Of a stretch of DNA of 64,000 bases, positions 1 to 64,000 are shown one piece after another. How positions within the stretch are numbered: position 1 is the stretch's first letter; every line of letters begins with the position of its first letter. Position numbers and translations under genes: made by a program. The notes beneath the pieces are model-generated. The model saw only the letters and a list, made by a program, of their open reading frames with translations. It was not told the DNA's origin and ran no database searches. The DNA lies in the NCBI RefSeq assembly GCF_001428545.1, contig NZ_LMHZ01000001.1:186961-250960 (forward strand), in the 5' to 3' direction. The stretch comes from Noviherbaspirillum sp. Root189 (GTDB lineage: Bacteria; Pseudomonadota; Gammaproteobacteria; Burkholderiales; Burkholderiaceae_D).

Positions 1-398
1 GGTGCGCTCTCGTCATAACCGCTCCAGCCCTGTGAGCGCCAGTGCGAACTACGCTCATCGATATCGACCGGATCATAGCGGTTCATGATCTCGGTGGCAC
101 GGTCACGCTGCTCGTCGCTCGCGGCATTGACGGTCAGCACACAGCTGCCACGGCGTACCGCTTCCGAATAGACGTCACCGTGTTCGCGGTGTTCTTCCAT
201 GCCGAACAGCGAACGGAAGAAATTGCCGATGCCCGACCCGCCAGAGCTGCTTGTGTCGGCGTCTGCAACACGGGTGGAGCTTTCCGAATCGGGACTCAGT
301 TGCACATCGGAACGGGAGAAGCCTGCGGTCATCAATTCATTCAGCGCGTTCTGCGCCTGGGCATAACTGTCGTACACGCCTACTACGGTATTTTCCAT
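1..398 (-). CDS. GSP17M/YsnF-type stress protein, C-terminus cut by window edge
   Basis: Minus-strand reading from an ATG at 398-396 stays open to the window edge, so the C-terminus is missing. The protein begins MENTVVGVYDSYAQAQNALN and continues with an alternating region resembling the N-terminal 'general stress protein 17M' fold that precedes DUF2382 in YsnF-like proteins. A Ser/Gly/Asp-rich linker and a second alpha/beta stretch (residues about 75-115, with SCVLTVNA) follow. AGAGA lies just upstream of the ATG. The next gene on the same strand (501-1172) is itself a DUF2382 protein, so the two halves of a typical YsnF protein appear as neighbouring genes. The molecular function is unknown; a stress or envelope role is inferred only from the family. 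Confidence 0.75.
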   Translation of the reverse strand, partial: MENTVVGVYDSYAQAQNALNELMTAGFSRSDVQLSPDSESSTRVADADTSSSGGSGIGNFFRSLFGMEEHREHGDVYSEAVRRGSCVLTVNAASDEQRDRATEIMNRYDPVDIDERSSHWRSQGWSGYDESA

Positions 399-500
399 GA
401 TCAGTCTCTCCAAGAAAACGTTGGTTGCCCGGAATAGGTACCCGGGAGAATCAGACTAGAGTGGTCCTGTGCAGGCATAACTCGTGCCTACCTAGCTAGC

Positions 501-1172
501 CTACTGCGGACGCTGGCCCTCGTCCTTATCGTTACCAATGACTCCGTCATCAAAACGCTCAACCGTGACTTGTTCCGAACGCAGGATAACGCGCTGTGGG
601 TCGGTGACACTTCGCTGTTGCCGACGGATATGGACTTCTTCCTTGAGCATCAGCTGCTTCTTTACCACCAGCACCTCCTCCAGCACAGGGACAATCAGCG
701 TGTCTCCCTCATAGCGCATCTGGGGCGGCGTTTCCTCCGCAATCACACGTCCAACCGTCACGTGCTCCACCAGCAGTTCATCGTGCATCAGGGGCTGATC
801 GATTGTCTGTTCACGTTGCGATACTGTCTTGTGTATGCGTACGCCGCGTCCGGTGTCGACCGTACGTTTGTCAACATGCAGTTCCTCTTCCATCACCGGC
901 AAGGTCATCTGTGTCGGACTGTCGCCAGTCGCAGATGTATTGAAGGTAAATGGAAGGCTGTACACACCATCCTCCCGGGGCATCAGCAGGCTGGAAGGGA
1001 CAAGGACGAGTGTGCCATCGGTGAGCTTTACCCAGACCTGCGCCTCTTCGGCGGAGTTGCCTTGTTCAAGCGAAGCAATCGATGCCTGATTACCCGCAGC
1101 ATCCACGACGCGAGCATTAAGTAGCTGCCCCGCCGAAGCAGACAGACTGCCGTTCTGATTGAGTTGCGCCAT
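501..1172 (-). CDS. DUF2382 (YsnF/AvaK) domain protein
   Basis: This 223-aa protein starts at ATG 1172. After a ~70-residue N-terminal part that looks like a small beta-barrel (PRC-like, residues 10-70), it carries the DUF2382 pattern twice: LPVMEEELHVDKRTVDTG near residue 92, then LIVPVLEEVLVVKKQLMLKEE near residue 165. These charged beta/alpha repeats are typical of YsnF/AvaK proteins, which are linked to general stress responses and desiccation in several bacteria. No signal peptide or membrane segment is visible. It lies upstream of the partial stress gene on the same strand and is divergent from the glycine-zipper gene at 1399. The biochemical role is not known. Confidence 0.8.
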   Translation of the reverse strand: MAQLNQNGSLSASAGQLLNARVVDAAGNQASIASLEQGNSAEEAQVWVKLTDGTLVLVPSSLLMPREDGVYSLPFTFNTSATGDSPTQMTLPVMEEELHVDKRTVDTGRGVRIHKTVSQREQTIDQPLMHDELLVEHVTVGRVIAEETPPQMRYEGDTLIVPVLEEVLVVKKQLMLKEEVHIRRQQRSVTDPQRVILRSEQVTVERFDDGVIGNDKDEGQRPQ

Positions 1173-1398
1173 CGCCGCTTTCCATGTGGGTCAAAGGTGG
1201 AATGAAGCATGCAAGGAGCGGGCCGGATGTGACACAAGCGCCAGCGATGAGGAAAAACTGCGGTTACGCAAAACCTCCGCGTTGTTTTTACCTTATTTGA
1301 AGAAAAATTTACATGAAGGCTGCACTGTTACCAGTCCTAGAACTATTGGACGGTGCCGGCCTCTTACCCATATTCACTTTTTAACAAAGGAGCCAGCC

Positions 1399-1998
1399 AT
1401 GACGATTATTATTGCAGGCCGTTTTCAGGAACAGGCAGAGGCTGACGATACCATCGCCGAACTGCTGCGCGCGGGATTCCCGCGTGACCGCGTCTCTACG
1501 TTTTATTGCAATCCGGCCGGGCAACATGCCACCTATCCGATCGGTGGCGACAGCGATAAATCGCCGGGCGCAAAGTCATCGGACAAAAGCGCCGCGGCAG
1601 GCGCCGCCGCGGGTGCCGTGATTGGCGTTGCCGCGACACCGATTCTGGGGCCGGTCGGAACCGTTACCGGTGGACTGGTCGGTGCCCATCTTGGTGGACT
1701 TGTCGGCGGACTGTCCGGCATGAAAGAGAAAGGCGATGTCGGCGACCATGCGGAAGATGTAGAGAATGCGGTGCCGATGCGCCGCTCCGGCATGATGGTG
1801 GCCGTCGCCGTACCCGACCAGGAGTACGAAGATCGCGCACTACAGGTCTTGCGTACGCTGGGTGCGGTCGATATCGAGCGCGCGGAAGGCACGATAGAGA
1901 ACGGCGACTGGAGTGATTTCGATCCAATGGCGCCGATGAATCTTGTGCAGTATGCCCCCGAACACTCGCGTCCGAGTGGCCCTAATCAAAGAGCCTAG
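1399..1998 (+). CDS. Glycine-zipper, GSP17M-like stress/envelope protein
   Basis: This 199-aa protein has its start at ATG 1399, set by the strong Shine-Dalgarno AAAGGAG at 1386-1392; an upstream in-frame extension to 1159 has no such support. The N-terminus (IIIAGRFQEQAEADDTIAEL) is a ferredoxin-like 'hypothetical sensor' fold as in the partial gene at the left edge. Residues about 70-115 form an Ala/Gly-rich hydrophobic hairpin (AAAGAAAGAVIGVAATPILG and a second glycine-rich helix), which looks like a glycine zipper that could insert in a membrane. The C-terminal part again has an alpha/beta strand (MMVAVAVPDQEYEDRALQVL). It is divergent from the DUF2382 gene, making a three-gene stress-like cluster. 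Specific function unknown. Confidence 0.8.
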   Translation: MTIIIAGRFQEQAEADDTIAELLRAGFPRDRVSTFYCNPAGQHATYPIGGDSDKSPGAKSSDKSAAAGAAAGAVIGVAATPILGPVGTVTGGLVGAHLGGLVGGLSGMKEKGDVGDHAEDVENAVPMRRSGMMVAVAVPDQEYEDRALQVLRTLGAVDIERAEGTIENGDWSDFDPMAPMNLVQYAPEHSRPSGPNQRA

Positions 1999-2133
1999 AA
2001 ATCTGCGGCAGCCTGATCGTTTTCCCGGTAACAGGCATAGGCTTATCTGCTGCGCTGCTGCGTGACGCCGTCGCGATGACGGCGCCCGCACCCGACGCTC
2101 TTTCGTTAAAAGTCATTGCCGGGTTATTGCCGC

Positions 2134-2880
2134 TTAGCCGTCGATATGGGCGATCAGCGGAAGGTGGTCGGAGGCGATGCGAGCCAGCGGCGTCGCATGC
2201 ACTTCCACATGCACCAGGCGGTGCCTTGGCCGGATCCAGATGCGGTCCAGCGGAAACAGCGGGTAGCGTGAAGGAAAGGTTTTGGGGGCTGGTACCGCCT
2301 GAAAATGCGACACCAGCCAGCGTAAGGACTGCCCCCAGACAAACCATTCGTTAAGGTCGCCAAGCAGGATCACCGGCATCTCGTCGGTATCGAACCTCTG
2401 TAGCAGCTTGCGTACCTGTTCGCGCCTCTCCTTGACCCTGAGACCGAGATGGGTCGCCACCACGCGCAACAGATGCCCATGGCAATTCACATCGGCGTCG
2501 ACCGCTGCACGCGGTTCGCGGCTGCCGAACGATAAATCGATATTGCGTACCGACAAAATGGGGTAACGGCTGAGCACGGCGTTGCCATATCGCCGCTCGG
2601 GACGATCGCAGGCCGGACCTTCGGCTGCGACATAGCCGGTCGCCTTTTGCAATATGTCCAGTACGTTCGGTGTTCTGGAGCCGCCCATCGGGACTTCTTG
2701 CAGGGCAATGATGTCGGCATTGAGTTCCTGCAGCACTTGCGCGACACGTTCAGGGGCAAATTTACCGTCGCAGCCGACAGCGCCATGAATGTTATATGTT
2801 GCAATCGTCAACGGCCACGGATCAAGATCCGGCACGGCCGTGGGTATTGCTGTTCTGCTGGTGCTGATCAGGTCATCCAT
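2134..2880 (-). CDS. Endonuclease/exonuclease/phosphatase family protein
   Basis: This 248-aa protein belongs to the DNase I-like/EEP superfamily. The ordered metal and catalytic motifs are visible: TYNIHG near residue 29, LQEV near 60, THLGL near 142, GDLNEW near 172, PLDRIW near 211 and SDHLPL near 238. These residues bind a divalent metal and cleave phosphodiester or phosphomonoester bonds. The start codon overlaps the stop of the PLD-VTT gene by one base (TAATG), so the two are translationally coupled. This pairing with a PLD/VTT membrane protein is seen in many proteobacteria and suggests a lipid or envelope phosphodiester substrate rather than DNA, but the substrate cannot be read from the sequence. 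Confidence 0.88.
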   Translation of the reverse strand: MDDLISTSRTAIPTAVPDLDPWPLTIATYNIHGAVGCDGKFAPERVAQVLQELNADIIALQEVPMGGSRTPNVLDILQKATGYVAAEGPACDRPERRYGNAVLSRYPILSVRNIDLSFGSREPRAAVDADVNCHGHLLRVVATHLGLRVKERREQVRKLLQRFDTDEMPVILLGDLNEWFVWGQSLRWLVSHFQAVPAPKTFPSRYPLFPLDRIWIRPRHRLVHVEVHATPLARIASDHLPLIAHIDG

Positions 2881-5033
2881 TACGCGGTTCGATTCTCTCT
2901 GCGGGTAAGAAGTTTTTGAAGGCCCAGCGCAACGGCGATGATGGACAGCGCGACACCGACGAGGATAGCTACCGTACCGGGAGTGGGATTGCGAATGGCT
3001 TCGGCGAGGTGATGCACGAAGGTGACGGTCATGATGATGCCCGGGAGCATACCGAGAAACGTACCGATCAGATAATCACGCAAGCTGATATGTGACGCAC
3101 CGGCGACGACATTGACAACGGTAAAGGGTGCAACCGGCAGCATGCGAATGATGACCATCGCGACGATGCCGCGTTTGGCGATACGTTTGCTCAGCTTGTT
3201 GATGCGTGTGCCAAGCACGCGTTGCACTGTGTCGCGCCCGAGCCACTGGCCGATACCATACGCGACAGTTGCACTCAGCAACGTCCCGCCGATCGCATAC
3301 AAGGAACCGGTCAACGGTCCAAAGACGATACCCGTAACAGCAATCAGCAAAGTCACAGGGACCATCACCAGACCTGCCAAGACATAGCAGACGACTACCG
3401 CAAGCGGGGTGAACGGCAAGTCTTCAAGGTTGCGCGCGAAAGCGACCAGCGCGTCCAGATTGGCCCATTCGCGCAACGGGGTCCAGCGCCAGGCGACAGC
3501 AAGCAGAGCCAGTCCAATCGCGAAGAGGCCCAAGCCGACGAGTCGGCGCGGTACCGGCTTGCGTGCTTCATTTGGCAGGAACTGGCTGACCAGTTCGTCC
3601 GGGTCGATCGGTTTTTCCGGATCGAACAGCGCCTGTTCGGGAATCAATGCATCCAGCTCCGGTGTCGTGGTGGCGTCCATCACCCGCAAGCTGCGTTCAG
3701 AAGTCTGCAATGCCAGTACTGTCCGGTGCAGGCTGTCTTGCTTGTGCATCTCCGCTTCCACGGCCTCCGGCGCAGTGTCCAGATGCTCCGCCAGCAGACG
3801 GCTGCGCAAGCGTGAAATAGCGGCCTGTATGCGTGGATCACCACGCGCTTCTATCGTGATGTTGCATTCAGTATCAAGGGCCATGGAGCGACTGCTCAAG
3901 TTGGCTGAACCAACTGAAAACAGCTCATCGTCCACCGCAAATACCTTGCTGTGCACATTCAGGCACTGGTCTTTCAGGCCGGGAATATGCGGACAATACA
4001 TCCGATACCGTTCGTGCCTGTCCGCATCTTTTAATTTCTTGTGGATCCGTGCGCGCAGAACCCCCATAGTGGCCTGTTCCAGCCATCCGCTCTGCGTCTG
4101 CGGGGAGATGACCAGCACTTCCGGACCTTTGGGCTCCTTGAGACGCGTGGCGAGTGCATCGGCAATGGTGCCGGACGTGAAATACTGGTTTTCAAAAAAC
4201 AAGTGCCTGCGTGCGCTGGCGATGGCATCCAGATGCAGTTGCCGGATTTCATGCACACCATGCTGACCTTCGTATTCCGGTTCGGTCCGCGAAATCGCGA
4301 CATCGATGTCTTCAAGATCGGGCACGACATGCTGCGGCCACGGATCGTGTTCGGTGCGCGAGACGACAACCGGCGTTTCGCCGCAGGCACGCTGCCAGCG
4401 GGTGCGTGCCAGTTCACCAAGGGCACAGGCGGCATCTCCGTCCACCATTGCCTGCACATCATGGAAAGGCGCGTGCGGTTTGCCGTCGCTGTCGCGCCGC
4501 AGCGGGGCGTGGCATGCATGCTCGGAGGTGTCCCACCTGGCTTTCGTGATGTCGAGCCCGCCGACAAAGGCCACGCTGTCGTCAATGACGACGATTTTCT
4601 GGTGATGCGAGCCACCGATCGGATGTTTTGCATCCATGCGGAAAGAAAGCCTGCTGTGGGTACGCCACTCGAGCTTGTATACCGGCAACCATTCGCGCTC
4701 CAGCGCGTACAACATGGCGAAGTCCCAGTTGAGCACGTAGGCGCGCAGACTGGGACGCGTTGCAACCACCTGATGCAGGAAATCGCCGAGCCCATCCGGA
4801 TAGCCATCGTTTGCCCCCCCCGGAATCAGTCGCGTCCGGCTGTCGATATCCCAGCTGAGAATAAATACGCTATGCCGGGCATTGAGAATGGCCGCCCGCA
4901 CCGCGCGAAAATACGCGTCAGCGTCGACCAGCATGGCAAAGCGCTGCGCATGTTCGATCCGCCAGCAATTACGTCCGGGCTGCAATAGCCCGGACAAAAC
5001 AGGAGGATGAGGAGAAAGCTGGGGTAAGGCCAT
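2880..5033 (-). CDS. Phospholipase D family protein fused to VTT/DedA-like membrane domain
   Basis: This 717-aa fusion protein has an N-terminal phospholipase D/cardiolipin synthase-like half with two HKD motifs: HHQKIVVIDD around residues 143-152 and HSKVFAVDDE around 361-370, each followed by a Gly/Ser-Asn turn (GGLD, GSANLSS). From about residue 495 the protein becomes a membrane domain with several hydrophobic helices and the SNARE-associated/VTT signature (GIVFGPLTGSLYAIGGTL, then RMLPVAPFTVVNVVAGAS), related to DedA/TVP38/TMEM64. Such a design suits a membrane-tethered phosphatidyl transferase or phospholipase working with a lipid scramblase-like domain. It is the first gene of a coupled pair with the EEP gene. 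Substrate is inferred only. Confidence 0.9.
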   Translation of the reverse strand: MALPQLSPHPPVLSGLLQPGRNCWRIEHAQRFAMLVDADAYFRAVRAAILNARHSVFILSWDIDSRTRLIPGGANDGYPDGLGDFLHQVVATRPSLRAYVLNWDFAMLYALEREWLPVYKLEWRTHSRLSFRMDAKHPIGGSHHQKIVVIDDSVAFVGGLDITKARWDTSEHACHAPLRRDSDGKPHAPFHDVQAMVDGDAACALGELARTRWQRACGETPVVVSRTEHDPWPQHVVPDLEDIDVAISRTEPEYEGQHGVHEIRQLHLDAIASARRHLFFENQYFTSGTIADALATRLKEPKGPEVLVISPQTQSGWLEQATMGVLRARIHKKLKDADRHERYRMYCPHIPGLKDQCLNVHSKVFAVDDELFSVGSANLSSRSMALDTECNITIEARGDPRIQAAISRLRSRLLAEHLDTAPEAVEAEMHKQDSLHRTVLALQTSERSLRVMDATTTPELDALIPEQALFDPEKPIDPDELVSQFLPNEARKPVPRRLVGLGLFAIGLALLAVAWRWTPLREWANLDALVAFARNLEDLPFTPLAVVVCYVLAGLVMVPVTLLIAVTGIVFGPLTGSLYAIGGTLLSATVAYGIGQWLGRDTVQRVLGTRINKLSKRIAKRGIVAMVIIRMLPVAPFTVVNVVAGASHISLRDYLIGTFLGMLPGIIMTVTFVHHLAEAIRNPTPGTVAILVGVALSIIAVALGLQKLLTRRENRTA

Positions 5034-5180
5034 GCGCGCGCTGTTGAAAGGAAAGGATTTGCTCTTTCGACGCGGCGCCTCAGATGAAGTTTCTAAGCTT
5101 GATCCACCTGCATAGCGGTGAACCTCGCGCGATGATGGCGTGAGCCGGACATGCTATTTAGAAACCCGTCAACCGCCAGA

Positions 5181-5852
5181 TCAACTCAACAGTCCGTATT
5201 CGCCGCCGCGCTCCAAGGCCTTGCGGTAGGCGGGACGTTGGTGAATGCGCTCCAGAAAGGCTTGCAACTTGGGATAGCGGGCGTCCAGACCGCCGCGCGC
5301 CGCAGCTGCCTCCAGCGGAAAACTCATCTGGATGTCGGCGGCGGAAAATTCATCGCCGGCAAACCATGGACGCTGCGCCAGCTCGCTTTCCAGGTACTCG
5401 AGGTGCCGTTTGATCTGCGGTTCGATGAACGTGCTCTTCGCCCGTCCGGCGATGGCTTTGGCGATCGGTTTCACGAAAAACGGCATCGGGCCTTTCTCGA
5501 TGCGATCGAAGACGAGCTTGAGCAGCAGTGGCGGCATGGCCGAACCTTCCGCATAGTGCAGGAAGTAAGTGTACTTGAGCCGCGATTCGCCACCCCGCCC
5601 CGGCGCAAGGCGGCCAGTACCGTAGCGATCGACCAGGTATTCGACAATGGCGCCCGATTCGGCAATCGTCAGGTCGCCGTCGGTGATCACCGGCGACTTG
5701 CCCAGTGGATGCACTTGCCGCAGCGTGTCCGGCGCCAGCATGGTCTTCGGGTCGCGCTCGTAGCGCTTCACTTCGTAGTCGAGGCCGAGTTCTTCAAGCA
5801 GCCACAGGACGCGCTGCGATCGGGAGTTGTTCAGATGATGGACAATGATCAT
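5181..5852 (-). CDS. Glutathione S-transferase
   Basis: This 223-aa protein has an N-terminal thioredoxin-like GST domain. MIIVHHLNNSRSQRVLWLLE places the active-site Asn/Ser around residues 9-11, GKSPVITDGD supplies the cis-Pro, and ESGAIVEYLVDRYG contains the Glu-Ser that binds the gamma-glutamyl part of glutathione (about residues 65-78). The C-terminal half is all-alpha and contains the GDEFSAADIQMSF N-capping box near residue 165. It resembles the Burkholderiales LigE/BphK-like 'GST N/C' proteins that use glutathione for detoxification or reductive reactions; the specific substrate is unknown. It stands alone between PLD-VTT and priA, on the same strand as both. Confidence 0.9.
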   Translation of the reverse strand: MIIVHHLNNSRSQRVLWLLEELGLDYEVKRYERDPKTMLAPDTLRQVHPLGKSPVITDGDLTIAESGAIVEYLVDRYGTGRLAPGRGGESRLKYTYFLHYAEGSAMPPLLLKLVFDRIEKGPMPFFVKPIAKAIAGRAKSTFIEPQIKRHLEYLESELAQRPWFAGDEFSAADIQMSFPLEAAAARGGLDARYPKLQAFLERIHQRPAYRKALERGGEYGLLS

Positions 5853-5976
5853 GCGGTTTCTTTTCGAGGAATGTAGTTATTTGGCAGGCCGGTCCGCTGA
5901 ACACCCGCGGCAGGCCGATTCTGCCACGAATGCGCGCTCGGCTCAGCAACTGGGCAATTCAGCTGTTAAGCGACAG

Positions 5977-8007
5977 TCAAATGTCGACCGGATCGACTTC
6001 CAGCGACCACTTGGCGCGGGTTTTCATTGCCCGGAGCGCCGCCATCCAGGTTTTCAGGAACATCTGCAAGGCCGGGCGGGATGGCGACTCGATGAGGAGC
6101 TGCGCCCGGTCGACGTTGGCAACCCGGGTCATCGTCATCGGAATCGGATCGTTGATCGTGATGCCGGGATGCAGCAGGCAATCCGCCGCCTGCTGCAGGA
6201 AGTCGAGCGCGGTCTGCAATTCGCGCGCTTCGGCCCGCAGCAGCGCCTGGTACATGAAAGGCGGCACACCGGCCTGCTGGCGTTCTTCCAGCAGTTCACC
6301 GGCAAAGCGGTCATAGTCGTGCGCCATCACGGCGCCGAACAGGGGATGCTGCGGATAGCGGGTCTGTATCAGCACTTCGCTGGCATTGCCGCCTTCCTTG
6401 CGCCCGGCCCGTCCCGCCCGGCCCGCGACCTGCATCATCTGCGCAAACAGGCGTTCGCTGGCGCGGTAATCATGCGAGAACAGCGCGGTATCCGGATTGA
6501 GTACGCCGACCAGCGTGAGATTGCGGAAATCATGCCCTTTCGCGACCATCTGCGTGCCGATCAGGATGTCGACTTCGCCCTGGTGAACCCGTTCGAAGGC
6601 TGCTTGCGCACTCCCCTTGAGCCGCGTCGAGTCGGCATCGATGCGCATGACGCGCGCCTGCGGAAATACCTGCTGCAGGCCCTCTTCCACGCGTTGGGTA
6701 CCACGCCCGAGCGGTTGCAGGTCGACATTGCCGCAGGTCGGGCAGGACTTCGGAATGCGCTGCTCCAGGCTGCAATGATGGCAGCGCATGCGGTTTTCCG
6801 GTTTGTGCAGCACCATGAAGGCGGTACAACGGGTGCAATTGCCGATCCAGCCGCAGGCGTCGCAGGCAAGGACCGGCGCATAGCCGCGGCGGTTCAGGAA
6901 AAGCAGCGACTGTTCACCGCGTTCCAGTCGCAGTTTCAGCGCACTGACCAGCGTCGATGTCAGACCTTGGGCCGGCTTGTCGCGCTCCATGTCGATCAGG
7001 CGGATGCGCGGCAATGCGGCGTCGGGTGAAGCACGTTCGCGCAATTCCAGCTTGCGATAACGTCCCGATTGTGCGTGATGCCATGTTTCCAGAGAAGGCG
7101 TGGCAGAGCCAAGCACGATCGGAATCTTTAATTGGCGGGCACGCCAGACAGCGAGATCGCGCGCCGAATAGCGCAAGCCTTCCTGCTGCTTGTAGGAAGG
7201 ATCATGCTCTTCGTCGATGATGACCAGCTTGAGACGCGGCAGCGATGCGAGAATCGCCAGGCGCGTTCCAAGAATGATCCGGGCATGTCCCAGATGCCCT
7301 GCGAGCCAGTGGCTCAGGCGCTCTCCTTCAGCCAGGCCGCTATGCAGTGTTGCCACCGGTACGCCTGGAAACCGGGCACGAACGTTGTTTTCGAGTTGCG
7401 GGGTCAGGTTGATCTCGGGCACCAGAATCAATACCTGGGCCTCGGTTTGTGTGCGTTGCGCGTTTGCCAGCACCTGGGCAGCGGCTTGCAAGTAGACCTC
7501 CGTCTTGCCACTGCCGGTGACGCCGTACAACAAGGTCGGGCTGAAACCATCGGCATTACCGATCGCAAATGCCGCCTCGAGCTGCGCGGCATTGAGCACC
7601 GGCGCATCGGCTGGTGCGGGGTCATGCGGGAATGCGGTCTTGGCGAGCTTCTTCAGCGCGCGGTCGAGGGATACGGTTTTTTGTACGCGCAGGTTTTTCG
7701 GAATGCCTGGCACCATCACTTCGCCGATCGGTCGCTGGTAATAATCGGCGGCAAAACGGCATAGATCGAGCCATTCTGTTGTCAGCGGCGGCAGTTGTGC
7801 GCGTACATCGAGCGCGTCCTTGAGTTTGTCCGGAGGTACTTCGGTCCGCGTGCGCACGTCGACAATCACACCGACGACCTCACGCCGGGCAAAGGGCACA
7901 AGGACAAGCTGCCCGATCTGTGGCGGCTCGCCATGTCCGGGCCAGCGGTAATCGAAGCAAGTGTCCAGCGGCGTATCCAGGGCGACGTTGAGATAAAGGT
8001 CGGTCAC
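5977..8007 (-). CDS. priA: Primosomal protein N' (PriA) replication-restart helicase
   Basis: This 676-aa superfamily 2 DNA helicase reloads the replisome at collapsed forks. Visible features in order are the N-terminal 3'-DNA-binding domain, Walker A GVTGSGKTE at residues 162-170, the DEEH box at 265-268 (LVIIDEEHDPSYKQQEG), and GSATPS. The zinc-binding insert has paired cysteines (CDACGWIGNCTRC, then RCHHC and SCPTC, about residues 380-435). Helicase motifs GTQMVAKGHDF and QVAGRAGR complete the set. The start is a GTG at 8007-8005, which gives the usual PriA N-terminus. Upstream lies the 765-bp non-coding DnaA-box region shared with hemE. A long open frame on the opposite strand is only a shadow. 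Confidence 0.95.
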   Translation of the reverse strand: MTDLYLNVALDTPLDTCFDYRWPGHGEPPQIGQLVLVPFARREVVGVIVDVRTRTEVPPDKLKDALDVRAQLPPLTTEWLDLCRFAADYYQRPIGEVMVPGIPKNLRVQKTVSLDRALKKLAKTAFPHDPAPADAPVLNAAQLEAAFAIGNADGFSPTLLYGVTGSGKTEVYLQAAAQVLANAQRTQTEAQVLILVPEINLTPQLENNVRARFPGVPVATLHSGLAEGERLSHWLAGHLGHARIILGTRLAILASLPRLKLVIIDEEHDPSYKQQEGLRYSARDLAVWRARQLKIPIVLGSATPSLETWHHAQSGRYRKLELRERASPDAALPRIRLIDMERDKPAQGLTSTLVSALKLRLERGEQSLLFLNRRGYAPVLACDACGWIGNCTRCTAFMVLHKPENRMRCHHCSLEQRIPKSCPTCGNVDLQPLGRGTQRVEEGLQQVFPQARVMRIDADSTRLKGSAQAAFERVHQGEVDILIGTQMVAKGHDFRNLTLVGVLNPDTALFSHDYRASERLFAQMMQVAGRAGRAGRKEGGNASEVLIQTRYPQHPLFGAVMAHDYDRFAGELLEERQQAGVPPFMYQALLRAEARELQTALDFLQQAADCLLHPGITINDPIPMTMTRVANVDRAQLLIESPSRPALQMFLKTWMAALRAMKTRAKWSLEVDPVDI

Positions 8008-8067
8008 GAACTTAATGTATTTCTTGAAAAAGGCGACTAAAGTCGCGATTCTTAAAGGCTTTTCGGA

Positions 8068-8098
8068 CTATCCACAAACCCTGTGGATAACTTTGTGG
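8068..8098. repeat. 31-bp DnaA-box repeat unit, copy 1
   Basis: CTATCCACAAA, two variable bases, then CTGTGGATAACTTTGTGG. The unit contains two head-to-head DnaA boxes separated by 5 bases. It is repeated with two mismatches at 8499-8529, in the same orientation. Confidence 0.85.
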
Positions 8099-8498
8099 AG
8101 AACCGAAGCTTGATCGACAGCAAACCTGAACCAGGCGTGACCCTCCCTTCATAAAGCGTTGGAGAAGAAAAAAATAAAGCGAGTCATTTCAATTACTTAG
8201 GGTGTATCTCTTGGCTCAATGGAATCACTCCACGGAAAAATGCTGTTGCTTTGCACAACTGAGGACGATGACGCAAATTGTGAATAACTCTGTATAAAGC
8301 CGCATTTCCCCTTGACTTTTTCCAGACGGCACTGTCCTTATGGCAATACGTGTGCGCGGGCGTTTTCCTTACAGCATTTTTAGATGCGCCAGGTAATGGG
8401 CCGAGGCGAGAAATTTTCCGGCATTCAGTGACTGGTAGCAACTTAACAGGTTTATGAAGGATCTCCGCTAAGTTCCCGATTTATAAACATTTTTTTAC

Positions 8499-8529
8499 CT
8501 ATCCACAAAGTCTGTGGATAACTTTGTGG
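8499..8529. repeat. 31-bp DnaA-box repeat unit, copy 2
   Basis: Second copy of the 31-bp unit at 8068-8098, differing only at the two bases between the inverted DnaA boxes (GT instead of CC). It is preceded by the AT-rich run TTTATAAACATTTTTTACC, a possible unwinding element. Confidence 0.85.
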
Positions 8530-8772
8530 ACAAGCCCTGTATGACGCCCCGGCAGCCCTGATTTTATGCGGTTTTCAATAGAATGCTAAATTGAAAAGCA
8601 AAAATTCCGTCCTTTAAAATCAATGACTTAGGAAAACCAAAAAGCGGCTATATATTGACGCTCGCACATTCGTTAACGATTTGCACTATCGCAAAAAATG
8701 TGAATAAGCGTCTCATTCCGTCCGGAAGTGTTTCGCCGATGATAGTTGTCCACAGGGGGTTGATAACTTTAT

Positions 8773-9861
8773 TTAATCGCCGCTGCGTTGTGCCCTGCTG
8801 AACTCGTGGACTGCGTCCACCAGCACCGATACGGACTCAGGTGGGGTGAACTGCGAAATGCCGTGACCGAGGTTAAATACATGCCCGTGTCCGGCGGTCG
8901 GCTTGCCGTAAGAATCGAGCAGGTTTTTCACCTGGGTGCGGATCTGGTCGGTGCCGGCGAACAAGACATTGGGATCGAGATTGCCCTGTAAAGCGACCTG
9001 GTGCCCGACACGGGCTCGTGCTTTGCCAAGGTTCACCGTCCAGTCGAGGCCGACCGCATCGGCGCCAATACCGGCAATTTCTTCGAGCCAGAGACCGCCA
9101 CCTTTGGTAAAGACAATTGCCGGAATCTTGACCCCGTCGTGCTCGCGCTTGAGCTGTTGCATAACTTCGCGCATGTAACTCAACGAAAACTGCTGGTAGA
9201 TGCCATCGGCGAGCGCCCCACCCCAGGTATCGAAGATCATCACTGCCTGAGCTCCAGCCTCGATCTGCGCATTCAGGTAAGCGGCGACTGCCGTGGCATT
9301 GGTCTTCAGAATGTGATGCATCAGGTCGGGGCGGTTGTACAGCATCGTCTTGACGGTCCGGAAATCAGCGGAGCCACCGCCTTCGACCATATAGCAGGCA
9401 AGTGTCCATGGGCTGCCGGAAAAGCCGATCAATGGCACGCGGCCAGCCAGTTCGGTACGAATCTGCGTGACCGCATCGAACACGTACTGCAACGATCCGG
9501 CTTCCGGGGTCCGCAATGCCATGACGGCCTTTTCGTCGCGCAGTGGACGCTCAAACTTCGGGCCCTCGCCTTCGGCGAAATACAGGCCGAGGCCCATGGC
9601 GTCCGGCACCGTCAGAATGTCCGAAAACAGGATTGCCGCGTCCAGCGCATAGCGATTCAGCGGTTGCAGGGTCACCTCGGTTGCGTAATCGGGGCTTTTG
9701 GCAAGTCCGAGGAAAGAACCGGCGCGCTTGCGGGTCGCGCAGTATTCCGGCAGGTAGCGGCCGGCCTGGCGCATCAGCCAGAGCGGGGTGTAATCGGTCG
9801 GCTGGCGCAGCAAGGCGCGCAGGAAAGTATCGTTTTTCAGGTGGGCAAATGTGTTCGGCAT
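8773..9861 (-). CDS. hemE: Uroporphyrinogen III decarboxylase (HemE)
   Basis: HemE removes the four acetate carboxyls of uroporphyrinogen III to give coproporphyrinogen III in haem synthesis; it is cytosolic. The 362-aa protein carries the family signature near its N-terminus ([15 protein letters not shown], with the substrate-binding Arg residues) and the second signature [16 protein letters not shown]. Asp in [13 protein letters not shown] and the C-terminal NLGHGI loop are present. The frame could start 20 residues earlier at 9921, but family members begin at the equivalent of [18 protein letters not shown] and are about 355-365 aa, so ATG 9861 is chosen. Neither start has a clear Shine-Dalgarno. 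It is transcribed toward the DnaA-box region and priA. Confidence 0.94.
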
Positions 9862-10019
9862 AAGAGGGGCTTTCTGTGAGCCGCCATTATCGCCGATGCC
9901 GAGGATTTCCTGCGGCTTCATGAGGATTTTGTCCGCGCCAACCTGTCCGATGCGATGCTTCTTAAGGCAATTGTCGTGAACGTCGGCGAAAATTACGTGG
10001 CTGGCTACCCGTGCGGCAA

Positions 10020-10517
10020 CTAGCGATGCAGGATTTTTCCATGCTGCTCTTCGTCGGCGATGCGACGAATGTAGGCGGCAAAGTCAGGATCTTCGCCCCG
10101 GAGAAGCTGCGGAAGCAAGTAGTAAAAATCTTCCCGGCGCGACCATTCACGCATGTAATCGTCCCAGGAATTCCAGCGTCGCAATGCCACCCCCTTCAGG
10201 TCATCCTCATAGGAAACAATGTAGGCCCGCTCGAACAATGCAATCAGCATTTCGTAGATGATGAGTGTTCGCTCACGCTGCTCATCGGTCAGGTTATTGC
10301 TCAGGGTGGCACTGCGCAGCTGCAAATCCGGATTGTTGAGAACAATCTTCAGGAAGTCGTTGTAGGCGTTTTGCAGAAGCTGATACGCCTCTTCATCTTC
10401 GGAGTCACGTTCTTTCCGCTGCTCGTACAGGAACAGGAAAATTGCAAATGGCAGGCCGAACACGGTGACCACAAAGCTGGCGGTTTCCCAGAAACCGGGG
10501 TCAGTGAAGTAATTCAT
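10020..10517 (-). CDS. Small membrane-anchored hypothetical protein
   Basis: This 165-aa protein has no recognised family. A single N-terminal hydrophobic helix (residues about 8-27, [20 protein letters not shown]) is followed by a charged cytoplasmic-looking region rich in Glu, Asp, Arg and aromatic residues (for example [20 protein letters not shown] near residue 120), probably helical. The chosen start at ATG 10517 puts the membrane helix at the N-terminus and has a weak GAGA upstream; the frame opens further, to 10622, without support. It lies 73 bases downstream of the GDSL esterase gene on the same strand, so they may be cotranscribed. The topology suggests a membrane-tethered soluble helical domain; function unknown. 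Confidence 0.65.
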
Positions 10518-10590
10518 TGCAATCTCGCTAAGGATATTGCCATCGTACCGCCAATTTCCTTTGCCGGCGAGAATCGCTGCGGTGGCCAGG

Positions 10591-11328
10591 TTACCGCAGA
10601 TGGCTACCTGCCGCCTGTGCAAGCAGGTTTGCCCAGGCGGCGCAGCCGGCAGCCGAGGCGTGATAGCCGTCCGAGGCCATCAGGGCGCGATCCCGGACGT
10701 CAAGGGCGAGCGGAATATGCAGGGTACCGGGGGCGTACTGTGCGACGAGAGTCCGGGCGACGGCATCCAAGGTCTGAGCCTTGAGCCCCATGACATGGCG
10801 TAAAGGCTGCGGCAAGGCGGGAAAATGCGCCATCGGTGGTACGCCTGACACGATAGTGAGCGTCGGCGAACAGCGTTGCTCGATGGCGGCAAGGATGGCC
10901 GACAGGTCGCGGCGCCAGCGTGTTGCCGGCTGAAATGCGGTGGTGTCGTTGACGCCGAAAGCGATCAGCGCAATGTCGACCCGGGCTACCGGAATGGTGG
11001 GTACCACCTGTTCCAGTGCTTCGGCGGCGGTCACGCCATTCTTCCCGCAAGCGCGCCAGGCCACCGGGCGACGAAGCCGGACGGAGAGTGCTGCGGCGAA
11101 CTGACCGGTAATGGCTTCGTCGTATGTGGCGACGCCCACACCGGCAATCGGCGACTCACCGACGCCAAGCAGACGAAGCGGCAGTCCGTCGAACTGTGCG
11201 CCTGTAAGCCCATGGGCTGGTCCCGCGGCTTCCGGCAGCCTGGGTGTCAGGCGGCGGGTGCGCTTTCCCTGCAGGATAAGGAAAGGCAGCATGGGCAGGG
11301 CAACCAGTTCTGGCAAGTAATGGCGCAT
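10591..11328 (-). CDS. SGNH/GDSL hydrolase family esterase
   Basis: This 245-aa protein matches the SGNH hydrolase blocks: LLGVGESPIAGVG (residues 53-65) with the presumed nucleophile Ser in a GES variant of GDS, an oxyanion Gly in ACGKNGVTA, the block III Asn in IAFGVNDTTAF, and the catalytic Asp-His pair in ASDGYHASAAG near residue 222. Such enzymes hydrolyse carboxylic esters or thioesters. The N-terminus (ALPMLPFLILQG) is hydrophobic and could be a membrane anchor or uncleaved signal. GES in place of GDS is seen in an actinobacterial/proteobacterial subset, so activity is plausible. Substrate is unknown. Confidence 0.85.
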   Translation of the reverse strand: MRHYLPELVALPMLPFLILQGKRTRRLTPRLPEAAGPAHGLTGAQFDGLPLRLLGVGESPIAGVGVATYDEAITGQFAAALSVRLRRPVAWRACGKNGVTAAEALEQVVPTIPVARVDIALIAFGVNDTTAFQPATRWRRDLSAILAAIEQRCSPTLTIVSGVPPMAHFPALPQPLRHVMGLKAQTLDAVARTLVAQYAPGTLHIPLALDVRDRALMASDGYHASAAGCAAWANLLAQAAGSHLR

Positions 11329-11439
11329 CGGTTCAGGAGGTTAAGAGCATCTGCGTTCTGATGAAAGTATGGTGGAGCGAGCGGCTGTCACCATGCCAAC
11401 CGGGCGGGCGGACTACCGAGCGCGAAAGGCCGCCGCTGC

Positions 11440-12246
11440 TCAGCGGATCTTCAGACCGGCAAGCGCCGGGTTTGCTAGCGGATAGGCAAACTTCATGGCT
11501 TCCATGGTTTCGCAGACAATTGAAGCGATTGCCAGGTTGCGATGGGTCTTGGAGTCAGCCGGAATGATATACCAGGGCGCGTGGTCGGCGTCGGTCTCGT
11601 CAATCGCGGTCTGATACGCCTTCTGGTAGTCATCCCAGTGGATGCGTTCATCCAGGTCTTTCGGGTCGAATTTCCAGTGCTTTTCCGGATCGTCGACGCG
11701 TTCCTGCAGGCGTTTGCGCTGCTCATCCCGCGAAATATGGAGAAAAAATTTCAGCAATATCGTGCCGGTTTCCGACAGCATTCGTTCGAAGTCACGGATT
11801 TGTGCATAGCGCCGCTTGCATTCATCCGCGTCGATCCATTCGTGCACGCGAGTGATCAGCACGTCTTCGTAATGGCTGCGGTTGAAGATCGCCAGCTCGC
11901 CTTGGCCCGGCACCTGCTGGTGCACGCGCCACAGGTAATCGTGCTCCTTTTCGGACTGGGTTGGCGCCTTGAACGGTATCGTCCGGACGCCTAGCGGATC
12001 AATCTTGCCGAAGACGCCCTTGACGGTACCGTCCTTGCCTGACGTATCCATCCCTTGGAGGATGACGAGGATCTTGCGTTTGTGCTCGGCATAGAAGACG
12101 TTCTGCATGTCAGCGATGCGTTGCGCCATTTCATCGACACGCTGCTTGTCCGCATTCTTGTCGTCCGAGCTGAGCGACTTGTCGCCGGCCGCTTTATCTT
12201 CAATGTTCAGTTTTTTGGGTTTGCGAAATTCTTCGCGTGCGGTCAT
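11440..12246 (-). CDS. ppk2: Polyphosphate kinase 2 family nucleotide phosphotransferase
   Basis: This 268-aa PPK2 enzyme transfers phosphate between polyphosphate and nucleotides in the cytosol. It shows the Walker A-like loop GMDTSGKDGTVKG near residue 65, the Walker B region with NRSHYEDVLITRVHEW near 122, and the lid arginine region HISRDEQRKRL near 170. Length and the VDDPEKHWKFDPKDLDER stretch fit the single-domain class III PPK2 proteins that phosphorylate AMP and ADP, but substrate class is inferred. It sits just downstream of the atp operon terminator on the same strand, a fitting energy-metabolism neighbour but probably a separate transcript. Confidence 0.92.
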   Translation of the reverse strand: MTAREEFRKPKKLNIEDKAAGDKSLSSDDKNADKQRVDEMAQRIADMQNVFYAEHKRKILVILQGMDTSGKDGTVKGVFGKIDPLGVRTIPFKAPTQSEKEHDYLWRVHQQVPGQGELAIFNRSHYEDVLITRVHEWIDADECKRRYAQIRDFERMLSETGTILLKFFLHISRDEQRKRLQERVDDPEKHWKFDPKDLDERIHWDDYQKAYQTAIDETDADHAPWYIIPADSKTHRNLAIASIVCETMEAMKFAYPLANPALAGLKIR

Positions 12247-12370
12247 GGCTTCTCCATTGGGGAAACAGTTGCATGTGCTTGATCAGATGCTTCTATTCAT
12301 CTTACTGACCGCGACACGTTCGTTGGGTTCGGCGTTCCCGAGTTTCGAGCGGTTTTGCGGGCAACAAAAA

Positions 12371-12388
12371 AGGCAGCCGAAGCTGCCT
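12371..12388 (-). terminator. Rho-independent terminator of the atp operon
   Basis: Stem AGGCAGC / GCTGCCT with loop CGAA, flanked by A5 on one side and T on the other. Read on the minus strand it gives a GC stem followed by TTTTTTGTTGC. It lies about 25 bases beyond the atpC stop codon, at the expected place for operon termination. Confidence 0.85.
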
Positions 12389-12411
12389 TTTGATTTTACT
12401 GCCGTACCGGA

Positions 12412-12834
12412 TTAGCGTTTTTGACGCAGCTTCTGAATCGCTGCCAATTGCGCGACTGCAGCGGCCAGTTCAGCCTGTGCCTTCGCATAATCAATCGACG
12501 AATCCTTGTTCGACAATGCCTCTTCCGCCAGTTTCTTGGCTTCCGAAGCTTTCGCCTCGTCCAGGTCGGCACCGCGGATGGCCGTATCGGCCAGTACGGT
12601 GACGCCATTCGGCTGCACTTCGAGAATGCCGCCCGCCACGAAAACGAATTCGTCTTCGGCTTGGCCCGGCACCTTGATGCGAACCGCACCCGGCTTGATG
12701 CGGGTGATCAGCGGAGTATGCATCGGGTAGATACCCAATTCGCCCGCTTCACCCGGCAACGCGACGAACTCGGCTTCACCGGCGAAGATTTGTTCTTCGG
12801 CGGAGACGACGTCTACGTGAATAGTGTTTGCCAT
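12412..12834 (-). CDS. atpC: F1Fo ATP synthase epsilon subunit
   Basis: This 140-aa epsilon subunit is part of the F1 central stalk, which couples rotation to catalysis and can inhibit ATP hydrolysis. The N-terminal beta-sandwich is recognisable ([20 protein letters not shown], then [23 protein letters not shown] in part) and is followed by the C-terminal helical hairpin ([28 protein letters not shown]). It is the last gene of the operon, 208 bases beyond atpD. That gap is much larger than others in the operon and contains a stem-loop, suggesting separate control of epsilon level. The operon terminator follows. Confidence 0.96.
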
Positions 12835-13012
12835 GTTAGAACCTTATATGTTCGTCCGAAGATCCGGGAGTAGCAGGCTGACGAAAGGCGGCGGACCGCA
12901 TGCCGACAACCCTTACCGGATAACTGGTTTGCCCCTGTCCCCTTGCATGCAGAGGGAAAGGCTGGTTGCAGGATGGGACTTCCGAAGATGCGTTGACCGC
13001 ATCCTGCACCGG

Positions 13013-13030
13013 CCCTCCCCGAAGGGAGGG
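13013..13030 (-). other. Stem-loop in atpD-atpC gap
   Basis: A perfect 7-bp GC stem CCCTCCC / GGGAGGG with loop CGAA lies 12 bases after the atpD stop. There is no clear U tract on the minus strand (GGGCCGGTGC follows), so it looks more like an RNA-processing or stability structure, or an attenuator, than a full terminator. A second short stem (GATGCG...CGCATC, about 12988-13004) is adjacent. Confidence 0.5.
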
Positions 13031-13042
13031 AGCGAATCAGCA

Positions 13043-14479
<1,437 letters not shown>

Positions 14480-15349
14480 TTAAACCGCAGCCGCACCGGC
14501 GACGATCTCGGACAGTTCCTTGGTAATCGCAGCCTGACGGGTCTTGTTATAGACCAGTTTCAGTTCGCCGATCACGTTACCTGCGTTGTCCGAAGCGGCC
14601 TTCATCGCGACCATGCGCGCCGATTGCTCGGACGCCATGTTTTCGGCAACAGCCTGGTAGATCAACGCTTCGACATAGCGCACCAGCAGCTCATCGATGA
14701 CAGTCTGCGCATCCGGCTCGTAGATGTAATCCCATGCATGGGACGACTTATCCGCTTCCATCCGCTCGGACGACAATGGCAGGAGCTGATCCATCATCGG
14801 CTCCTGGCGCATCGTGTTGATGAACTTGGTGTAGCACACGTATACGGCGTCGAGCTTGCCTTCCTGATACGCATCGAGCAGCACCTTGACCGGTCCGATC
14901 AGCTTTTCCAGGTGCGGCGTATCGCCGAGCTGGATTGCGTGGGACACAACCTTCGCGCCAATGCGGTTCAGGAAACCGAAACCCTTGTTACCGATCGCAA
15001 CTGCTTCAACTTTCTTGCCCTGACCTTCGAGTTCACGCACCTTGGTGGTCACCTGACGCAGCACGTTGGTGTTCATGCCGCCGCACAGACCCTTGTCGGT
15101 CGTGACGACGATGATGCCCACTGTCTTTGCCGTGTCCTGCTTGACCAGGAACGGGTGTGTGTACTCGGGGTTGGCCTGCGACAAGTGAGCGGCGATATTA
15201 CGAATCTTGTCACTGTAGGGACGTGCCGAACGCATCCGGTCCTGCGCCTTGCGCATTTTGGATGCGGCGACCATTTCCATCGCCTTGGTGATCTTCTTCG
15301 TATTCTCAACGCTCTTGATCTTGCCGCGTATCTCTTTACCTGCAGCCAT
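14480..15349 (-). CDS. atpG: F1Fo ATP synthase gamma subunit
   Basis: This 289-aa central stalk subunit rotates inside the alpha3beta3 ring. The family N-terminus is present ([20 protein letters not shown], then [11 protein letters not shown]), forming the long coiled-coil helix. [16 protein letters not shown] marks the Rossmann-like core, and the C-terminal signature [17 protein letters not shown] is followed by the paired C-terminal helix ([13 protein letters not shown]). It is located between atpA and atpD in the standard order. Confidence 0.97.
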
Positions 15350-15383
15350 GAGTACTTACTCCTTTAGCCTAAAGCTCCGTGGC

Positions 15384-16919
15384 TCAGAATGTTTTCTTGA
15401 AGTCGGCAATCGCGGAGGCCAGTGCTGCTTCGCCGTCCTTGTCGAGTTGCTTGGTGTCTTCAATCTTCTGCAGCAGGGCGCCGTGGCTGGTCTTCATGAA
15501 GTTGTGCAGGCCGGATTCGAATGCCAGTACGCGCTTCACGTCGATGTCGTCGAAATAGCCCTTGTTCACTGCGAACAGCGACACAGCCATCAGCGAAATC
15601 GGCAGCGGCGAGTACTGCGGCTGCTTCAACAGTTCGGTCACGCGTGCGCCGCGGTCGAGCTGCTTGCGGGTCGCTTCGTCGAGGTCGGAAGCAAACTGCG
15701 CAAACGCTGCGAGTTCACGGTACTGCGCCAAGTCGGTACGGATACCACCGGACAGGTTCTTGATGACCTTGGTCTGCGCTGCACCACCGACGCGGGACAC
15801 CGAAATACCGGCGTTGATCGCGGGACGGATACCAGCGTTGAACAGCGAAGTTTCAAGGAAGATCTGGCCGTCGGTAATCGAAATCACGTTGGTCGGAACG
15901 AACGCGGAAACGTCGCCAGCCTGTGTTTCAATGATCGGCAGCGCGGTCAGCGAACCGGTCTTGCCCTTGATTTCGCCTTTGGTGAACGCTTCGACGTAGT
16001 CAGGGTTCACGCGAGCAGCACGCTCGAGCAGACGACTGTGCAGATAGAACACGTCGCCAGGATAAGCTTCGCGGCCCGGCGGACGGCGCAGCAGCAGCGA
16101 AACCTGACGGTAAGCGACAGCTTGCTTGGACAGATCGTCATAAACGATCAGCGCATCTTCGCCGCGGTCACGGAAGTATTCGCCCATGGCGCAGCCGGAG
16201 TAAGCCGACACGTATTGCATCGCGGCGGATTCGGAAGCGGAAGCGGCAACAACGATGGTGTACTCGAGGGCGCCATTCTGTTCCAGCGCGCGCACGATGT
16301 TCTTGATGGTCGATGCCTTCTGGCCGATCGCGACATAGATACATGTCATGTTCTGGCCTTTTTGGTTGATGATGGTATCAACCGCAACAGCAGACTTACC
16401 GGTTTGACGGTCGCCGATGATCAGCTCACGCTGGCCACGGCCGATCGGCACCATCGCGTCAATCGCCTTCAGGCCGGTTTGCATCGGCTGGGAAACGGAT
16501 TGACGGGCGATAACGCCCGGAGCGATTTTTTCGATCGGAGCGGTCAACGCGGTGTTGATCGGGCCTTTGCCGTCGATCGGCTGACCCAGTGCGTTGACGA
16601 CGCGGCCACGAAGTTCCGGACCGATCGGCACTTCCAGAATACGGCCCGTGCACTTGACGGTATCGCCTTCGGAAATGTGTTCGTAGTCACCCAGGATAAC
16701 GGCGCCGACGGAGTCGCGCTCGAGGTTCAGCGCGAGGCCGAAGGTATTGCCTGGAAATTCCAGCATCTCGCCTTGCATCGCGTCGGACAGACCGTGAATG
16801 CGGCAGATACCGTCGGTCACGGAAATAACCGTGCCCTGATTGCGGATTTCAGCGGTTTCGCCAAGGCCTTGGATCCGGCTCTTGATCAGTTCGCTGATTT
16901 CAGACGGGTTGAGTTGCAT
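15384..16919 (-). CDS. atpA: F1Fo ATP synthase alpha subunit
   Basis: This 511-aa non-catalytic nucleotide-binding subunit of F1 contains a P-loop [15 protein letters not shown] near residue 169, the [18 protein letters not shown] Walker B region near 262, and the arginine-finger region [10 protein letters not shown] near 370. It begins [16 protein letters not shown], the usual form. The gene follows atpH by 58 bases and precedes atpG by 34. A 560-aa frame on the other strand is an antisense shadow. Confidence 0.98.
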
Positions 16920-16977
16920 GTTAACTCCTAATATTTTTCACTCTGCCTGGCTTGCGCCAGGGGTCAGAAGCAGCCAA

Positions 16978-17511
16978 TCACGATGCCAGGGCTACGTACA
17001 TGTTCTGCAGTTTGGCGCGGACCGAAGTGTCGAGCACTTCATCGCCGACTGCGACACGTACGCCGCCGATCAGGGAGTTATCCACTTTCACGGACGGATT
17101 GAGCTTGCGGCCAAATTTCTTTTCCAGCGTCGCTACCAGGTCTTTCACTTGGGCATCGCTCAGCTCGAACGCGCTCGTGATTTCCGCGTCGGCTGCGCCT
17201 TCCGCTGCATTCTTCAATGCATGGAACTGGGTGCCGATTTCCGGCAGCAGCGTCAGGCGGCCGTTTTCCACCAGCATCGCGACGAAGTTTTTCGCTTCGG
17301 GAGTGACACTGGATTTCAACAGCGACAGGAAGGTATCGACAATTTGTGCATCCGTATGTTTCGGATTGCTTGCGAAAGACTTGACGTCTGGATTGGCGGC
17401 AACCGCAGCCATTTCCGATACGAGATCGGTCCAGGCGGCGAGGTTGCCGGATTTGGCAACACGGAACAGTGCTTCTGCGTAAGGACGAGCAATGGTTGCG
17501 AGTTCTGCCAT
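16978..17511 (-). CDS. atpH: F1Fo ATP synthase delta subunit
   Basis: This 177-aa peripheral-stalk subunit links the b subunits to the top of F1. The start [20 protein letters not shown] and the C-terminal signature region ([20 protein letters not shown], then [12 protein letters not shown]) are family-typical. The gene begins 2 bases after the atpF stop, so the two are tightly linked. Confidence 0.96.
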
Positions 17512-17513
17512 GA

Positions 17514-17984
17514 TTACAGTTCAGTCTTCAGTTGGTTCAGCAGGTCGGCGTGGGCCGCTGCGTTAACCTCACGCTTGAGGATCTGCTCGGCGCCGCTCAC
17601 CGCGAGGGCGGCGACCTGGCTGCGCAGTTCTTCGCGTGCACGAGTGACTTGCTGTTCAGCATCGGCCTTGGCAGCGGCGATAATGCGCGCAGCTTCGTCG
17701 GATGCAGTCTTCTTGGCTTCTTCGATAATTGCCTGCGCACGCTTTTCAGCGTCGTTGATGCGCTTTTGGCCTTCATCACGGGCGGAAGTCAGTTCAGCCT
17801 GCGCACGCTTTTCAGCCGCAGCCATCTCTGCCTTGCCCCGGTCGGCGGCAGCCAGACCGTTCGCAATCTTCTCGGCGCGCTCATCGAGCACTTTCATCAG
17901 CGGCGGCCACACGAACTTCATTGTGAACATCGCCAAGATGAAGAAGACCACGAACTGTGCAATCAGGGTTGCATTTAAGTTCAC
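17514..17984 (-). CDS. atpF: F1Fo ATP synthase b subunit
   Basis: This 156-aa membrane-anchored peripheral-stalk subunit has an N-terminal transmembrane helix ([20 protein letters not shown]), followed by a long charged Ala/Glu/Lys-rich helix (residues about 35-130) that forms the right-handed coiled coil of the b dimer. The C-terminus ([12 protein letters not shown]) contacts delta. The gene lies between atpE and atpH. Confidence 0.97.
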
Positions 17985-18080
17985 GGTATTTTTCCTTCTC
18001 AGAATAACGAGAGCCGAACCTGGGTCAGGTCCGGCGGCTGGAAATCGGCGGGTACCGGAGGCGGTACCCTGTGCGCCGGA

Positions 18081-18344
<264 letters not shown>

Positions 18345-18427
18345 TTAAAGTTAAAAATTAAAAACAAAATACCCAAAAACAAACTTCGTTACGTACTTCC
18401 TATCTTTCGATTCTTTACTGGCTGCTA

Positions 18428-19252
18428 TTAGTGGCCTTCATGCGCCTGACCGATGTAGATCAAGGTCAGCATCATGAAAATGAATGCTTGCAGGAACACG
18501 ATCAGGATGTGGAAGATCGCCCAGATGGAGCCGGCAACCACATGACCGAAGAAGCCGAACACGGTGGCTGTGGAGCCGAGCAGTGCAATCAGCAGAAACA
18601 CCAGTTCGCCTGCGTACATGTTGCCCCAGAGTCGCATACCGAGCGACACGGTGCGGGCGATGTATTCAATGAAGTTCAGCAGCAGGTTGAACGGTGCGAG
18701 CCAGATGCCGAACGGTGCGGCAAACAGTTCATGCACCCAGCCGCCGAGACCTTTGATCTTGACGTTGTAATAGAGAACCAGTGCCAGCACGCCGAGCGAC
18801 ATGCCGAGTGCGCCATTGAGGTCGGCGGTCGGGACGACACGGTGATGGATATCGATGCCGAACAGACGGAAGATGCTCGAGAACAGGTCCACTGGCAGGA
18901 AGTCGAGAGAGTTCATCAGGGCGACCCAGACGAAAACGGTCAGCGCCAGCGGGGCGATGAAGTCGCGCTTGCCATGCACGATGGACTTCGACTGGTCTTC
19001 TACCAGTTCGACGAGCATCTCGACGAAGGCCTGGAACCGGCCAGGTACGCCGGAGGTGGCATGGCGGGCTGCGCGATACATCAGGAGGCAGCCGATGATG
19101 CCAACGAAGATGGACCAGAAAATGGTGTCCATATTGATGATCGAGAAATCGACCATCTTTTCCTGGTGTTGGTTGGTCAGGTGTCCGAGGTGGTGGACGA
19201 TGTATTCTGACGCCGTTGGCGCGTGTGATGCCGCTTCAGTGGTAGATGCCAT
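18428..19252 (-). CDS. atpB: F1Fo ATP synthase a subunit
   Basis: This 274-aa membrane subunit forms the proton half-channels next to the c ring. The essential Arg lies in [20 protein letters not shown] near residue 210. Several hydrophobic helices are visible, and the C-terminus ends in a helix with a final GQAHEGH tail. The soluble N-terminal extension ([20 protein letters not shown]) is typical of betaproteobacteria. Its start is one base from the atpI stop. Confidence 0.97.
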
Positions 19253-19253
19253 G

Positions 19254-19592
19254 TCAGTGCCTAAATAATAAGATGATGTAACTTTTCAGCGCCACGATGA
19301 AAGCGGCGATCAGCGCCAGCCAGTTCAAATCGTGGTACAGCCAGACCACCGCACCCAATAGCGCGAGGGTCAATGCAATCTTGATAAATTCGCCGATGAA
19401 AAAAGTCATCGGATTGACCGCGCCGGGCTTTCTCGCGCTGATGAACAAGCGCAGAGCGAACAAGCCGTTTGGCACCACACAGCACAGCCCACCCAGAAGC
19501 GCCGACACCAGCGCATGTACGCCGCCCAGCATGCCGGCAATCAGTCCGGCGATAACCGTAGTTGCAAATTGCATGAGGACGATGTGCAGCAT
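19254..19592 (-). CDS. atpI: ATP synthase assembly protein I
   Basis: This 112-aa protein with four hydrophobic segments (for example [20 protein letters not shown] and [17 protein letters not shown]) belongs to the AtpI/Zinc-type family that helps assemble the c ring. It is the first gene of the operon and ends one base before atpB. Sequence in this family is poorly conserved, so the call rests on topology and position. Confidence 0.9.
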
Positions 19593-20031
19593 AAAGGTCC
19601 GAATCGTGCAATCCGTGCCACCAGAAGAACGCTTCTGATGCCTGCTACGGGCCGCGGTGTTTCAAGGTGGTGCGTTTTGTGAAACCACGGGATTATAAGT
19701 GTTTTCCGCAGTCACCGTCAAACAATTGCCGGCCTGAATGCCGCATGGATGCTACGGTAAAACTACGATAGACAGCTTTACACATCCTCGAGTGATGCCA
19801 TCCTGCACCGGTTTGTCGACCACCTTTCCATCCATGAAAAGAATAGGTCTGACGGGTCGGCATCACAATTACCTGGTAAGTAATCAGTCATGTGCCCTGC
19901 CCCGCTTGGGCGCATCGCGCCAACGTGCCGTCGATACTCTGTTGCGACTGTTTATTTTGTTGCAACGGCAGTATTTGCCTATGGGCGTATTGCCCGGTAC
20001 TGACTGTTGCTGACCATTACTGCCCGGACTC
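19593..20031. other. Intergenic region upstream of the atp operon
   Basis: These 439 bases between atpI and the alpha/beta hydrolase gene should hold the atp operon promoter on the minus strand. No convincing -35/-10 pair or operator could be identified by eye. An open frame at 19738-20013 on the plus strand has no Shine-Dalgarno, poor composition and no family resemblance and is not accepted as a gene. Confidence 0.4.
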
Positions 20032-20580
20032 TCAGCGCCGCGCCAGCATTCCCAGCCACTCCCGTCCCTCCGGCCAGTCGCCAAGCCCGCTGTCGCCGTT
20101 GATATGTCCACGCGGACCGATATCGTAGAAGCCGGCGCTCCAGTTAGCCGCCCAGGCCCGCGCACGCGATAGTTCACACCACGGATCGTCCGATGAAGCG
20201 GCGACGATCGCTGGAAACGGAAGCGGTGCGCGTGGCATCGGCGAAAAGCCGGTGATGAACGCGGGGAAATCCTCACGCTCGACATCAGGGGGCGCGACCA
20301 GCAATGCGCCAAGAACCTTGCTGCCATGCGCAGCCTGATGGTGCTGGCTGGCCCACCACGCAGTCAGCGCGCAGCCCATGCTGTGCGCAGCAAGCACGAC
20401 CGGTCCGTCGGCTGCAGCGATGGCGGCGTCGAGCATGGCTACCCAGTCATGCCGGTCAGGCTTGTCCCAGTCTTTTTGCATGACACGCCTCGCATTCGGC
20501 ATGATGGCTTCCCAGACGGTTTGCCAGTGGCCTTCGCCGGAGTTATACAAGCCGGGCAGGATCAGGACGCTGTAGGTCAT
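20032..20580 (-). CDS. RBBP9/YdeN family alpha/beta hydrolase
   Basis: This 182-aa serine hydrolase opens with VLILPGLYNSGEGHWQTVWE, the family N-terminus. The nucleophile elbow is AAHSMGCALTAWW (Ser near residue 67), the Asp is in the ASSDDPWCE segment near 130, and the His is in GPRGHINGDSGLGDWPEG near 158. The substrate is unknown; relatives are small esterase-like proteins. It begins 13 bases after the parB stop on the same strand, so it is likely the last gene of the mnmG-rsmG-LysE-parA-parB transcript. Confidence 0.88.
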   Translation of the reverse strand: MTYSVLILPGLYNSGEGHWQTVWEAIMPNARRVMQKDWDKPDRHDWVAMLDAAIAAADGPVVLAAHSMGCALTAWWASQHHQAAHGSKVLGALLVAPPDVEREDFPAFITGFSPMPRAPLPFPAIVAASSDDPWCELSRARAWAANWSAGFYDIGPRGHINGDSGLGDWPEGREWLGMLARR

Positions 20581-20593
20581 GGTTGGGCGGAAT

Positions 20594-21496
20594 TCATGCA
20601 GCTTGTTTTTCAGTGCGCAGTTTGGCGATCAGGTCATCAAGCGCATCCAGGTTGGCAAAGTCGATCACCAGCTGGCCCTTGTTCTTGGCACCGAGCTTGA
20701 TTGCGACCTGGGTGGCAAGCAGGTCGGACAACTCTTCCTCGAGCCGGGAAATGTCACGTGACTTTTCCTTGTTGGGGCGCTGCTTGTTGGCCGAGGCCTG
20801 TTCGCTGCCGGCGCGAATGACCAGCTTTTCGGCTTCGCGTACCGACATGCGGCGGGCGACGATCTGGTTGGCGAGCGTGATCTGCGTTGCGGAATCGACG
20901 GCCAGCAACGCACGGGCATGGCCCATGTCGATATCGCCGGCCATCAGCATGGTCTGCACCGGCTTGGCGAGGTTCATCAAACGTAGCAGGTTTGACACCG
21001 CGCTGCGCGAGCGGCCGACCGCGTTGGCTGCCTGCTCGTGTGTGAAGTCGAAATCCGAAATCAGTCGATGAATGCCTTGCGCCTCTTCCAGCGGGTTGAG
21101 ATCTTCGCGCTGGATATTCTCGATCAGCGCCATCGCGGCGGCGGCCTGGTCGTCGACATCCTTGACCAGTACCGGTACTTCCGTCAGGCCGGCGATCTGG
21201 GCGGCACGGAAGCGGCGTTCACCGGCGATGATTTCATATTTGTCGGGTCCCACATGCGCAACCGGACGCACGAGGATGGGTTGCATCAGGCCCTGCGCCT
21301 TGATCGATGCGGCAAGTTCATTCAATGCGCCTTCATCCATGCGTGTGCGCGGCTGGTATTTACCGGCTTGCATCTGCGTGACATTCAGTATCGATGGCGC
21401 GCCGGGCACGGTCGGTACCGCTTCGGCCATGTCGGACGAACCGCCCAGCAAGGCATCAAGCCCACGTCCGAGTCCCTTGGATTTTTTGATAGCCAT
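20594..21496 (-). CDS. parB: Chromosome partitioning protein ParB
   Basis: This 300-aa parS-binding CTPase clamp has the N-terminal ParA-interacting tail (KKSKGLGRGLDALLG) and the ParB/Srx domain with GERRFRAAQ (CTP-binding, near residue 93) and ENIQREDLNPLEEAQG near 125. A helix-turn-helix follows (FTHEQAANAVGRSRSAVSNL near 150-170), then a C-terminal dimerisation domain. It lies 8 bases after parA. Two parS sites lie about 4-5 kb upstream, at 25616 and 26352, so the whole segregation module is local. Confidence 0.97.
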   Translation of the reverse strand: MAIKKSKGLGRGLDALLGGSSDMAEAVPTVPGAPSILNVTQMQAGKYQPRTRMDEGALNELAASIKAQGLMQPILVRPVAHVGPDKYEIIAGERRFRAAQIAGLTEVPVLVKDVDDQAAAAMALIENIQREDLNPLEEAQGIHRLISDFDFTHEQAANAVGRSRSAVSNLLRLMNLAKPVQTMLMAGDIDMGHARALLAVDSATQITLANQIVARRMSVREAEKLVIRAGSEQASANKQRPNKEKSRDISRLEEELSDLLATQVAIKLGAKNKGQLVIDFANLDALDDLIAKLRTEKQAA

Positions 21497-21504
21497 GATC
21501 TGCC

Positions 21505-22275
21505 TTACATTGAATGAATGCGTTCAACCATCTCCGCACCGAATGCGATGTACGCCTGCGCGCCCTTGGACGACGGGTCGAAGGTAACGCCGGGCATGCC
21601 ATAGGAAGGCGCTTCCGCCAGCCGCACATTGCGCGGAATGATGGTCTTGAAAACCTTGTCGCCAAAATGCTGCTCGAGTTGCGCGGAAACCTGCTGCGAC
21701 AGCGTCATGCGCGGATCGAACATCACCCGCAGCAAGCCGATGATCTTGAGATCCGTGTTGAGCTTGGCGTGCACTTTCTTGATGGTGTTGACCAGGTCCG
21801 ACAAGCCTTCGAGCGCATAGTATTCGCACTGCATCGGGATGATGACGCCGTGTGCGGCGCACAGGCCGTTGAGGGTGAGCATCGATAACGCAGGCGGACA
21901 ATCGATCAGTACGAAATCGTATTCGTCGGTGACCAGGGCAATCGCGTCTTTCAGGCGCTTCTCGCGGTTGTCGAGTTCGACCATTTCCACTTCGGCACCG
22001 GCAAGTTCGCGATTGGCCGGCAGGATGTCGAAATTTCCGGTGTCCGATGTCTTGCGTGCGGTCTTGATGTCGGACATCCCAAGCAGGACTTCGTAGACAG
22101 AAGCTTCCAGTTCCGACTTGTTGATGCCCGCTCCCATGGTGGCATTCCCCTGCGGGTCCAGATCGACCAGCAATACGCGCTGCTTGAGCTGTGCGAGTCC
22201 TGCGGCAAGGTTGACGGCAGTAGTTGTTTTGCCGACGCCGCCTTTCTGGTTGGCGACGCAGAATATTTTGGCCAT
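21505..22275 (-). CDS. parA: Chromosome partitioning ATPase ParA (Soj)
   Basis: This 256-aa deviant Walker ATPase drives origin segregation with ParB. The deviant Walker A NQKGGVGKTTTAVNLA is at residues 9-24 with the signature Lys, Walker A' is VLLVDLDPQGNATMG near 35-50, and Walker B is DFVLIDCPPALSML near 120. There is no N-terminal HTH extension, so it is the chromosomal Soj type rather than a plasmid ParA. The gene lies between the LysE exporter and parB. Confidence 0.97.
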   Translation of the reverse strand: MAKIFCVANQKGGVGKTTTAVNLAAGLAQLKQRVLLVDLDPQGNATMGAGINKSELEASVYEVLLGMSDIKTARKTSDTGNFDILPANRELAGAEVEMVELDNREKRLKDAIALVTDEYDFVLIDCPPALSMLTLNGLCAAHGVIIPMQCEYYALEGLSDLVNTIKKVHAKLNTDLKIIGLLRVMFDPRMTLSQQVSAQLEQHFGDKVFKTIIPRNVRLAEAPSYGMPGVTFDPSSKGAQAYIAFGAEMVERIHSM

Positions 22276-22281
22276 TTGTTC

Positions 22282-22914
22282 TTAGTTGGTTGTTAGTTTG
22301 ATGCCGAAGCCAATCAGAAAGATGCCGGCCGCGCGTGATGCGAATGCCGCAATACGGCGATTGCTTGCCAGTCGCTTCGCCGCGGCATTGCCGGCGATGA
22401 CCAGCAGACTGCCATAAAAAAGCGTGCAACAGGAAATCACAGCACCCATCGCGAAGAAAGTTGTTGCGCCCTGCTGTGTTGCCGGATCGATAAACAACGG
22501 GAAGAATGCCATGTAGAACACGATAGCTTTCGGGTTGATGAGGGTGACCAGGAAGCCACGGCGGAAATCGGCGGCGTTGGAAAATGGGATAACCGTGGCA
22601 TCCTTCCCTTCCTTTGTCGTCAGCAGCTTGAAACCGAGCCATGCCAGATAAACCGCGCCCAGGTATTGCAAGCCCTTGAAGAGAACTGGATTGGCCTGCA
22701 ACAGGGCTGCGACACCGAGTGCGGCCAGCAGCATCAGGACCGCGTCGCCGAGCATCAGTCCGATCAGTGAAGCATACCCGCCGCGCAGGCCGTGTCTGCC
22801 CGTGCTGGTAAGCACGCAAAACGTACCGGGGCCGGGCAGCATCAGGAACACCATGGTGGCGGCAATCAGTTGCCAGACATCGGTGATGCCGATGGCGTGA
22901 AAGGCGGCGTTCAT
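22282..22914 (-). CDS. LysE/RhtB family amino acid exporter
   Basis: This 210-aa inner-membrane transporter has about six hydrophobic segments. It shows the family N-terminus ([20 protein letters not shown], residues 24-43, with the PGP motif) and [13 protein letters not shown] near 85, then a characteristic [14 protein letters not shown]-type stretch ([18 protein letters not shown]). Members export amino acids such as threonine or homoserine. Its ATG overlaps the rsmG stop by four bases (ATGA), so it is coupled to rsmG, and it lies 6 bases before parA. An exporter inserted between rsmG and parA is an extra member of an otherwise conserved operon. Confidence 0.92.
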
Positions 22915-23564
22915 GTTTCCCCTTCTCTCTTGATGAAAATAAGGTGCCGCTCTGCCTCCATGCCGGGTACCTGCAACGCTTGGGTGGCAGTGACTTTCCA
23001 GCCGGCCGGCAGTCGCACGATTTCTTCCTGCGGCAGTACGCCCTTGAGGGCGATGAACTGGCCGCCTGGCGCGAGCAAGTGTCCGGACCAGGTGACGAAA
23101 TCCTTGAGCTCAGCGAAAGCGCGCGAGGTGATTACATCGAACGGTGTCGCGACATTCAGTTGCTCGACACGCGCAGTGTAGACGGTCACATTACGCAGTC
23201 CGAGTTCAGCTTTTGCCTGGGTCAGGAATGCGGTTTTCTTATGTACGGTATCGATCATCGATACTTGCATGTCGGGACGCGCAATCGCCAGCACGATGCC
23301 GGGTAGTCCACCGCCGGCGCCGACATCGAGCACATTGTTCGCCTGGCTGAATGCCGGCACGGCAGCGAGTGAATCCAGCAGATGCTGGATCACCATCTGC
23401 GCCGGATCGCGTACTGCGGTCAGGTTGTAGACGGCATTCCATTTTGCCAACAGGCTCAGGTAGTCCATCAATTGATCTGTCTGCGCATCACTGAGTCCGA
23501 GCTGCAAGGCGCCAATGCCATCGGCAAGTATGCGGGTGAGCTGGTCGCGGGAAAAAGCGGTCAT
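22911..23564 (-). CDS. rsmG: 16S rRNA (guanine-N7)-methyltransferase RsmG
   Basis: This 217-aa SAM-dependent enzyme methylates G527 of 16S rRNA. The SAM motif [18 protein letters not shown] lies near residue 78, preceded by the family region [13 protein letters not shown] (near 38). [12 protein letters not shown] near 145 and the C-terminal RHLIFIKR strand complete the fold. It follows mnmG by 12 bases and overlaps the LysE gene by four bases. Confidence 0.96.
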
Positions 23565-23576
23565 CGGCCGGCTTTC

Positions 23577-25502
23577 TCAGGCTACGGCCTGAACCGTGGC
23601 GAAGTCCCTGAATCCGCCCTTTTTCAGGTGCACCAGCAGCAAGGAAATGGCTGCGGGCGTCACGCCGGAAATGCGGGAAGCCTGGCCCAGGGTTTCGGGC
23701 CGGTGCTTGTTCAGCTTTTGCCGTACTTCCACAGACAGGCCGCGCACTTCCATATAGTCAAGCTCCGCTGGCAGCTTCAGGTTTTCGTAGTGATCGTGAC
23801 GCTCGACTTCCTTCGCCTGGCGGTCAATGTAGCCGGCGTATTTGATCTGGATCTGGACCTGTTCCTTGACGGCTTCATCCGTGACACCTGGCCCGGCAAG
23901 GTCCTTGCCGTCGGCGTCTTTCAGACTCATCAGCGTGTCGTAGTCAACATTGGGGCGGCGCAGCAGATCAGTGAGTGCATACTCTCTCTCAATGGCTTTG
24001 CCCAGCACCCGTTCGGCTTCCGCAGAAGGAACGATACGTGGGTTTACCCAAGTCGATTTTAATCGCTCCATTTCACGTGCCACCGCTTCGCGCTTGCGCT
24101 CGAAGATTTCCCACTGCGCATCACTGACACAGCCTAGGGTACGACCGATCTCGGTCAGGCGCATATCGGCATTATCTTCCCGCAGGCTAAGCCGGTATTC
24201 GGCCCGGCTGGTGAACATTCGGTATGGTTCCAGAACGCCCTTGGTGATCAGGTCGTCAACCAGAACGCCCAGATAGGCTTCATCACGGCGCGGCGTCCAG
24301 GCTTCACGTCCCTGCGTTTGCAGGGCGGCGTTCAAACCGGCGAGCATGCCTTGGGCTGCCGCTTCTTCATATCCTGTAGTGCCATTGATCTGGCCGGCAA
24401 AGAACAGGCCCTGAATCGCTTTGGTTTCCAGTGAAGCCTTCAAACCACGCGGATCGAAGTAATCGTATTCGATCGCATAACCGGGGCGAAGGATATGGGC
24501 GTTTTCCAGACCGCGCATGGAGTGCACCAGCTCCAGCTGTACGTCGAAAGGCAAGCTGGTGGAAATGCCGTTGGGGTAAAACTCGTTTGTGGTCAGCCCT
24601 TCTGGCTCCAGAAAGATCTGATGCGCGTTCTTGTCTGCGAAGCGGTGAATCTTGTCTTCGATCGATGGGCAATAGCGCGGCCCTACCCCTTCGATCACGC
24701 CGGTGTACATCGGGCTGCGGTCCAAGCCATTACGGATGATGTCGTGGGTACGCTCGTTGGTATGCGTAATCCAGCAGGGCAACTGTTGTGGATGCATAGA
24801 GGCATTGCCCATGACGGAAAACACCGGGACCGGATCGAGGTCACCGGGCTGCTCTTCCATCACGGAAAAATCAATACTGCGGCCATCAATGCGCGGCGGC
24901 GTACCAGTCTTCAATCGTCCTTGCGGCAGCTTGAGCTCTTTCAGGCGAGCCGACAGAGAAATTGCCGGGGGATCACCGGCGCGCCCAGCCGAGTAGTTGT
25001 TCAAGCCAACGTGAATCTTGCCGTCAAGGAAGGTTCCAGCGGTAAGTACAACTGCGCGGCCGCGGAAGCGGATACCGACCTGGGTGACGGCACCGACGAC
25101 GCGATCACCTTCAACCATCAGGTCATCAACGGCTTGCTGGAACAGCCAAAGGTTTTCTTGGTTTTCCAGGCGATAACGAATGGCTTTTTTATAGAGAATC
25201 CTGTCCGCTTGGGCGCGCGTCGCGCGTACTGCCGGTCCTTTGGACGAGTTAAGAATCCGAAACTGAATACCTGCTTCGTCGGTTGCAATTGCCATTGCTC
25301 CGCCCATGGCATCAACTTCTTTGACCAGATGCCCCTTGCCGATCCCACCAATAGAGGGATTGCAAGACATCTGCCCGAGAGTTTCAATATTGTGGGTCAG
25401 CAGCAAGGTTTTTTGCCCCATGCGGGCAGCGGCCAGCGCGGCTTCGGTGCCGGCATGACCACCGCCGACAACAATAACGTCAAATTCTGTAGGAAAAAGC
25501 AT
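23577..25502 (-). CDS. mnmG: tRNA uridine 5-carboxymethylaminomethyl modification enzyme MnmG
   Basis: This 641-aa FAD enzyme works with MnmE to modify the wobble uridine of tRNAs. The FAD-binding motif is [21 protein letters not shown] at residues 9-29. The two family signatures are [15 protein letters not shown] near 200 and [20 protein letters not shown] near 370. Length matches the family. It heads the operon mnmG-rsmG-LysE-parA-parB, as in many proteobacteria where mnmG lies next to the replication origin. Confidence 0.97.
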
Positions 25503-25615
25503 AGTTCGCCTCGGTGAGACGGTGATGAAAGGAGCCAGCGAAGTGCTGCCGGAGGCGAGATTATACGGGGTTTTTATGGTTGACCGTTGAGCCCTGTATG
25601 CTTTCTACGTCAGTT

Positions 25616-25631
25616 TGTTCCACGTGAAACA
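25616..25631. promoter_or_regulatory. parS-like site, one mismatch
   Basis: TGTTCCACGTGAAACA differs from the universal parS palindrome TGTTTCACGTGAAACA at one base (position 5). It lies between mnmG and the unknown gene 25633-26334, immediately beyond that gene's stop codon. Confidence 0.85.
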
Positions 25632-25632
25632 A

Positions 25633-26334
25633 TCAGAATGGGAGCTTGGCAGCAACAAAACCTGCAATGAAGGCAATGCCGATACCAATACTCCAATACG
25701 GCCAATTAGTTGGGCGTTGTAGCGTTTCTTCTTTGCGCCGTGAGCTTGTGACCGGCTTTGTATGTCGCCGCAACGGTTTGGTTGCTTGGTGCCTGCCTTG
25801 CATGTGTCGTTCCCGTAACTCACTGGTGAGCGAGTCGGCGAGCGCAATATGATGCTCATCCATCGCAAGTTGGACTAGCGGCGGAGTAAACGACTCCCCT
25901 GTCGCGTCGGACGTCGCCGTTTGCAAACTGGCTTCGGGTAGGATTGAGGGATGGGGCACACCGGCACTGATGGTGTCAGTGCGTAACCTTGCCTCACCAA
26001 GTTCTTCTTCTACGTCATGGATAATAATGGTGACTGGATCCAGAGGGTCTTGCTGAAGGAAACGGTCGATAACTGAGCGTTCAACGGCTTCCGGTGACTG
26101 GTCCGCTACCGGCATAAATACTTCAACGATCAACTCCTTCTTGATCAGTGTATTGAAGGCGCGTGCAAATCGCTCATCCCGCAACACTGGAAGTTTTTTC
26201 CGAACATCACTATAGGTCGTAACCCCGTCGACCATAATCAGGACCAAGCGCTCACTCTGTGTCAGACCGTGGCGCTTCTCATGTATCTCTTCGCGCCCGG
26301 TATGCGTCCTTTGAAATATCAAATTGGTATCCAC
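25633..26334 (-). CDS. Unknown protein with C-terminal membrane anchor, flanked by parS sites
   Basis: This 233-aa protein belongs to no family I can name. Residues 1-75 are charged and look like a winged-helix-type fold (HGLTQSERLVLIMVDGVTTY, then RFARAFNTLIKKELIVEV). The middle (about 85-190) is acidic and low-complexity, residues about 190-215 are Arg/Lys-rich (RRHTKPVTSSRRKEE), and the extreme C-terminus is one hydrophobic helix (SIGIGIAFIAGFVAAKLPF), so it resembles a tail-anchored membrane protein with a cytoplasmic, possibly nucleic-acid-binding domain. It sits between two parS sites just upstream of mnmG. A link to segregation is only inference from position. Confidence 0.75.
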   Translation of the reverse strand: MDTNLIFQRTHTGREEIHEKRHGLTQSERLVLIMVDGVTTYSDVRKKLPVLRDERFARAFNTLIKKELIVEVFMPVADQSPEAVERSVIDRFLQQDPLDPVTIIIHDVEEELGEARLRTDTISAGVPHPSILPEASLQTATSDATGESFTPPLVQLAMDEHHIALADSLTSELRERHMQGRHQATKPLRRHTKPVTSSRRKEETLQRPTNWPYWSIGIGIAFIAGFVAAKLPF

Positions 26335-26351
26335 CTTTGTTGCTCCCTTTA

Positions 26352-26367
26352 TGTTTCACGTGAAACA
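26352..26367. promoter_or_regulatory. parS site (exact)
   Basis: TGTTTCACGTGAAACA, a perfect 16-bp match to the bacterial parS palindrome. It lies 18 bases upstream of the start codon of the unknown gene at 25633-26334, so ParB binding here could also affect that gene's expression. Confidence 0.95.
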
Positions 26368-26501
26368 TCGCATGTGGCATTGGCCGCTTTCTGCATTAGC
26401 GTCTAGTTAAGCTATCATGCAGGCTATGCTCTCAAAGTCAACAGCGCTCTACCACATCTGCAACAACCTATTACATTAAAGAAACTATCCAAGGAGATTC
26501 C

Positions 26502-27677
26502 ATGACTGTCCCCTCCCCAATCGGTGCATTTAGCTTTAGTACTGTCGCACATATTGTCTCAGAACCAGGCGCCGCAAAGCGGCTGGGAAGCATTGCAGCA
26601 CAACATTTCCCTGCTGTTCGCCGTGCGTTGATTGTGACCGATGGCGGGTTCCTGAAGACTGGGCTAGTTGATGCGCCGATTGCTTCCCTGCGCGAAGCCG
26701 GCATGCACGTCAGCATCTATTCGGATGTGGTCGCCGATCCGCCTGAAGCCGTTGTCCTGAGCGCGGTCGCGGAAGCGCGCAAGAATGAAACGGATCTGGT
26801 TATTGGCTTGGGCGGCGGCAGCTCAATGGACGTTGCCAAGCTGATTGCCGTCCTCGCAGGCAGTGATCAGGAACTGAAAACCATGTACGGAATTGGCAAT
26901 GTCAAAGGCTCGCGGCTCCCCCTGATCCAAGTGCCGACCACCGCCGGCACAGGTTCCGAAGTCACGCCAATCTCCATCGTTACCACGGGCGCCACCACCA
27001 AGATGGGCGTTGTTTCCCCTCAGCTCTATGCCGATGTCGCTATCCTTGATGCGGAACTGACCGTTGGCCTGCCACCAAAGGTTACTGCGGCCACCGGCAT
27101 CGACGCGATGGTGCATGCGATCGAAGCCTATACCACCAAGGTTAAAAAGAATCCGCTGTCGGACATGCTTGCACGGCAGGCACTGAAGCTGCTATCCACC
27201 AACATCATTGCTGCCTGCGAAGATGGTAAAAACCTGGAGGTTCGCCAAGCCATGTTGTTAGGCGCGATGCTGGCTGGCCAATCCTTCGCCAATGCGCCGT
27301 GTGCAGCGGTTCATGCCCTCGCCTATCCGATCGGTGGCATATTTCACGTGCCGCATGGCCTTTCAAATTCCTTGGTCTTGCCGCACGTACTGCGCTTCAA
27401 TGCACCGAATGCCGCCTCCTTGTATGCCGAGCTGGCCGACATCATTGCGCCGGGCGCGACGGGCAGCGACGAAGCACGCACCCAGGCATTGATCGACCAG
27501 ATGGACCAGATTGCGCGACGGACTGGCATCGAAACCCAATTGCGTCAGGTTGGCATTGCCGAATCGGATCTCGATCGCCTGGCTGACGACGCGATGTTGC
27601 AGACGCGGCTGCTGACCAACAACCCGCGTGAAGTGACACGCAACGACGCCCGCGCGATATACGCCGCGGCGCTGTAA
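26502..27677 (+). CDS. Iron-containing (group III) alcohol dehydrogenase
   Basis: This 391-aa NAD(P)-dependent dehydrogenase of the Fe-ADH family has its start fixed by the Shine-Dalgarno AAGGAG at 26491. The nucleotide-binding loop is LVIGLGGGSSMDVAKLIAVL near residue 100. PTTAGTGSEVTPIS is near 147, and the metal ligands are in the GIDAMVHAIEAYT signature (Asp and His, near 205) and in AVHALAYPIGGIFHVPHGLSN (His residues near 270-285). The substrate (primary alcohol or lactaldehyde-like) is not evident. It is one of few plus-strand genes in the left half and is convergent with livM, with a 9-bp stem between them. Confidence 0.93.
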   Translation: MTVPSPIGAFSFSTVAHIVSEPGAAKRLGSIAAQHFPAVRRALIVTDGGFLKTGLVDAPIASLREAGMHVSIYSDVVADPPEAVVLSAVAEARKNETDLVIGLGGGSSMDVAKLIAVLAGSDQELKTMYGIGNVKGSRLPLIQVPTTAGTGSEVTPISIVTTGATTKMGVVSPQLYADVAILDAELTVGLPPKVTAATGIDAMVHAIEAYTTKVKKNPLSDMLARQALKLLSTNIIAACEDGKNLEVRQAMLLGAMLAGQSFANAPCAAVHALAYPIGGIFHVPHGLSNSLVLPHVLRFNAPNAASLYAELADIIAPGATGSDEARTQALIDQMDQIARRTGIETQLRQVGIAESDLDRLADDAMLQTRLLTNNPREVTRNDARAIYAAAL

Positions 27678-27703
27678 TACGCTGAAAAAACCAAGGGAAG
27701 AAA

Positions 27704-27726
27704 GCCGGCAGCAGGACGCTGCCGGC
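27704..27726. terminator. Stem-loop between convergent ADH and livM genes
   Basis: Perfect 9-bp stem GCCGGCAGC / GCTGCCGGC with a 5-base loop. It lies 26 bases after the ADH stop and 9 bases beyond the livM stop. On the minus strand it is followed by TTTCTTCCC, a weak U tract, so it is a plausible terminator for livM and perhaps for both genes. Confidence 0.5.
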
Positions 27727-27735
27727 GCAAGACAA

Positions 27736-28722
27736 TCAGTGTGAGGAAGAAGATGCTGCAGGGGCACGCTTGAAGAGAGCACTGATCTCCCCAACGATGC
27801 CGCGGCGGAAGGCAAGCACGCAAACAATGAAGATGAAACCGGTAACGATGGTGACCGATTCACCGATCGAGCGGAACCATTCAATGGTGGTCAAGGCAGC
27901 AAGCCAGTTACCCAAGTCACCCAGTTTATTCTCCAGCGCAATAATCAGGATGGCACCGACGATCGGACCCGACAGTGTTCCCAAGCCGCCGACCAGTGTC
28001 ATCAATACCACCAGGCCGGACATCGACCAGTGCACATCCGTCAGGGTCTCGAAACCGAGCACTACGGTTTTAGTAGCGCCTGCCAACCCCGCCAGCGAAG
28101 CCGACAACACGAAGGCGAGCAGCTTGTAACGGTCGACGTCATAACCGAGCGAGATGGCACGCGGCTCGTTTTCCTTGATCGCTTTCAGCACCTGGCCGAA
28201 CGGGGAATGCACAGTCCGCACGATCAGCGCAAAACCGGCGATGCAGATGGCCAGCACGACAAAGTACAACGTCATGTCGCTTTCAAGGTTAATGACACCA
28301 AGCAACTTTCCGCGCGGCACGCCTTGCAAACCGTCTTCACCGCCGGTAAACGGTGTTTGTAAAAAGACGAAATACAGCATCTGTGCCAATGCCAACGTAA
28401 TCATGGTGAAGTAAATTCCCTGGCGACGGATCGCCAGCCCGCCCATGATTAGGCCAATCAGTGCAGCCACAATGACGCCCGCAATGATACCCAGTTCAAA
28501 CGGCAATCCCATGACCTTCAGCACATGACCGGTGATATAGCCCGCGCCCCCAAAAAAAGCTGCATGCCCGAACGACAGCAGTCCGGTAAAACCGATCAAC
28601 AAATTGAAGGCGCATGCAAACAACGCAAAGCACAACACTTTCATCAGGAATACCGGATAAAGAAAATATGGCGCCGCCAGCGCAGCCGCGATGGCGATTG
28701 CATATCCGACTTTCTTGTTCAT
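27736..28722 (-). CDS. livM: Branched-chain amino acid ABC transporter permease LivM
   Basis: This 328-aa inner-membrane permease has about nine to ten hydrophobic segments. Family features include NLLIGFTGLLSFGHAAFFGGAGY near residue 42, RRQGIYFTMITLALAQ near 105, ENEPRAISLGYDVDRYKLLAF near 190 and LVVLMTLVGGLGTLSGPIVGA near 245. It pairs with LivH to form the membrane channel of a HAAT-type importer. It is the last gene of the cluster, 136 bases after livH. Confidence 0.94.
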   Translation of the reverse strand: MNKKVGYAIAIAAALAAPYFLYPVFLMKVLCFALFACAFNLLIGFTGLLSFGHAAFFGGAGYITGHVLKVMGLPFELGIIAGVIVAALIGLIMGGLAIRRQGIYFTMITLALAQMLYFVFLQTPFTGGEDGLQGVPRGKLLGVINLESDMTLYFVVLAICIAGFALIVRTVHSPFGQVLKAIKENEPRAISLGYDVDRYKLLAFVLSASLAGLAGATKTVVLGFETLTDVHWSMSGLVVLMTLVGGLGTLSGPIVGAILIIALENKLGDLGNWLAALTTIEWFRSIGESVTIVTGFIFIVCVLAFRRGIVGEISALFKRAPAASSSSH

Positions 28723-28858
28723 GGTTCCAACCTTTTCAAACCTGTGACTCCGAACAAGCTATTCAAACAATATTCAAACGACCTGCAATACCTTCCATCG
28801 GCCGGCGGCTTCGCTGCGTTCGGAATGACAGCGAAGCCTGCGACCAGGCGCAGCAGGT

Positions 28859-29743
28859 TTATTTCTCTTTCCCAAACAAGCCGGCCGGACGAATCATCAG
28901 CACGATGGCCATGATGATGAACACGACGGTCGCCGACAGTTCCGGATAAAACACGCGTGTCAGGCCTTCAATGACGCCAAGCCCGAGGCCGGTAAGGATC
29001 GACCCCATGATGGAACCCATACCGCCGATCACCACCACGGCGAACACGACGATGATCAGGTTGGACCCCATCAGCGGCGATACCTGGATCACAGGCGCCG
29101 CCAGCACGCCGGCCAGAGCCGCCAGCGCCACGCCGAAGCCGTAGGTCAGCGTGACCATCAGCGGCACATTGATGCCGAAAGCCTCGACCAGCTTGGGGTT
29201 TTCGGTACCGGCACGCAGGTAGGCACCGAGTTTGGTCTTCTCGATGACGAACCATGTGGCGAAACACACCACCAGAGACGCCAGAACGACCCAGGCGCGG
29301 TATTTCGGCAGGATCATGAATCCGAGGTTGAACGCGCCCGAAAGCGCCTCAGGGACCGAATACGGCTGTCCCGATACGCCATAGATGGAGCGGAACACCC
29401 CTTCCAGCATCAATGTGATCCCGAAGGTCAGCAGCAAACCATACAGGTGATCGAGTTTGTACAGCCAGCGCAGCATCGTCTTTTCGATAATGATGCCGAA
29501 CACGGCAACGATCAGCGGTGCGACGATCAGCATGATCCAGTAATTGACCTCAAAGTAACTGAGGCCCATCCACGCCAGAAAGGCGCCCATCATGTACAGC
29601 GCGCCGTGCGCAAAATTGATCACATTAAGCAGACCGAAGATCACCGCAAGGCCGAGCGACAGCATTGCGTAGAACGAGCCGTTCACCAGTCCGAGCAGCA
29701 GCTGGCTCAGCATGGCCTGCAGGGGGATGCCGAATATATCCAT
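28859..29743 (-). CDS. livH: Branched-chain amino acid ABC transporter permease LivH
   Basis: This 294-aa inner-membrane permease is the partner of LivM. Typical motifs are LLLGLVNGSFYAMLSLGLAVIFG with GLLNVINFAHGALYMMGAFLAW, TFGITLMLEGVFRSIYG near residue 125, and GGMGSIMGSILTGLGLGVIEGL near 240. The gene lies 249 bases downstream of the binding-protein gene, beyond that gene's terminator, so read-through or a separate promoter must supply its transcription. Confidence 0.94.
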   Translation of the reverse strand: MDIFGIPLQAMLSQLLLGLVNGSFYAMLSLGLAVIFGLLNVINFAHGALYMMGAFLAWMGLSYFEVNYWIMLIVAPLIVAVFGIIIEKTMLRWLYKLDHLYGLLLTFGITLMLEGVFRSIYGVSGQPYSVPEALSGAFNLGFMILPKYRAWVVLASLVVCFATWFVIEKTKLGAYLRAGTENPKLVEAFGINVPLMVTLTYGFGVALAALAGVLAAPVIQVSPLMGSNLIIVVFAVVVIGGMGSIMGSILTGLGLGVIEGLTRVFYPELSATVVFIIMAIVLMIRPAGLFGKEK

Positions 29744-29833
29744 AAACGATAAGAGAGTAGATGATGCCGATGATGCCAGTCATGCGCCCTCACCCGCCGT
29801 CCTGATCCTGACAAAGAGTCATGAACGATGAGT

Positions 29834-29855
29834 GAAACAGCAGGGCTGCTGTTTC
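29834..29855. other. Perfect palindromic stem-loop between the binding-protein gene and livH
   Basis: GAAACAGCAG GG CTGCTGTTTC, a 10-bp inverted repeat in the leader of livH. It could be an operator or a differential-expression structure in the mRNA; there is no U tract. Confidence 0.45.
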
Positions 29856-29952
29856 AACGCGACCTTCCGGCAAGAGAGGTCGCGCACTACACCAGGAGCG
29901 CCGTACCTTTGCCCCGGACGTAAAGTGACTACAGTGACTAAACAAAACAAAA

Positions 29953-29977
29953 CCCGGACCTTTAAATCCGGTCCGGG
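29953..29977 (-). terminator. Rho-independent terminator after the Liv binding-protein gene
   Basis: Stem CCCGGACC / GGTCCGGG with a 9-base AT-rich loop. On the minus strand it is followed by TTTTGTTTTGTTT. It lies 15 bases beyond the stop codon of the binding protein. Partial termination here would give the usual excess of binding protein over permeases. Confidence 0.85.
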
Positions 29978-29992
29978 CTGGTTCTTACTTGC

Positions 29993-31201
29993 TTACTTCC
30001 ACAATGCGCACTTGGTTTCGGCCTTGGTAGTGAATGCCTGGTCGCCCGGGATGGTCTGTACCACCTTGTAATAATCCCATGGGTACTTGGATTCGTTCGG
30101 GGCCTTCACCTGCATCAGGAACATGTCATGCACCATGCGGCCATCCGGACGGATCACGCCGTTCTTGGCGAACATGTCATTGACCTTGGTGTTTTTCATT
30201 TGCGCGATGACCTTGTCCGAATCATCCGTGCCGGCTGCCTTCACCGCGTTCAGATACGTCATGGTGGCCGAGTAGTCGGCGGCCTGCAGGCTGGAAGGCA
30301 TCTTCTTCATCTTTTCGAAGTAGCGGCGCGCCCACTTGCGGGTCTCGTCGTTCTGGTCCCAGTACCAGGCGTCGGTCAGGTACATACCCTGTGTCAGTTT
30401 CGGAGTCAGCGAGTGCACGTCGTTGATGAACATCAGCAGGCCGGCCAGCTTCATCGACTTGGTGATGCCGAACTCGTTGGCGGCCTTGATCGCGTTGATG
30501 GTGTCGCCGCCCGCATTGGCCAGACCCAGGATCTGTGCCTTGGAAGACTGCGCCTGCAGCAGGAAGGACGAGAAGTCGGACGCTGACAGCGGATGGCGTA
30601 CCGAGCCGACCACCGTGCCACCGGATGCCTTGACGACATTGCTGGTATCGCTTTCCAGGGATGCGCCGAACGCATAATCGGCGGTCAGGAAAAACCAGCT
30701 CTTGCCACCCTGCTTGACGACTGCGGAGCCGGTACCCTTGGCCAGGGCGACCGTATCATACGAATAATGGATAGTGTACGGTGTGCACTCTTCGTTGGTC
30801 AGGCGCGCGGTACCTGCGCCGATGGAAATGAAGGACTTCTTCTTTTCCGCCGCGACCTTCGCCATCGACAGATTGGTACCGGAATTGGTGCCGCCCAGCA
30901 GCATGTCGACGCCATCACGGTCGAACCATTCACGTGCCTTACTGGCCGCGACGTCCGCCTTGTTCTGGTGGTCGGCGAAGATCAGTTCGATTTTCTTGCC
31001 GTTGACCGAGCCGCCGAAGTCAGCGATGGCCATCTTGATCGCTTCAACGCCGCCCTGTCCATCGATGTCCGAATACAGGCCCGAGATGTCGGTGATGAAA
31101 CCGATCTTCACGGTATCGCCGGAAATTTGCGCGGATGCGGACCCTGCCATGGCGAGCGAGAGAGTCGATGCTACGGCAACTGCAATTGCTTTCAACTTCA
31201 T
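29993..31201 (-). CDS. livJ: Branched-chain amino acid-type ABC transporter substrate-binding protein
   Basis: This 402-aa periplasmic binding protein (periplasmic binding fold type I) has its start at ATG 31201, set by AGGAG upstream; the frame's upstream start at 31231 has no such signal. The Sec signal peptide is MKLKAIAVAVASTLSLAMAG with cleavage after SASA. The family opening VKIGFITDISGLYSDIDGQG follows, with GGTNSGTNLSMAKVAAEKKK near residue 120. Ligand is unproven: relatives bind leucine, amides, aromatic acids or other small organics. It lies 46 bases after livF and carries its own terminator. Confidence 0.93.
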   Translation of the reverse strand: MKLKAIAVAVASTLSLAMAGSASAQISGDTVKIGFITDISGLYSDIDGQGGVEAIKMAIADFGGSVNGKKIELIFADHQNKADVAASKAREWFDRDGVDMLLGGTNSGTNLSMAKVAAEKKKSFISIGAGTARLTNEECTPYTIHYSYDTVALAKGTGSAVVKQGGKSWFFLTADYAFGASLESDTSNVVKASGGTVVGSVRHPLSASDFSSFLLQAQSSKAQILGLANAGGDTINAIKAANEFGITKSMKLAGLLMFINDVHSLTPKLTQGMYLTDAWYWDQNDETRKWARRYFEKMKKMPSSLQAADYSATMTYLNAVKAAGTDDSDKVIAQMKNTKVNDMFAKNGVIRPDGRMVHDMFLMQVKAPNESKYPWDYYKVVQTIPGDQAFTTKAETKCALWK

Positions 31202-31247
31202 TTGGATCTCCTTTGTTATAAACAATGCCACCCAGTGGCATGCTTCC

Positions 31248-31958
31248 TTATACCCCGAGCAGTGAATTCAGCACAGGCATCTTGTTATTCAGTTCGGATG
31301 AAGCAAAGGTCTCAACGATCTGCCCATGTTCCATCACATAGAAGCGATCGGCCAGCGGGGCGGCAAAACGGAAGTTCTGCTCGACCATCACGATGGTGTA
31401 ACCCTTTGCCTTGAGCATGGTGATCATGCGCGCCAACGCTTGCACGATGACCGGCGCCAGGCCTTCTGAAATCTCATCGAGCAACAACAGTTTCGCGCCG
31501 GTGCGCAGAATGCGCGCAACCGCCAGCATCTGCTGTTCACCGCCGGACAGGCGGGTGCCTTGGCTGTTACGCCGCTCCTTCAGATTGGGAAACATGTCGT
31601 AGATTTCTTCTATCGACATGCCCTTGTCAGTCTTCGAAACCGGCGGGGGCAGCAACAGGTTTTCCTCGGCCGACAGCGATGAAAAAATGCCGCGCTCTTC
31701 GGGGCAGTAACCAACGCCGAGATGCGCCACTTTATGGGTCGGGAAGCCGATCGCTTCGATGCCGTTGATCTTGATCGAACCCTTGCGTGCGCCGGTGAGT
31801 CCCATGATTGCACGCATGGTGGTGGTGCGTCCGGCGCCGTTGCGACCGAGCAGCGTGACGACTTCGCCCTGGCTCACCGACAGATTGACGTCATGCAGAA
31901 TATGTGACTCGCCATACCAGGCGTGCAGATTGGTGATTTGCAATGCGGGTGTTGCCAT
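31248..31958 (-). CDS. livF: Branched-chain amino acid ABC transporter ATPase LivF (Walker A Arg variant)
   Basis: This 236-aa ATPase subunit has the ABC signature LSGGEQQMLAVARIL near residue 138, Walker B LLLLDEISEGLAP near 160, and the H-loop replaced by VMVEQNFRFA, as is usual in LivF. The Walker A reads GRNGAGRTTT, with Arg44 (codon CGC) where Lys is nearly universal. Conservative Lys-to-Arg variants are known in some LivF-type proteins, so it may still work with LivG. It is adjacent to livG with no gap. Confidence 0.94.
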   Translation of the reverse strand: MATPALQITNLHAWYGESHILHDVNLSVSQGEVVTLLGRNGAGRTTTMRAIMGLTGARKGSIKINGIEAIGFPTHKVAHLGVGYCPEERGIFSSLSAEENLLLPPPVSKTDKGMSIEEIYDMFPNLKERRNSQGTRLSGGEQQMLAVARILRTGAKLLLLDEISEGLAPVIVQALARMITMLKAKGYTIVMVEQNFRFAAPLADRFYVMEHGQIVETFASSELNNKMPVLNSLLGV

Positions 31959-32729
31959 TCAATGCGCTCCTTCCAGCGCACCGGATGCCGTGCCCATATA
32001 CGCTTCCATGACCTGAGGATTGTTCGATACTTCCTGATAGGTGCCTTCGGCTAGTACAGCGCCGCGCTGCAAGACCGAGATGCGGTCGCTAATGCCGGAA
32101 ATCACGCTCATGTTGTGCTCCACCATGAGAATGGTACGGCCCGCTGACACCTTCTTGATCAGTGCGGTGACGCGGTGCACGTCTTCGTGTCCCATGCCCT
32201 GCGTCGGTTCGTCGAGCAGCATCAGTTCCGGTTCCATCGCCAGCGTGGTGGCGATTTCGAGGGCGCGCTTGCGACCGTATGGAAGATCGACTGTCATCGT
32301 GTCGGCAAAATTTTCCAGGTCCACTTCGTGGAGCAAGGCAATCGCCTTGTCGTTAAGCGCATTCAGCCTTTTCTCGCTCTGCCAGAAGGCAAAGGAATTG
32401 CCGAGCGGGCGCTGCAGACCGATACGCACGTTTTCCAGCACCGTCAGGTGTGGGAAAACAGCGGAAATCTGGAATGACCGGATAATGCCCTGGCGCGCGA
32501 TCTGCGCCGGTTTGGCCATTGTAATGTCGCGGCCATTGAAAAGAATCTGTCCCGAAGTCGGGACCAGAAATTTGGTAAGCAGGTTGAAGCAAGTTGTCTT
32601 GCCGGCACCGTTCGGGCCGATCAATGCATGGATATGTCCGCGCTGCACCTGCAGGCTGACATTGTTGACCGCGGTGAAGCCCTTGAACTCCTTGGTCAAC
32701 TGCTTTGTCTCCAAAACCACATCCGCCAT
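31959..32729 (-). CDS. livG: Branched-chain amino acid ABC transporter ATPase LivG
   Basis: This 256-aa ATPase subunit has its start at ATG 32729, preceded by GGGAGAA; the frame reaches 32867 but that extension has a low-quality sequence. Walker A is GPNGAGKTTCFNLL (Lys44), Q-loop IIRSFQISAVFPHLTVLENV, the degenerate LivG signature is LPYGRKRALEIATTLA near residue 150, and Walker B is LMLLDEPTQGMG near 168, with the H-loop in MVEHNMSVI. It is the first gene of the G-F-J-H-M cluster. Confidence 0.95.
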   Translation of the reverse strand: MADVVLETKQLTKEFKGFTAVNNVSLQVQRGHIHALIGPNGAGKTTCFNLLTKFLVPTSGQILFNGRDITMAKPAQIARQGIIRSFQISAVFPHLTVLENVRIGLQRPLGNSFAFWQSEKRLNALNDKAIALLHEVDLENFADTMTVDLPYGRKRALEIATTLAMEPELMLLDEPTQGMGHEDVHRVTALIKKVSAGRTILMVEHNMSVISGISDRISVLQRGAVLAEGTYQEVSNNPQVMEAYMGTASGALEGAH

Positions 32730-33030
32730 GGGTTCTCCCTGTTGACTGTTATGAGCAGAAGGTTGTGCATAACGTTGATGCACAGTACACAGTACGACTG
32801 GGGGGGTGGCAATACAGTAGATAAATCTTCTACCGATTGTTTGGCCTGTATCAATGTTATTCAGCACTTGACTTCAGGCAACTCGGGCGAATGTTAGCAT
32901 GAAGAAAATCGACATGCCAGTAAGCTAAGCTTATTCGTGCCTTTCGCAGTGCAATCTCGCGTAAAGCTCTCCTAAATCTCTCTTTTTCTACGTATTTCTA
33001 CGGTGGTAATGCCACCGTGGCCCATCGACT
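32730..33030. other. Intergenic region between livG and the GMC oxidoreductase gene
   Basis: These 301 bases presumably hold the livG promoter on the minus strand. Apart from a short stem at 33000-33018 (ACGGTGG...CCACCGT, no U tract) just beyond the GMC gene, no feature could be supported. Confidence 0.4.
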
Positions 33031-34707
33031 TCATGCGATCACGCTATCTGGCACGGCCTGGATTGCTGGCGCTTCCGCATTGCGTCGCGCTGCCTTGATC
33101 CATTCAGCAGCCTTTTCCGCGATCATGATCGTCGGCGAATTGGTATTGCCCGATGTGATCGTCGGCATCACCGATGCATCGACAACGCGCAAACCGTGTA
33201 CTCCCCGCACACGCATATGGCTGTCGACAACGGCAAGCGGATCATCGTTGCGCCCCATCTTGCAGGTGCCTACCGGATGGAAAATGGTCGTGCCGATCTC
33301 ACCGGCCGCCTTGGCGAGTTCTTCCTCGGTACGGTAATGCACACCCGGTTTGAATTCTTCCGGTGTGTATTTCTGCAGGGCCGGGGCAGCAACAATGGTA
33401 CGCGTCAAGGCCAATGCCTTCGCGGCGACACTGCGGTCTTCCGGCGTGCTCAGGTAATTTGGCGTAATCTTCGGCGCGGCGAATGCATCGCCGGAAGCGA
33501 TCCGGATATGGCCGCGTGCGGTCGGACGCAAATTGCATACGCTGGCGGTAAATGCAGGGAAAGGATGCAAGGGTTCACCAAAGCGTTCCAGCGACAGGGG
33601 CTGCACGTGGTATTGCAAATTCGGGGTGGGCTGGGATGAGTCGGAGCGCGTAAAGGCGCCAAGCTGGGAAGGTGCCATCGACATCGGTCCGCTACGCGAC
33701 ACCGCGTATTCCATGCCGATGCGCATCTTGCCGAACCAGTTGCTAGCCATGGTATTGAGGGTCTTCGCACCTTTGATGCGAAATGCCATGCGCAGCTGCA
33801 GATGATCCTGCAGGTTTTCACCGACGCCCGGCAGGTCGACCACGACCGGAACACCATGCCGCTGCAACAATGCGCCCGGACCAATGCCAGACAACTGCAG
33901 GATTTGTGGTGAGCCGACAGCGCCGGCGGTCGAAATCGTTTCCCTGGCCGCTTCGGCAAACCACTCGGTGCCGCCGCCGGTAAATTCAACACCGGTACAG
34001 GTTTTGCCTTGCGGACCATCCTCGATGCGCAGGCGTTTCACATGGCATCCCGTCATGATGTCAAGCTGACCCTTGCGGCCATTGGGCACTTTCAGAAAAG
34101 CGCGTGCGGTGCTCCAGCGCAGACCTTTTTTCTGGTTCACTTCAAAGTAACCGCAACCTTCATTGTTGCCGCGGTTGAAATCATCCACCTTGGGAATGCC
34201 AACCTGCTCCGCGGCATCGCGGAAGGCATCCAGGATTTCCCATGACAGGCGTTGGCGCTCCACCCGCCATTCGCCACCGGCTCCGTGAAATTCATTGGCA
34301 CCCAGATGGTGGTCCTCGGTTTTCTTGAAAACCGGCAGCACCTTGTCCCAGCGCCAGCTGTCGTCGCCAGTCAGGTCTGCCCACAGGTCGTAATCGCGGC
34401 CTTGCCCACGCATGTAAATCATGCCATTGATCGACGACGAGCCTCCCATCACCTTGCCGCGCGGATAAATCAAGGCTCGCCCGTTCAGTCCGGCATCGGC
34501 TTCGGTGCGGAACAGCCAGTCGGTGCGCGGATTGTCGATGCAATACAGGTAACCGACGGGAATATGGATCCACATGTAGTCATCCTTGCGCCCTGCTTCC
34601 AGCAACAGCACCGAGACGCCTTCGTCCTGGGCCAGCCGGTTGGCCAGCACGCAGCCGGCACTACCCGCGCCAATGATGATGTAGTCGTATTTTCCAGCCG
34701 ATTCCAT
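33031..34707 (-). CDS. GMC family FAD-dependent oxidoreductase (choline/alcohol dehydrogenase-like)
   Basis: This 558-aa flavoprotein has an FAD-binding N-terminus (YDYIIIGAGSAGCVLANRLA, residues 6-25) and GMC signature 1 (YPRGKVMGGSSSINGMIYMRG near 80-100). The second signature follows with GAVGSPQILQLSGIGP near 265-280, and the C-terminal active-site region has HPVGTCKMG (His) and SGNTNSPTIMIAEKAAE near 525. It resembles choline dehydrogenase BetA and aliphatic alcohol dehydrogenases; no betaine genes are nearby, so the substrate is uncertain. It is read toward the Liv cluster. Confidence 0.93.
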   Translation of the reverse strand: MESAGKYDYIIIGAGSAGCVLANRLAQDEGVSVLLLEAGRKDDYMWIHIPVGYLYCIDNPRTDWLFRTEADAGLNGRALIYPRGKVMGGSSSINGMIYMRGQGRDYDLWADLTGDDSWRWDKVLPVFKKTEDHHLGANEFHGAGGEWRVERQRLSWEILDAFRDAAEQVGIPKVDDFNRGNNEGCGYFEVNQKKGLRWSTARAFLKVPNGRKGQLDIMTGCHVKRLRIEDGPQGKTCTGVEFTGGGTEWFAEAARETISTAGAVGSPQILQLSGIGPGALLQRHGVPVVVDLPGVGENLQDHLQLRMAFRIKGAKTLNTMASNWFGKMRIGMEYAVSRSGPMSMAPSQLGAFTRSDSSQPTPNLQYHVQPLSLERFGEPLHPFPAFTASVCNLRPTARGHIRIASGDAFAAPKITPNYLSTPEDRSVAAKALALTRTIVAAPALQKYTPEEFKPGVHYRTEEELAKAAGEIGTTIFHPVGTCKMGRNDDPLAVVDSHMRVRGVHGLRVVDASVMPTITSGNTNSPTIMIAEKAAEWIKAARRNAEAPAIQAVPDSVIA

Positions 34708-34828
34708 GGTGAGGCTCCTGTACTGCGTTGTGTTCCTGATGTTACCCCGAAGGGGTCTCGAACATTGGACTTTTGCTTTTAGGGGGTTACCGCATTTGCC
34801 AAGGCCGATGAAGCTTTGCGGTTTTTAA

Positions 34829-35048
34829 TCTAGTAGTTGATATATACGAATAGTAATAATGGTTAACGTCCGTCACGGTCTGTGGATAAGCCCGGTTAAC
34901 CCTGCACAATCAATCGCTTGGCGAATGCACAGCTAATTGGACAAACGGTGTATTGGCGAAGGATGGATTCGGGATAAAAAAACGGCTTCATCTTTTTTCA
35001 CAGTTGTCCCGTTTACATCCAGCGGCTGTCCATAGACTTATCCACAGG
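34829..35048. repeat. Left arm of a large origin-like inverted repeat
   Basis: About 220 non-coding bases whose reverse complement resembles 37652-37877. Blocks shared in the same order are TAGTTGATATATAC with AATAGTA (34835-34855), GTTAAC, TGTGGATAA (exact DnaA box, 34881-34889), GGGATAAAAAA-CGGCTT (about 34970-34988), and a 45-bp block at 35004-35048 with only two mismatches that ends in TTATCCACAGG (exact DnaA box 35038-35046). Read on the minus strand, the 34889 box is followed after 20 nt by ATTATTACTATT and TATATATCAAC, resembling a DnaA-trio plus an unwinding region. Confidence 0.85.
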
Positions 35049-35132
35049 GCCAAAAAACCACAGGAAGACCGTTCCGCACGGCAGGCACAGAGGGAATGGC
35101 CGGTGTGCCCTTCCCTCACGTGCATCATTAAC

Positions 35133-36641
35133 TTATTTCGCCACCGGCATCGTGAATTCCGCCCCCTTGCCGATCGAATCGGGCCAGCGCTGCATCACCG
35201 ATTTGTAACGGGTATAGAAACGAATGCCTTCTTCACCATATGCATGGGTATCGCCGAACAGCGAACGCTTCCAGCCGCCAAAGGAATGCCATGCCATCGG
35301 CACCGGAATCGGGACGTTGATGCCGACCATGCCGACTTCGATGCGGCGCGAGAATTCACGTGCGGTATTGCCATCGGACGTGAAGAGGGCAACGCCATTG
35401 CCGAATTCATGGCCGTTGATCAACTGCACCGCCGACGCAAAATCAGGCACGCGCACCACACACAGCACCGGACCAAAGATTTCTTCCTTGTAAATCGTCA
35501 TGTCGGGGGTGACATGGTCAAACAGCGAACCGCCGAGGAAGAAGCCGTTTTCATGTCCGGCCACTTTCAGGCCACGGCCATCGACCAGCAGCTTGGCGCC
35601 GGCCTGCACGCCATCAGCGATGTAACCTTCAATCTTTGCCTTGTGCTGGGCGGTGACCACCGGTCCCATTTCGGCTGCGGCTTCCATGCCGTTCATGACC
35701 TTCAGCGCCTTGACGCGGGGGATCAGCGCTTCGATCAGCTTGTCGGCGACACTGCCGACCGCCACCGCCACCGAGATCGCCATGCAGCGCTCGCCAGCCG
35801 AGCCGTAAGCCGCGCCCATCAGCGCATCGACCGCCTGATCCAGATTGGCGTCCGGCATCACGACCAGATGATTTTTCGCGCCGCCCAGCGCTTGCACACG
35901 CAGCGGATACGGACCTTTGCGCTTCGCGCCCTCTGTGTAGATGTATTCGGCAATCGGTGTCGAACCGACAAAGGACACCGCATTCACGGAAGGATGATGC
36001 AGCAGCGCGTCGACGGCCACCTTGTCGCCCTGGACCACATTGAATACGCCATCCGGCAAGCCGGCACGCTTCAACAGATCGGCCACCATCAGGGATGGCG
36101 ACGGATCGCGCTCGGAAGGCTTGAGGATGAAGGTGTTACCGGTGGCGATTGCCATCGGCGCCATCCACATCGGCACCATGAAAGGAAAATTGAATGGCGT
36201 GATACCGGCAGTCACGCCTAGCGGCTGGCGCAATTGCCAATTGTCGATGCCACCGCCAATGTTGTCGGTGAACTGGGTCTTCAGCAGCTGCGGAATGCCG
36301 CAGGCGAACTCGACCACTTCCAGCCCGCGCGTGACTTCGCCCTTTGCATCCGAAAACACTTTGCCATGCTCACGCGTAATCGCGGCGGCGAGATCGTCAT
36401 GATGCTCTTCGATCAATTCCTTGAACTTGGACAGGATACGGGCACGCTTGAGCGGCGCGGTATCGGCCCAGGCCGGTGCTGCCGCCTGGGCGGCCGAGAC
36501 AGCGGCATGGACTTCCTCTTGGCTGGCCAGCACGACCTGTGCGCTGACCTCGCCGGTGGCCGGATTGAAGACATCTTGTTTCCGGCCGCTGGTCGATTCA
36601 ACGGTGCGACCACCGATATAGTGCTGGATAAGCTGCGTCAT
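35133..36641 (-). CDS. mmsA: CoA-acylating methylmalonate-semialdehyde dehydrogenase
   Basis: This 502-aa ALDH-family enzyme oxidises methylmalonate semialdehyde to propionyl-CoA (or malonate semialdehyde to acetyl-CoA) in valine, thymine or inositol breakdown. The start ATG 36641 has AAAGGAA upstream; the frame's earlier start at 36704 is not supported. Key features are [19 protein letters not shown] near residue 142, catalytic Cys286 in [12 protein letters not shown], and the MmsA-specific ending [20 protein letters not shown]. The classical catalytic Glu of ALDHs is absent, as expected for CoA-acylating members. It is divergent from a LysR gene and lies between the inverted-repeat arms. 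Confidence 0.95.
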
Positions 36642-36748
36642 AAGGATTCCTTTGGCAAATTCACGATTTTCGACAGAATACCGCGCAACAACAGCGAAGG
36701 CCAATCAGTTATTATCAACTTGATATAAGAACTATTTATGATGCTGCC

Positions 36749-37624
36749 ATGGACCTCACCCAGCTACGCGCCTTTGTCACCGTCGCCCGCGAAGGCAACC
36801 TGACACGCGCGGCCGAGCGCCTGCACCTGACCCAGCCGGCGGTCAGCCTGCAAATCAAATCCTTGCAGGCCAGCCTCAATCTCCAGCTATTTCATCGTAC
36901 GCCGAGCGGCATGTCGCTGACCGATGACGGCGCCAAACTGCTGCCCTTCGCCGAAAGGGTGATGGAAAGCGTCGCTGAATTTCGCCAGGGCGCTGCGGCA
37001 CTGCATTCGACGCTGTCAGGCACGCTGGCGATCGGCACCATCCTCGACCCGGAATTCATCCGGCTCGGCGCTTTCCTGAAACGGCTGGTGGAAACTTATC
37101 CACAGCTATCAACCCAGTTGCAGCAAGGCATGTCCGGGTGGGTGCTGCAGCAAGTGCGTTCCGGCACGCTCGACGTCGGTTATTACCTCGGCACGCCCGG
37201 CAAGGAATTTCATTCACAAACCCTGACCACCTTCACCTACAACGTCGTCGCGCCCAAGGGATGGAAAAACCGGGTCGCCGGCAAAGGCTGGGAAGCGCTG
37301 GCGCAACTTCCCTGGATCTGGACGCCGCCGGAATCCGCCCATTACCGCCTGCTGACCAAGACCTTCGCCGAGTTCAAAGTGCAACCGAACAAGGTGGCAC
37401 TGGTCGACCAGGAAATGTCCATGCTCGACCTGGTGAAGTCCGGCGTCGGCCTCTCACTGATCCGGGAATCAATCGCTCTGCGAGAAGCGCATGCGCATGG
37501 TTTGGTGATCGCCGACCGCGTCAGCCTGTCCACGGAACTGTCCTTCATTGCCTTGGCAAAGCGGAAACAGGAACCCACTATTGCAGCCACATTCGCTTTA
37601 TTGCAGGCGCTTTGGCCGCATTAA
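36749..37624 (+). CDS. LysR family transcriptional regulator
   Basis: This 291-aa protein has the N-terminal winged HTH MDLTQLRAFVTVAREGNLTR with AAERLHLTQPAVSLQIKSLQ, and a C-terminal periplasmic-binding-like effector domain (from about residue 90). It is divergent from mmsA (107-bp gap), so it probably controls mmsA, with the usual LysR activation in response to a pathway metabolite; the effector is unknown. Its coding sequence contains an exact DnaA box (TTATCCACA at 37096-37104). Confidence 0.92.
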   Translation: MDLTQLRAFVTVAREGNLTRAAERLHLTQPAVSLQIKSLQASLNLQLFHRTPSGMSLTDDGAKLLPFAERVMESVAEFRQGAAALHSTLSGTLAIGTILDPEFIRLGAFLKRLVETYPQLSTQLQQGMSGWVLQQVRSGTLDVGYYLGTPGKEFHSQTLTTFTYNVVAPKGWKNRVAGKGWEALAQLPWIWTPPESAHYRLLTKTFAEFKVQPNKVALVDQEMSMLDLVKSGVGLSLIRESIALREAHAHGLVIADRVSLSTELSFIALAKRKQEPTIAATFALLQALWPH

Positions 37625-37651
37625 GGTGTGGACGGGTGTCGGCGTCTTTCG

Positions 37652-37877
37652 CCTGTGGATAAGTCTATGGACAGCCGTTGGACGTAAACGGGACAAGCAG
37701 AGAAAAGAACAAAGCCGATTTTTTTATCCCCGATCTGTCCGTCACAGATACAAGCCTTATCCGCGTCCTTATGCGCATCGCAAGCACTTGATCCGTAAAC
37801 GGTTTACCCGCTTATCCACAGAAACATGGCTGTGTTAACAACTACTACTATTTGTATATATCAACTACAAGGTAAAC
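37652..37877. repeat. Right arm of the large origin-like inverted repeat
   Basis: Reverse-complement counterpart of 34829-35048. It contains exact DnaA boxes at 37654-37662 (minus orientation) and 37812-37820 (plus orientation). After the second box come 20 bases, then ACTACTACTA (37841-37850) followed by TTTGTATATATCAACTAC. The box, spacer, DnaA-trio-like repeat and AT-rich order matches the bacterial basal unwinding system. The 45-bp block 37652-37696 differs from the left arm at two positions. Confidence 0.85.
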
Positions 37878-37976
37878 CAACCCCTTCCTTTTTTATCGGC
37901 TGCGGCCGGCAGTCTGCCGCCTGAAAGCCAAACCCCGGCACAATGTCGGTTTTGAATGTTTTAAAAGGAAACATTG

Positions 37977-38738
37977 ATGACGGTTGGATTTCCGCGCCTC
38001 GGAATCATCAGTGCGCTGCATCAGGAGCAGGCCGGCCTGATCGATCTCATGCACAACAAGTCAACCCTGACACGCGGCATGCGGGAATACACCAGCGGGC
38101 GCCTGGAAAATACCGACACGGTCTGCGTGCTGTCACGCATTGGCAAGGTCGCGGCTGCGGCAACTGCCGCCACGCTGATCGAACACTTCGACGTTACGCA
38201 CGTCGTCTTTACCGGTGTGGCAGGCGCGACGGATGAATCGGTACAGGTCGGCGACATCGTGGTAGCAGACGCCCTGGTACAGCACGACATGAATGCCTCA
38301 CCGCTCTTTCCGCGTTTTGAAATCCCCTTGTTGGGCCAGTCTCACTTCGCCAGCGACTTGTCGTTGACTGAACAATTGCTCAGCGCGGCACAAAGTTTTG
38401 TCGAGCAGGATCTGGGCAATGTACTCAGTGAACAGGACCGTATGCAATTTCGCCTGGAGCGGCCGCGTGTGCATCGCGGGTTGATCGGCAGCGGCGACGA
38501 ATTTATCCACAACAGGGATAGGCGTGAGTTACTGCGCAGGCAGTTTCCGGATTTGCTGGCTGTGGAAATGGAAGGCGGCGCGGTTGCGCAAGTCTGCTTC
38601 GAGTTCGGTGTGCCGTTTGCAGTCATACGCACCATTTCCGATGGAGCCAATGAAGGTGCGCCGCATGACTTCATGCAATTCATCGAACGCGTCGCTTCAC
38701 GGTATGCATTCGCCATCGTGCGCCGCTTATGTGGCTAG
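37977..38738 (+). CDS. mtnN: 5'-methylthioadenosine/S-adenosylhomocysteine nucleosidase
   Basis: This 253-aa enzyme cleaves MTA and SAH to adenine plus the thioribose product, recycling methyl-cycle by-products. The start ATG 37977 has AAAAGGAA upstream. Family features are LGIISALHQEQAGLIDLM, TGVAGATDESVQVGDIVVAD near residue 80, VEMEGGAVAQVCFEFGVPF (catalytic Glu region) near 200, and RTISDGAN (catalytic Asp) near 222. An exact DnaA box occurs inside the gene at 38513-38521. It is a monocistronic plus-strand gene directly right of the inverted-repeat arm. Confidence 0.9.
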   Translation: MTVGFPRLGIISALHQEQAGLIDLMHNKSTLTRGMREYTSGRLENTDTVCVLSRIGKVAAAATAATLIEHFDVTHVVFTGVAGATDESVQVGDIVVADALVQHDMNASPLFPRFEIPLLGQSHFASDLSLTEQLLSAAQSFVEQDLGNVLSEQDRMQFRLERPRVHRGLIGSGDEFIHNRDRRELLRRQFPDLLAVEMEGGAVAQVCFEFGVPFAVIRTISDGANEGAPHDFMQFIERVASRYAFAIVRRLCG

Positions 38739-38782
38739 GGTTGGTTAATGTAGCTCGCATGACATAAGGGGCACCGGCTGAT

Positions 38783-40813
38783 TCATCTGCCGCTGGTTTC
38801 CGGCATTCGCCGCTTTGCGGTCTTCTTGGTCTTCGTAGCTTTTGCATCAGGCTGTTCCGCGGCTTTGGCCATCAGCGCACCGCAGCCGCTGTTTTCTCCC
38901 GGACCGACATGGATCAGGGGAATCAGCGCGGCAGCGAACGGTGCCAGTACGCCGAGCGCCAGCGCGCTTCCCGCGCGTAGCGCCAGCACCCCCTTGTCAG
39001 CCTCGACCTTGGGGTTGATCAGCGGTCCGGTCACATAGAGCGGCGCACCGAGAGAGATAAGCCGCACTCCCTTGCTTTCCGGCTGCAGCGTCAGCGCCAG
39101 CTGTTCCTTCGCAAGATCGATACTGCCGCTCACGTAAATATTGGCCGTTTCCGTATCGACAACGAAGGCTTTCGGCCGCATTACGCCTTTTTCGATTCTC
39201 AGGGCCGCCACCGCGCAGTGCAATTTGACCTGCTCATCACCGAATAGCCGGCTGACCACGATGTCGCCGACATTCAGACCGATCTGGTCCAGGACCAGTT
39301 TGCTGACGGTTCCTTCGCTCGCGACCAGCCTGACCTCGCCGCCGGACGATGCAAACAAGTCCGCGATCGAGTTTCCGCTTCCATGCAGGACCACGTCACC
39401 GTTGATTTCACCGGTGCTTGCCTGCGTGTCGGGAACCCGAAACAAGTTCTGCAATTTCAGGTGCCGGGCTGTCATCTTTAATTCGCCCTTCACCGGTTTT
39501 ACCCGGGCATCGAGGCGCAGATTGGCCACCATGGTGCCACCTGCGATGCCAAACCTGACCGGGGCCAGGGACAACACGCCACCGTCCAGTCGTATCCTGG
39601 TGACGATATGGTCGATTGGCAGTTCATTTTTGCGCACCATCTTGCCGACAGTGAACTGGACATCGGTATCGATGCTGTTCCAGCGTTCGGCCTTGAATGG
39701 TTCGACCGGAAGGAGCCTGTTTTTCGGCTGGACCACACGGACACCGCGTTCTTTTTTGCTTGCCATGGAGTCGGCGCCAATCAGTGGCGACAGATCACTG
39801 ACATTGAGCACGTCGGAAGTGAGTGTGCCCTCCAGCCGTGGACGCGGGTCGCCCGGCGTGAAGCGCAGGCTGCCCGCCATGTCGGAAATGCCGACCTTGC
39901 CCTTGAAGTCTTCATAGGACCAGCCGCCACCCGGTACACCCGGCGAGCCGCGCAGCCGGCCTTCCGTCGAGAATGGCCGGGTCTCCGGCAGCACCATGTC
40001 GAACAAGGGATACAGGTGCGCCATACTGATACCCGAAATCTTCAGCAGCAAGTCGACTTCTTGCGTCTTCATCGGTCCGGTCAGCGTGCCCTTCGCATCG
40101 ATACGTGTTTGGCCGAGACGCAGGCTGAGCTCCAGCGGATACTGCAGGTCTTGCGACTTGAACGACAACACACTGCCAGAGCGGCCGTCGCCACTGGCTT
40201 CTTCGCCACGGAAGCTGCCCGCCATGCGCCAGCCCAGCAAGTAGCCTTCATTGCTACGGCTGCCCAGGGTATCGACCTCGGCTTTCATGTCGGTATGGCG
40301 CAAGGCATCGACGAAACGGACCGAGCCTTTGTTGAAACTGACGCGCTGCAGATTGAATTTCCACCCGGAGCGCTTGCGCGGCGTGAAGGTCCAGTTGTTT
40401 TGCGCCGGTTCATGGCCGCGTTCGAGCAGGACGTCGACGTTATGCAGTGCCAGTACGGGAACGATGACATGCTGGCGCAGCAGTCCTAGCGGACTGATGG
40501 ACAGGGTGACCTTGTCGGCATGCGCCATCCAGGGTTCTTTTGCCCATTCCGCATTGCCAAGCGTCACGTCGTCAGCGGTCAGGCGTGGCCATGGTATCCA
40601 TGCACGCCAGCCGCTATCGCCCTGTGTTGCCTGCCAGGTCAGCGACAAGTCGCCGTTGACGGCAAACGCGCGTCCGGTGACATCGCTAACTTGGGTGGTG
40701 ATCCAGGGCTTGGCATGATTCCAGTCGTACGACAATAGCAATGCAACGGCAATCGCCAGTACGGCAAGCACGCCGATAAAGCAGCCGATCGCGATATGTG
40801 TCGCCCTTGACAT
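38783..40813 (-). CDS. AsmA family protein
   Basis: This 676-aa protein has an N-terminal uncleaved membrane helix (HIAIGCFIGVLAVLAIAVALLL) and a long, mostly beta periplasmic region. The C-terminal AsmA part is GEVRLVASEGTVSKLVLDQI with LNVGDIVVSRLFG, then DTETANIYVSGSIDLAKEQLA and the terminal GPLINPKVEADKGVLALRAG. AsmA-like proteins are thought to move phospholipids between inner and outer membrane as bridge-like proteins. No partner is nearby; it is flanked by mtnN (convergent) and by the putA terminator. Confidence 0.9.
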   Translation of the reverse strand: MSRATHIAIGCFIGVLAVLAIAVALLLSYDWNHAKPWITTQVSDVTGRAFAVNGDLSLTWQATQGDSGWRAWIPWPRLTADDVTLGNAEWAKEPWMAHADKVTLSISPLGLLRQHVIVPVLALHNVDVLLERGHEPAQNNWTFTPRKRSGWKFNLQRVSFNKGSVRFVDALRHTDMKAEVDTLGSRSNEGYLLGWRMAGSFRGEEASGDGRSGSVLSFKSQDLQYPLELSLRLGQTRIDAKGTLTGPMKTQEVDLLLKISGISMAHLYPLFDMVLPETRPFSTEGRLRGSPGVPGGGWSYEDFKGKVGISDMAGSLRFTPGDPRPRLEGTLTSDVLNVSDLSPLIGADSMASKKERGVRVVQPKNRLLPVEPFKAERWNSIDTDVQFTVGKMVRKNELPIDHIVTRIRLDGGVLSLAPVRFGIAGGTMVANLRLDARVKPVKGELKMTARHLKLQNLFRVPDTQASTGEINGDVVLHGSGNSIADLFASSGGEVRLVASEGTVSKLVLDQIGLNVGDIVVSRLFGDEQVKLHCAVAALRIEKGVMRPKAFVVDTETANIYVSGSIDLAKEQLALTLQPESKGVRLISLGAPLYVTGPLINPKVEADKGVLALRAGSALALGVLAPFAAALIPLIHVGPGENSGCGALMAKAAEQPDAKATKTKKTAKRRMPETSGR

Positions 40814-40937
40814 ACCAAATAGGACTTACCAGAAAGGCAAGAGTTCATGCATGTAACAATGCTCAGGCAAGTTGGATGCCGCGTTACTGATGCACATCAG
40901 TGCACAGCGTCGCTGCTGAACAATCGGCCGAAAAGCA

Positions 40938-40971
40938 AAATGGCGTCATCCTTGTGAGGATGACGCCATTT
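40938..40971 (-). terminator. Rho-independent terminator downstream of putA
   Basis: A perfect 15-bp stem AAATGGCGTCATCCT / AGGATGACGCCATTT with loop TGTG, followed on the minus strand by TGCTTTTCGG. It lies 53 bases past the putA stop. Confidence 0.85.
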
Positions 40972-41023
40972 CAGTTGTACAGTTGCACGTTACCGAGATC
41001 TAAGGCTCTCTAACACAGGTCGC

Positions 41024-44000
41024 TTATGCCGCCAAAGTCATCAGGCTGGCGTTGCCGCCTGCGGCCGTCGTATTGACGCAGAGAGCACGCTCAGCGACAA
41101 GACGCCACAAGGGCACCGGCTCGCTTTCGCTGCTGTCGACCACGGGGACCAGCGCACCGTCACGTGCGGCCAGCAGGGGCAGCAATGCAGGCAAAGCTTG
41201 CCTATCGACGACAGCTACCTGCAACGAAGCTTGTGCAAGTTCTTTCTGATCCAGCACCCTGATCGTATTGCGCACCTGCGCCGGCAATCCGGAAGGCAAC
41301 AAGCGCGCGGTGTCGCTCAGCACCAGCGCTGAATTACCTGTCGAAAATACGGCAGCCAGCTGATTAAGCAAGCTGTCGACGCTGCTCGCACAACACAAAA
41401 CGGCACCACGCGGCGCAAAGCTCAGCGTATTGCGTTCGCCGGTAGGACCGGGCAACACCACTTCGGTATCCAGCAGGGTTTCATGCGCATACGCATCCGC
41501 CAGCGCGGCAATGCGTTCATGCCCATGCGTACCGGCCCACGTCATCAGGCTGTCGAATGCCGGACGATTTGCCGCGACATCCTTTTGATGAATGGTATGC
41601 GGCGTGCGCTTGAATGTCGCATTGCGCTGCAGGCGCTTCAGGTAAAGCGGGCCGCCCGCCTTGGGCCCGGTTCCGGATTTGCCTTCACCGCCGAAGGGTT
41701 GCACGCCGACCACCGCGCCGACGATGTTGCGGTTTACATAGATATTGCCGACATGCGCGCGCGCGGTGATGAAATCAATCGTTTCATCGATACGTGAATG
41801 GACGCCCAGCGTCAGGCCATATCCGGTGGCATTGATGGAGTCCAGCAACTTCGGCAATTCATCGCGACGGTAACGCAGCACATGCAGCACCGGGCCGAAG
41901 ACTTCATGCTGCAGTTCGGCCAGTGAAGCAATTTCGATCACCGTCGGCGGCACGAAGGTGCCCGCCTCGCAAGCCACTGGCAGGCGCAATTGATGCACCT
42001 TGTTGCCCTGCGCGCGCATGCGTTCGATATGGCGTAACAGGTTTTGCTGCGCTTCTTCATCGATCACCGGACCGATATCGGCGGCAAGGCGGTCCGGATT
42101 GCCGATACGCAGCTCCTGCATTGCCCCTTTCAGCATGGTGATCGTCTTGTCGGCGATATCGTGTTGCAGGCACAGCACGCGCAACGCGGAGCAACGCTGT
42201 CCGGCACTGTCGAACGCCGAACTGATTACATCGGTGACGACCTGTTCCGGCAAGGCGCTGGAATCGACAATCATCACATTCTGTCCGCCGGTTTCAGCGA
42301 TCAGTGGAATATCGCATCCTTCCTGCGCGGCACGTTTGGCGAGGACGCGATTGATCAACTGGGCAACTTCAGTCGACCCGGTAAAGATGACGCCGCGTAC
42401 GCGTTCATCAGCAGTCAATTTCGCACCGACGATGTCGCCACGCCCCGGCAGGAATTGCAGTGCGCCGCGAGGCACGCCGGCTTCATGCATCAGTTCCACG
42501 GCACGGCAGGCGATCAGGGGGGTCTGCTCGGCGGGTTTGGCGAGGACCACATTACCGGCGGCCAGTGCGGCACTGACTTCCCCAATGAAAATCGCCAGCG
42601 GGAAATTCCACGGGCTGATGCAAACCACCGGACCAAGCGCTGCCGTATTGGGTGACTGCACAATTTCCGCTGCGTAATAGCGCAGGAAATCAACGGCCTC
42701 GCGGACTTCGGCAATCGCATTCGGCAGCGACTTGCCGGCTTCGCGAATCGCAAGCGCCATCAATTCAAGCTTGTGCTGTTCAAGCAAGTCGGCGGCTTTG
42801 AACAGAGCTTGCGCACGCGCAGTCGGCGGCAGCGTCTGCCAGTCGGTCGCATAGTCGACGGCAGCCGCAAGCGCCTGCTCGACTTCTTCGGCAGTCGCTT
42901 CATTCACCTGCCCCACCACATCACGAAGGTTGGCCGGATTGCAAATGTCTTGCAGTGCGCCCGTTGCCTGGCGGGCATTCGCCAGCAAGGGTGCCGCCTT
43001 CCACTGGCGCTTGGCAAAGCCTGCAAAGGCTGTGTCGATGTCACGCAGGACAAGTTCATTGCTGAGGTCGAGGCCGGCCGAGTTCTTGCGCTCTGCGCCA
43101 AACATGTCCATCGGGAGTGCAATATTCGGATGCATTTCGCCCTTCAGACCCGTTGCCACCTCGAAGGGATCGGCGATCAGCGAATCGATCTCGACGTTTT
43201 CATCGACGATCTGATTGACGAAGGAAGAGTTCGCACCGTTTTCCAGCAAGCGGCGCACCAGATAGGCCAGCAGCGTTTCATGCGAGCCGACCGGGGCGTA
43301 AATGCGGCAGGGCTTGCCGAGCTTGTCGGCGCCCACCACCTGGTCATACAGGGTTTCGCCCATGCCATGCAGACACTGGAATTCGTAATCGGTGACGCCG
43401 CTTTCCTGCGCCCAGGTATAGATTGACGACAGCGTGTGCGCATTGTGTGTGGCGAACTGCGGATAGATCACATCGGTCGCCGCCAGCAGTTTTTGCGCGC
43501 AGACCAGATAGGACACATCGGTATAGACCTTACGGGTATAGACCGGATAACCCGGCATGCCATCGACCTGCGCCCGCTTGATTTCCGCATCCCAGTAAGC
43601 ACCTTTGACAAGGCGTACCATGAACTTGCGCCCGCTGCGACGCGCCAGGTCGGCAAGGTAATCGATCACATACGGACAGCGCTTCTGGTAAGCCTGCACC
43701 ACGAAGCCGATGCCGTCGAAGCCGGCAAGGTCGGCGTCATGCGCGAGCGCTTCCATCAGGTCCAGCGACAGTTCCAGCCGGTCGGCTTCTTCCGCATCGA
43801 TGTTGAGACCGATGTTGTATCGCTTGGCCAGCAAAATCAGTTGCTTCAGGCGCGGCAGCAGTTCATTCATGGTGCGTACGCGCTGCGCGCGTGAATAGCG
43901 CGGATGCAATGCCGACAGCTTGACCGAAATGCCCGGGCCATCCTTGATGCCGCGCCCATTCGACGCACGGCCGATCGCATGGATTGCCTGTTCGTAGGCC

Positions 44001-44713
44001 GCGTAGTATTTCGCCGCATCCTCTTCGGTCAGCGCTGCTTCGCCCAGCATGTCATACGAATAGCGATAGCCGCGCTTCTCGTTGTCGCGGCTGTTGTCCA
44101 GCGCCTCATCAATGGTCTGGCCAGTCACGAACTGATTGCCCAGCATGCGCATCGCCAGGTCCACGCCTTTGCGGATCAGCGGTTCGCCGCCCTTGGCGAT
44201 CAGCTTGGTCAGCGCCGATCCGAGGCCCTGCTCGCTGCTGGTGCCGACCAGCTTGCCGGTAATCAGCAATCCCCAGGTCGCTGCGTTGACGAACAGCGAC
44301 GGTGATTCGCCCAGATGCCGGCGCCAGTCGCCCTTGCTGATCTTGTCGGCGATCAGGCGATCCGCGGTCTGGTGATCGGGAATGCGCAACAGCGCTTCGG
44401 CCAGGCACATCAGCGCCACGCCCTCTTCGGACGACAGCGAAAACTCATGCATCAATGCATCGACCCCCGACGCCCGGGTACGTTTTTCGCGAACCGCTTC
44501 GACCAGCCCGCGCGCCAGCTTTTGCGTTTGCGCCTTGGTGGCTGTGCCGGCCTTGGTCTGGCCCAGCAACCATCGCACGGCTTCAGCCTCATCGCGTCGG
44601 TAGGCGGCGGTGATTGCTGCCCGCAATGGTGCCGGTGTGTGGTTGATATCCGCATGGAAGGCCGAAAACGGCTGGACGGCGGTGTTCACTACAGGATCGA
44701 TGGCTGTCAGCAT
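41024..44713 (-). CDS. putA: Bifunctional proline dehydrogenase / glutamate-semialdehyde dehydrogenase PutA
   Basis: This 1229-aa enzyme converts proline to glutamate, passing electrons to FAD/quinone and NAD. The proline dehydrogenase barrel occupies about residues 150-480 (with GLNIDAEEADRLELSLDLM, then RLVKGAYWDAEIKRAQ). The aldehyde dehydrogenase domain is about 540-1010 (AETGGQNVMIVDSSALPEQV with catalytic Glu, DSAGQRCSALRVL with catalytic Cys). A C-terminal ALDH-superfamily-like region runs to the end. It lacks the N-terminal ribbon-helix-helix DNA-binding domain of trifunctional PutA, so control falls to another protein, most likely the divergent Lrp-type regulator. Confidence 0.96.
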   Translation of the reverse strand: MLTAIDPVVNTAVQPFSAFHADINHTPAPLRAAITAAYRRDEAEAVRWLLGQTKAGTATKAQTQKLARGLVEAVREKRTRASGVDALMHEFSLSSEEGVALMCLAEALLRIPDHQTADRLIADKISKGDWRRHLGESPSLFVNAATWGLLITGKLVGTSSEQGLGSALTKLIAKGGEPLIRKGVDLAMRMLGNQFVTGQTIDEALDNSRDNEKRGYRYSYDMLGEAALTEEDAAKYYAAYEQAIHAIGRASNGRGIKDGPGISVKLSALHPRYSRAQRVRTMNELLPRLKQLILLAKRYNIGLNIDAEEADRLELSLDLMEALAHDADLAGFDGIGFVVQAYQKRCPYVIDYLADLARRSGRKFMVRLVKGAYWDAEIKRAQVDGMPGYPVYTRKVYTDVSYLVCAQKLLAATDVIYPQFATHNAHTLSSIYTWAQESGVTDYEFQCLHGMGETLYDQVVGADKLGKPCRIYAPVGSHETLLAYLVRRLLENGANSSFVNQIVDENVEIDSLIADPFEVATGLKGEMHPNIALPMDMFGAERKNSAGLDLSNELVLRDIDTAFAGFAKRQWKAAPLLANARQATGALQDICNPANLRDVVGQVNEATAEEVEQALAAAVDYATDWQTLPPTARAQALFKAADLLEQHKLELMALAIREAGKSLPNAIAEVREAVDFLRYYAAEIVQSPNTAALGPVVCISPWNFPLAIFIGEVSAALAAGNVVLAKPAEQTPLIACRAVELMHEAGVPRGALQFLPGRGDIVGAKLTADERVRGVIFTGSTEVAQLINRVLAKRAAQEGCDIPLIAETGGQNVMIVDSSALPEQVVTDVISSAFDSAGQRCSALRVLCLQHDIADKTITMLKGAMQELRIGNPDRLAADIGPVIDEEAQQNLLRHIERMRAQGNKVHQLRLPVACEAGTFVPPTVIEIASLAELQHEVFGPVLHVLRYRRDELPKLLDSINATGYGLTLGVHSRIDETIDFITARAHVGNIYVNRNIVGAVVGVQPFGGEGKSGTGPKAGGPLYLKRLQRNATFKRTPHTIHQKDVAANRPAFDSLMTWAGTHGHERIAALADAYAHETLLDTEVVLPGPTGERNTLSFAPRGAVLCCASSVDSLLNQLAAVFSTGNSALVLSDTARLLPSGLPAQVRNTIRVLDQKELAQASLQVAVVDRQALPALLPLLAARDGALVPVVDSSESEPVPLWRLVAERALCVNTTAAGGNASLMTLAA

Positions 44714-44806
44714 GGTCTGGAATCGAATTAAAATGTCAGAGAGAATAATGATTCGATTGTAGGGAGGTTCATTAAGGATTTATTCTGGAAATCTGATTGA
44801 CTATCG

Positions 44807-44847
44807 AAATTTTGTATTTTGTGGGACAATCCTGCCGAACAAAATTT
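44807..44847. promoter_or_regulatory. Inverted repeat in putA-lrp divergent promoter region
   Basis: AAATTTTGT (44807-44815) and ACAAAATTT (44839-44847), a perfect 9-bp inverted repeat with a 23-bp spacer, in an AT-rich gap only 150 bases long. This size and AT character fit a binding site for the Lrp-type regulator next to it. Confidence 0.55.
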
Positions 44848-44864
44848 ATTCAGTACAACCTGCC

Positions 44865-45323
44865 ATGCTTGATAAGATCAGCAAGAAAATCCTCTCCGAA
44901 CTGCAGAACGACGGCCGTATCAGCAACGTGGAACTTGCTTCCCGGGTCAACCTGTCGCCCGCAGCCTGCCTCGAGCGGGTGCGCAAGCTGCAGGAAGCTG
45001 GCTACATCGTCAACTACACCGCCCAGCTCAACCCGCAACTGCTTGATGTATCGCTGCTGGTGTTCATTGAAGTGGTGCTGGACCGCACCACGCCGGAAGT
45101 GTTTGAGGCCTTCAAGCGTAGCGTGCAGGTTATCCCGGAAGTGCAGGAATGCCACATGGTGGCCGGCGGTTTTGATTACCTGGTCAAGGCGCGGGTCAAG
45201 GACATGAACGCTTACCGCGAATTCCTCGGCAAATCGCTGCTGCAGCTGAAAGGCGTACGTGAGACCCACACCTACGCGGTGATGGAAGAAGTAAAAAACA
45301 CCACCAAACTGCCGATCCGTTAA
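44865..45323 (+). CDS. Lrp/AsnC family regulator, probable proline-utilisation regulator
   Basis: This 152-aa protein has an N-terminal HTH (LDKISKKILSELQNDGRISN with VELASRVNLSPAACLERVRK, residues 2-42) and a C-terminal RAM effector domain (residues 65-140, with VQECHMVAGGFDYLVKARVK near 95). Its divergent position from putA, whose protein has no own DNA-binding domain, suggests it activates putA in response to proline, like BkdR/PutR-type Lrp members. Its 3' end overlaps the convergent GlxA-type gene by four bases. Confidence 0.93.
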   Translation: MLDKISKKILSELQNDGRISNVELASRVNLSPAACLERVRKLQEAGYIVNYTAQLNPQLLDVSLLVFIEVVLDRTTPEVFEAFKRSVQVIPEVQECHMVAGGFDYLVKARVKDMNAYREFLGKSLLQLKGVRETHTYAVMEEVKNTTKLPIR

Positions 45324-46324
45324 TCGGTCAACGACGCGGGCGCCGACGACGATGCACGCTGCATTCGCTGTGTTTCGCGAAACAGCTGCGGTGTCACGCC
45401 AAAACGCCGCTCGAAGGCTTTCGACAGGCGCGCCGCACTGCCGAATCCCACTTGCCCCGCCACCTCCTTCAGGCTTGCCTTTGACATCAGCAGATCGCGT
45501 GCGCGATCCAGCCTGAGGGTCTCGGCAAAACGGGCAGGCGTCTCCCCGACACTTTCCGTAAAGCGCCGATAGAAACTGCGTTCCGACATCGCCATGCGCG
45601 ATGCCAGTTGCGGCACGTTCAGCGGTTCGCCGAGATGCGCGGCCATCCATTCGATGAGTGCTGAAAACGGCGCATCCGCCCGCTGCTGGGCATGCAGCAG
45701 CGGACTGAACTGCGACTGATAACCCGGCCGGCGCGCATACAGCACCAGTCGCTCCGCAATCCGGTTGGCCGCGGCCGTTCCCAGGTCCCTTTCGACGATT
45801 GCCAGGCACATGTCGATACCCGTGGTTACGCCGGCCGATGTCCATACCTTGCCATCTTCCACGTACAAGGCGGCACCGTCGACTTCCACTTCCGGGAAGC
45901 TGTCTGCCATAAATCGGCATGCGGACCAGTGTGTGGTCACCCGCTTTCCTTTCACCAGGCCGAGCGCAGCCAGCAGCAATGCGCCTGTGCAGATCGAACC
46001 GAAGCGCGCCGCACTTGCGCTGGCCTGCGCCAGCCAGCGGCTCAAATCAGGATCATGTGCAAGCCGCAGCAAGGCGGCTTCATCGCCGCCGGCAATCAGC
46101 AGCAGATCGACCGCCACAGGCGGCACTTGCGTCATCGCTTCGCTGAGAATGTCCATGGCGCTGCTGCTGCGCACCGCGCCGCCGGCAGCGGAGAGGATAT
46201 GGACTTGATATACAGGCTGGGGGCAAGCGTCGTTCGCCGCGGCGAACACCGCTGCGGGGCCACTGACGTCGAGAATCTGCACACCGTCGTAGACAAGGAT
46301 CGCAATCGTGATAGGAGCCGTCAT
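45320..46324 (-). CDS. GlxA family transcriptional regulator (DJ-1/PfpI-AraC)
   Basis: This 334-aa protein has an N-terminal DJ-1/PfpI-like domain (ITIAILVYDGVQILDVSGPA; the Cys in FGSICTGALLLAALGLVKGK near residue 112) and a C-terminal AraC HTH pair from about residue 218 (NVPQLASRMAMSERSFYRRF, then SLKEVAGQVGFGSAARLSKAFERRFG in two parts). GlxA proteins control arginine, glycine-betaine or related metabolism in various proteobacteria; the target here is unknown. It is convergent with the Lrp gene. Confidence 0.92.
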   Translation of the reverse strand: MTAPITIAILVYDGVQILDVSGPAAVFAAANDACPQPVYQVHILSAAGGAVRSSSAMDILSEAMTQVPPVAVDLLLIAGGDEAALLRLAHDPDLSRWLAQASASAARFGSICTGALLLAALGLVKGKRVTTHWSACRFMADSFPEVEVDGAALYVEDGKVWTSAGVTTGIDMCLAIVERDLGTAAANRIAERLVLYARRPGYQSQFSPLLHAQQRADAPFSALIEWMAAHLGEPLNVPQLASRMAMSERSFYRRFTESVGETPARFAETLRLDRARDLLMSKASLKEVAGQVGFGSAARLSKAFERRFGVTPQLFRETQRMQRASSSAPASLTD

Positions 46325-46450
46325 GAATCTAGATCTCTGTGCCTGGCTAAGTATTTGGCAGAATTTAACCTGTTTCTGTCATTTCTGCCAAACCTGCATG
46401 GCATTAGAATCCGCTGACAGCTTTTATTCCCTCCGTAAAAGGACAGTCCC

Positions 46451-46759
46451 ATGCTTGAACTCAGACCCAGCTGCGAACACTGTAATACTGCCTTGCCGCC
46501 AGAATCGACACAGGCCATGATCTGCAGCTTTGAATGCACCTTCTGCGCTCATTGCGCGACCACGCTATTGCAGAATATTTGCCCCAATTGTGGCGGCGGG
46601 TTTGCAGTCCGCCCGGTGCGCCCCCTGCAGAACTGGAAGAACGACAATTTTCTCGGAAAATACCCGGCATCCGCCATGGTCAAATACCGGCCTGTCGACC
46701 TGGCGGCCCATCGTCTGCTACTGGAAAGGCTGAGCGCTATTGCACCGGAGAAGCGTTAA
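46451..46759 (+). CDS. DUF1272 zinc-ribbon protein
   Basis: This 102-aa protein begins MLELRPSCEHCNTALPPES. Eight cysteines at about residues 8, 11, 25, 29, 32, 35, 44 and 47 form the DUF1272 pattern (C-x2-C, a cluster in CSFECTFCAHC, then C-P-N-C). They probably bind two zinc ions. The C-terminal half is basic without an obvious domain. Family function is unknown. The gene is divergent from the GlxA-type regulator, which might control it. Confidence 0.85.
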   Translation: MLELRPSCEHCNTALPPESTQAMICSFECTFCAHCATTLLQNICPNCGGGFAVRPVRPLQNWKNDNFLGKYPASAMVKYRPVDLAAHRLLLERLSAIAPEKR

Positions 46760-46934
46760 CACGGCGCCCTGGTGCTTGCCAGCCTTTGTGGCATGACATG
46801 CTTTGAGTTCAGTCAAAAGCCTGAGCGTCGCAATTCTGTACAACAGAAACAAAGCCCGACACAAAGAGGCGCAATACGGAAGGACAGAAGGACAGAAGGG
46901 AGTCGAAGGGCATCACGATGCGGGAGCTGATGCG

Positions 46935-47132
46935 ATGATGTGGATTCATGAATTACCCTGGCACTGGCTGGAATCGTTCGCCATGGTGCTGTTCTGGGTG
47001 CTGGTCATTGTGCTTGCTCTGGTACCCATCAACTACCTGCGTGACCAGCTTAACTCACCCGAAATGTCGACGCCTTCCGGGCCGGAGCAGATGCCGGCAC
47101 CCAAACAGGAACCTGGTCACGGTAAAACCTGA
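46935..47132 (+). CDS. Small single-span membrane protein
   Basis: This 65-aa protein starts at tandem ATGs 46935/46938, preceded by GGGAG. It has one hydrophobic helix (ESFAMVLFWVLVIVLALVPI, residues about 13-32) followed by a polar Pro-rich tail ending in GHGKT. The reading frame extends further upstream to 46803 with low-quality sequence, so the start is uncertain. No family recognised; short predicted membrane proteins of this kind are common beside regulators. Confidence that it is expressed is moderate. Confidence 0.45.
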   Translation: MMWIHELPWHWLESFAMVLFWVLVIVLALVPINYLRDQLNSPEMSTPSGPEQMPAPKQEPGHGKT

Positions 47133-47569
47133 GATCCGAGTATCTGTCATCGGTAGCCACCGGTGATGGCCTGTGATGGCCTGCCATCCGGGCTACGCTG
47201 CCCGACATGACCGCCAAGGATGCAATTGCAGAATCGACAACGCATTGTATGCGCGGAACGACTGTCGCATCCCTCTTCCGGCTGATTCGACTTTTCAAGT
47301 TTACATACCTGTCTTCGCAAGCTTACAGCGTTTGACAAAAGTCAAGGCAGCCCCAGATCGCGGATATTCCGGATTGTCATTGGCCGCTGATTTGCGAAAA
47401 TACACGACTTGGTTTTGCAGCAATTTCTGCATTTCATTTCAAGAATCCTATTCAGCAAAACAGGCGGTTACCAGATGCAATTTTTTGAACTTCGTACCTC
47501 CTCCAGAATGTCGCATTCCGTTATTGGTGCCTCCCGCAAACAGGGCCGGCGCGCGATTCCGGAAAGCGC
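47133..47569. other. Intergenic region without recognised genes
   Basis: These 437 bases between the small membrane protein and the receiver gene hold a short tandem decamer (TGATGGCCTG twice, 47164-47183). No RNA or gene could be supported. Composition becomes AT-richer around 47390-47470, where the receiver gene's promoter may lie. Confidence 0.35.
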
Positions 47570-47953
47570 ATGATGGCGGCTACGCTGTTGCGCATCCTGG
47601 TAGTCGAGGATGACAAAGCCCTGTTAAGCATCCTGTGCGATATGCTCGCCGGCCTGGGATATCATGCCGTCGGTGTGGCTAGCGCGGAAGAAGCACTAAT
47701 CCAACTCGACACCGGCAGCTTCAACGTCCTCCTTTCCGACATCAATCTTCCCGGCATGTCCGGTATCGACCTCGCGTCCAGGGCAGTTGCCATGGTTCAT
47801 GGCATTCGCATCATCTTTTCCTCGGGCTTCGGTTACCTGGTGACCGACAGACTCGAATTCAGCTTCCAGCTGCTCAACAAGCCCTACCATCTTCAGGAAC
47901 TTGCGCGCGCGATCCGGCACTCCGCCCGTCAGCTTTCCGGCGCAGAACAATAA
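47570..47953 (+). CDS. Single-domain response regulator
   Basis: This 127-aa receiver domain has acidic pocket residues in ILVVEDDKAL (near residues 12-15), phospho-acceptor Asp57 in VLLSDINLPGMSG, Ser84 in IIFSSGFG and Lys104 in LLNKPYH. No output domain follows, so it likely signals by phosphotransfer or binding. GGAAAG upstream supports the ATG at 47570. No histidine kinase is nearby, so its partner is unknown. Confidence 0.9.
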   Translation: MMAATLLRILVVEDDKALLSILCDMLAGLGYHAVGVASAEEALIQLDTGSFNVLLSDINLPGMSGIDLASRAVAMVHGIRIIFSSGFGYLVTDRLEFSFQLLNKPYHLQELARAIRHSARQLSGAEQ

Positions 47954-48104
47954 GCGGCATGCATGGCCGCCTTGCTGCGGCCATGTACACAGCGCGTCAC
48001 CAAATCGTCACGCAATCTTCATCTGGTCGTCATAAATCCTCCGTAGCATCACGGCTCGTGAAGTGATCAGCGCATCGCTGCTCTTTCCGGATCCGGAGGA
48101 AGTC

Positions 48105-48305
48105 ATGAGTCACGACATCGTCATTGTCAGGGAAGGCGACGGTTATCGTCTTTTGCACGGACACCTGCGTCTGGCAAATGAACTCGGACAGCATGGCAAA
48201 ATCGATATCGATGTTCCGGGCGAAGGAAAAATCAGCATTGTCAGGATGCGCAACGACTACACAGTGCATCGCGATGGCAAGCGTTTGCCGCTTTACAGGC
48301 AATAG
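48105..48305 (+). CDS. Small hypothetical protein
   Basis: This 66-aa protein starts at ATG 48105 with Shine-Dalgarno GGAGGA at 48094. The sequence MSHDIVIVREGDGYRLLHGH with a second half ISIVRMRNDYTVHRDGKRL looks like a compact all-beta fold of repeating strands. No signal or membrane segment. It has no recognised family. It lies about 100 bases upstream of the PhoX-like gene on the same strand and could be cotranscribed. Confidence 0.65.
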   Translation: MSHDIVIVREGDGYRLLHGHLRLANELGQHGKIDIDVPGEGKISIVRMRNDYTVHRDGKRLPLYRQ

Positions 48306-48406
48306 AAACAGGAAAGAAAAAACAGAAAATGCAAAGCCCCATCCAAGCTCAAATGTTTGCAAGGTTTTGCCTAGGCCGCACAACATATTAAAGAGGAAAA
48401 ACACCC

Positions 48407-50659
48407 ATGAATGATCTGACCCGCAGCGCCCGGAGCGAACTGCTGGAGCCTGAAGATATCGGCACAAATTCTTCCAGCAACCCTTCCTTTGACAGTGTGC
48501 TCACTGCGCGCCTGAGCCGCCGCTCCATTCTGAAGGGTACCTTCGGCCTGGCCTCCAGCGTGTTCTTCGGTACCGGGCTGGCTGCCTGCGGTGGCGATAA
48601 TGACGTCCTCGCTGCGCCGACAACTCCGCCGGTAACAGCGCCGGAAGTCACCAAGAGCCTCAAGCTCAATTTCAATGCGGTCGCCAAGAGCCTGGCCGAT
48701 GTGGTGGCCGTCCCTGCAGGTTATACCGCCAGCGTGCTGTACCGCCTCGGCGACCCGATCGCGGCCGGCATCGCAGACTACAAAAATGATGGCACGGAAA
48801 GTGGTGCATCCTTTGCCCAGCGTGCCGGCGACCATCACGATGGCATGCATTTCTTCGGCATGTCGGCCGATGGCAAATACAGCGCGAGCAACAGCGATCG
48901 TGGATTACTGGTGATGAATCACGAAGCGATCACGGGCGCCTACCTGCATGCCAACGGTCAGACCATCGCCGGTAATGCGCGTACGGTCGCCGATGAAGTG
49001 CTGAAAGAAATGCATGCGCATGGTGTTAGCGTCATCGAAGTCAACCGCAGCGGTAGTGGCTTCAGCTATAAGAAGGATTCCGCCTTCAACCGCCGCATCA
49101 CCGCACTGACCGAGATGAGCCTGTCGGGTCCGGCAGCGAAGTCGCCGATGATGATCACCGCCTATTCGACCGATGGTTCGAAAACGCGCGGCACCGTGAA
49201 CAACTGCGCCAACGGCTACACCCCTTGGGGCACCTACATCACCTGCGAAGAAAACTGGGCCGGCTTCTTCCGCCGCGTCGCCGCAACCGATGACGCGAAC
49301 CGCACTGCCAAGGAAAAAACCTCGTTCACACGCTATGGCGTCAACACCAACGGCACCCATTTGTGGGCAACGGTGACCACCGCGGAAACCAGCGATACCA
49401 CATTCAGCCGCTGGAACGCGATGAAGACAGGACCATCGGCGGACGGCAGCGACGACTTCCGCAACGCACCCAACACCTATGGCTGGATCGTCGAAATCGA
49501 TCCCTTCACGCCGACATCGACACCGAAAAAACGTACGGCGATGGGCCGCTTCGCCCATGAAAACGCCGCTTATCTGCCCGTGGTCGCCGGTCAACCGGTG
49601 GTGTACTACATGGGTGACGACTCGCGCGGCGAATACCTGTACAAGTATGTCTCGACCGCGATGTGGGACCCGGTCGATGCCACCAGGGGTCTGTCCGCTG
49701 GCGACAAGTATCTGGACGACGGCAAGCTGTACGTCGCTAAATTCAATGCGGACGGTACCGGTAGCTGGGTCGAGCTCAAGTTTGGCAGCAACGGTTTGAC
49801 AGCCTCGAATCCCGCCTATGCATTCGCTGATCAGGCCGACGTGCTGATCAATTCCCGTCTGGCAGCCGATGCTGTCGGCGCCACCAAGATGGATCGCCCG
49901 GAATGGGTCGCTGTCAATCCGGCCAACAATGAAGGCTACCTGACGCTGACCAATAACAGCAATCGCGTGCCGGCGAATCCAACGTCGAGCCAGCAGCTGG
50001 TGGACGCTGCCAATCCGCGCTTCTACAACGATCCCAAGGGCAGCGCCGGGACCGCGCAGAAAGGCAATCCGAATGGTCACATCATTCGCTGGAAGGATGC
50101 TTCGGCAACAGCGACGACATTCCAGTGGGATGTGTTCCTGTTCGGCGCCCGCTCGACGGCCAATGCGGACAACATCAACCTGTCCAACCTGACCGCCAAC
50201 AATGATTTCTCCAGCCCGGACGGGCTGTGGTTTTCAAATAATACCGGCCTGCTGTGGATTCAGACCGATGATGGCGCCTATACCGATGTCACCAACTGCA
50301 TGATGCTGGCGGCTGTCGCCGGCAAGGTCGGCGACGGCGGCAAGAAAACCATCAACAATGTCGATGGCGCTACGATCAAGGCAGTGGACACTTATGTCGG
50401 CGCAGCGCCGGGCGATACTAACCTGCGCCGTTTCCTGGTCGGTCCGAAGGAGTGCGAAATCACCGGTGTCACCGAAACTCCGGATGGCAAGGCATTGTTC
50501 GTCAACATCCAGCATCCGGGCGAAGACTCCAAGCCCGACTATACCAATCCTGCCAGCTATGGCAGCCACTGGCCGGACGGCGGTACTTCGCGCCCGCGTT
50601 CAGCGACCATCGTGATCACCAAGAGCGATGGCGGCACGGTTGGCGGCGGCCTTGCCTGA
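48407..50659 (+). CDS. phoX: PhoX-family (DUF839) alkaline phosphatase-like protein, Tat-exported
   Basis: This 750-aa protein has a twin-arginine signal (RLSRRSILKG, residues 35-44, followed by a hydrophobic helix), and LAAC (58-61) resembles a lipobox, so it may be a Tat-exported lipoprotein. The mature part has PhoX/DUF839 motifs such as ADGKYSASNSDRGLLVMNHE, NNCANGYTPWGTYITCEENW and RFAHENAAYLPVV, which in the family bind Ca and Fe. PhoX enzymes release phosphate from organic phosphates in the periplasm. Catalytic activity is inferred; DUF839 proteins also include non-phosphatases. Confidence 0.88.
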   Translation: MNDLTRSARSELLEPEDIGTNSSSNPSFDSVLTARLSRRSILKGTFGLASSVFFGTGLAACGGDNDVLAAPTTPPVTAPEVTKSLKLNFNAVAKSLADVVAVPAGYTASVLYRLGDPIAAGIADYKNDGTESGASFAQRAGDHHDGMHFFGMSADGKYSASNSDRGLLVMNHEAITGAYLHANGQTIAGNARTVADEVLKEMHAHGVSVIEVNRSGSGFSYKKDSAFNRRITALTEMSLSGPAAKSPMMITAYSTDGSKTRGTVNNCANGYTPWGTYITCEENWAGFFRRVAATDDANRTAKEKTSFTRYGVNTNGTHLWATVTTAETSDTTFSRWNAMKTGPSADGSDDFRNAPNTYGWIVEIDPFTPTSTPKKRTAMGRFAHENAAYLPVVAGQPVVYYMGDDSRGEYLYKYVSTAMWDPVDATRGLSAGDKYLDDGKLYVAKFNADGTGSWVELKFGSNGLTASNPAYAFADQADVLINSRLAADAVGATKMDRPEWVAVNPANNEGYLTLTNNSNRVPANPTSSQQLVDAANPRFYNDPKGSAGTAQKGNPNGHIIRWKDASATATTFQWDVFLFGARSTANADNINLSNLTANNDFSSPDGLWFSNNTGLLWIQTDDGAYTDVTNCMMLAAVAGKVGDGGKKTINNVDGATIKAVDTYVGAAPGDTNLRRFLVGPKECEITGVTETPDGKALFVNIQHPGEDSKPDYTNPASYGSHWPDGGTSRPRSATIVITKSDGGTVGGGLA

Positions 50660-50688
50660 CGATTCGCTGCTTCACCATCCGCATGCAA

Positions 50689-50709
50689 ACCCGCTTCGGC
50701 GGGTTTTTT
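50689..50709 (+). terminator. Rho-independent terminator after the PhoX-like gene
   Basis: Stem ACCCGC / GCGGGT with UUCG loop and T6 tract, 30 bases beyond the stop codon. Confidence 0.9.
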
Positions 50710-50817
50710 GTTTCATGAATCAAGCCACAAAGTCGCTGAAAGGCATCCGTACTGTTCTCCTCACAGCTCCACCGGTTGGCTAACGGGGTACGCACAAGAC
50801 AAGAGACAGGAGGCCAT

Positions 50818-51795
50818 TCAGCTAAGGCTCTTTTCCGGCGCGACGTTCAATTTCAGGATGCTATCCTTGGTTGTGCCACTCAAGTGCGAGCGCAGCCATT
50901 TATGCGCCGGACCCCGGGTATCCCTTTCATGCCACAGCATGTCGATATGCACGGTCGGCGTGGGGAACGGCAATTCCTTCGTGATCAACGCTCCGGTAAT
51001 ACCGGTCGATGCAATCAGATGCCTTGGCAAAACGGTGATCAGGTCGGAAGTCGCCACCACACGGCCGGCGGTAAAGAACTGGTTGACCGTGAGCAGGATG
51101 CGCCGTTCGCGCCCGAGCTGCGCCAGTGTCTCATCGATCAAGCCATGGGCGCGTCCGGAAAAACTCACCAGCAAGTGGTTTGCCGAGCAGTAGCTATCGA
51201 TTGTTAGTTCTTCTTTGGCCAGAGGGTGATTCTTGCGCATGACGCAGACATAGCGTCCCGAATACAACTGTTCATGCCGGATCGGCGACACGGAGGCGCC
51301 CTGCCCTCCGGCCAGTTGTGCGACCACGCCGGGAAAGAAACCCACTGCCAGATCGATGTCGCCGCGCAGCAGCATCGGCCTCGGCTCACGCGTCGTCAGC
51401 GGCACCATGCGAATCGTAAGGCCCGGTGCCTCCCGCTCAATCGAGCGTACAAGAGACGGCAGCCACAGTGCGGCAGTCGCATCGGCCATTGCCATCCGAA
51501 AGGTGTTTTGCGCAGTGGCAATGTCAAAGCTCTGTTCCGGAACAATTGCTTCTTCCAGTTCAGATAGGGCACGTCGTACCGCAGGCCACAGTGTTTCAGC
51601 CCGCAAAGTGGGTTTGACACCATGCGCGGTGCGAATCAGCAACTCGTCGCCAAGCGCATCGCGTAGCCGGCGTAATGCGTTGGAAACAGCGGGTTGCGTC
51701 ATTGCCAGGCGGCTTGCCGCACGTGTCAGGTTTTGCTCGGTCATCACGGCATCGAAGACACGCAAGAGGTTCAGGTCGAGGGTAAGGAAACTCAT
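50818..51795 (-). CDS. LysR family transcriptional regulator
   Basis: This 325-aa NodD/NahR-type protein has the HTH LDLNLLRVFDAVMTEQNLTR with AASRLAMTQPAVSNALRRLR, and a co-inducer-binding domain from about residue 95. The long C-terminal tail is family-typical. It is divergent from the two small membrane-protein genes at 51976 and 52332, which are the most likely targets (inference from position). Its effector is unknown. Confidence 0.92.
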   Translation of the reverse strand: MSFLTLDLNLLRVFDAVMTEQNLTRAASRLAMTQPAVSNALRRLRDALGDELLIRTAHGVKPTLRAETLWPAVRRALSELEEAIVPEQSFDIATAQNTFRMAMADATAALWLPSLVRSIEREAPGLTIRMVPLTTREPRPMLLRGDIDLAVGFFPGVVAQLAGGQGASVSPIRHEQLYSGRYVCVMRKNHPLAKEELTIDSYCSANHLLVSFSGRAHGLIDETLAQLGRERRILLTVNQFFTAGRVVATSDLITVLPRHLIASTGITGALITKELPFPTPTVHIDMLWHERDTRGPAHKWLRSHLSGTTKDSILKLNVAPEKSLS

Positions 51796-51975
51796 GATGA
51801 ATGTCCGGCAGGGTTTCTTTCAAGAAAGACAACTTGGTTATCACTTCCGTCATGGATATTCACGAAAAGTATAGCTGATATGCACAACGGAAATTGGTTT
51901 TATAACTTTTGTCTACTTATACTGCAATGCAGCAAAAGAGAGAAGTCATTCTGAAAAAATTATTGGGAGTAAGTC

Positions 51976-52293
51976 ATGTCCATCCTGTCCATCGCATTCC
52001 CCGCTGAAGCAGCCTTGCCTGCACTGCAGGCGTTTGCCGGAACTGCAGTATCGGCGGTTCGCCCGGTTGTCGGATTGGGCATCGTCGCCGCATTCCTGTT
52101 GGCATTCAGACCGCTGCTAATCGGCCTGCTCCGCGCCGCGCTGCTCGTCATCAAACCACGCCAGACCCTGGAACAGCGCTCCGAGCGCCGCATTCTGCAA
52201 AGCGTGCTGCTGCTGAACCGCATGGCGCGAGACCTCGACGGTCTCGATCCGAGCCAGGCGCGTGAACTGCGTGCCCTCGCCGCACGTGGCTAA
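51976..52293 (+). CDS. Small hydrophobic hypothetical protein
   Basis: This 105-aa protein has GGGAG upstream of ATG 51976. Hydrophobic residues about 1-60 could form one or two membrane helices (PVVGLGIVAAFLLAFRPLLI, then GLLRAALLVI). The C-terminus is basic and helical (EQRSERRILQSVLLLNRMAR). No family is recognised. It is followed by the DUF2798 gene with a 38-base gap, so the two form a short operon controlled by the divergent LysR. Confidence 0.7.
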   Translation: MSILSIAFPAEAALPALQAFAGTAVSAVRPVVGLGIVAAFLLAFRPLLIGLLRAALLVIKPRQTLEQRSERRILQSVLLLNRMARDLDGLDPSQARELRALAARG

Positions 52294-52331
52294 GCATCAA
52301 ACAAGCATAAAAGATCATTTACGGAGCCAAC

Positions 52332-52748
52332 ATGAACGCCTTGACAAGATCGACTGCCCAGCATGACCAGTTGCCGAGCCTGCTGGTGGAATGCGCGTTT
52401 TTCATGCGCCGTTCGCGCAGCGTTGCGTCGATGTTACCGGCCTTCCTGATCAGTGGCATGGCAAGTCTGGTAACGAGCCTGGTATTGCATGCGGCCGGGA
52501 CGGGTGGCAACGAGCACCTGGTAACCGGCTGGGTCGAAGGCTGGCTGACCGCCTGGCCCATCGCATTCCCGCTTACCTATGGCGTCGCGCTGTCCCTGCG
52601 GAAAATGACTTCGCTGCTGAAGAAGCGTTCACGACCGGCAGGCGGCCTTGGCTTTGCCGACGTGGTTGACGTGTCCAGCGGGGTAACGAAGGCGCATCGC
52701 CTCCACGTTTTGCGTGGTCTGCGCGCCGGCGATCCTTATCGCGCCTGA
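52332..52748 (+). CDS. DUF2798 family membrane protein
   Basis: This 138-aa protein has GGAG before ATG 52332. It contains two hydrophobic segments (MLPAFLISGMASLVTSLVLH and WLTAWPIAFPLTYGVALSLR) joined by a short polar loop, the pattern of DUF2798 proteins whose function is unknown. A polar C-terminal tail follows. It is the second gene of a pair with 51976-52293 and has a strong terminator downstream. Confidence 0.75.
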   Translation: MNALTRSTAQHDQLPSLLVECAFFMRRSRSVASMLPAFLISGMASLVTSLVLHAAGTGGNEHLVTGWVEGWLTAWPIAFPLTYGVALSLRKMTSLLKKRSRPAGGLGFADVVDVSSGVTKAHRLHVLRGLRAGDPYRA

Positions 52749-52793
52749 GCAGGCAAGAAGGTCACAGCGTCTCCTTCATTGTTTCCAGAATTA

Positions 52794-52830
52794 AGCCCCG
52801 CAGCGCAAGCAGCGGGGCTTTTTTATTTTT
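52794..52830 (+). terminator. Rho-independent terminator after the DUF2798 gene
   Basis: Stem AGCCCCGC / GCGGGGCT (52794-52801 and 52812-52819), extendable through GC pairs in the loop, followed by TTTTTTATTTTT. Confidence 0.9.
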
Positions 52831-52856
52831 GGCAGCATTGGCAGCATTGGCAGCAG

Positions 52857-53285
52857 TTACAACCCACGCAGCAATAGTTCAGTATTCACGACCCGGATTG
52901 TGCCCCGGATCCGCGTTCCAGACTCCTCGAACCAGCGTTGCGCGACAAACGGCGCGAACCCCGTCTCTTCGCGAATCGCAAACTGGAATATCGCGTCCCA
53001 GTCGCTGTCGCGCGGCATCACCCAGACAACCTGACGGCCATTGTCGGCGCGGATGCCGGCATGGCGCAAGTTGGCGCGCACACCCTCGGCACGCTCCTCC
53101 CGACTTTGTGCATATCCACCGTTCCCGTCAGGCAAGGGCAGTACGGCCGGCACGCGCTTCTGCGTCAGCGCGGAAGCCCTGCTGGGAAAACGCGCCCATG
53201 GACCAATCAAAACCTGACCAACGAACTGTAGTTCGGGTTCGTCGAGCGGTTCATCCAGGTAATAACAGGAAAGCAAATATGGCAT
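52857..53285 (-). CDS. Hypothetical protein
   Basis: This 142-aa cytosolic-looking protein starts MPYLLSCYYLDEPLDEPELQ. It has mixed alpha/beta composition with several Trp residues and no signal or membrane segments. No family recognised. It runs antisense to several overlapping frames, but its codon pattern and lack of competing features on the other strand support it as the real gene. It is read toward the terminator of the DUF2798 gene (convergent). Confidence 0.6.
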   Translation of the reverse strand: MPYLLSCYYLDEPLDEPELQFVGQVLIGPWARFPSRASALTQKRVPAVLPLPDGNGGYAQSREERAEGVRANLRHAGIRADNGRQVVWVMPRDSDWDAIFQFAIREETGFAPFVAQRWFEESGTRIRGTIRVVNTELLLRGL

Positions 53286-53369
53286 GGCGTCGTCGTCAGT
53301 CCGATTCTATGGATCAATGCCTGCCCCGGACCATCATACCGCCGAGCCAACGGCCGACAAACGAAAATG

Positions 53370-53663
53370 TCAGCTTTCGTCGGCCTTGTCGCGGCCACGC
53401 GGCCGGTTCTTGTCGTAGATTGCAAACAGGATCAAGCCGTAACCAAGCAGACGTATCAGGTAATACAGTGGAAAATCCTCATCAGCTTGTGTCATGTTGG
53501 ATGTAAGCGAGCTTCCCGCCATCACGCGGTTCAATGCGTCAAGAGCGAAGGCCATTGCAAAGAACAGGAAAAAACGGTCGCCTGTGCTGCGCCAGAACCG
53601 CAGGAAGAACAATGCCGCAATCAGCGATGCCGTGACGATGGCGCCAAGTAACATATCATTCAT
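53370..53663 (-). CDS. DUF5985-like small membrane protein
   Basis: This 97-aa protein has about three hydrophobic helices: MLLGAIVTASLIAALFFLRF, RFFLFFAMAFALDALNRV and YLIRLLGYGLILFAIYDKN. This matches the DUF5985 pattern as I recall it. It lies 7 bases after another small membrane protein of similar size, suggesting a paired complex or tandem duplication. Function unknown. Confidence 0.72.
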   Translation of the reverse strand: MNDMLLGAIVTASLIAALFFLRFWRSTGDRFFLFFAMAFALDALNRVMAGSSLTSNMTQADEDFPLYYLIRLLGYGLILFAIYDKNRPRGRDKADES

Positions 53664-53670
53664 CGAAGCC

Positions 53671-53928
53671 TCACTCCTCCCAAATCAGCCCGTACAGCAA
53701 CGGCAACAAGGCAATCAACGAAGTTGCCAGCCTCCATGTCGTCAGGTCGACCGTTGTCGCAAACACGACCCGGTCAAGGATCAGGAGCACATTGTTGATC
53801 GACAGACCGACGAAACACAGACCGCTCCAGAACAGCAAACGATAACCATTGCTACGGTAACCACGCAATAGCAGCCATGAGCAAAGCATCGAGGTAATTG
53901 CGCACAGCGCATAGATAACAGGAGCCAT
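53671..53928 (-). CDS. DUF5985-like small membrane protein (second copy)
   Basis: This 85-aa protein starts at ATG 53928 (AGGA upstream); the longer frame to 53964 overlaps the preceding gene. It has three hydrophobic helices (VIYALCAITSMLCSWLLLRG, YRLLFWSGLCFVGLSINNVL and ATSLIALLPLLYGLIWEE). It lies one base beyond the stop of the small regulator-like gene, so translation is coupled. Paired with 53370-53663. Confidence 0.72.
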   Translation of the reverse strand: MAPVIYALCAITSMLCSWLLLRGYRSNGYRLLFWSGLCFVGLSINNVLLILDRVVFATTVDLTTWRLATSLIALLPLLYGLIWEE

Positions 53929-53929
53929 C

Positions 53930-54322
53930 TCAGGAATCCTTTCGCCATTTGAAAGCATCGGCAAACTGTTGTGCTTTCCTGCCGGACTTGGAATGAATAA
54001 GATTGGTCATCGCCACAAGTTGTGTTGAATACGCAGCGGCTACCTGATCGATTATTTGGCGCAACCCTTCGGAAGTCGGGGCGAAACGGTAACGGCCAGG
54101 AGAAGCCGCATCATGACTCAGAATGCCTGCATCATGCAGTTCAGCCAGCAGCAAGGCTGCCGCTTTCTCGCTCAGATACAGGCGATTGGCCAGCATGACA
54201 CTGTCCCAGTCACCGGTATCCTCGGCGCGCAGCAACAGCATCGCTTCAAGGTACGGGACGGACGGAATGCTCGTCAGCACGAAACGACGGACGTCGTCAG
54301 TAATGAGAGAGCCAGTAACCAT
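53930..54322 (-). CDS. Winged-helix-like hypothetical protein
   Basis: This 130-aa protein starts at ATG 54322; an upstream TTG at 54337 is less likely. The sequence (DWDSVMLANRLYLSEKAAAL with LLAELHDAGILSHDAASPGR) looks like a winged-helix DNA-binding domain, followed by a helical C-terminus. It is first of a three-gene cluster with two small membrane proteins, coupled by a one-base gap, so it may regulate them or be part of a membrane-linked signalling unit. No family recognised with certainty. Confidence 0.68.
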   Translation of the reverse strand: MVTGSLITDDVRRFVLTSIPSVPYLEAMLLLRAEDTGDWDSVMLANRLYLSEKAAALLLAELHDAGILSHDAASPGRYRFAPTSEGLRQIIDQVAAAYSTQLVAMTNLIHSKSGRKAQQFADAFKWRKDS

Positions 54323-54548
54323 GCTAGGTATTGTCAAAGAGAAACATGCAAAAGGGAAAGGGAATGTTACCTATCCCTGCACGTAACGTCGATGCCGTTC
54401 TGACCATATCCCACTCAATCTTGATTTGCCTCAATCCGCAACTTGCCTTGATAGCATCAGCCTAACCTGCCACAAGTGGTTTCCGCAGGATGGGTAAAAC
54501 CAAACATCTGCAACCTTGTCCAAATGGCCATCAACCGAAAAGGTGTCA

Positions 54549-57065
54549 ATGGTGGACAACGAGAAGCCCCACAAGCCGGACCAGCAACATCGATCAAGCA
54601 AAAATAAGCGGCAGCCCCAGCGAAAGCGCAAAATTTGGCGTTACTTCTTCATCCTGTCAGGTGTATTCACCATCATGCTGCTGGGCGTTTCCGCCTTGGT
54701 CGCCAGCTATGTCGCCAAGATTGTTCCCACTACCCCGGGCGTAGAAGCCCTGTTACATGCCCGTAGCGCGCAGCCCAGCATTCTGTTGTCGGCAGACGGT
54801 ACCCATCTTGCCACCTTTAGTCGCGGGCAGCAGGAACAGGTCGGACTTGAGCAAATCTCGCCCCATGTGCTGGAAGCACTGATCGCCACCGAAGATCACC
54901 GGTTCTATGAACATCGCGGCATCGATGTCAGCCGGACCTTGTCCGCTATCGTACATACCTTGCGCGGGGATGCCCAAGGCGGCTCCACGATCACCCAGCA
55001 GCTTGTGCGCAATCTCTTTCCTGAGGAGATCGGCCGAACCCGCACGATAGACCGCAAGCTGCGTGAAATCATTACTGCCATCAAGATTGAAAAGGCTTAT
55101 ACCAAGGACGAGATCCTCGAGACGTATCTGAACAGTGTCCCTTTCCTGTACAACGTGGTCGGCATCGAAATGGCGGCGCGCACCTATTACGACAAGCCGG
55201 CCTCCGAACTGGACGTGGTAGAAAGCGCCACCCTGGTTGGCATGCTCAAGGGAACCAGCTATTACAACCCGATCATCAATCCGGAACGCGCGCAGAAGCG
55301 CCGTAACGTGGTGCTTGCGCAAATGCACAAGCGCGGCCTGCTATCCGAGGACGAGTTCAACGCCATGCGCGAGCAAGCCTTGCAGGTCAAGCTGACGCGC
55401 CAGCCGGACCCGCTCGGCGTGGCCCCGCATTTCGCCGCTTACGTGCGCAGGCAACTGATCGAATGGGCTGACGCCAACGACTATAACCTTTACACCGACG
55501 GGTTGGTCATTCAGAGTACCATCGACGATCGCTTGCAGCAGATGGCGGCCGAAGCGGTCGAGCGACAATCGCAGGTACTGCAAGACATTGCCGATGTCGA
55601 ATGGGGCCGCAGTACCGAGCGCGTTGCTTCACAAACACCGACTGCCTATGGTGCGCTACGCAAGAACGTCGAGCCCTTCAGCTATTTCTGGTCCGCACGC
55701 CCCGAGTTGCTTGACGCCTTCGTGCGGGAAACGCCGGAGTACAAGAAAGCAATCAGTTCAGGACAGACCGACGAAGCTGCACTGGCAAAGTTGAAAGCGA
55801 ACACCGGCTTCATGACCCGGCTTCGTGACAACAAGACGCGACTTGAGGCTGGCTTCCTGGCGATGGACCCGGTAAGCGGAGAGATCAAGGCCTGGATCGG
55901 CAGCCGCAGCTTTGAACGCGACCAGTTTGACCATGTCGCCCAAGCCGAACGGCAACCGGGCTCCACTTTCAAACCGATCGTATATGGCGCTGCGCTGGAA
56001 CAGGGGTTGCGCCCGGATCGGGTCTATCCCGATGGTCAGGTTGAAATCCGCGCACCCGACGGCAGCGTCTGGCGGCCAACGGACATGTCGGGCTTCAGCG
56101 GGCGCATGATGAGCCTGCGTGAAGGCCTGATTTATTCCAAGAACACGATCACCGCGCAGGTGATGCAGGACGTCGGCTTGCCAAACGTGCTCAGGCTGGC
56201 GCGCGACATCGGCGTAAACCAGAGCCGGCTCGACCCGGTGCCTTCCCTCTCGCTGGGCACAAGTCCCGTGACGTTGCTGGAAATGGTGTCAGCCTATTCG
56301 ACGATTGCCCGTGTTGGCAGCTACCGTGAGCCGGTCGCGATCCGGAAGATCACCGACCGTGACGGCAATGTGGTGGCCGAATTCGATACCGAGGCGCACC
56401 GCGTCATGTCCGAAGACACCGCAATCGAGCTCATTGACATGATGCGCGGCGTAGTGCGTCAGGGCACCGCAACCGAAGTTCGAAGCCGCTTTAAAATCGT
56501 GGCCGATATCGCCGGCAAGACTGGCACCACGCAAAACAATACCGATGGCTGGTTCATCATGATGCATCCCAATATCGTTGCCGGCGCCTGGGTCGGTTTC
56601 AATGACTCGCGCGTGACCATGCGCAGCGACTATTGGGGTCAGGGTGGCCATAATGCCCTGCTGCTCGTCGGCGATTTTTTTCGCGACACCATCAAATCGA
56701 AGATGATCGATGTCAAGGCCAAGTTCCCGCAGCCGAAACGGCCGCCGCCCGTACTGGTCAACGCGCCGTCCGACGCGTGGGTGGATAAGGTGACTGAAAA
56801 TATGGAAATGCCGCCTGGCTATGGCGTCATTCAGCGCGAAAGCACGACCATTGTGATCGCGCCGCCTGAAGCGCCGCCCATGGAACGCGGCAGTGATTCC
56901 GCGCCGATGCTCAGCAGCGATGAACTTAACCGGTATCTAAGCGGCATCGGGCGCGACCCGGCTCCCGTGCCGCGTTCCGATACCGCCACCAGTTCCGGTG
57001 GAAGCGGGGGCGGCAGCCGCCAGTCAGGCGGCCGCGATTTGATTTTTCCGGATGTCGGGCATTAA
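54549..57065 (+). CDS. Class A penicillin-binding protein (PBP1-type)
   Basis: This 838-aa bifunctional peptidoglycan synthase starts at ATG 54549 with AAAAGG upstream; the frame begins earlier with a TTG. It has a cytoplasmic basic tail, then one transmembrane helix (RYFFILSGVFTIMLLGVSAL). The GT51 glycosyltransferase domain has EDHRFYEHRGID (catalytic Glu, near residue 118) and QGGSTITQQLVRNLFPEE. The transpeptidase has SxxK in PGSTFKPIVYG near 480, SxN in IYSKNTI near 535 and KTGT in AGKTGTTQNNTDGWF near 660. A Pro/Ser/Gly-rich C-terminal tail follows. It is more like PBP1C/2A-type class A PBPs than classical PBP1A; exact class is not certain. Confidence 0.93.
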   Translation: MVDNEKPHKPDQQHRSSKNKRQPQRKRKIWRYFFILSGVFTIMLLGVSALVASYVAKIVPTTPGVEALLHARSAQPSILLSADGTHLATFSRGQQEQVGLEQISPHVLEALIATEDHRFYEHRGIDVSRTLSAIVHTLRGDAQGGSTITQQLVRNLFPEEIGRTRTIDRKLREIITAIKIEKAYTKDEILETYLNSVPFLYNVVGIEMAARTYYDKPASELDVVESATLVGMLKGTSYYNPIINPERAQKRRNVVLAQMHKRGLLSEDEFNAMREQALQVKLTRQPDPLGVAPHFAAYVRRQLIEWADANDYNLYTDGLVIQSTIDDRLQQMAAEAVERQSQVLQDIADVEWGRSTERVASQTPTAYGALRKNVEPFSYFWSARPELLDAFVRETPEYKKAISSGQTDEAALAKLKANTGFMTRLRDNKTRLEAGFLAMDPVSGEIKAWIGSRSFERDQFDHVAQAERQPGSTFKPIVYGAALEQGLRPDRVYPDGQVEIRAPDGSVWRPTDMSGFSGRMMSLREGLIYSKNTITAQVMQDVGLPNVLRLARDIGVNQSRLDPVPSLSLGTSPVTLLEMVSAYSTIARVGSYREPVAIRKITDRDGNVVAEFDTEAHRVMSEDTAIELIDMMRGVVRQGTATEVRSRFKIVADIAGKTGTTQNNTDGWFIMMHPNIVAGAWVGFNDSRVTMRSDYWGQGGHNALLLVGDFFRDTIKSKMIDVKAKFPQPKRPPPVLVNAPSDAWVDKVTENMEMPPGYGVIQRESTTIVIAPPEAPPMERGSDSAPMLSSDELNRYLSGIGRDPAPVPRSDTATSSGGSGGGSRQSGGRDLIFPDVGH

Positions 57066-57087
57066 GTGACACAATATACGGGACTGC

Positions 57088-57528
57088 CTACAAGGTGACC
57101 TCGCCTTCCGGTTCCAGCAAAGGCGGTGATTTGAACACCTTGGGAATGTGTCGGTCCATATTGGCCCAAGGCAAGGCACTGACCGTCCAGATATCGGCGA
57201 CCGGTTTGAACCAATCCGGCTCGTCGAGCGACGATGCGTGGACCAGGACCACATCCGGCGTTCGCTCGCCCAGTGCAAACAGCGGCGAACCACATTCGCC
57301 GCAAAAGCAGCGCTCGCTGTGGCTATCCGCAATTGCCTGGGTAAAAAACCGTTTCGGTGTGCCGCGTACATCAAGCGATTGTGCGGCAACCACTATTAAG
57401 GGCGCAAACGCACCACCACCCGCCTGTTGGCAACTTTGACAGTGGCAGTTGTACATCGCCAGTGGTGGTGCCGCGCATTGGTAGCGTATTGCGCCACACG
57501 CGCAACCGCCGGAGAATTGTGTCGGCAT
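57088..57528 (-). CDS. GFA family (glutathione-dependent formaldehyde-activating-like) protein
   Basis: This 146-aa protein begins MPTQFSGGCACGAIRY, chosen because GGAGG sits 6 bases upstream of ATG 57528. Zinc-binding Cys residues are in CAC (9-11), CHCQSC (28-33) and RCFCGECGSPLF (about 77-85), the beta-tent fold of the GFA family. The namesake formaldehyde-glutathione activity is not proven for most members. It is convergent with the PBP gene, 22 bases apart. Confidence 0.92.
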   Translation of the reverse strand: MPTQFSGGCACGAIRYQCAAPPLAMYNCHCQSCQQAGGGAFAPLIVVAAQSLDVRGTPKRFFTQAIADSHSERCFCGECGSPLFALGERTPDVVLVHASSLDEPDWFKPVADIWTVSALPWANMDRHIPKVFKSPPLLEPEGEVTL

Positions 57529-57616
57529 GGAAACCTCCATCGTCAATCAAAATTAGACCGACCGGGTTCGCTAAAAATCTGCCGCCACGCGATATGCGGG
57601 CTGGAAACCTGTCCGC

Positions 57617-57961
57617 TTATGCTGCTTCGGTTACTGCTTTAACAGAGTCAAAACGGCTTGAAGCCGTGCTTGGTTGGGCAAGGAAATAAATGATCACGAT
57701 CCAGCCCAGCACGGGCACGATGCCAATCAACTGCATCCATCCGCTACGGTCGGTGTCATGGAGCCGGCGTGTGGCGGCGGCAATCGACGGTAGCAGCATA
57801 CCTAGCGAAAATAGCCCCGACAGCGTATTGCTGACGAAGGAAAGTACGATGCTGGCGATGACGGTAAACAGCACGAACCACCAGTATTCCGAGCGTGATG
57901 CGCGACCATTGAAATCCGCGTACTTCGACAGGCAGGTCTTGGTCGCTTCGGTAAAGGTCAT
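57617..57961 (-). CDS. DUF805 family membrane protein
   Basis: This 114-aa protein has the DUF805 pattern: a short N-terminal amphipathic part with YADFNGRASRSEYWWFVLF (residues 13-31), then hydrophobic helices and the RRLHDTDRSGWMQLIGIVP motif near residue 65. Two to three membrane helices. Family function is not established; some members are stress-linked. It stands alone between GFA and dps, divergent from dps. Confidence 0.9.
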   Translation of the reverse strand: MTFTEATKTCLSKYADFNGRASRSEYWWFVLFTVIASIVLSFVSNTLSGLFSLGMLLPSIAAATRRLHDTDRSGWMQLIGIVPVLGWIVIIYFLAQPSTASSRFDSVKAVTEAA

Positions 57962-58186
57962 TTTTTTGTCTCCTTGGTTATTTGTTTTTCAGATCGGCAT
58001 ACACCGGCACTTATTCGCCGTCCCGGGTATTTCTTCAGGGTATCACGGTGGTAAAACCTTAACCATGAATTGTCGCCGGCGCCATCCCATCGATATGGGG
58101 TATCAATCGTCCGCACCGGACGGCGAACCGCTGGCCTCCCGTGCGGTCGTAGCGATGTAAAGACCACAACTCAGGAGAATAAAAGA

Positions 58187-58657
58187 ATGGATATGGATAT
58201 TGGAATTTCCGAACAGGATCGCCACGCTATCGTCGATGGTCTTTCCCGCCTGCTGGCCGACACCTACACGCTTTATCTGAAGACCCACAACTTCCACTGG
58301 AACGTGACTGGCCCGATGTTCCAGACACTACACCTGATGTTTGAAACCCAGTACACCGAACTGGCAGACGCGGTGGACGTGATCGCCGAGCGCATCCGCG
58401 CGCTGGGCAGCTTCGCACCGGGCACCTATGGCGACTTTGCTCGCCTGAGCACGATCAACGAACCCGATGGCGTACCGAATGCCCAGGAAATGATTCGTCA
58501 ACTGGTGCAGGACCAGGAAGCCGTGATCCGTACCGCACGTTCGATGTTCAAGGTGGTGGAACAGGCAAGTGACGAGCCGACTGCGGACCTGTTGACCCAA
58601 CGCATGCAAGTCCATGAAAAGACTGCGTGGATGTTGCGGTCGTTACTGGAGAAGTAA
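58187..58657 (+). CDS. dps: DNA-binding protein from starved cells / ferritin-like Dps
   Basis: This 156-aa mini-ferritin starts at ATG 58187, preceded by AGGAG at 58172; an upstream frame extension is non-coding. The ferroxidase ligands are in [20 protein letters not shown] (His34, His37-type) and [20 protein letters not shown] (Asp, Glu near residue 60-68). It forms a 12-subunit shell that oxidises and stores iron with peroxide and protects DNA. Promoter elements (OxyR or Fur) are not obvious in the 225-base gap upstream. Confidence 0.95.
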
Positions 58658-58733
58658 GGCGGAAAAAGTAAGGCGGGAAAAGGTTAGCGCGAAAAAGTGT
58701 GCGGGCGAGCGGCCCGCCATACACAGCCGGGAT

Positions 58734-58973
58734 TCAGGCGGCGACGGACGCCGCCGGGGAGGAGCGTTGCGCATTCGCTTCCCCTTCATCGACACGCTTG
58801 CGGATCCGTTCCCATAACTTGTCATGCAAGGGCAGGACAATCACATTGCAGATCGGCTCAAGGATCGCGGCGAGGCCTCCGAAGGCAATCGATCCGGTCA
58901 CCACGTAGAGCGTCACAAACGCCACGGCCATGTGGACGACGATCTGGCTGACGGTTCTTGCGGCGGTAACCAT
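58734..58973 (-). CDS. DUF2061 family membrane protein
   Basis: This 79-aa protein starts MVTAARTVSQIVVHMAVAFV and has two hydrophobic stretches (about residues 10-28 and 31-49), then HDKLWERIRK, the DUF2061 pattern. A charged C-terminal tail follows. Function unknown. A candidate Fur box lies 49-67 bases upstream, and iron-storage dps lies downstream on the opposite strand (convergent). Confidence 0.88.
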   Translation of the reverse strand: MVTAARTVSQIVVHMAVAFVTLYVVTGSIAFGGLAAILEPICNVIVLPLHDKLWERIRKRVDEGEANAQRSSPAASVAA

Positions 58974-59021
58974 GTTTGCTCCTTTTTCAATATCAACGAA
59001 TCAAAGATCCTTACAACAGAT

Positions 59022-59040
59022 GATAATGATTCGCATTTGA
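59022..59040. promoter_or_regulatory. Candidate Fur box
   Basis: GATAATGATTCGCATTTGA matches the first nine bases of the 19-bp Fur consensus GATAATGATAATCATTATC exactly, and several in the second half. It sits upstream of the DUF2061 gene on the minus strand. Confidence 0.5.
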
Positions 59041-59114
59041 TAGAGCAAGTTGATTTACCCAAGAACTTTGATAGCGAATTTCTATAATTTGGGTTGCAGG
59101 GACGGCAACCCGCA

Positions 59115-59810
59115 TCAGAATCGATAGCTGATACCGACCCTCAGTACCGGGTAAGCCTTGAACCGCCCGACTTCATCACGTAATTGTTCATTTTCCCGTG
59201 CAAGGTCATTCGCAAACTGGGTACATACCGCCGCTCCCGCAGCGCAACCTGTGTTGGAAAGCGAGGTCTTGGGCGAGCCCTGAAACAGCACACCGACATC
59301 AGTGGAAAACGACCAACCCTTTTCCTTTTCCGAAGGACGTCCCCAGCCAATGCCGAGATAAGGAGCAACCTTGTTAAAGCTGACCTTGCCATTGACCTGA
59401 CCGACAACACCGGTGCTGTAGGTCCTGCCATTGACGGTATAGCCACCGGCGACATTCGGCTGCGCTACCACATCAATCTTGTTGCCGTTATACGCCAGAC
59501 CCGTTGTAACGCGGAAGCTGCTTTCCGCTGCAGGAAACCAGTCAAGCAAGGCTTCGTAGGTATTCGCCTTCAGCTTGAGCTGATATTCCATATCGCGCGT
59601 TTTGCCCTCATAGGAATAGCCGAGGAAACCCGAGCCCAGTCGCGCATTCATGTCGGACCGCAAGGGAATGCTTGCATGGAAGCCGATACCCGTGGTTCCA
59701 ACATCCCCGATAATGCGCACTTCCGCCTGCGCCGCCGTTGCGATTGCCCATCCTCCCGCGATCAAGCCGATCGTCGCCAATGTCTTTTTTACCATTTCCA
59801 TCCTGTTCAT
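59115..59810 (-). CDS. Outer-membrane beta-barrel protein
   Basis: This 231-aa protein has a signal peptide (VKKTLATIGLIAGGWAIATA, cleavage after AQA) and ends in YRF, the classic C-terminal Phe of outer-membrane proteins. Alternating hydrophobic strands run through the mature part (for example RIIGDVGTTGIGFHASIPLR and AYPVLRVGISYRF). It looks like a small 8-strand barrel of the OmpW/porin-like type. AGGA precedes the internal Met at 59795, so the start may be 15 bases further in than the 59810 chosen here. Substrate unknown. Confidence 0.8.
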   Translation of the reverse strand: MNRMEMVKKTLATIGLIAGGWAIATAAQAEVRIIGDVGTTGIGFHASIPLRSDMNARLGSGFLGYSYEGKTRDMEYQLKLKANTYEALLDWFPAAESSFRVTTGLAYNGNKIDVVAQPNVAGGYTVNGRTYSTGVVGQVNGKVSFNKVAPYLGIGWGRPSEKEKGWSFSTDVGVLFQGSPKTSLSNTGCAAGAAVCTQFANDLARENEQLRDEVGRFKAYPVLRVGISYRF

Positions 59811-60053
59811 CAATCAGACGCTGAGGAGATTTCGCAAACGCAAAATTTCCCGCCGTACAGCCGCTTCTGACTACAGGCAACTTGGGCGGTTCCGACTAAT
59901 TTGATGGAAATAAACTTGACGCGACAGTGACTTGGTACAGTTTTAATGGGAAATGGAGAAAGCGTTTCTGCCCTGCATTTCGACGCGGAAATAAAGCGCC
60001 GGTGTACTGAATATCAGGATTCTGCACACCGGACCATCAAGGCAAGCCAACAC

Positions 60054-61118
60054 TCAGAATGCAGAAACGACGTCCAGTGCACGTTCGACATCGGCACGAT
60101 CCACATCCAGATGCGTGACCCAGCGAATCCTTTTCATGGCTTTCTCTTTGGTCTTGTAGTAGCCGCTCGTTACCCGCACCTTGTGCGTCGCCAGATGTTC
60201 CACGAAAGCGTCGGCGATCTCGGCGTCTACGTCGAAGAACACGATATTGGTTTGTGCAGGCTGGACGGCGGCTTTGCCCTCCAGTCTGGAATGATTCGCC
60301 ACGATGCGGCCAAGGCCCTGTACCAGCAACTGGGCGTTGGCATGGTCGTCCGCCATGCGGCGCACATTGTTTTCCAGCGCATAGATGCCGGCCGCCGCCA
60401 GCACACCCGCCTGGCGCATACCGCCACCCAGCATTTTCCGGATGCGCCTGGCGCGCGCAATGAAGTCCTTCGAACCCAGCAACAGCGAACCCACGGGCGC
60501 ACCCAGTCCCTTGGACAGGCACAGCGACACTGAATCGTAGGACTGACAAATGGCGCGTGCCTGTGTTACCGGGTCGCCGCCGTCAGCCAGTGCCACCGCC
60601 GCGTTGAACAACCGGGCGCCGTCAATATGGGTACTCAGGCCGTGGCGCTGCGCCAGTGACTGGACTTCACGCATGTACGACAGCGGCAGCACCTTGCCTC
60701 CGGTGGTGTTCTCCAGCACGATCAGCCTGGTTTTTGCAAAATGAGGGTCATCCGGCTTGATGGCCGCTTCCATATCGGTCAGCGCAATGGTGCCGTCCGC
60801 CTGGTTTTCCAGCGGCTGTGGCTGGATCGACCCAAGCACCGCCATGCCACCGGCTTCCCAGCGATAGGTATGCCATTGCTGTCCGACGATGGCTTCCTCG
60901 CCGCGCTGGCAATGCGTCATCAGTGCGATCAGGTTGGTCTGGGTGCCGCTGGGCGCGAACAGTCCAGCCTCATAGCCCAGCATGCCGGCACCAAGTTCCT
61001 GCAATCGGTTAATGGTCGGGTCGTCGCTAAACACATCATCACCCAGCGGCGCCTCCAGCATTGCCTGCTTCATGGCTGCCGTTGGTTGTGTCACGGTATC
61101 GCTACGAAAATCGGTCAT
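60054..61118 (-). CDS. ltaE: Low-specificity L-threonine aldolase
   Basis: This 354-aa PLP enzyme splits threonine and allo-threonine into glycine and acetaldehyde. It starts MTDFRSDTVTQPTAAMKQAM at 61118, the family form; the frame extends five residues further upstream. Key features are GDDVFSDDPTINRLQE near residue 27, the HIDGARLFNAAVAL aspartate region near 165, and the PLP-binding Lys in SLCLSKGLGAPVGS near 195. It is flanked by the OMP gene (same strand) and the receiver gene (divergent). Confidence 0.94.
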   Translation of the reverse strand: MTDFRSDTVTQPTAAMKQAMLEAPLGDDVFSDDPTINRLQELGAGMLGYEAGLFAPSGTQTNLIALMTHCQRGEEAIVGQQWHTYRWEAGGMAVLGSIQPQPLENQADGTIALTDMEAAIKPDDPHFAKTRLIVLENTTGGKVLPLSYMREVQSLAQRHGLSTHIDGARLFNAAVALADGGDPVTQARAICQSYDSVSLCLSKGLGAPVGSLLLGSKDFIARARRIRKMLGGGMRQAGVLAAAGIYALENNVRRMADDHANAQLLVQGLGRIVANHSRLEGKAAVQPAQTNIVFFDVDAEIADAFVEHLATHKVRVTSGYYKTKEKAMKRIRWVTHLDVDRADVERALDVVSAF

Positions 61119-61306
61119 GGTTTGCCTCAACAAGTTCGCCAGGCTTTATTATCGACGTTTTGTAAAAAACGCGACACCAACGGCACAGACTAGTAAAGAC
61201 CGGCAAATCCACTAAGTGGCAGATGAATTCTGTTATCATTAAGTTAATTTTCCGGCCTGCCCGACTTGCGTAATATTCGATCGAACCGTCGTCATCTCCT
61301 ACGAAA

Positions 61307-62179
61307 ATGGCCTTTTCCTCCGACACTCCCGTTTCAGGTAACCATCGCTTCGTATTGGAAGTGGTCGGGTTCACCGACGCTGAAAAAAGCCTGCTTTCCT
61401 CCACCTTTCGCCTGACCGGCCGCCGACCCTTCTGCTATACCGAGGCAGCGTCGACCGATGAGCGCCCCGATATTTACCTCGTCAACGGCGATAGCTCGGA
61501 TGGCATTCGCCAGATGCAGGAGCGCAAACCCAATCTGTTCGCACCCGTGGTGTTCATCGGACGCGGAGATGGCAGCAGCACCTGGCCTGTTGTGGCGAAA
61601 CCCATTCACTGGATGCGTCTGTTCGAGCAACTCGACACCCAGATGCAAGCTGCGCTGGCCGAACGCGCACGCCGGCGTCAGTCGGTGGAAAACATTCCCT
61701 GGGACGGGACAGCGCGGCGCCGTGCCACCGACCGGGACATGCCGATGCCGCCGGCCGTCGTTGACGCCAAACCGATCGAATCGGTGCTGGTCGTCGATGA
61801 CAGTGCAACCGTGCGCGCATTCATGCGAGCCAAGCTCGCGCCTTTCCGATTTGACGTCGACTTCGCAGAAAACGGCGAAATCGCCATCGACATGGCGCAA
61901 GCCAAGCAATACACCTGTGTTTTCCTCGACATCCTGATGCCCGGCATGGATGGTTACCAGGTTTGCAAGCGAATCAAGTCCAGCGCTGCCACCAAGGGAT
62001 CGGCAGTTGTCATGCTGAGCAGCAGAACCTCGGCGTTCGATAAATTTCGCGGCAGCTGGGCCGGATGCGACGCCTATCTCGGCAAGCCTGTCAGCGAAGA
62101 TGAGTTGTTGAGCACCATCGCTCGCTTCCTGCCAAGCGCGCGCCGGGTGGCGAATGCGATCCTTGCGCGGACCGATTAG
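61307..62179 (+). CDS. Response regulator with pseudo-receiver plus receiver domain
   Basis: This 290-aa protein has a C-terminal receiver domain (from about residue 157: VLVVDDSATVRAF, Asp208 in VFLDILMPGMDG, Ser/Thr in MLSSR and Lys260 in LGKPV). The N-terminal ~115 residues have alpha/beta receiver-like layout (DIYLVNGDSS, then VVAKPIHWMRLF) but lack the acidic pocket and phospho-acceptor, so it is a degenerate receiver-like domain. No DNA-binding or enzymatic output domain follows. It lies divergent from ltaE. Partner kinase not nearby. Confidence 0.85.
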   Translation: MAFSSDTPVSGNHRFVLEVVGFTDAEKSLLSSTFRLTGRRPFCYTEAASTDERPDIYLVNGDSSDGIRQMQERKPNLFAPVVFIGRGDGSSTWPVVAKPIHWMRLFEQLDTQMQAALAERARRRQSVENIPWDGTARRRATDRDMPMPPAVVDAKPIESVLVVDDSATVRAFMRAKLAPFRFDVDFAENGEIAIDMAQAKQYTCVFLDILMPGMDGYQVCKRIKSSAATKGSAVVMLSSRTSAFDKFRGSWAGCDAYLGKPVSEDELLSTIARFLPSARRVANAILARTD

Positions 62180-62218
62180 GACGTTATTGAAAAGCACGGT
62201 GTACGCTTTTGCGGTGTT

Positions 62219-62376
62219 ATACCAATCCCAACCTGTAACGTACCGAATGACATCGATGGATTTTTTTGACTGGCAAGGCGCAGGAGGAGTCAATAGCGGG
62301 CTATTGACGACGAGTGCAACGCCGGCAGGCGGAAAAAGACGCGATGTCATGGTGCGTTATGGGTTGGGATTGGTAT
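62219..62376. mobile_element. MITE-like element with ~36-bp inverted repeats
   Basis: Left arm 62219-62255 and right arm 62342-62376 are imperfect inverted copies: ATACCAATCCCAACC is identical in both, followed by TAACG, ACC and ATGACATCG in the same spacing. An inner stem (TCAATAGC...GCTATTGA, about 62290-62307) occupies the centre. The element is ~158 bp, non-coding, and its right end overlaps the stop codon of the antiporter gene. This is typical of a non-autonomous transposable element (MITE) or a REP-like palindromic unit; no transposase is in the window. Confidence 0.6.
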
Positions 62377-64000
62377 TACGCCTGCAGTTCCGCAATACGC
62401 CGTTCTCTTTCCAGCTGCACCACATGCGCGGCACTGCCTTCAGGCAGCCCCACTGCCTGCAGCACTAGCGCCGACAGCTGTAATCCGGCTTCCAGTGTTT
62501 CCGGGATAACGTGCGTGGCTCCGGCATGGCGCAGTGCAACCGCGTGCTTTTCATCGCGTGAACGCGCATAGAGCGGAATACCCGGATAGGCGCGACGGAT
62601 GGCTTTTACTGCATGCAGCGCCGATGCCGGATGATCCATGGTCAGCACGATGGCGGCGGCCTTTTCCGCGCGTACCTTGTGCAACAGTTCCACCCGCGCC
62701 GCGTCGCCGAAGAACACCGGCAATCCCCTGCCATGCAGCTTGCTCACGACCCGCGCGTCCGTTTCGAAAGCGACATAAGGAATCTCTTGTGCCGCGACCA
62801 GTTGCGCCACCAACTGCCCGACACGACCAAAGCCGGCGATGATGACGTGGCCCTCTTTCTGCCCTATCTGCTCCGCCTGCTCCGACAAGTCACGCTCGGC
62901 CTGCGCTGCCGACCTCCGGCTTTCCGCATGTTCGCGGAAACTGCGGCCGGCTTTTGCGATCAGGGGTGTGGCGAACAAGCTCAAGCCAACGACCAGCATG
63001 ATGAATTGCCCGGTCGCCACCGGCATCAGCTTGGCAGTCAATGCATAGCCGATCACGATGAAGGTGAATTCCCCGCCTTGCCCCAGCAAGGCGCCGCCCT
63101 CAATCGAACGTCCCCAGCGAAAACCGCCGATGCGCAGAATCACCGCGGTCACCAGCATCTTGATGGCAAACAGCCCGGCCACCGACAAGGGTAGCCATAA
63201 AGGCGAGCGCGCCACTTCGCGCAAGTCGATTGACATGCCGACCGACATGAAGAACAAGCCCATCAGCAAGCCCTTGAATGGTTCGATGGTCACTTCGACT
63301 TCGTGCCGGAACTCGGTTTCCGCCAGCAGCAGACCGGCCAGAAGAGCGCCCAGCGCCATCGACAAGCCGGCCATCTCCGTCAATGCCGCGATGCCAAGCG
63401 TGCTCAACAGCGTCAGTGCCATGAACACATCCGGCTGGCGTTGCCGCACGAAGGTCTGGAACAGCGGCCGTATCACGCGGCGTCCGAGCAGGTAAATCAG
63501 CACGATAGCGACGGCCGCCTTCAACAATGCCAGTCCGGCCAACGCCGCCATACCTTCGGTGCTGCCGGTTGCCAGCACGCCGATCAGGATCAGCAAAGGC
63601 ACCACCGCCAGGTCTTGCAGCATCAGGATCGAAAAGCCGGCGCGACCAAGTGGCGTACCGAGCGAACGCTGCTCATCCATCAATTGCATCACTACCGCGG
63701 TCGACGACAGCGACAGCACAAAGCCGAGGATCGCGGCCACCTCCGGGGGATTGCCAAACCACCAGGCCAGCCCGCCGATCAGTGTTGCACTGAAGACGAC
63801 CTGTGCCACACCTGCACCGAATACCCAATGCCGTAACGCCCAGAGACGCGAGGCCGACAATTCGAGGCCGATCATGAACATCAGAAACAGCACCCCGAAC
63901 TCCGCCAGTGCCGCCACGCCATCGCGATCAGGAAAGGTGAAGTACGCCAGCCAGGGAAATTCACCCGCCCACAGCCCCAGTCCAAACGGTCCAATTAGTG
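62376..64000 (-). CDS. Kef-type potassium/proton antiporter with RCK domain, N-terminus cut by window edge
   Basis: Reading stays open to the right edge, so the N-terminus is missing; internal candidate starts such as 63917 are not real. The membrane half has cation/proton antiporter 2 features (GVLFLMFMIGLELSASRLWA, LGFVLSLSSTAVVMQLMDEQ, SMALGALLAGLLLAETEFRH, SIEGGALLGQGGEFTFIVIG). The C-terminal RCK/TrkA-N domain binds a dinucleotide (HVIIAGFGRVGQLVAQLVAA). It is a KefB/KefC or YbaL-like potassium efflux system, usually gated by glutathione adducts; no ancillary KefF/G was seen. Its stop codon lies in a MITE-like element. Confidence 0.92.
   Translation of the reverse strand, partial: LIGPFGLGLWAGEFPWLAYFTFPDRDGVAALAEFGVLFLMFMIGLELSASRLWALRHWVFGAGVAQVVFSATLIGGLAWWFGNPPEVAAILGFVLSLSSTAVVMQLMDEQRSLGTPLGRAGFSILMLQDLAVVPLLILIGVLATGSTEGMAALAGLALLKAAVAIVLIYLLGRRVIRPLFQTFVRQRQPDVFMALTLLSTLGIAALTEMAGLSMALGALLAGLLLAETEFRHEVEVTIEPFKGLLMGLFFMSVGMSIDLREVARSPLWLPLSVAGLFAIKMLVTAVILRIGGFRWGRSIEGGALLGQGGEFTFIVIGYALTAKLMPVATGQFIMLVVGLSLFATPLIAKAGRSFREHAESRRSAAQAERDLSEQAEQIGQKEGHVIIAGFGRVGQLVAQLVAAQEIPYVAFETDARVVSKLHGRGLPVFFGDAARVELLHKVRAEKAAAIVLTMDHPASALHAVKAIRRAYPGIPLYARSRDEKHAVALRHAGATHVIPETLEAGLQLSALVLQAVGLPEGSAAHVVQLERERRIAELQA

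Follow-up and report, generated by a model that had tools for sequence, protein, structure and literature searches.

The partition complex of bacterial chromosomes forms by ParB loading at parS, and HubP and TipN are organisers of the origin or the pole. The positioning of the chromosome origin is well understood in few bacteria. We know of no organiser of the PopZ, HubP, TipN or DivIVA type that is encoded between parS sites. The available part of PMC7022226 lists PopZ and DivIVA among the contacts of ParB and also describes ParB, for some species, as regulating the transcription of a restricted set of genes. RocS of Streptococcus pneumoniae, according to the accessible portions of PMC7022226 and PMC11500499, contains a winged helix-turn-helix domain and a C-terminal membrane helix and interacts with ParB. 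The excerpt of PMC11500499 further describes an amphipathic MinD-like anchor helix, a coiled coil and a DUF536-type region in this protein.

We analyzed a 64,000-nt stretch of the Noviherbaspirillum sp. Root189 genome (the window) and located in it a parS-nested gene without an annotated family at positions 25633-26334 of the minus strand. The gene starts with GTG and encodes a protein of 233 aa, in agreement with the earlier note, which had described such an open reading frame inside a parS pair. As read from the sequence, GGGAG (26343-26347, minus strand), 8 nt ahead of the GTG, is a likely Shine-Dalgarno element. The distal parS is an exact TGTTTCACGTGAAACA (26352-26367) and lies in the divergent region shared with the Fe-ADH gene. 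The proximal parS, TGTTCCACGTGAAACA (25616-25631), has one mismatch; 1 base separates it from the preceding stop codon, and 129 bp from the start of mnmG. Both sites were thus as the earlier note had described them, the second directly behind the gene, except that we counted 17 and not 18 bases from the distal site to the start codon. When up to 3 mismatches were allowed, just these two sites were found in the window (0.17 expected), and two or more were found in 1 out of 100 shuffles. The genome of Root189 (6,147,767 bases in 90 contigs) contained only two parS with up to 2 mismatches, 736 bp apart, one on each side of the gene. Nine more sites were found with 3 mismatches, giving a total of 11 as compared to 17 in a reversed-pattern control; these 3-mismatch sites show no excess over chance. 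We also considered whether the parS assignment itself was due to chance and rejected this on the basis of the shuffles and of the genome-wide counts with the reversed-pattern control.

The gene is upstream of, and codirectional with, mnmG (gidA; 23577-25502; PF01134), the first downstream gene, which is followed on the same minus strand by rsmG (gidB; 22911-23564; PF02527), a LysE-type translocator gene between rsmG and parA (22282-22914; PF01810), parA (21505-22275; PF13614) and parB (20594-21496; PF02195, PF17762 and PF23552). The Fe-ADH gene is divergent on the opposite side. A TATAAT at 25560-25565 (minus strand) is the likely -10 element of the mnmG operon, and visual inspection showed the same element ahead of mnmG in relatives. 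A promoter and terminator scan of the gene region gave no terminator and only a weak promoter-like motif (26441-26414) at the level of chance (1 found vs. 1.1 expected). The distal parS, 17 bases ahead of the start codon, falls between this motif and the Shine-Dalgarno element. Such a position would suit a gene whose promoter and body come to be covered by ParB and whose expression simply follows the partition complex while its protein has another job, in the envelope or in signalling, and the regulatory activity of ParB in some species (available part of PMC7022226) is in line with this reading. In view of the distribution of the gene given below we consider it unlikely, though a serious rival. 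Elsewhere in the window, two clusters of DnaA-box-like TTATCCACA/TTATTCACA motifs were noted, one at 8082-8699 adjoining a URO-D gene (8773-9921) and the other at 34881-38503 around a GMC-oxidoreductase/LysR region.

When 116 genomes of the window's family were searched with profile A1, the outcome was bimodal. Thirteen genomes matched at an E-value of 6.6e-62 or better, while 48 had weak matches only (8.5e-10 or worse), which covered about 40-90 N-terminal residues. The gene was bracketed by two parS with at most 1 mismatch in 11 of the 13 strong-match genomes and was not in the other 2. Since 103 of the 116 genomes had no strong match, the gene is dispensable at the scale of the family. An alignment scan of genome contigs identified 19 homologue loci, in Noviherbaspirillum (denitrificans, autotrophicum, aridicola and galbum), Herbaspirillum sp. 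ST 5-3, MAGs, Undibacterium terreum and two other Undibacterium, Oxalobacteraceae IMCC9480, Parvibium lacunae, Keguizhuia sedimenti, Derxia lacustris and Derxia gummosa; the same contigs queried with the single protein gave no homologue. Many of these genomes overlap with our G-numbered set, and loci were inspected in part of the 116 family genomes. Altogether, an ortholog was found in 25 genomes of the family, and in 23 of them it was located between two parS upstream of mnmG-rsmG-parA-parB. The co-occurrence with flanking parS that the earlier note had raised was therefore seen in all but two ortholog-bearing family genomes. Noviherbaspirillum accounted for 12 of the bracketed cases (gene present in 12 of 15 genomes and bracketed in 12 of 12, with G510 split over two contigs), IMCC9480-type genomes for three (3/3) and Parvibium for one (1/1). 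In Undibacterium, at least 7 of 43 genomes carried the gene, bracketed in all 7. Six of these passed E <= 1e-20; the seventh, G515 (E 5e-13), was missed by this threshold and spotted via its parS spacing, so that 7/43 is a lower bound, and among the other 36 Undibacterium genomes the locus was inspected in nine. The 23 bracketed cases share ancestry and are therefore not independent. Exactly two parS with up to 1 mismatch were present in 22 of the 23 bracketed genomes, and three were present in G258.

The two remaining orthologs of the family were relocated. The copy of Keguizhuia sedimenti (G220) is 37 kb from the genome's own parS pair, and in a MAG (G213) the gene and parS are on different contigs. 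By eye, at L126:4207-6177, the relocated copy of K. sedimenti adjoins a gene for a PP2C-like phosphatase. Homologues away from parS, which the earlier note had named as evidence against a role at the origin, were common for the N-terminal domain only: none of 37 loci weakly matching this domain had a parS with up to 2 mismatches within up to 1.5 kb on each side, and two true orthologs, the relocated copies, were located elsewhere. Outside the family, the gene was found in two Derxia genomes (74 genomes searched in the Derxia family) and two Burkholderiaceae MAGs. These copies are directly upstream of the parS-mnmG region. No parS was seen upstream of them, with the contig of one MAG (L170) ending just before the gene, and the parS sites near L171 and L172 carry 2 mismatches. 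In the wider order, a strong match was present in 3 of 399 genomes (the window's own, G279 and the Derxia genome G058), and 9 further genomes matched at E <= 1e-8, in the N-domain only. Linkage to parS and parAB is conserved across genera, with the two copies elsewhere as exceptions. The two orthologs away from parS, together with related N-domains that occur off parS in proteins without a tail anchor and may serve other jobs, agree with the idea that the gene is merely regulated by ParB. On the other hand, bracketing was kept in 23 of 23 family genomes with the gene at the locus, despite fast divergence of the protein.

We compared 80 unique loci with an mnmG start, of which 27 were gene-bearing and 53 gene-less. 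At 22 gene-bearing loci both parS were on one contig; the remaining five comprised two Derxia loci, two MAG loci and L169, which is one half of the split G510. The parS-parS spacing at these 22 loci was 620-1073 bp, and the parS nearest to mnmG was 103-161 bp ahead of the matched mnmG start. The stop codon ranged from 12 bp inside the proximal parS to 51 bp short of it, and was within 4 bp or overlapping in 11 of 22. In N. galbum, an assumed in-frame ATG start reads through the distal parS (MFHVKH; L159:2419-2436), so this parS may fall within the coding sequence. Among the gene-less loci, 33 of 53 had at least two upstream parS with up to 1 mismatch and 20 had one or none. Their spacings (n=34) were 37-191 bp except for two, of 638 and 844 bp, which span a TSUP-type gene or its degenerate remains, and the nearest parS (n=50) was 68-256 bp before mnmG, with one at 444. 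Spacings of 191, 79 and 110 bp were found in three gene-less genomes of the genus Noviherbaspirillum, and of 51-110 bp in the nine inspected Undibacterium without the gene. The gene thus occupies the space between two sites that many relatives retain without it. In G214, a gene that we take to be TSUP/TauE-SafE-like lies between the parS sites in place of the studied gene (L124:4933-5772), and G306 carries a degenerate relative of it there (L108:4740-5399). In other lineages (L093, L094, L096, L098, L103, L113 and L174), mnmG is itself largely bracketed, as a second parS lies within its 3' part or close to it.

These observations bear on whether an old gene came to lie between two parS by chance and was then passed on by vertical descent and repeatedly lost, with no tie to ParABS. 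The retention of at least two parS at 33 of 53 gene-less loci and the bracketing of other genes (the TSUP-type gene in L124 and mnmG in several) would be expected under this view. In addition, no ParA or ParB column separated gene-bearing from gene-less genomes in at least two of three groups (40 rows, tblastn-matched parts), i.e., there was no co-variation with the presence of the gene. The N-domain tree also favors this view in that the Undibacterium, IMCC9480-type, Derxia and MAG rows each formed one group, but the 11 Noviherbaspirillum rows were not united and needed five changes, in a tree of a short domain with unsettled bootstrap. However, none of the 23 family copies at the parS-mnmG locus had lost either parS, and the stop codon was at most 51 bases from the proximal parS in 22 of 22 loci measured, with an overlap in one. 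We therefore regard purely positional inheritance as unlikely, though as serious a rival as regulation by ParB of a gene with another job. In a quick MnmG tree of 58 rows, in which 17 of 55 inner branches were unresolved, no fewer than 4 changes were required to account for the bracketed state, and starred branches forced 3 of these. The tree kept Noviherbaspirillum, Undibacterium, IMCC9480-type and Parvibium rows apart from one another and placed those of Derxia and the MAGs in one starred group. An old gene that was lost many times seems the simplest reading, and horizontal moves may be an alternative.

The protein of the window was 31-55% identical to those of congeners, as compared to 90-93% for MnmG. 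Of 14 homologue pairs, 6 allowed dN/dS to be measured over the whole protein (0.07-0.26); for the first 110 codons it was 0.03-0.12, with 0.26 for Derxia. These values are rough, since synonymous sites were saturated in the other 8 pairs and close to saturation in several of the six. The protein is under purifying selection. A spurious open reading frame was also considered and was rejected on the grounds of this selection and of conservation.

AlphaFold2 with 16 homologues predicted a strand, four helices, a strand and then a helix for residues 1-90 (pLDDT block means 90-97). Further helices were predicted at 160-184 and, at the end of the protein, at 211-230, and confidence was low at 120-155 and 189-206. 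Residues 1-75 (26110-26334; this and the following segments on the minus strand) correspond to the predicted winged-helix-like domain with the signature LTQSERLVLIxVDG (pLDDT block means 90-97). Residues 86-104 (RSVIDRFLQQDPLDPVTII; 26023-26079), across which the pLDDT drops from 93 to 54, contain a stretch (FLQQDxLDPVTI) that is conserved in the 16 homologues of A2 and is a candidate interaction site. Invariant positions in A2 include R9, T10, G13, K20, LTQSER (24-29), R55, F92, Q95, D99 and P100. Both LTQSER and FLQQDxLDPVTI were lost or degenerate in G515, G539 and G541, which are diverged, bracketed Undibacterium copies outside A2. The linker is variable, and acidic in most homologues though not in Derxia. 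Its predicted helix at residues 160-184 (25783-25857; pLDDT about 80 at 161-180) has, by eye, a similar segment in several Noviherbaspirillum homologues. A basic patch (residues 182-201; 25732-25791) precedes the single C-terminal hydrophobic helix, the predicted tail anchor (residues 211-230; 25645-25704). The most hydrophobic window of the protein was C-terminal in 16 of 16 A2 rows and in 20 of 21 rows measured, G508 being the exception, and only 0-10 residues followed it in the A2 rows. The 25 residues preceding it carry a net charge of +4 in the window protein and a net positive charge in 11 of 16 A2 rows, which suggests a cytoplasmic N-terminus. The N-domain itself was near neutral, with a net charge of -4 to +4 (21 rows).

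The winged-helix-like front, acidic middle, basic patch and C-terminal membrane helix of the earlier note are thus backed by the structure prediction and by hydrophobicity and charge. Its description of the protein as membrane-anchored and DNA-linked is supported for the anchor but not for the DNA link, as the domain is near neutral and resembles winged helices that do not bind DNA at least as much as it does MarR. A membrane-bound transcription regulator of the ToxR/CadC type, acting on neighbours such as the operon of mnmG and parAB or the divergently oriented Fe-ADH gene, would likewise combine a winged-helix-like domain with a single membrane helix, and the gene does sit between divergent genes in Noviherbaspirillum. 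We find such a regulator highly improbable: the few residues past the hydrophobic window leave no periplasmic sensor, the domain is not basic, and the upstream neighbour varies from Fe-ADH in Noviherbaspirillum to the end of a TSUP-type gene in Undibacterium (by eye).

No family was matched in Pfam, NCBIfam or PDB sequences at the cut-offs used, which for Pfam were E <= 0.1 for the window protein and E <= 0.01 for the 16 homologues. The sole Pfam line for the window protein was a sub-threshold U-box (15.5 vs. 21.4 bits). None of the 16 members matched a MarR or HxlR profile above the curated cut-off; one matched HxlR at E <= 0.01 with 19.9 bits against a cut-off of 20.8. Foldseek against the PDB gave no match at E <= 0.001. 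The best Z of VIA-align was 7.7, and all were below 8, the tool's guide; by the tool's own note, a Z this low may reflect a common arrangement only. The look-alikes were chains of the GATOR1/SEA complex, which we take to be NPRL2/NPRL3, together with MccB and TruD (Z 6-8), while MarR scored lower (Z about 5). The predicted winged-helix fold alone is insufficient to assume DNA binding.

A folded domain, a flexible linker and a tail anchor, along with the precedent of RocS, favor a membrane adaptor of the partition complex. Our preferred reading, to which we give a probability of about 0.4, is that its product is a tail-anchored accessory of chromosomal ParABS, RocS-like in function. Because the gene lies between two parS, established ParB-parS biology predicts that ParB loads on both its sides each time a partition complex assembles. 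ParB clamps from both flanking sites would then cover the gene and let the state of the complex set how strongly it is expressed. The N-domain would be in the cytoplasm and bind the ParB-parS complex, ParA or origin DNA, and newly loaded partition complexes would thereby be kept at the membrane or led along it. Location and architecture make a tether for the ParB-origin complex plausible. A fuller version, in which the tether is made under ParB control, inserts into the membrane near its own centromere, grips ParB-parS or ParA with the winged-helix-like domain and FLQQDxLDPVTI, and links origin and envelope in Betaproteobacteria, appears to us unlikely as a whole. An accessory role is supported by the flanking of the gene by the only two genomic parS, by bracketing in 23 of 25 genomes from four groups with fast divergence, by purifying selection, by the C-terminal anchor and by the Derxia and MAG copies that precede parS-mnmG. 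It is opposed by the dispensability of the gene, the two relocated copies, the Derxia and MAG copies with no upstream parS seen, the lack of ParA/ParB co-variation, and a near-neutral domain closest to GATOR1/SEA and MccB rather than MarR. Also opposing it are the loss of FLQQD and LTQSER in three bracketed Undibacterium copies, the different place of the hydrophobic window in G508, and the parS bracketing of a TSUP-type gene (L124) and of mnmG.

We consider the gene an unproven candidate for connecting the chromosome origin to the membrane. A family that is kept between two parS across four groups of relatives, though fast-changing and often absent, makes this candidate specific and testable. 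Two genera offer natural pairs of species with and without the gene, in which its effect on ParB spreading and origin position could be followed; the same pairs contrast a parS spacing of about 60 with one of about 750 bp. No description of the gene was found in the literature searched by title and abstract openings, where an earlier mention is possible, and the available part of PMC4948915 contained nothing on it.

Among proteins of the same order, sequence similarity over roughly residues 1-75 was found to an unnamed Burkholderiales N-terminal winged-helix domain (F.KT..G.EEI..R...L....R..LILVDG); the proteins inspected by eye are without FLQQDxLDPVTI and have other C-termini. At L006, L011 and L014 this widespread N-domain is, by eye, fused to a linker, a membrane helix and an apparently AsmA-like C-terminus, and no parS was found at these loci of other Burkholderiales. 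The MAG homologues (L170:6-1937 and L171:1162-3081) are about 640 aa long and extend some 390 residues past the membrane helix. This C-terminal part is presumably AsmA-like; it had no Pfam match, and the predicted structure of the 639-aa homologue had a mean pLDDT of 36. The N-domain of MccB (Z 7.1) and TruD (Z 6.2), which we take to be PqqD/RRE-type peptide-binding winged helices, have a similar winged-helix arrangement. No Pfam match to PqqD was found in the window protein or the 16 homologues, and a scan of the neighbours revealed no RiPP genes. The available part of PMC12710340 defines an RRE by three strands followed by three helices, whereas the studied domain is predicted as strand, four helices, strand. 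The proposed role of holding ParB-parS at a cell site is shared with PopZ, HubP, TipN and DivIVA, families of which type were not matched in the Pfam scans of the window protein and its homologues. Like RocS, the studied protein has a predicted N-terminal winged helix, a middle region and a C-terminal membrane anchor. It differs from RocS in its hydrophobic helix and mostly acidic linker, and no DUF536 match was found in the window protein or the 16 homologues, assuming that the Pfam model is listed under this name. The terminal helix of the window protein has a mean hydrophobicity of 0.72 and a moment of 0.04, and so is not amphipathic in the way of the RocS anchor. Judged by sequence, the protein is outside the RocS family. 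The layout of a winged helix, a membrane anchor and a ParB contact is already known from RocS; what is new, to our knowledge, is that a gene is retained between the sole two parS of its chromosome.
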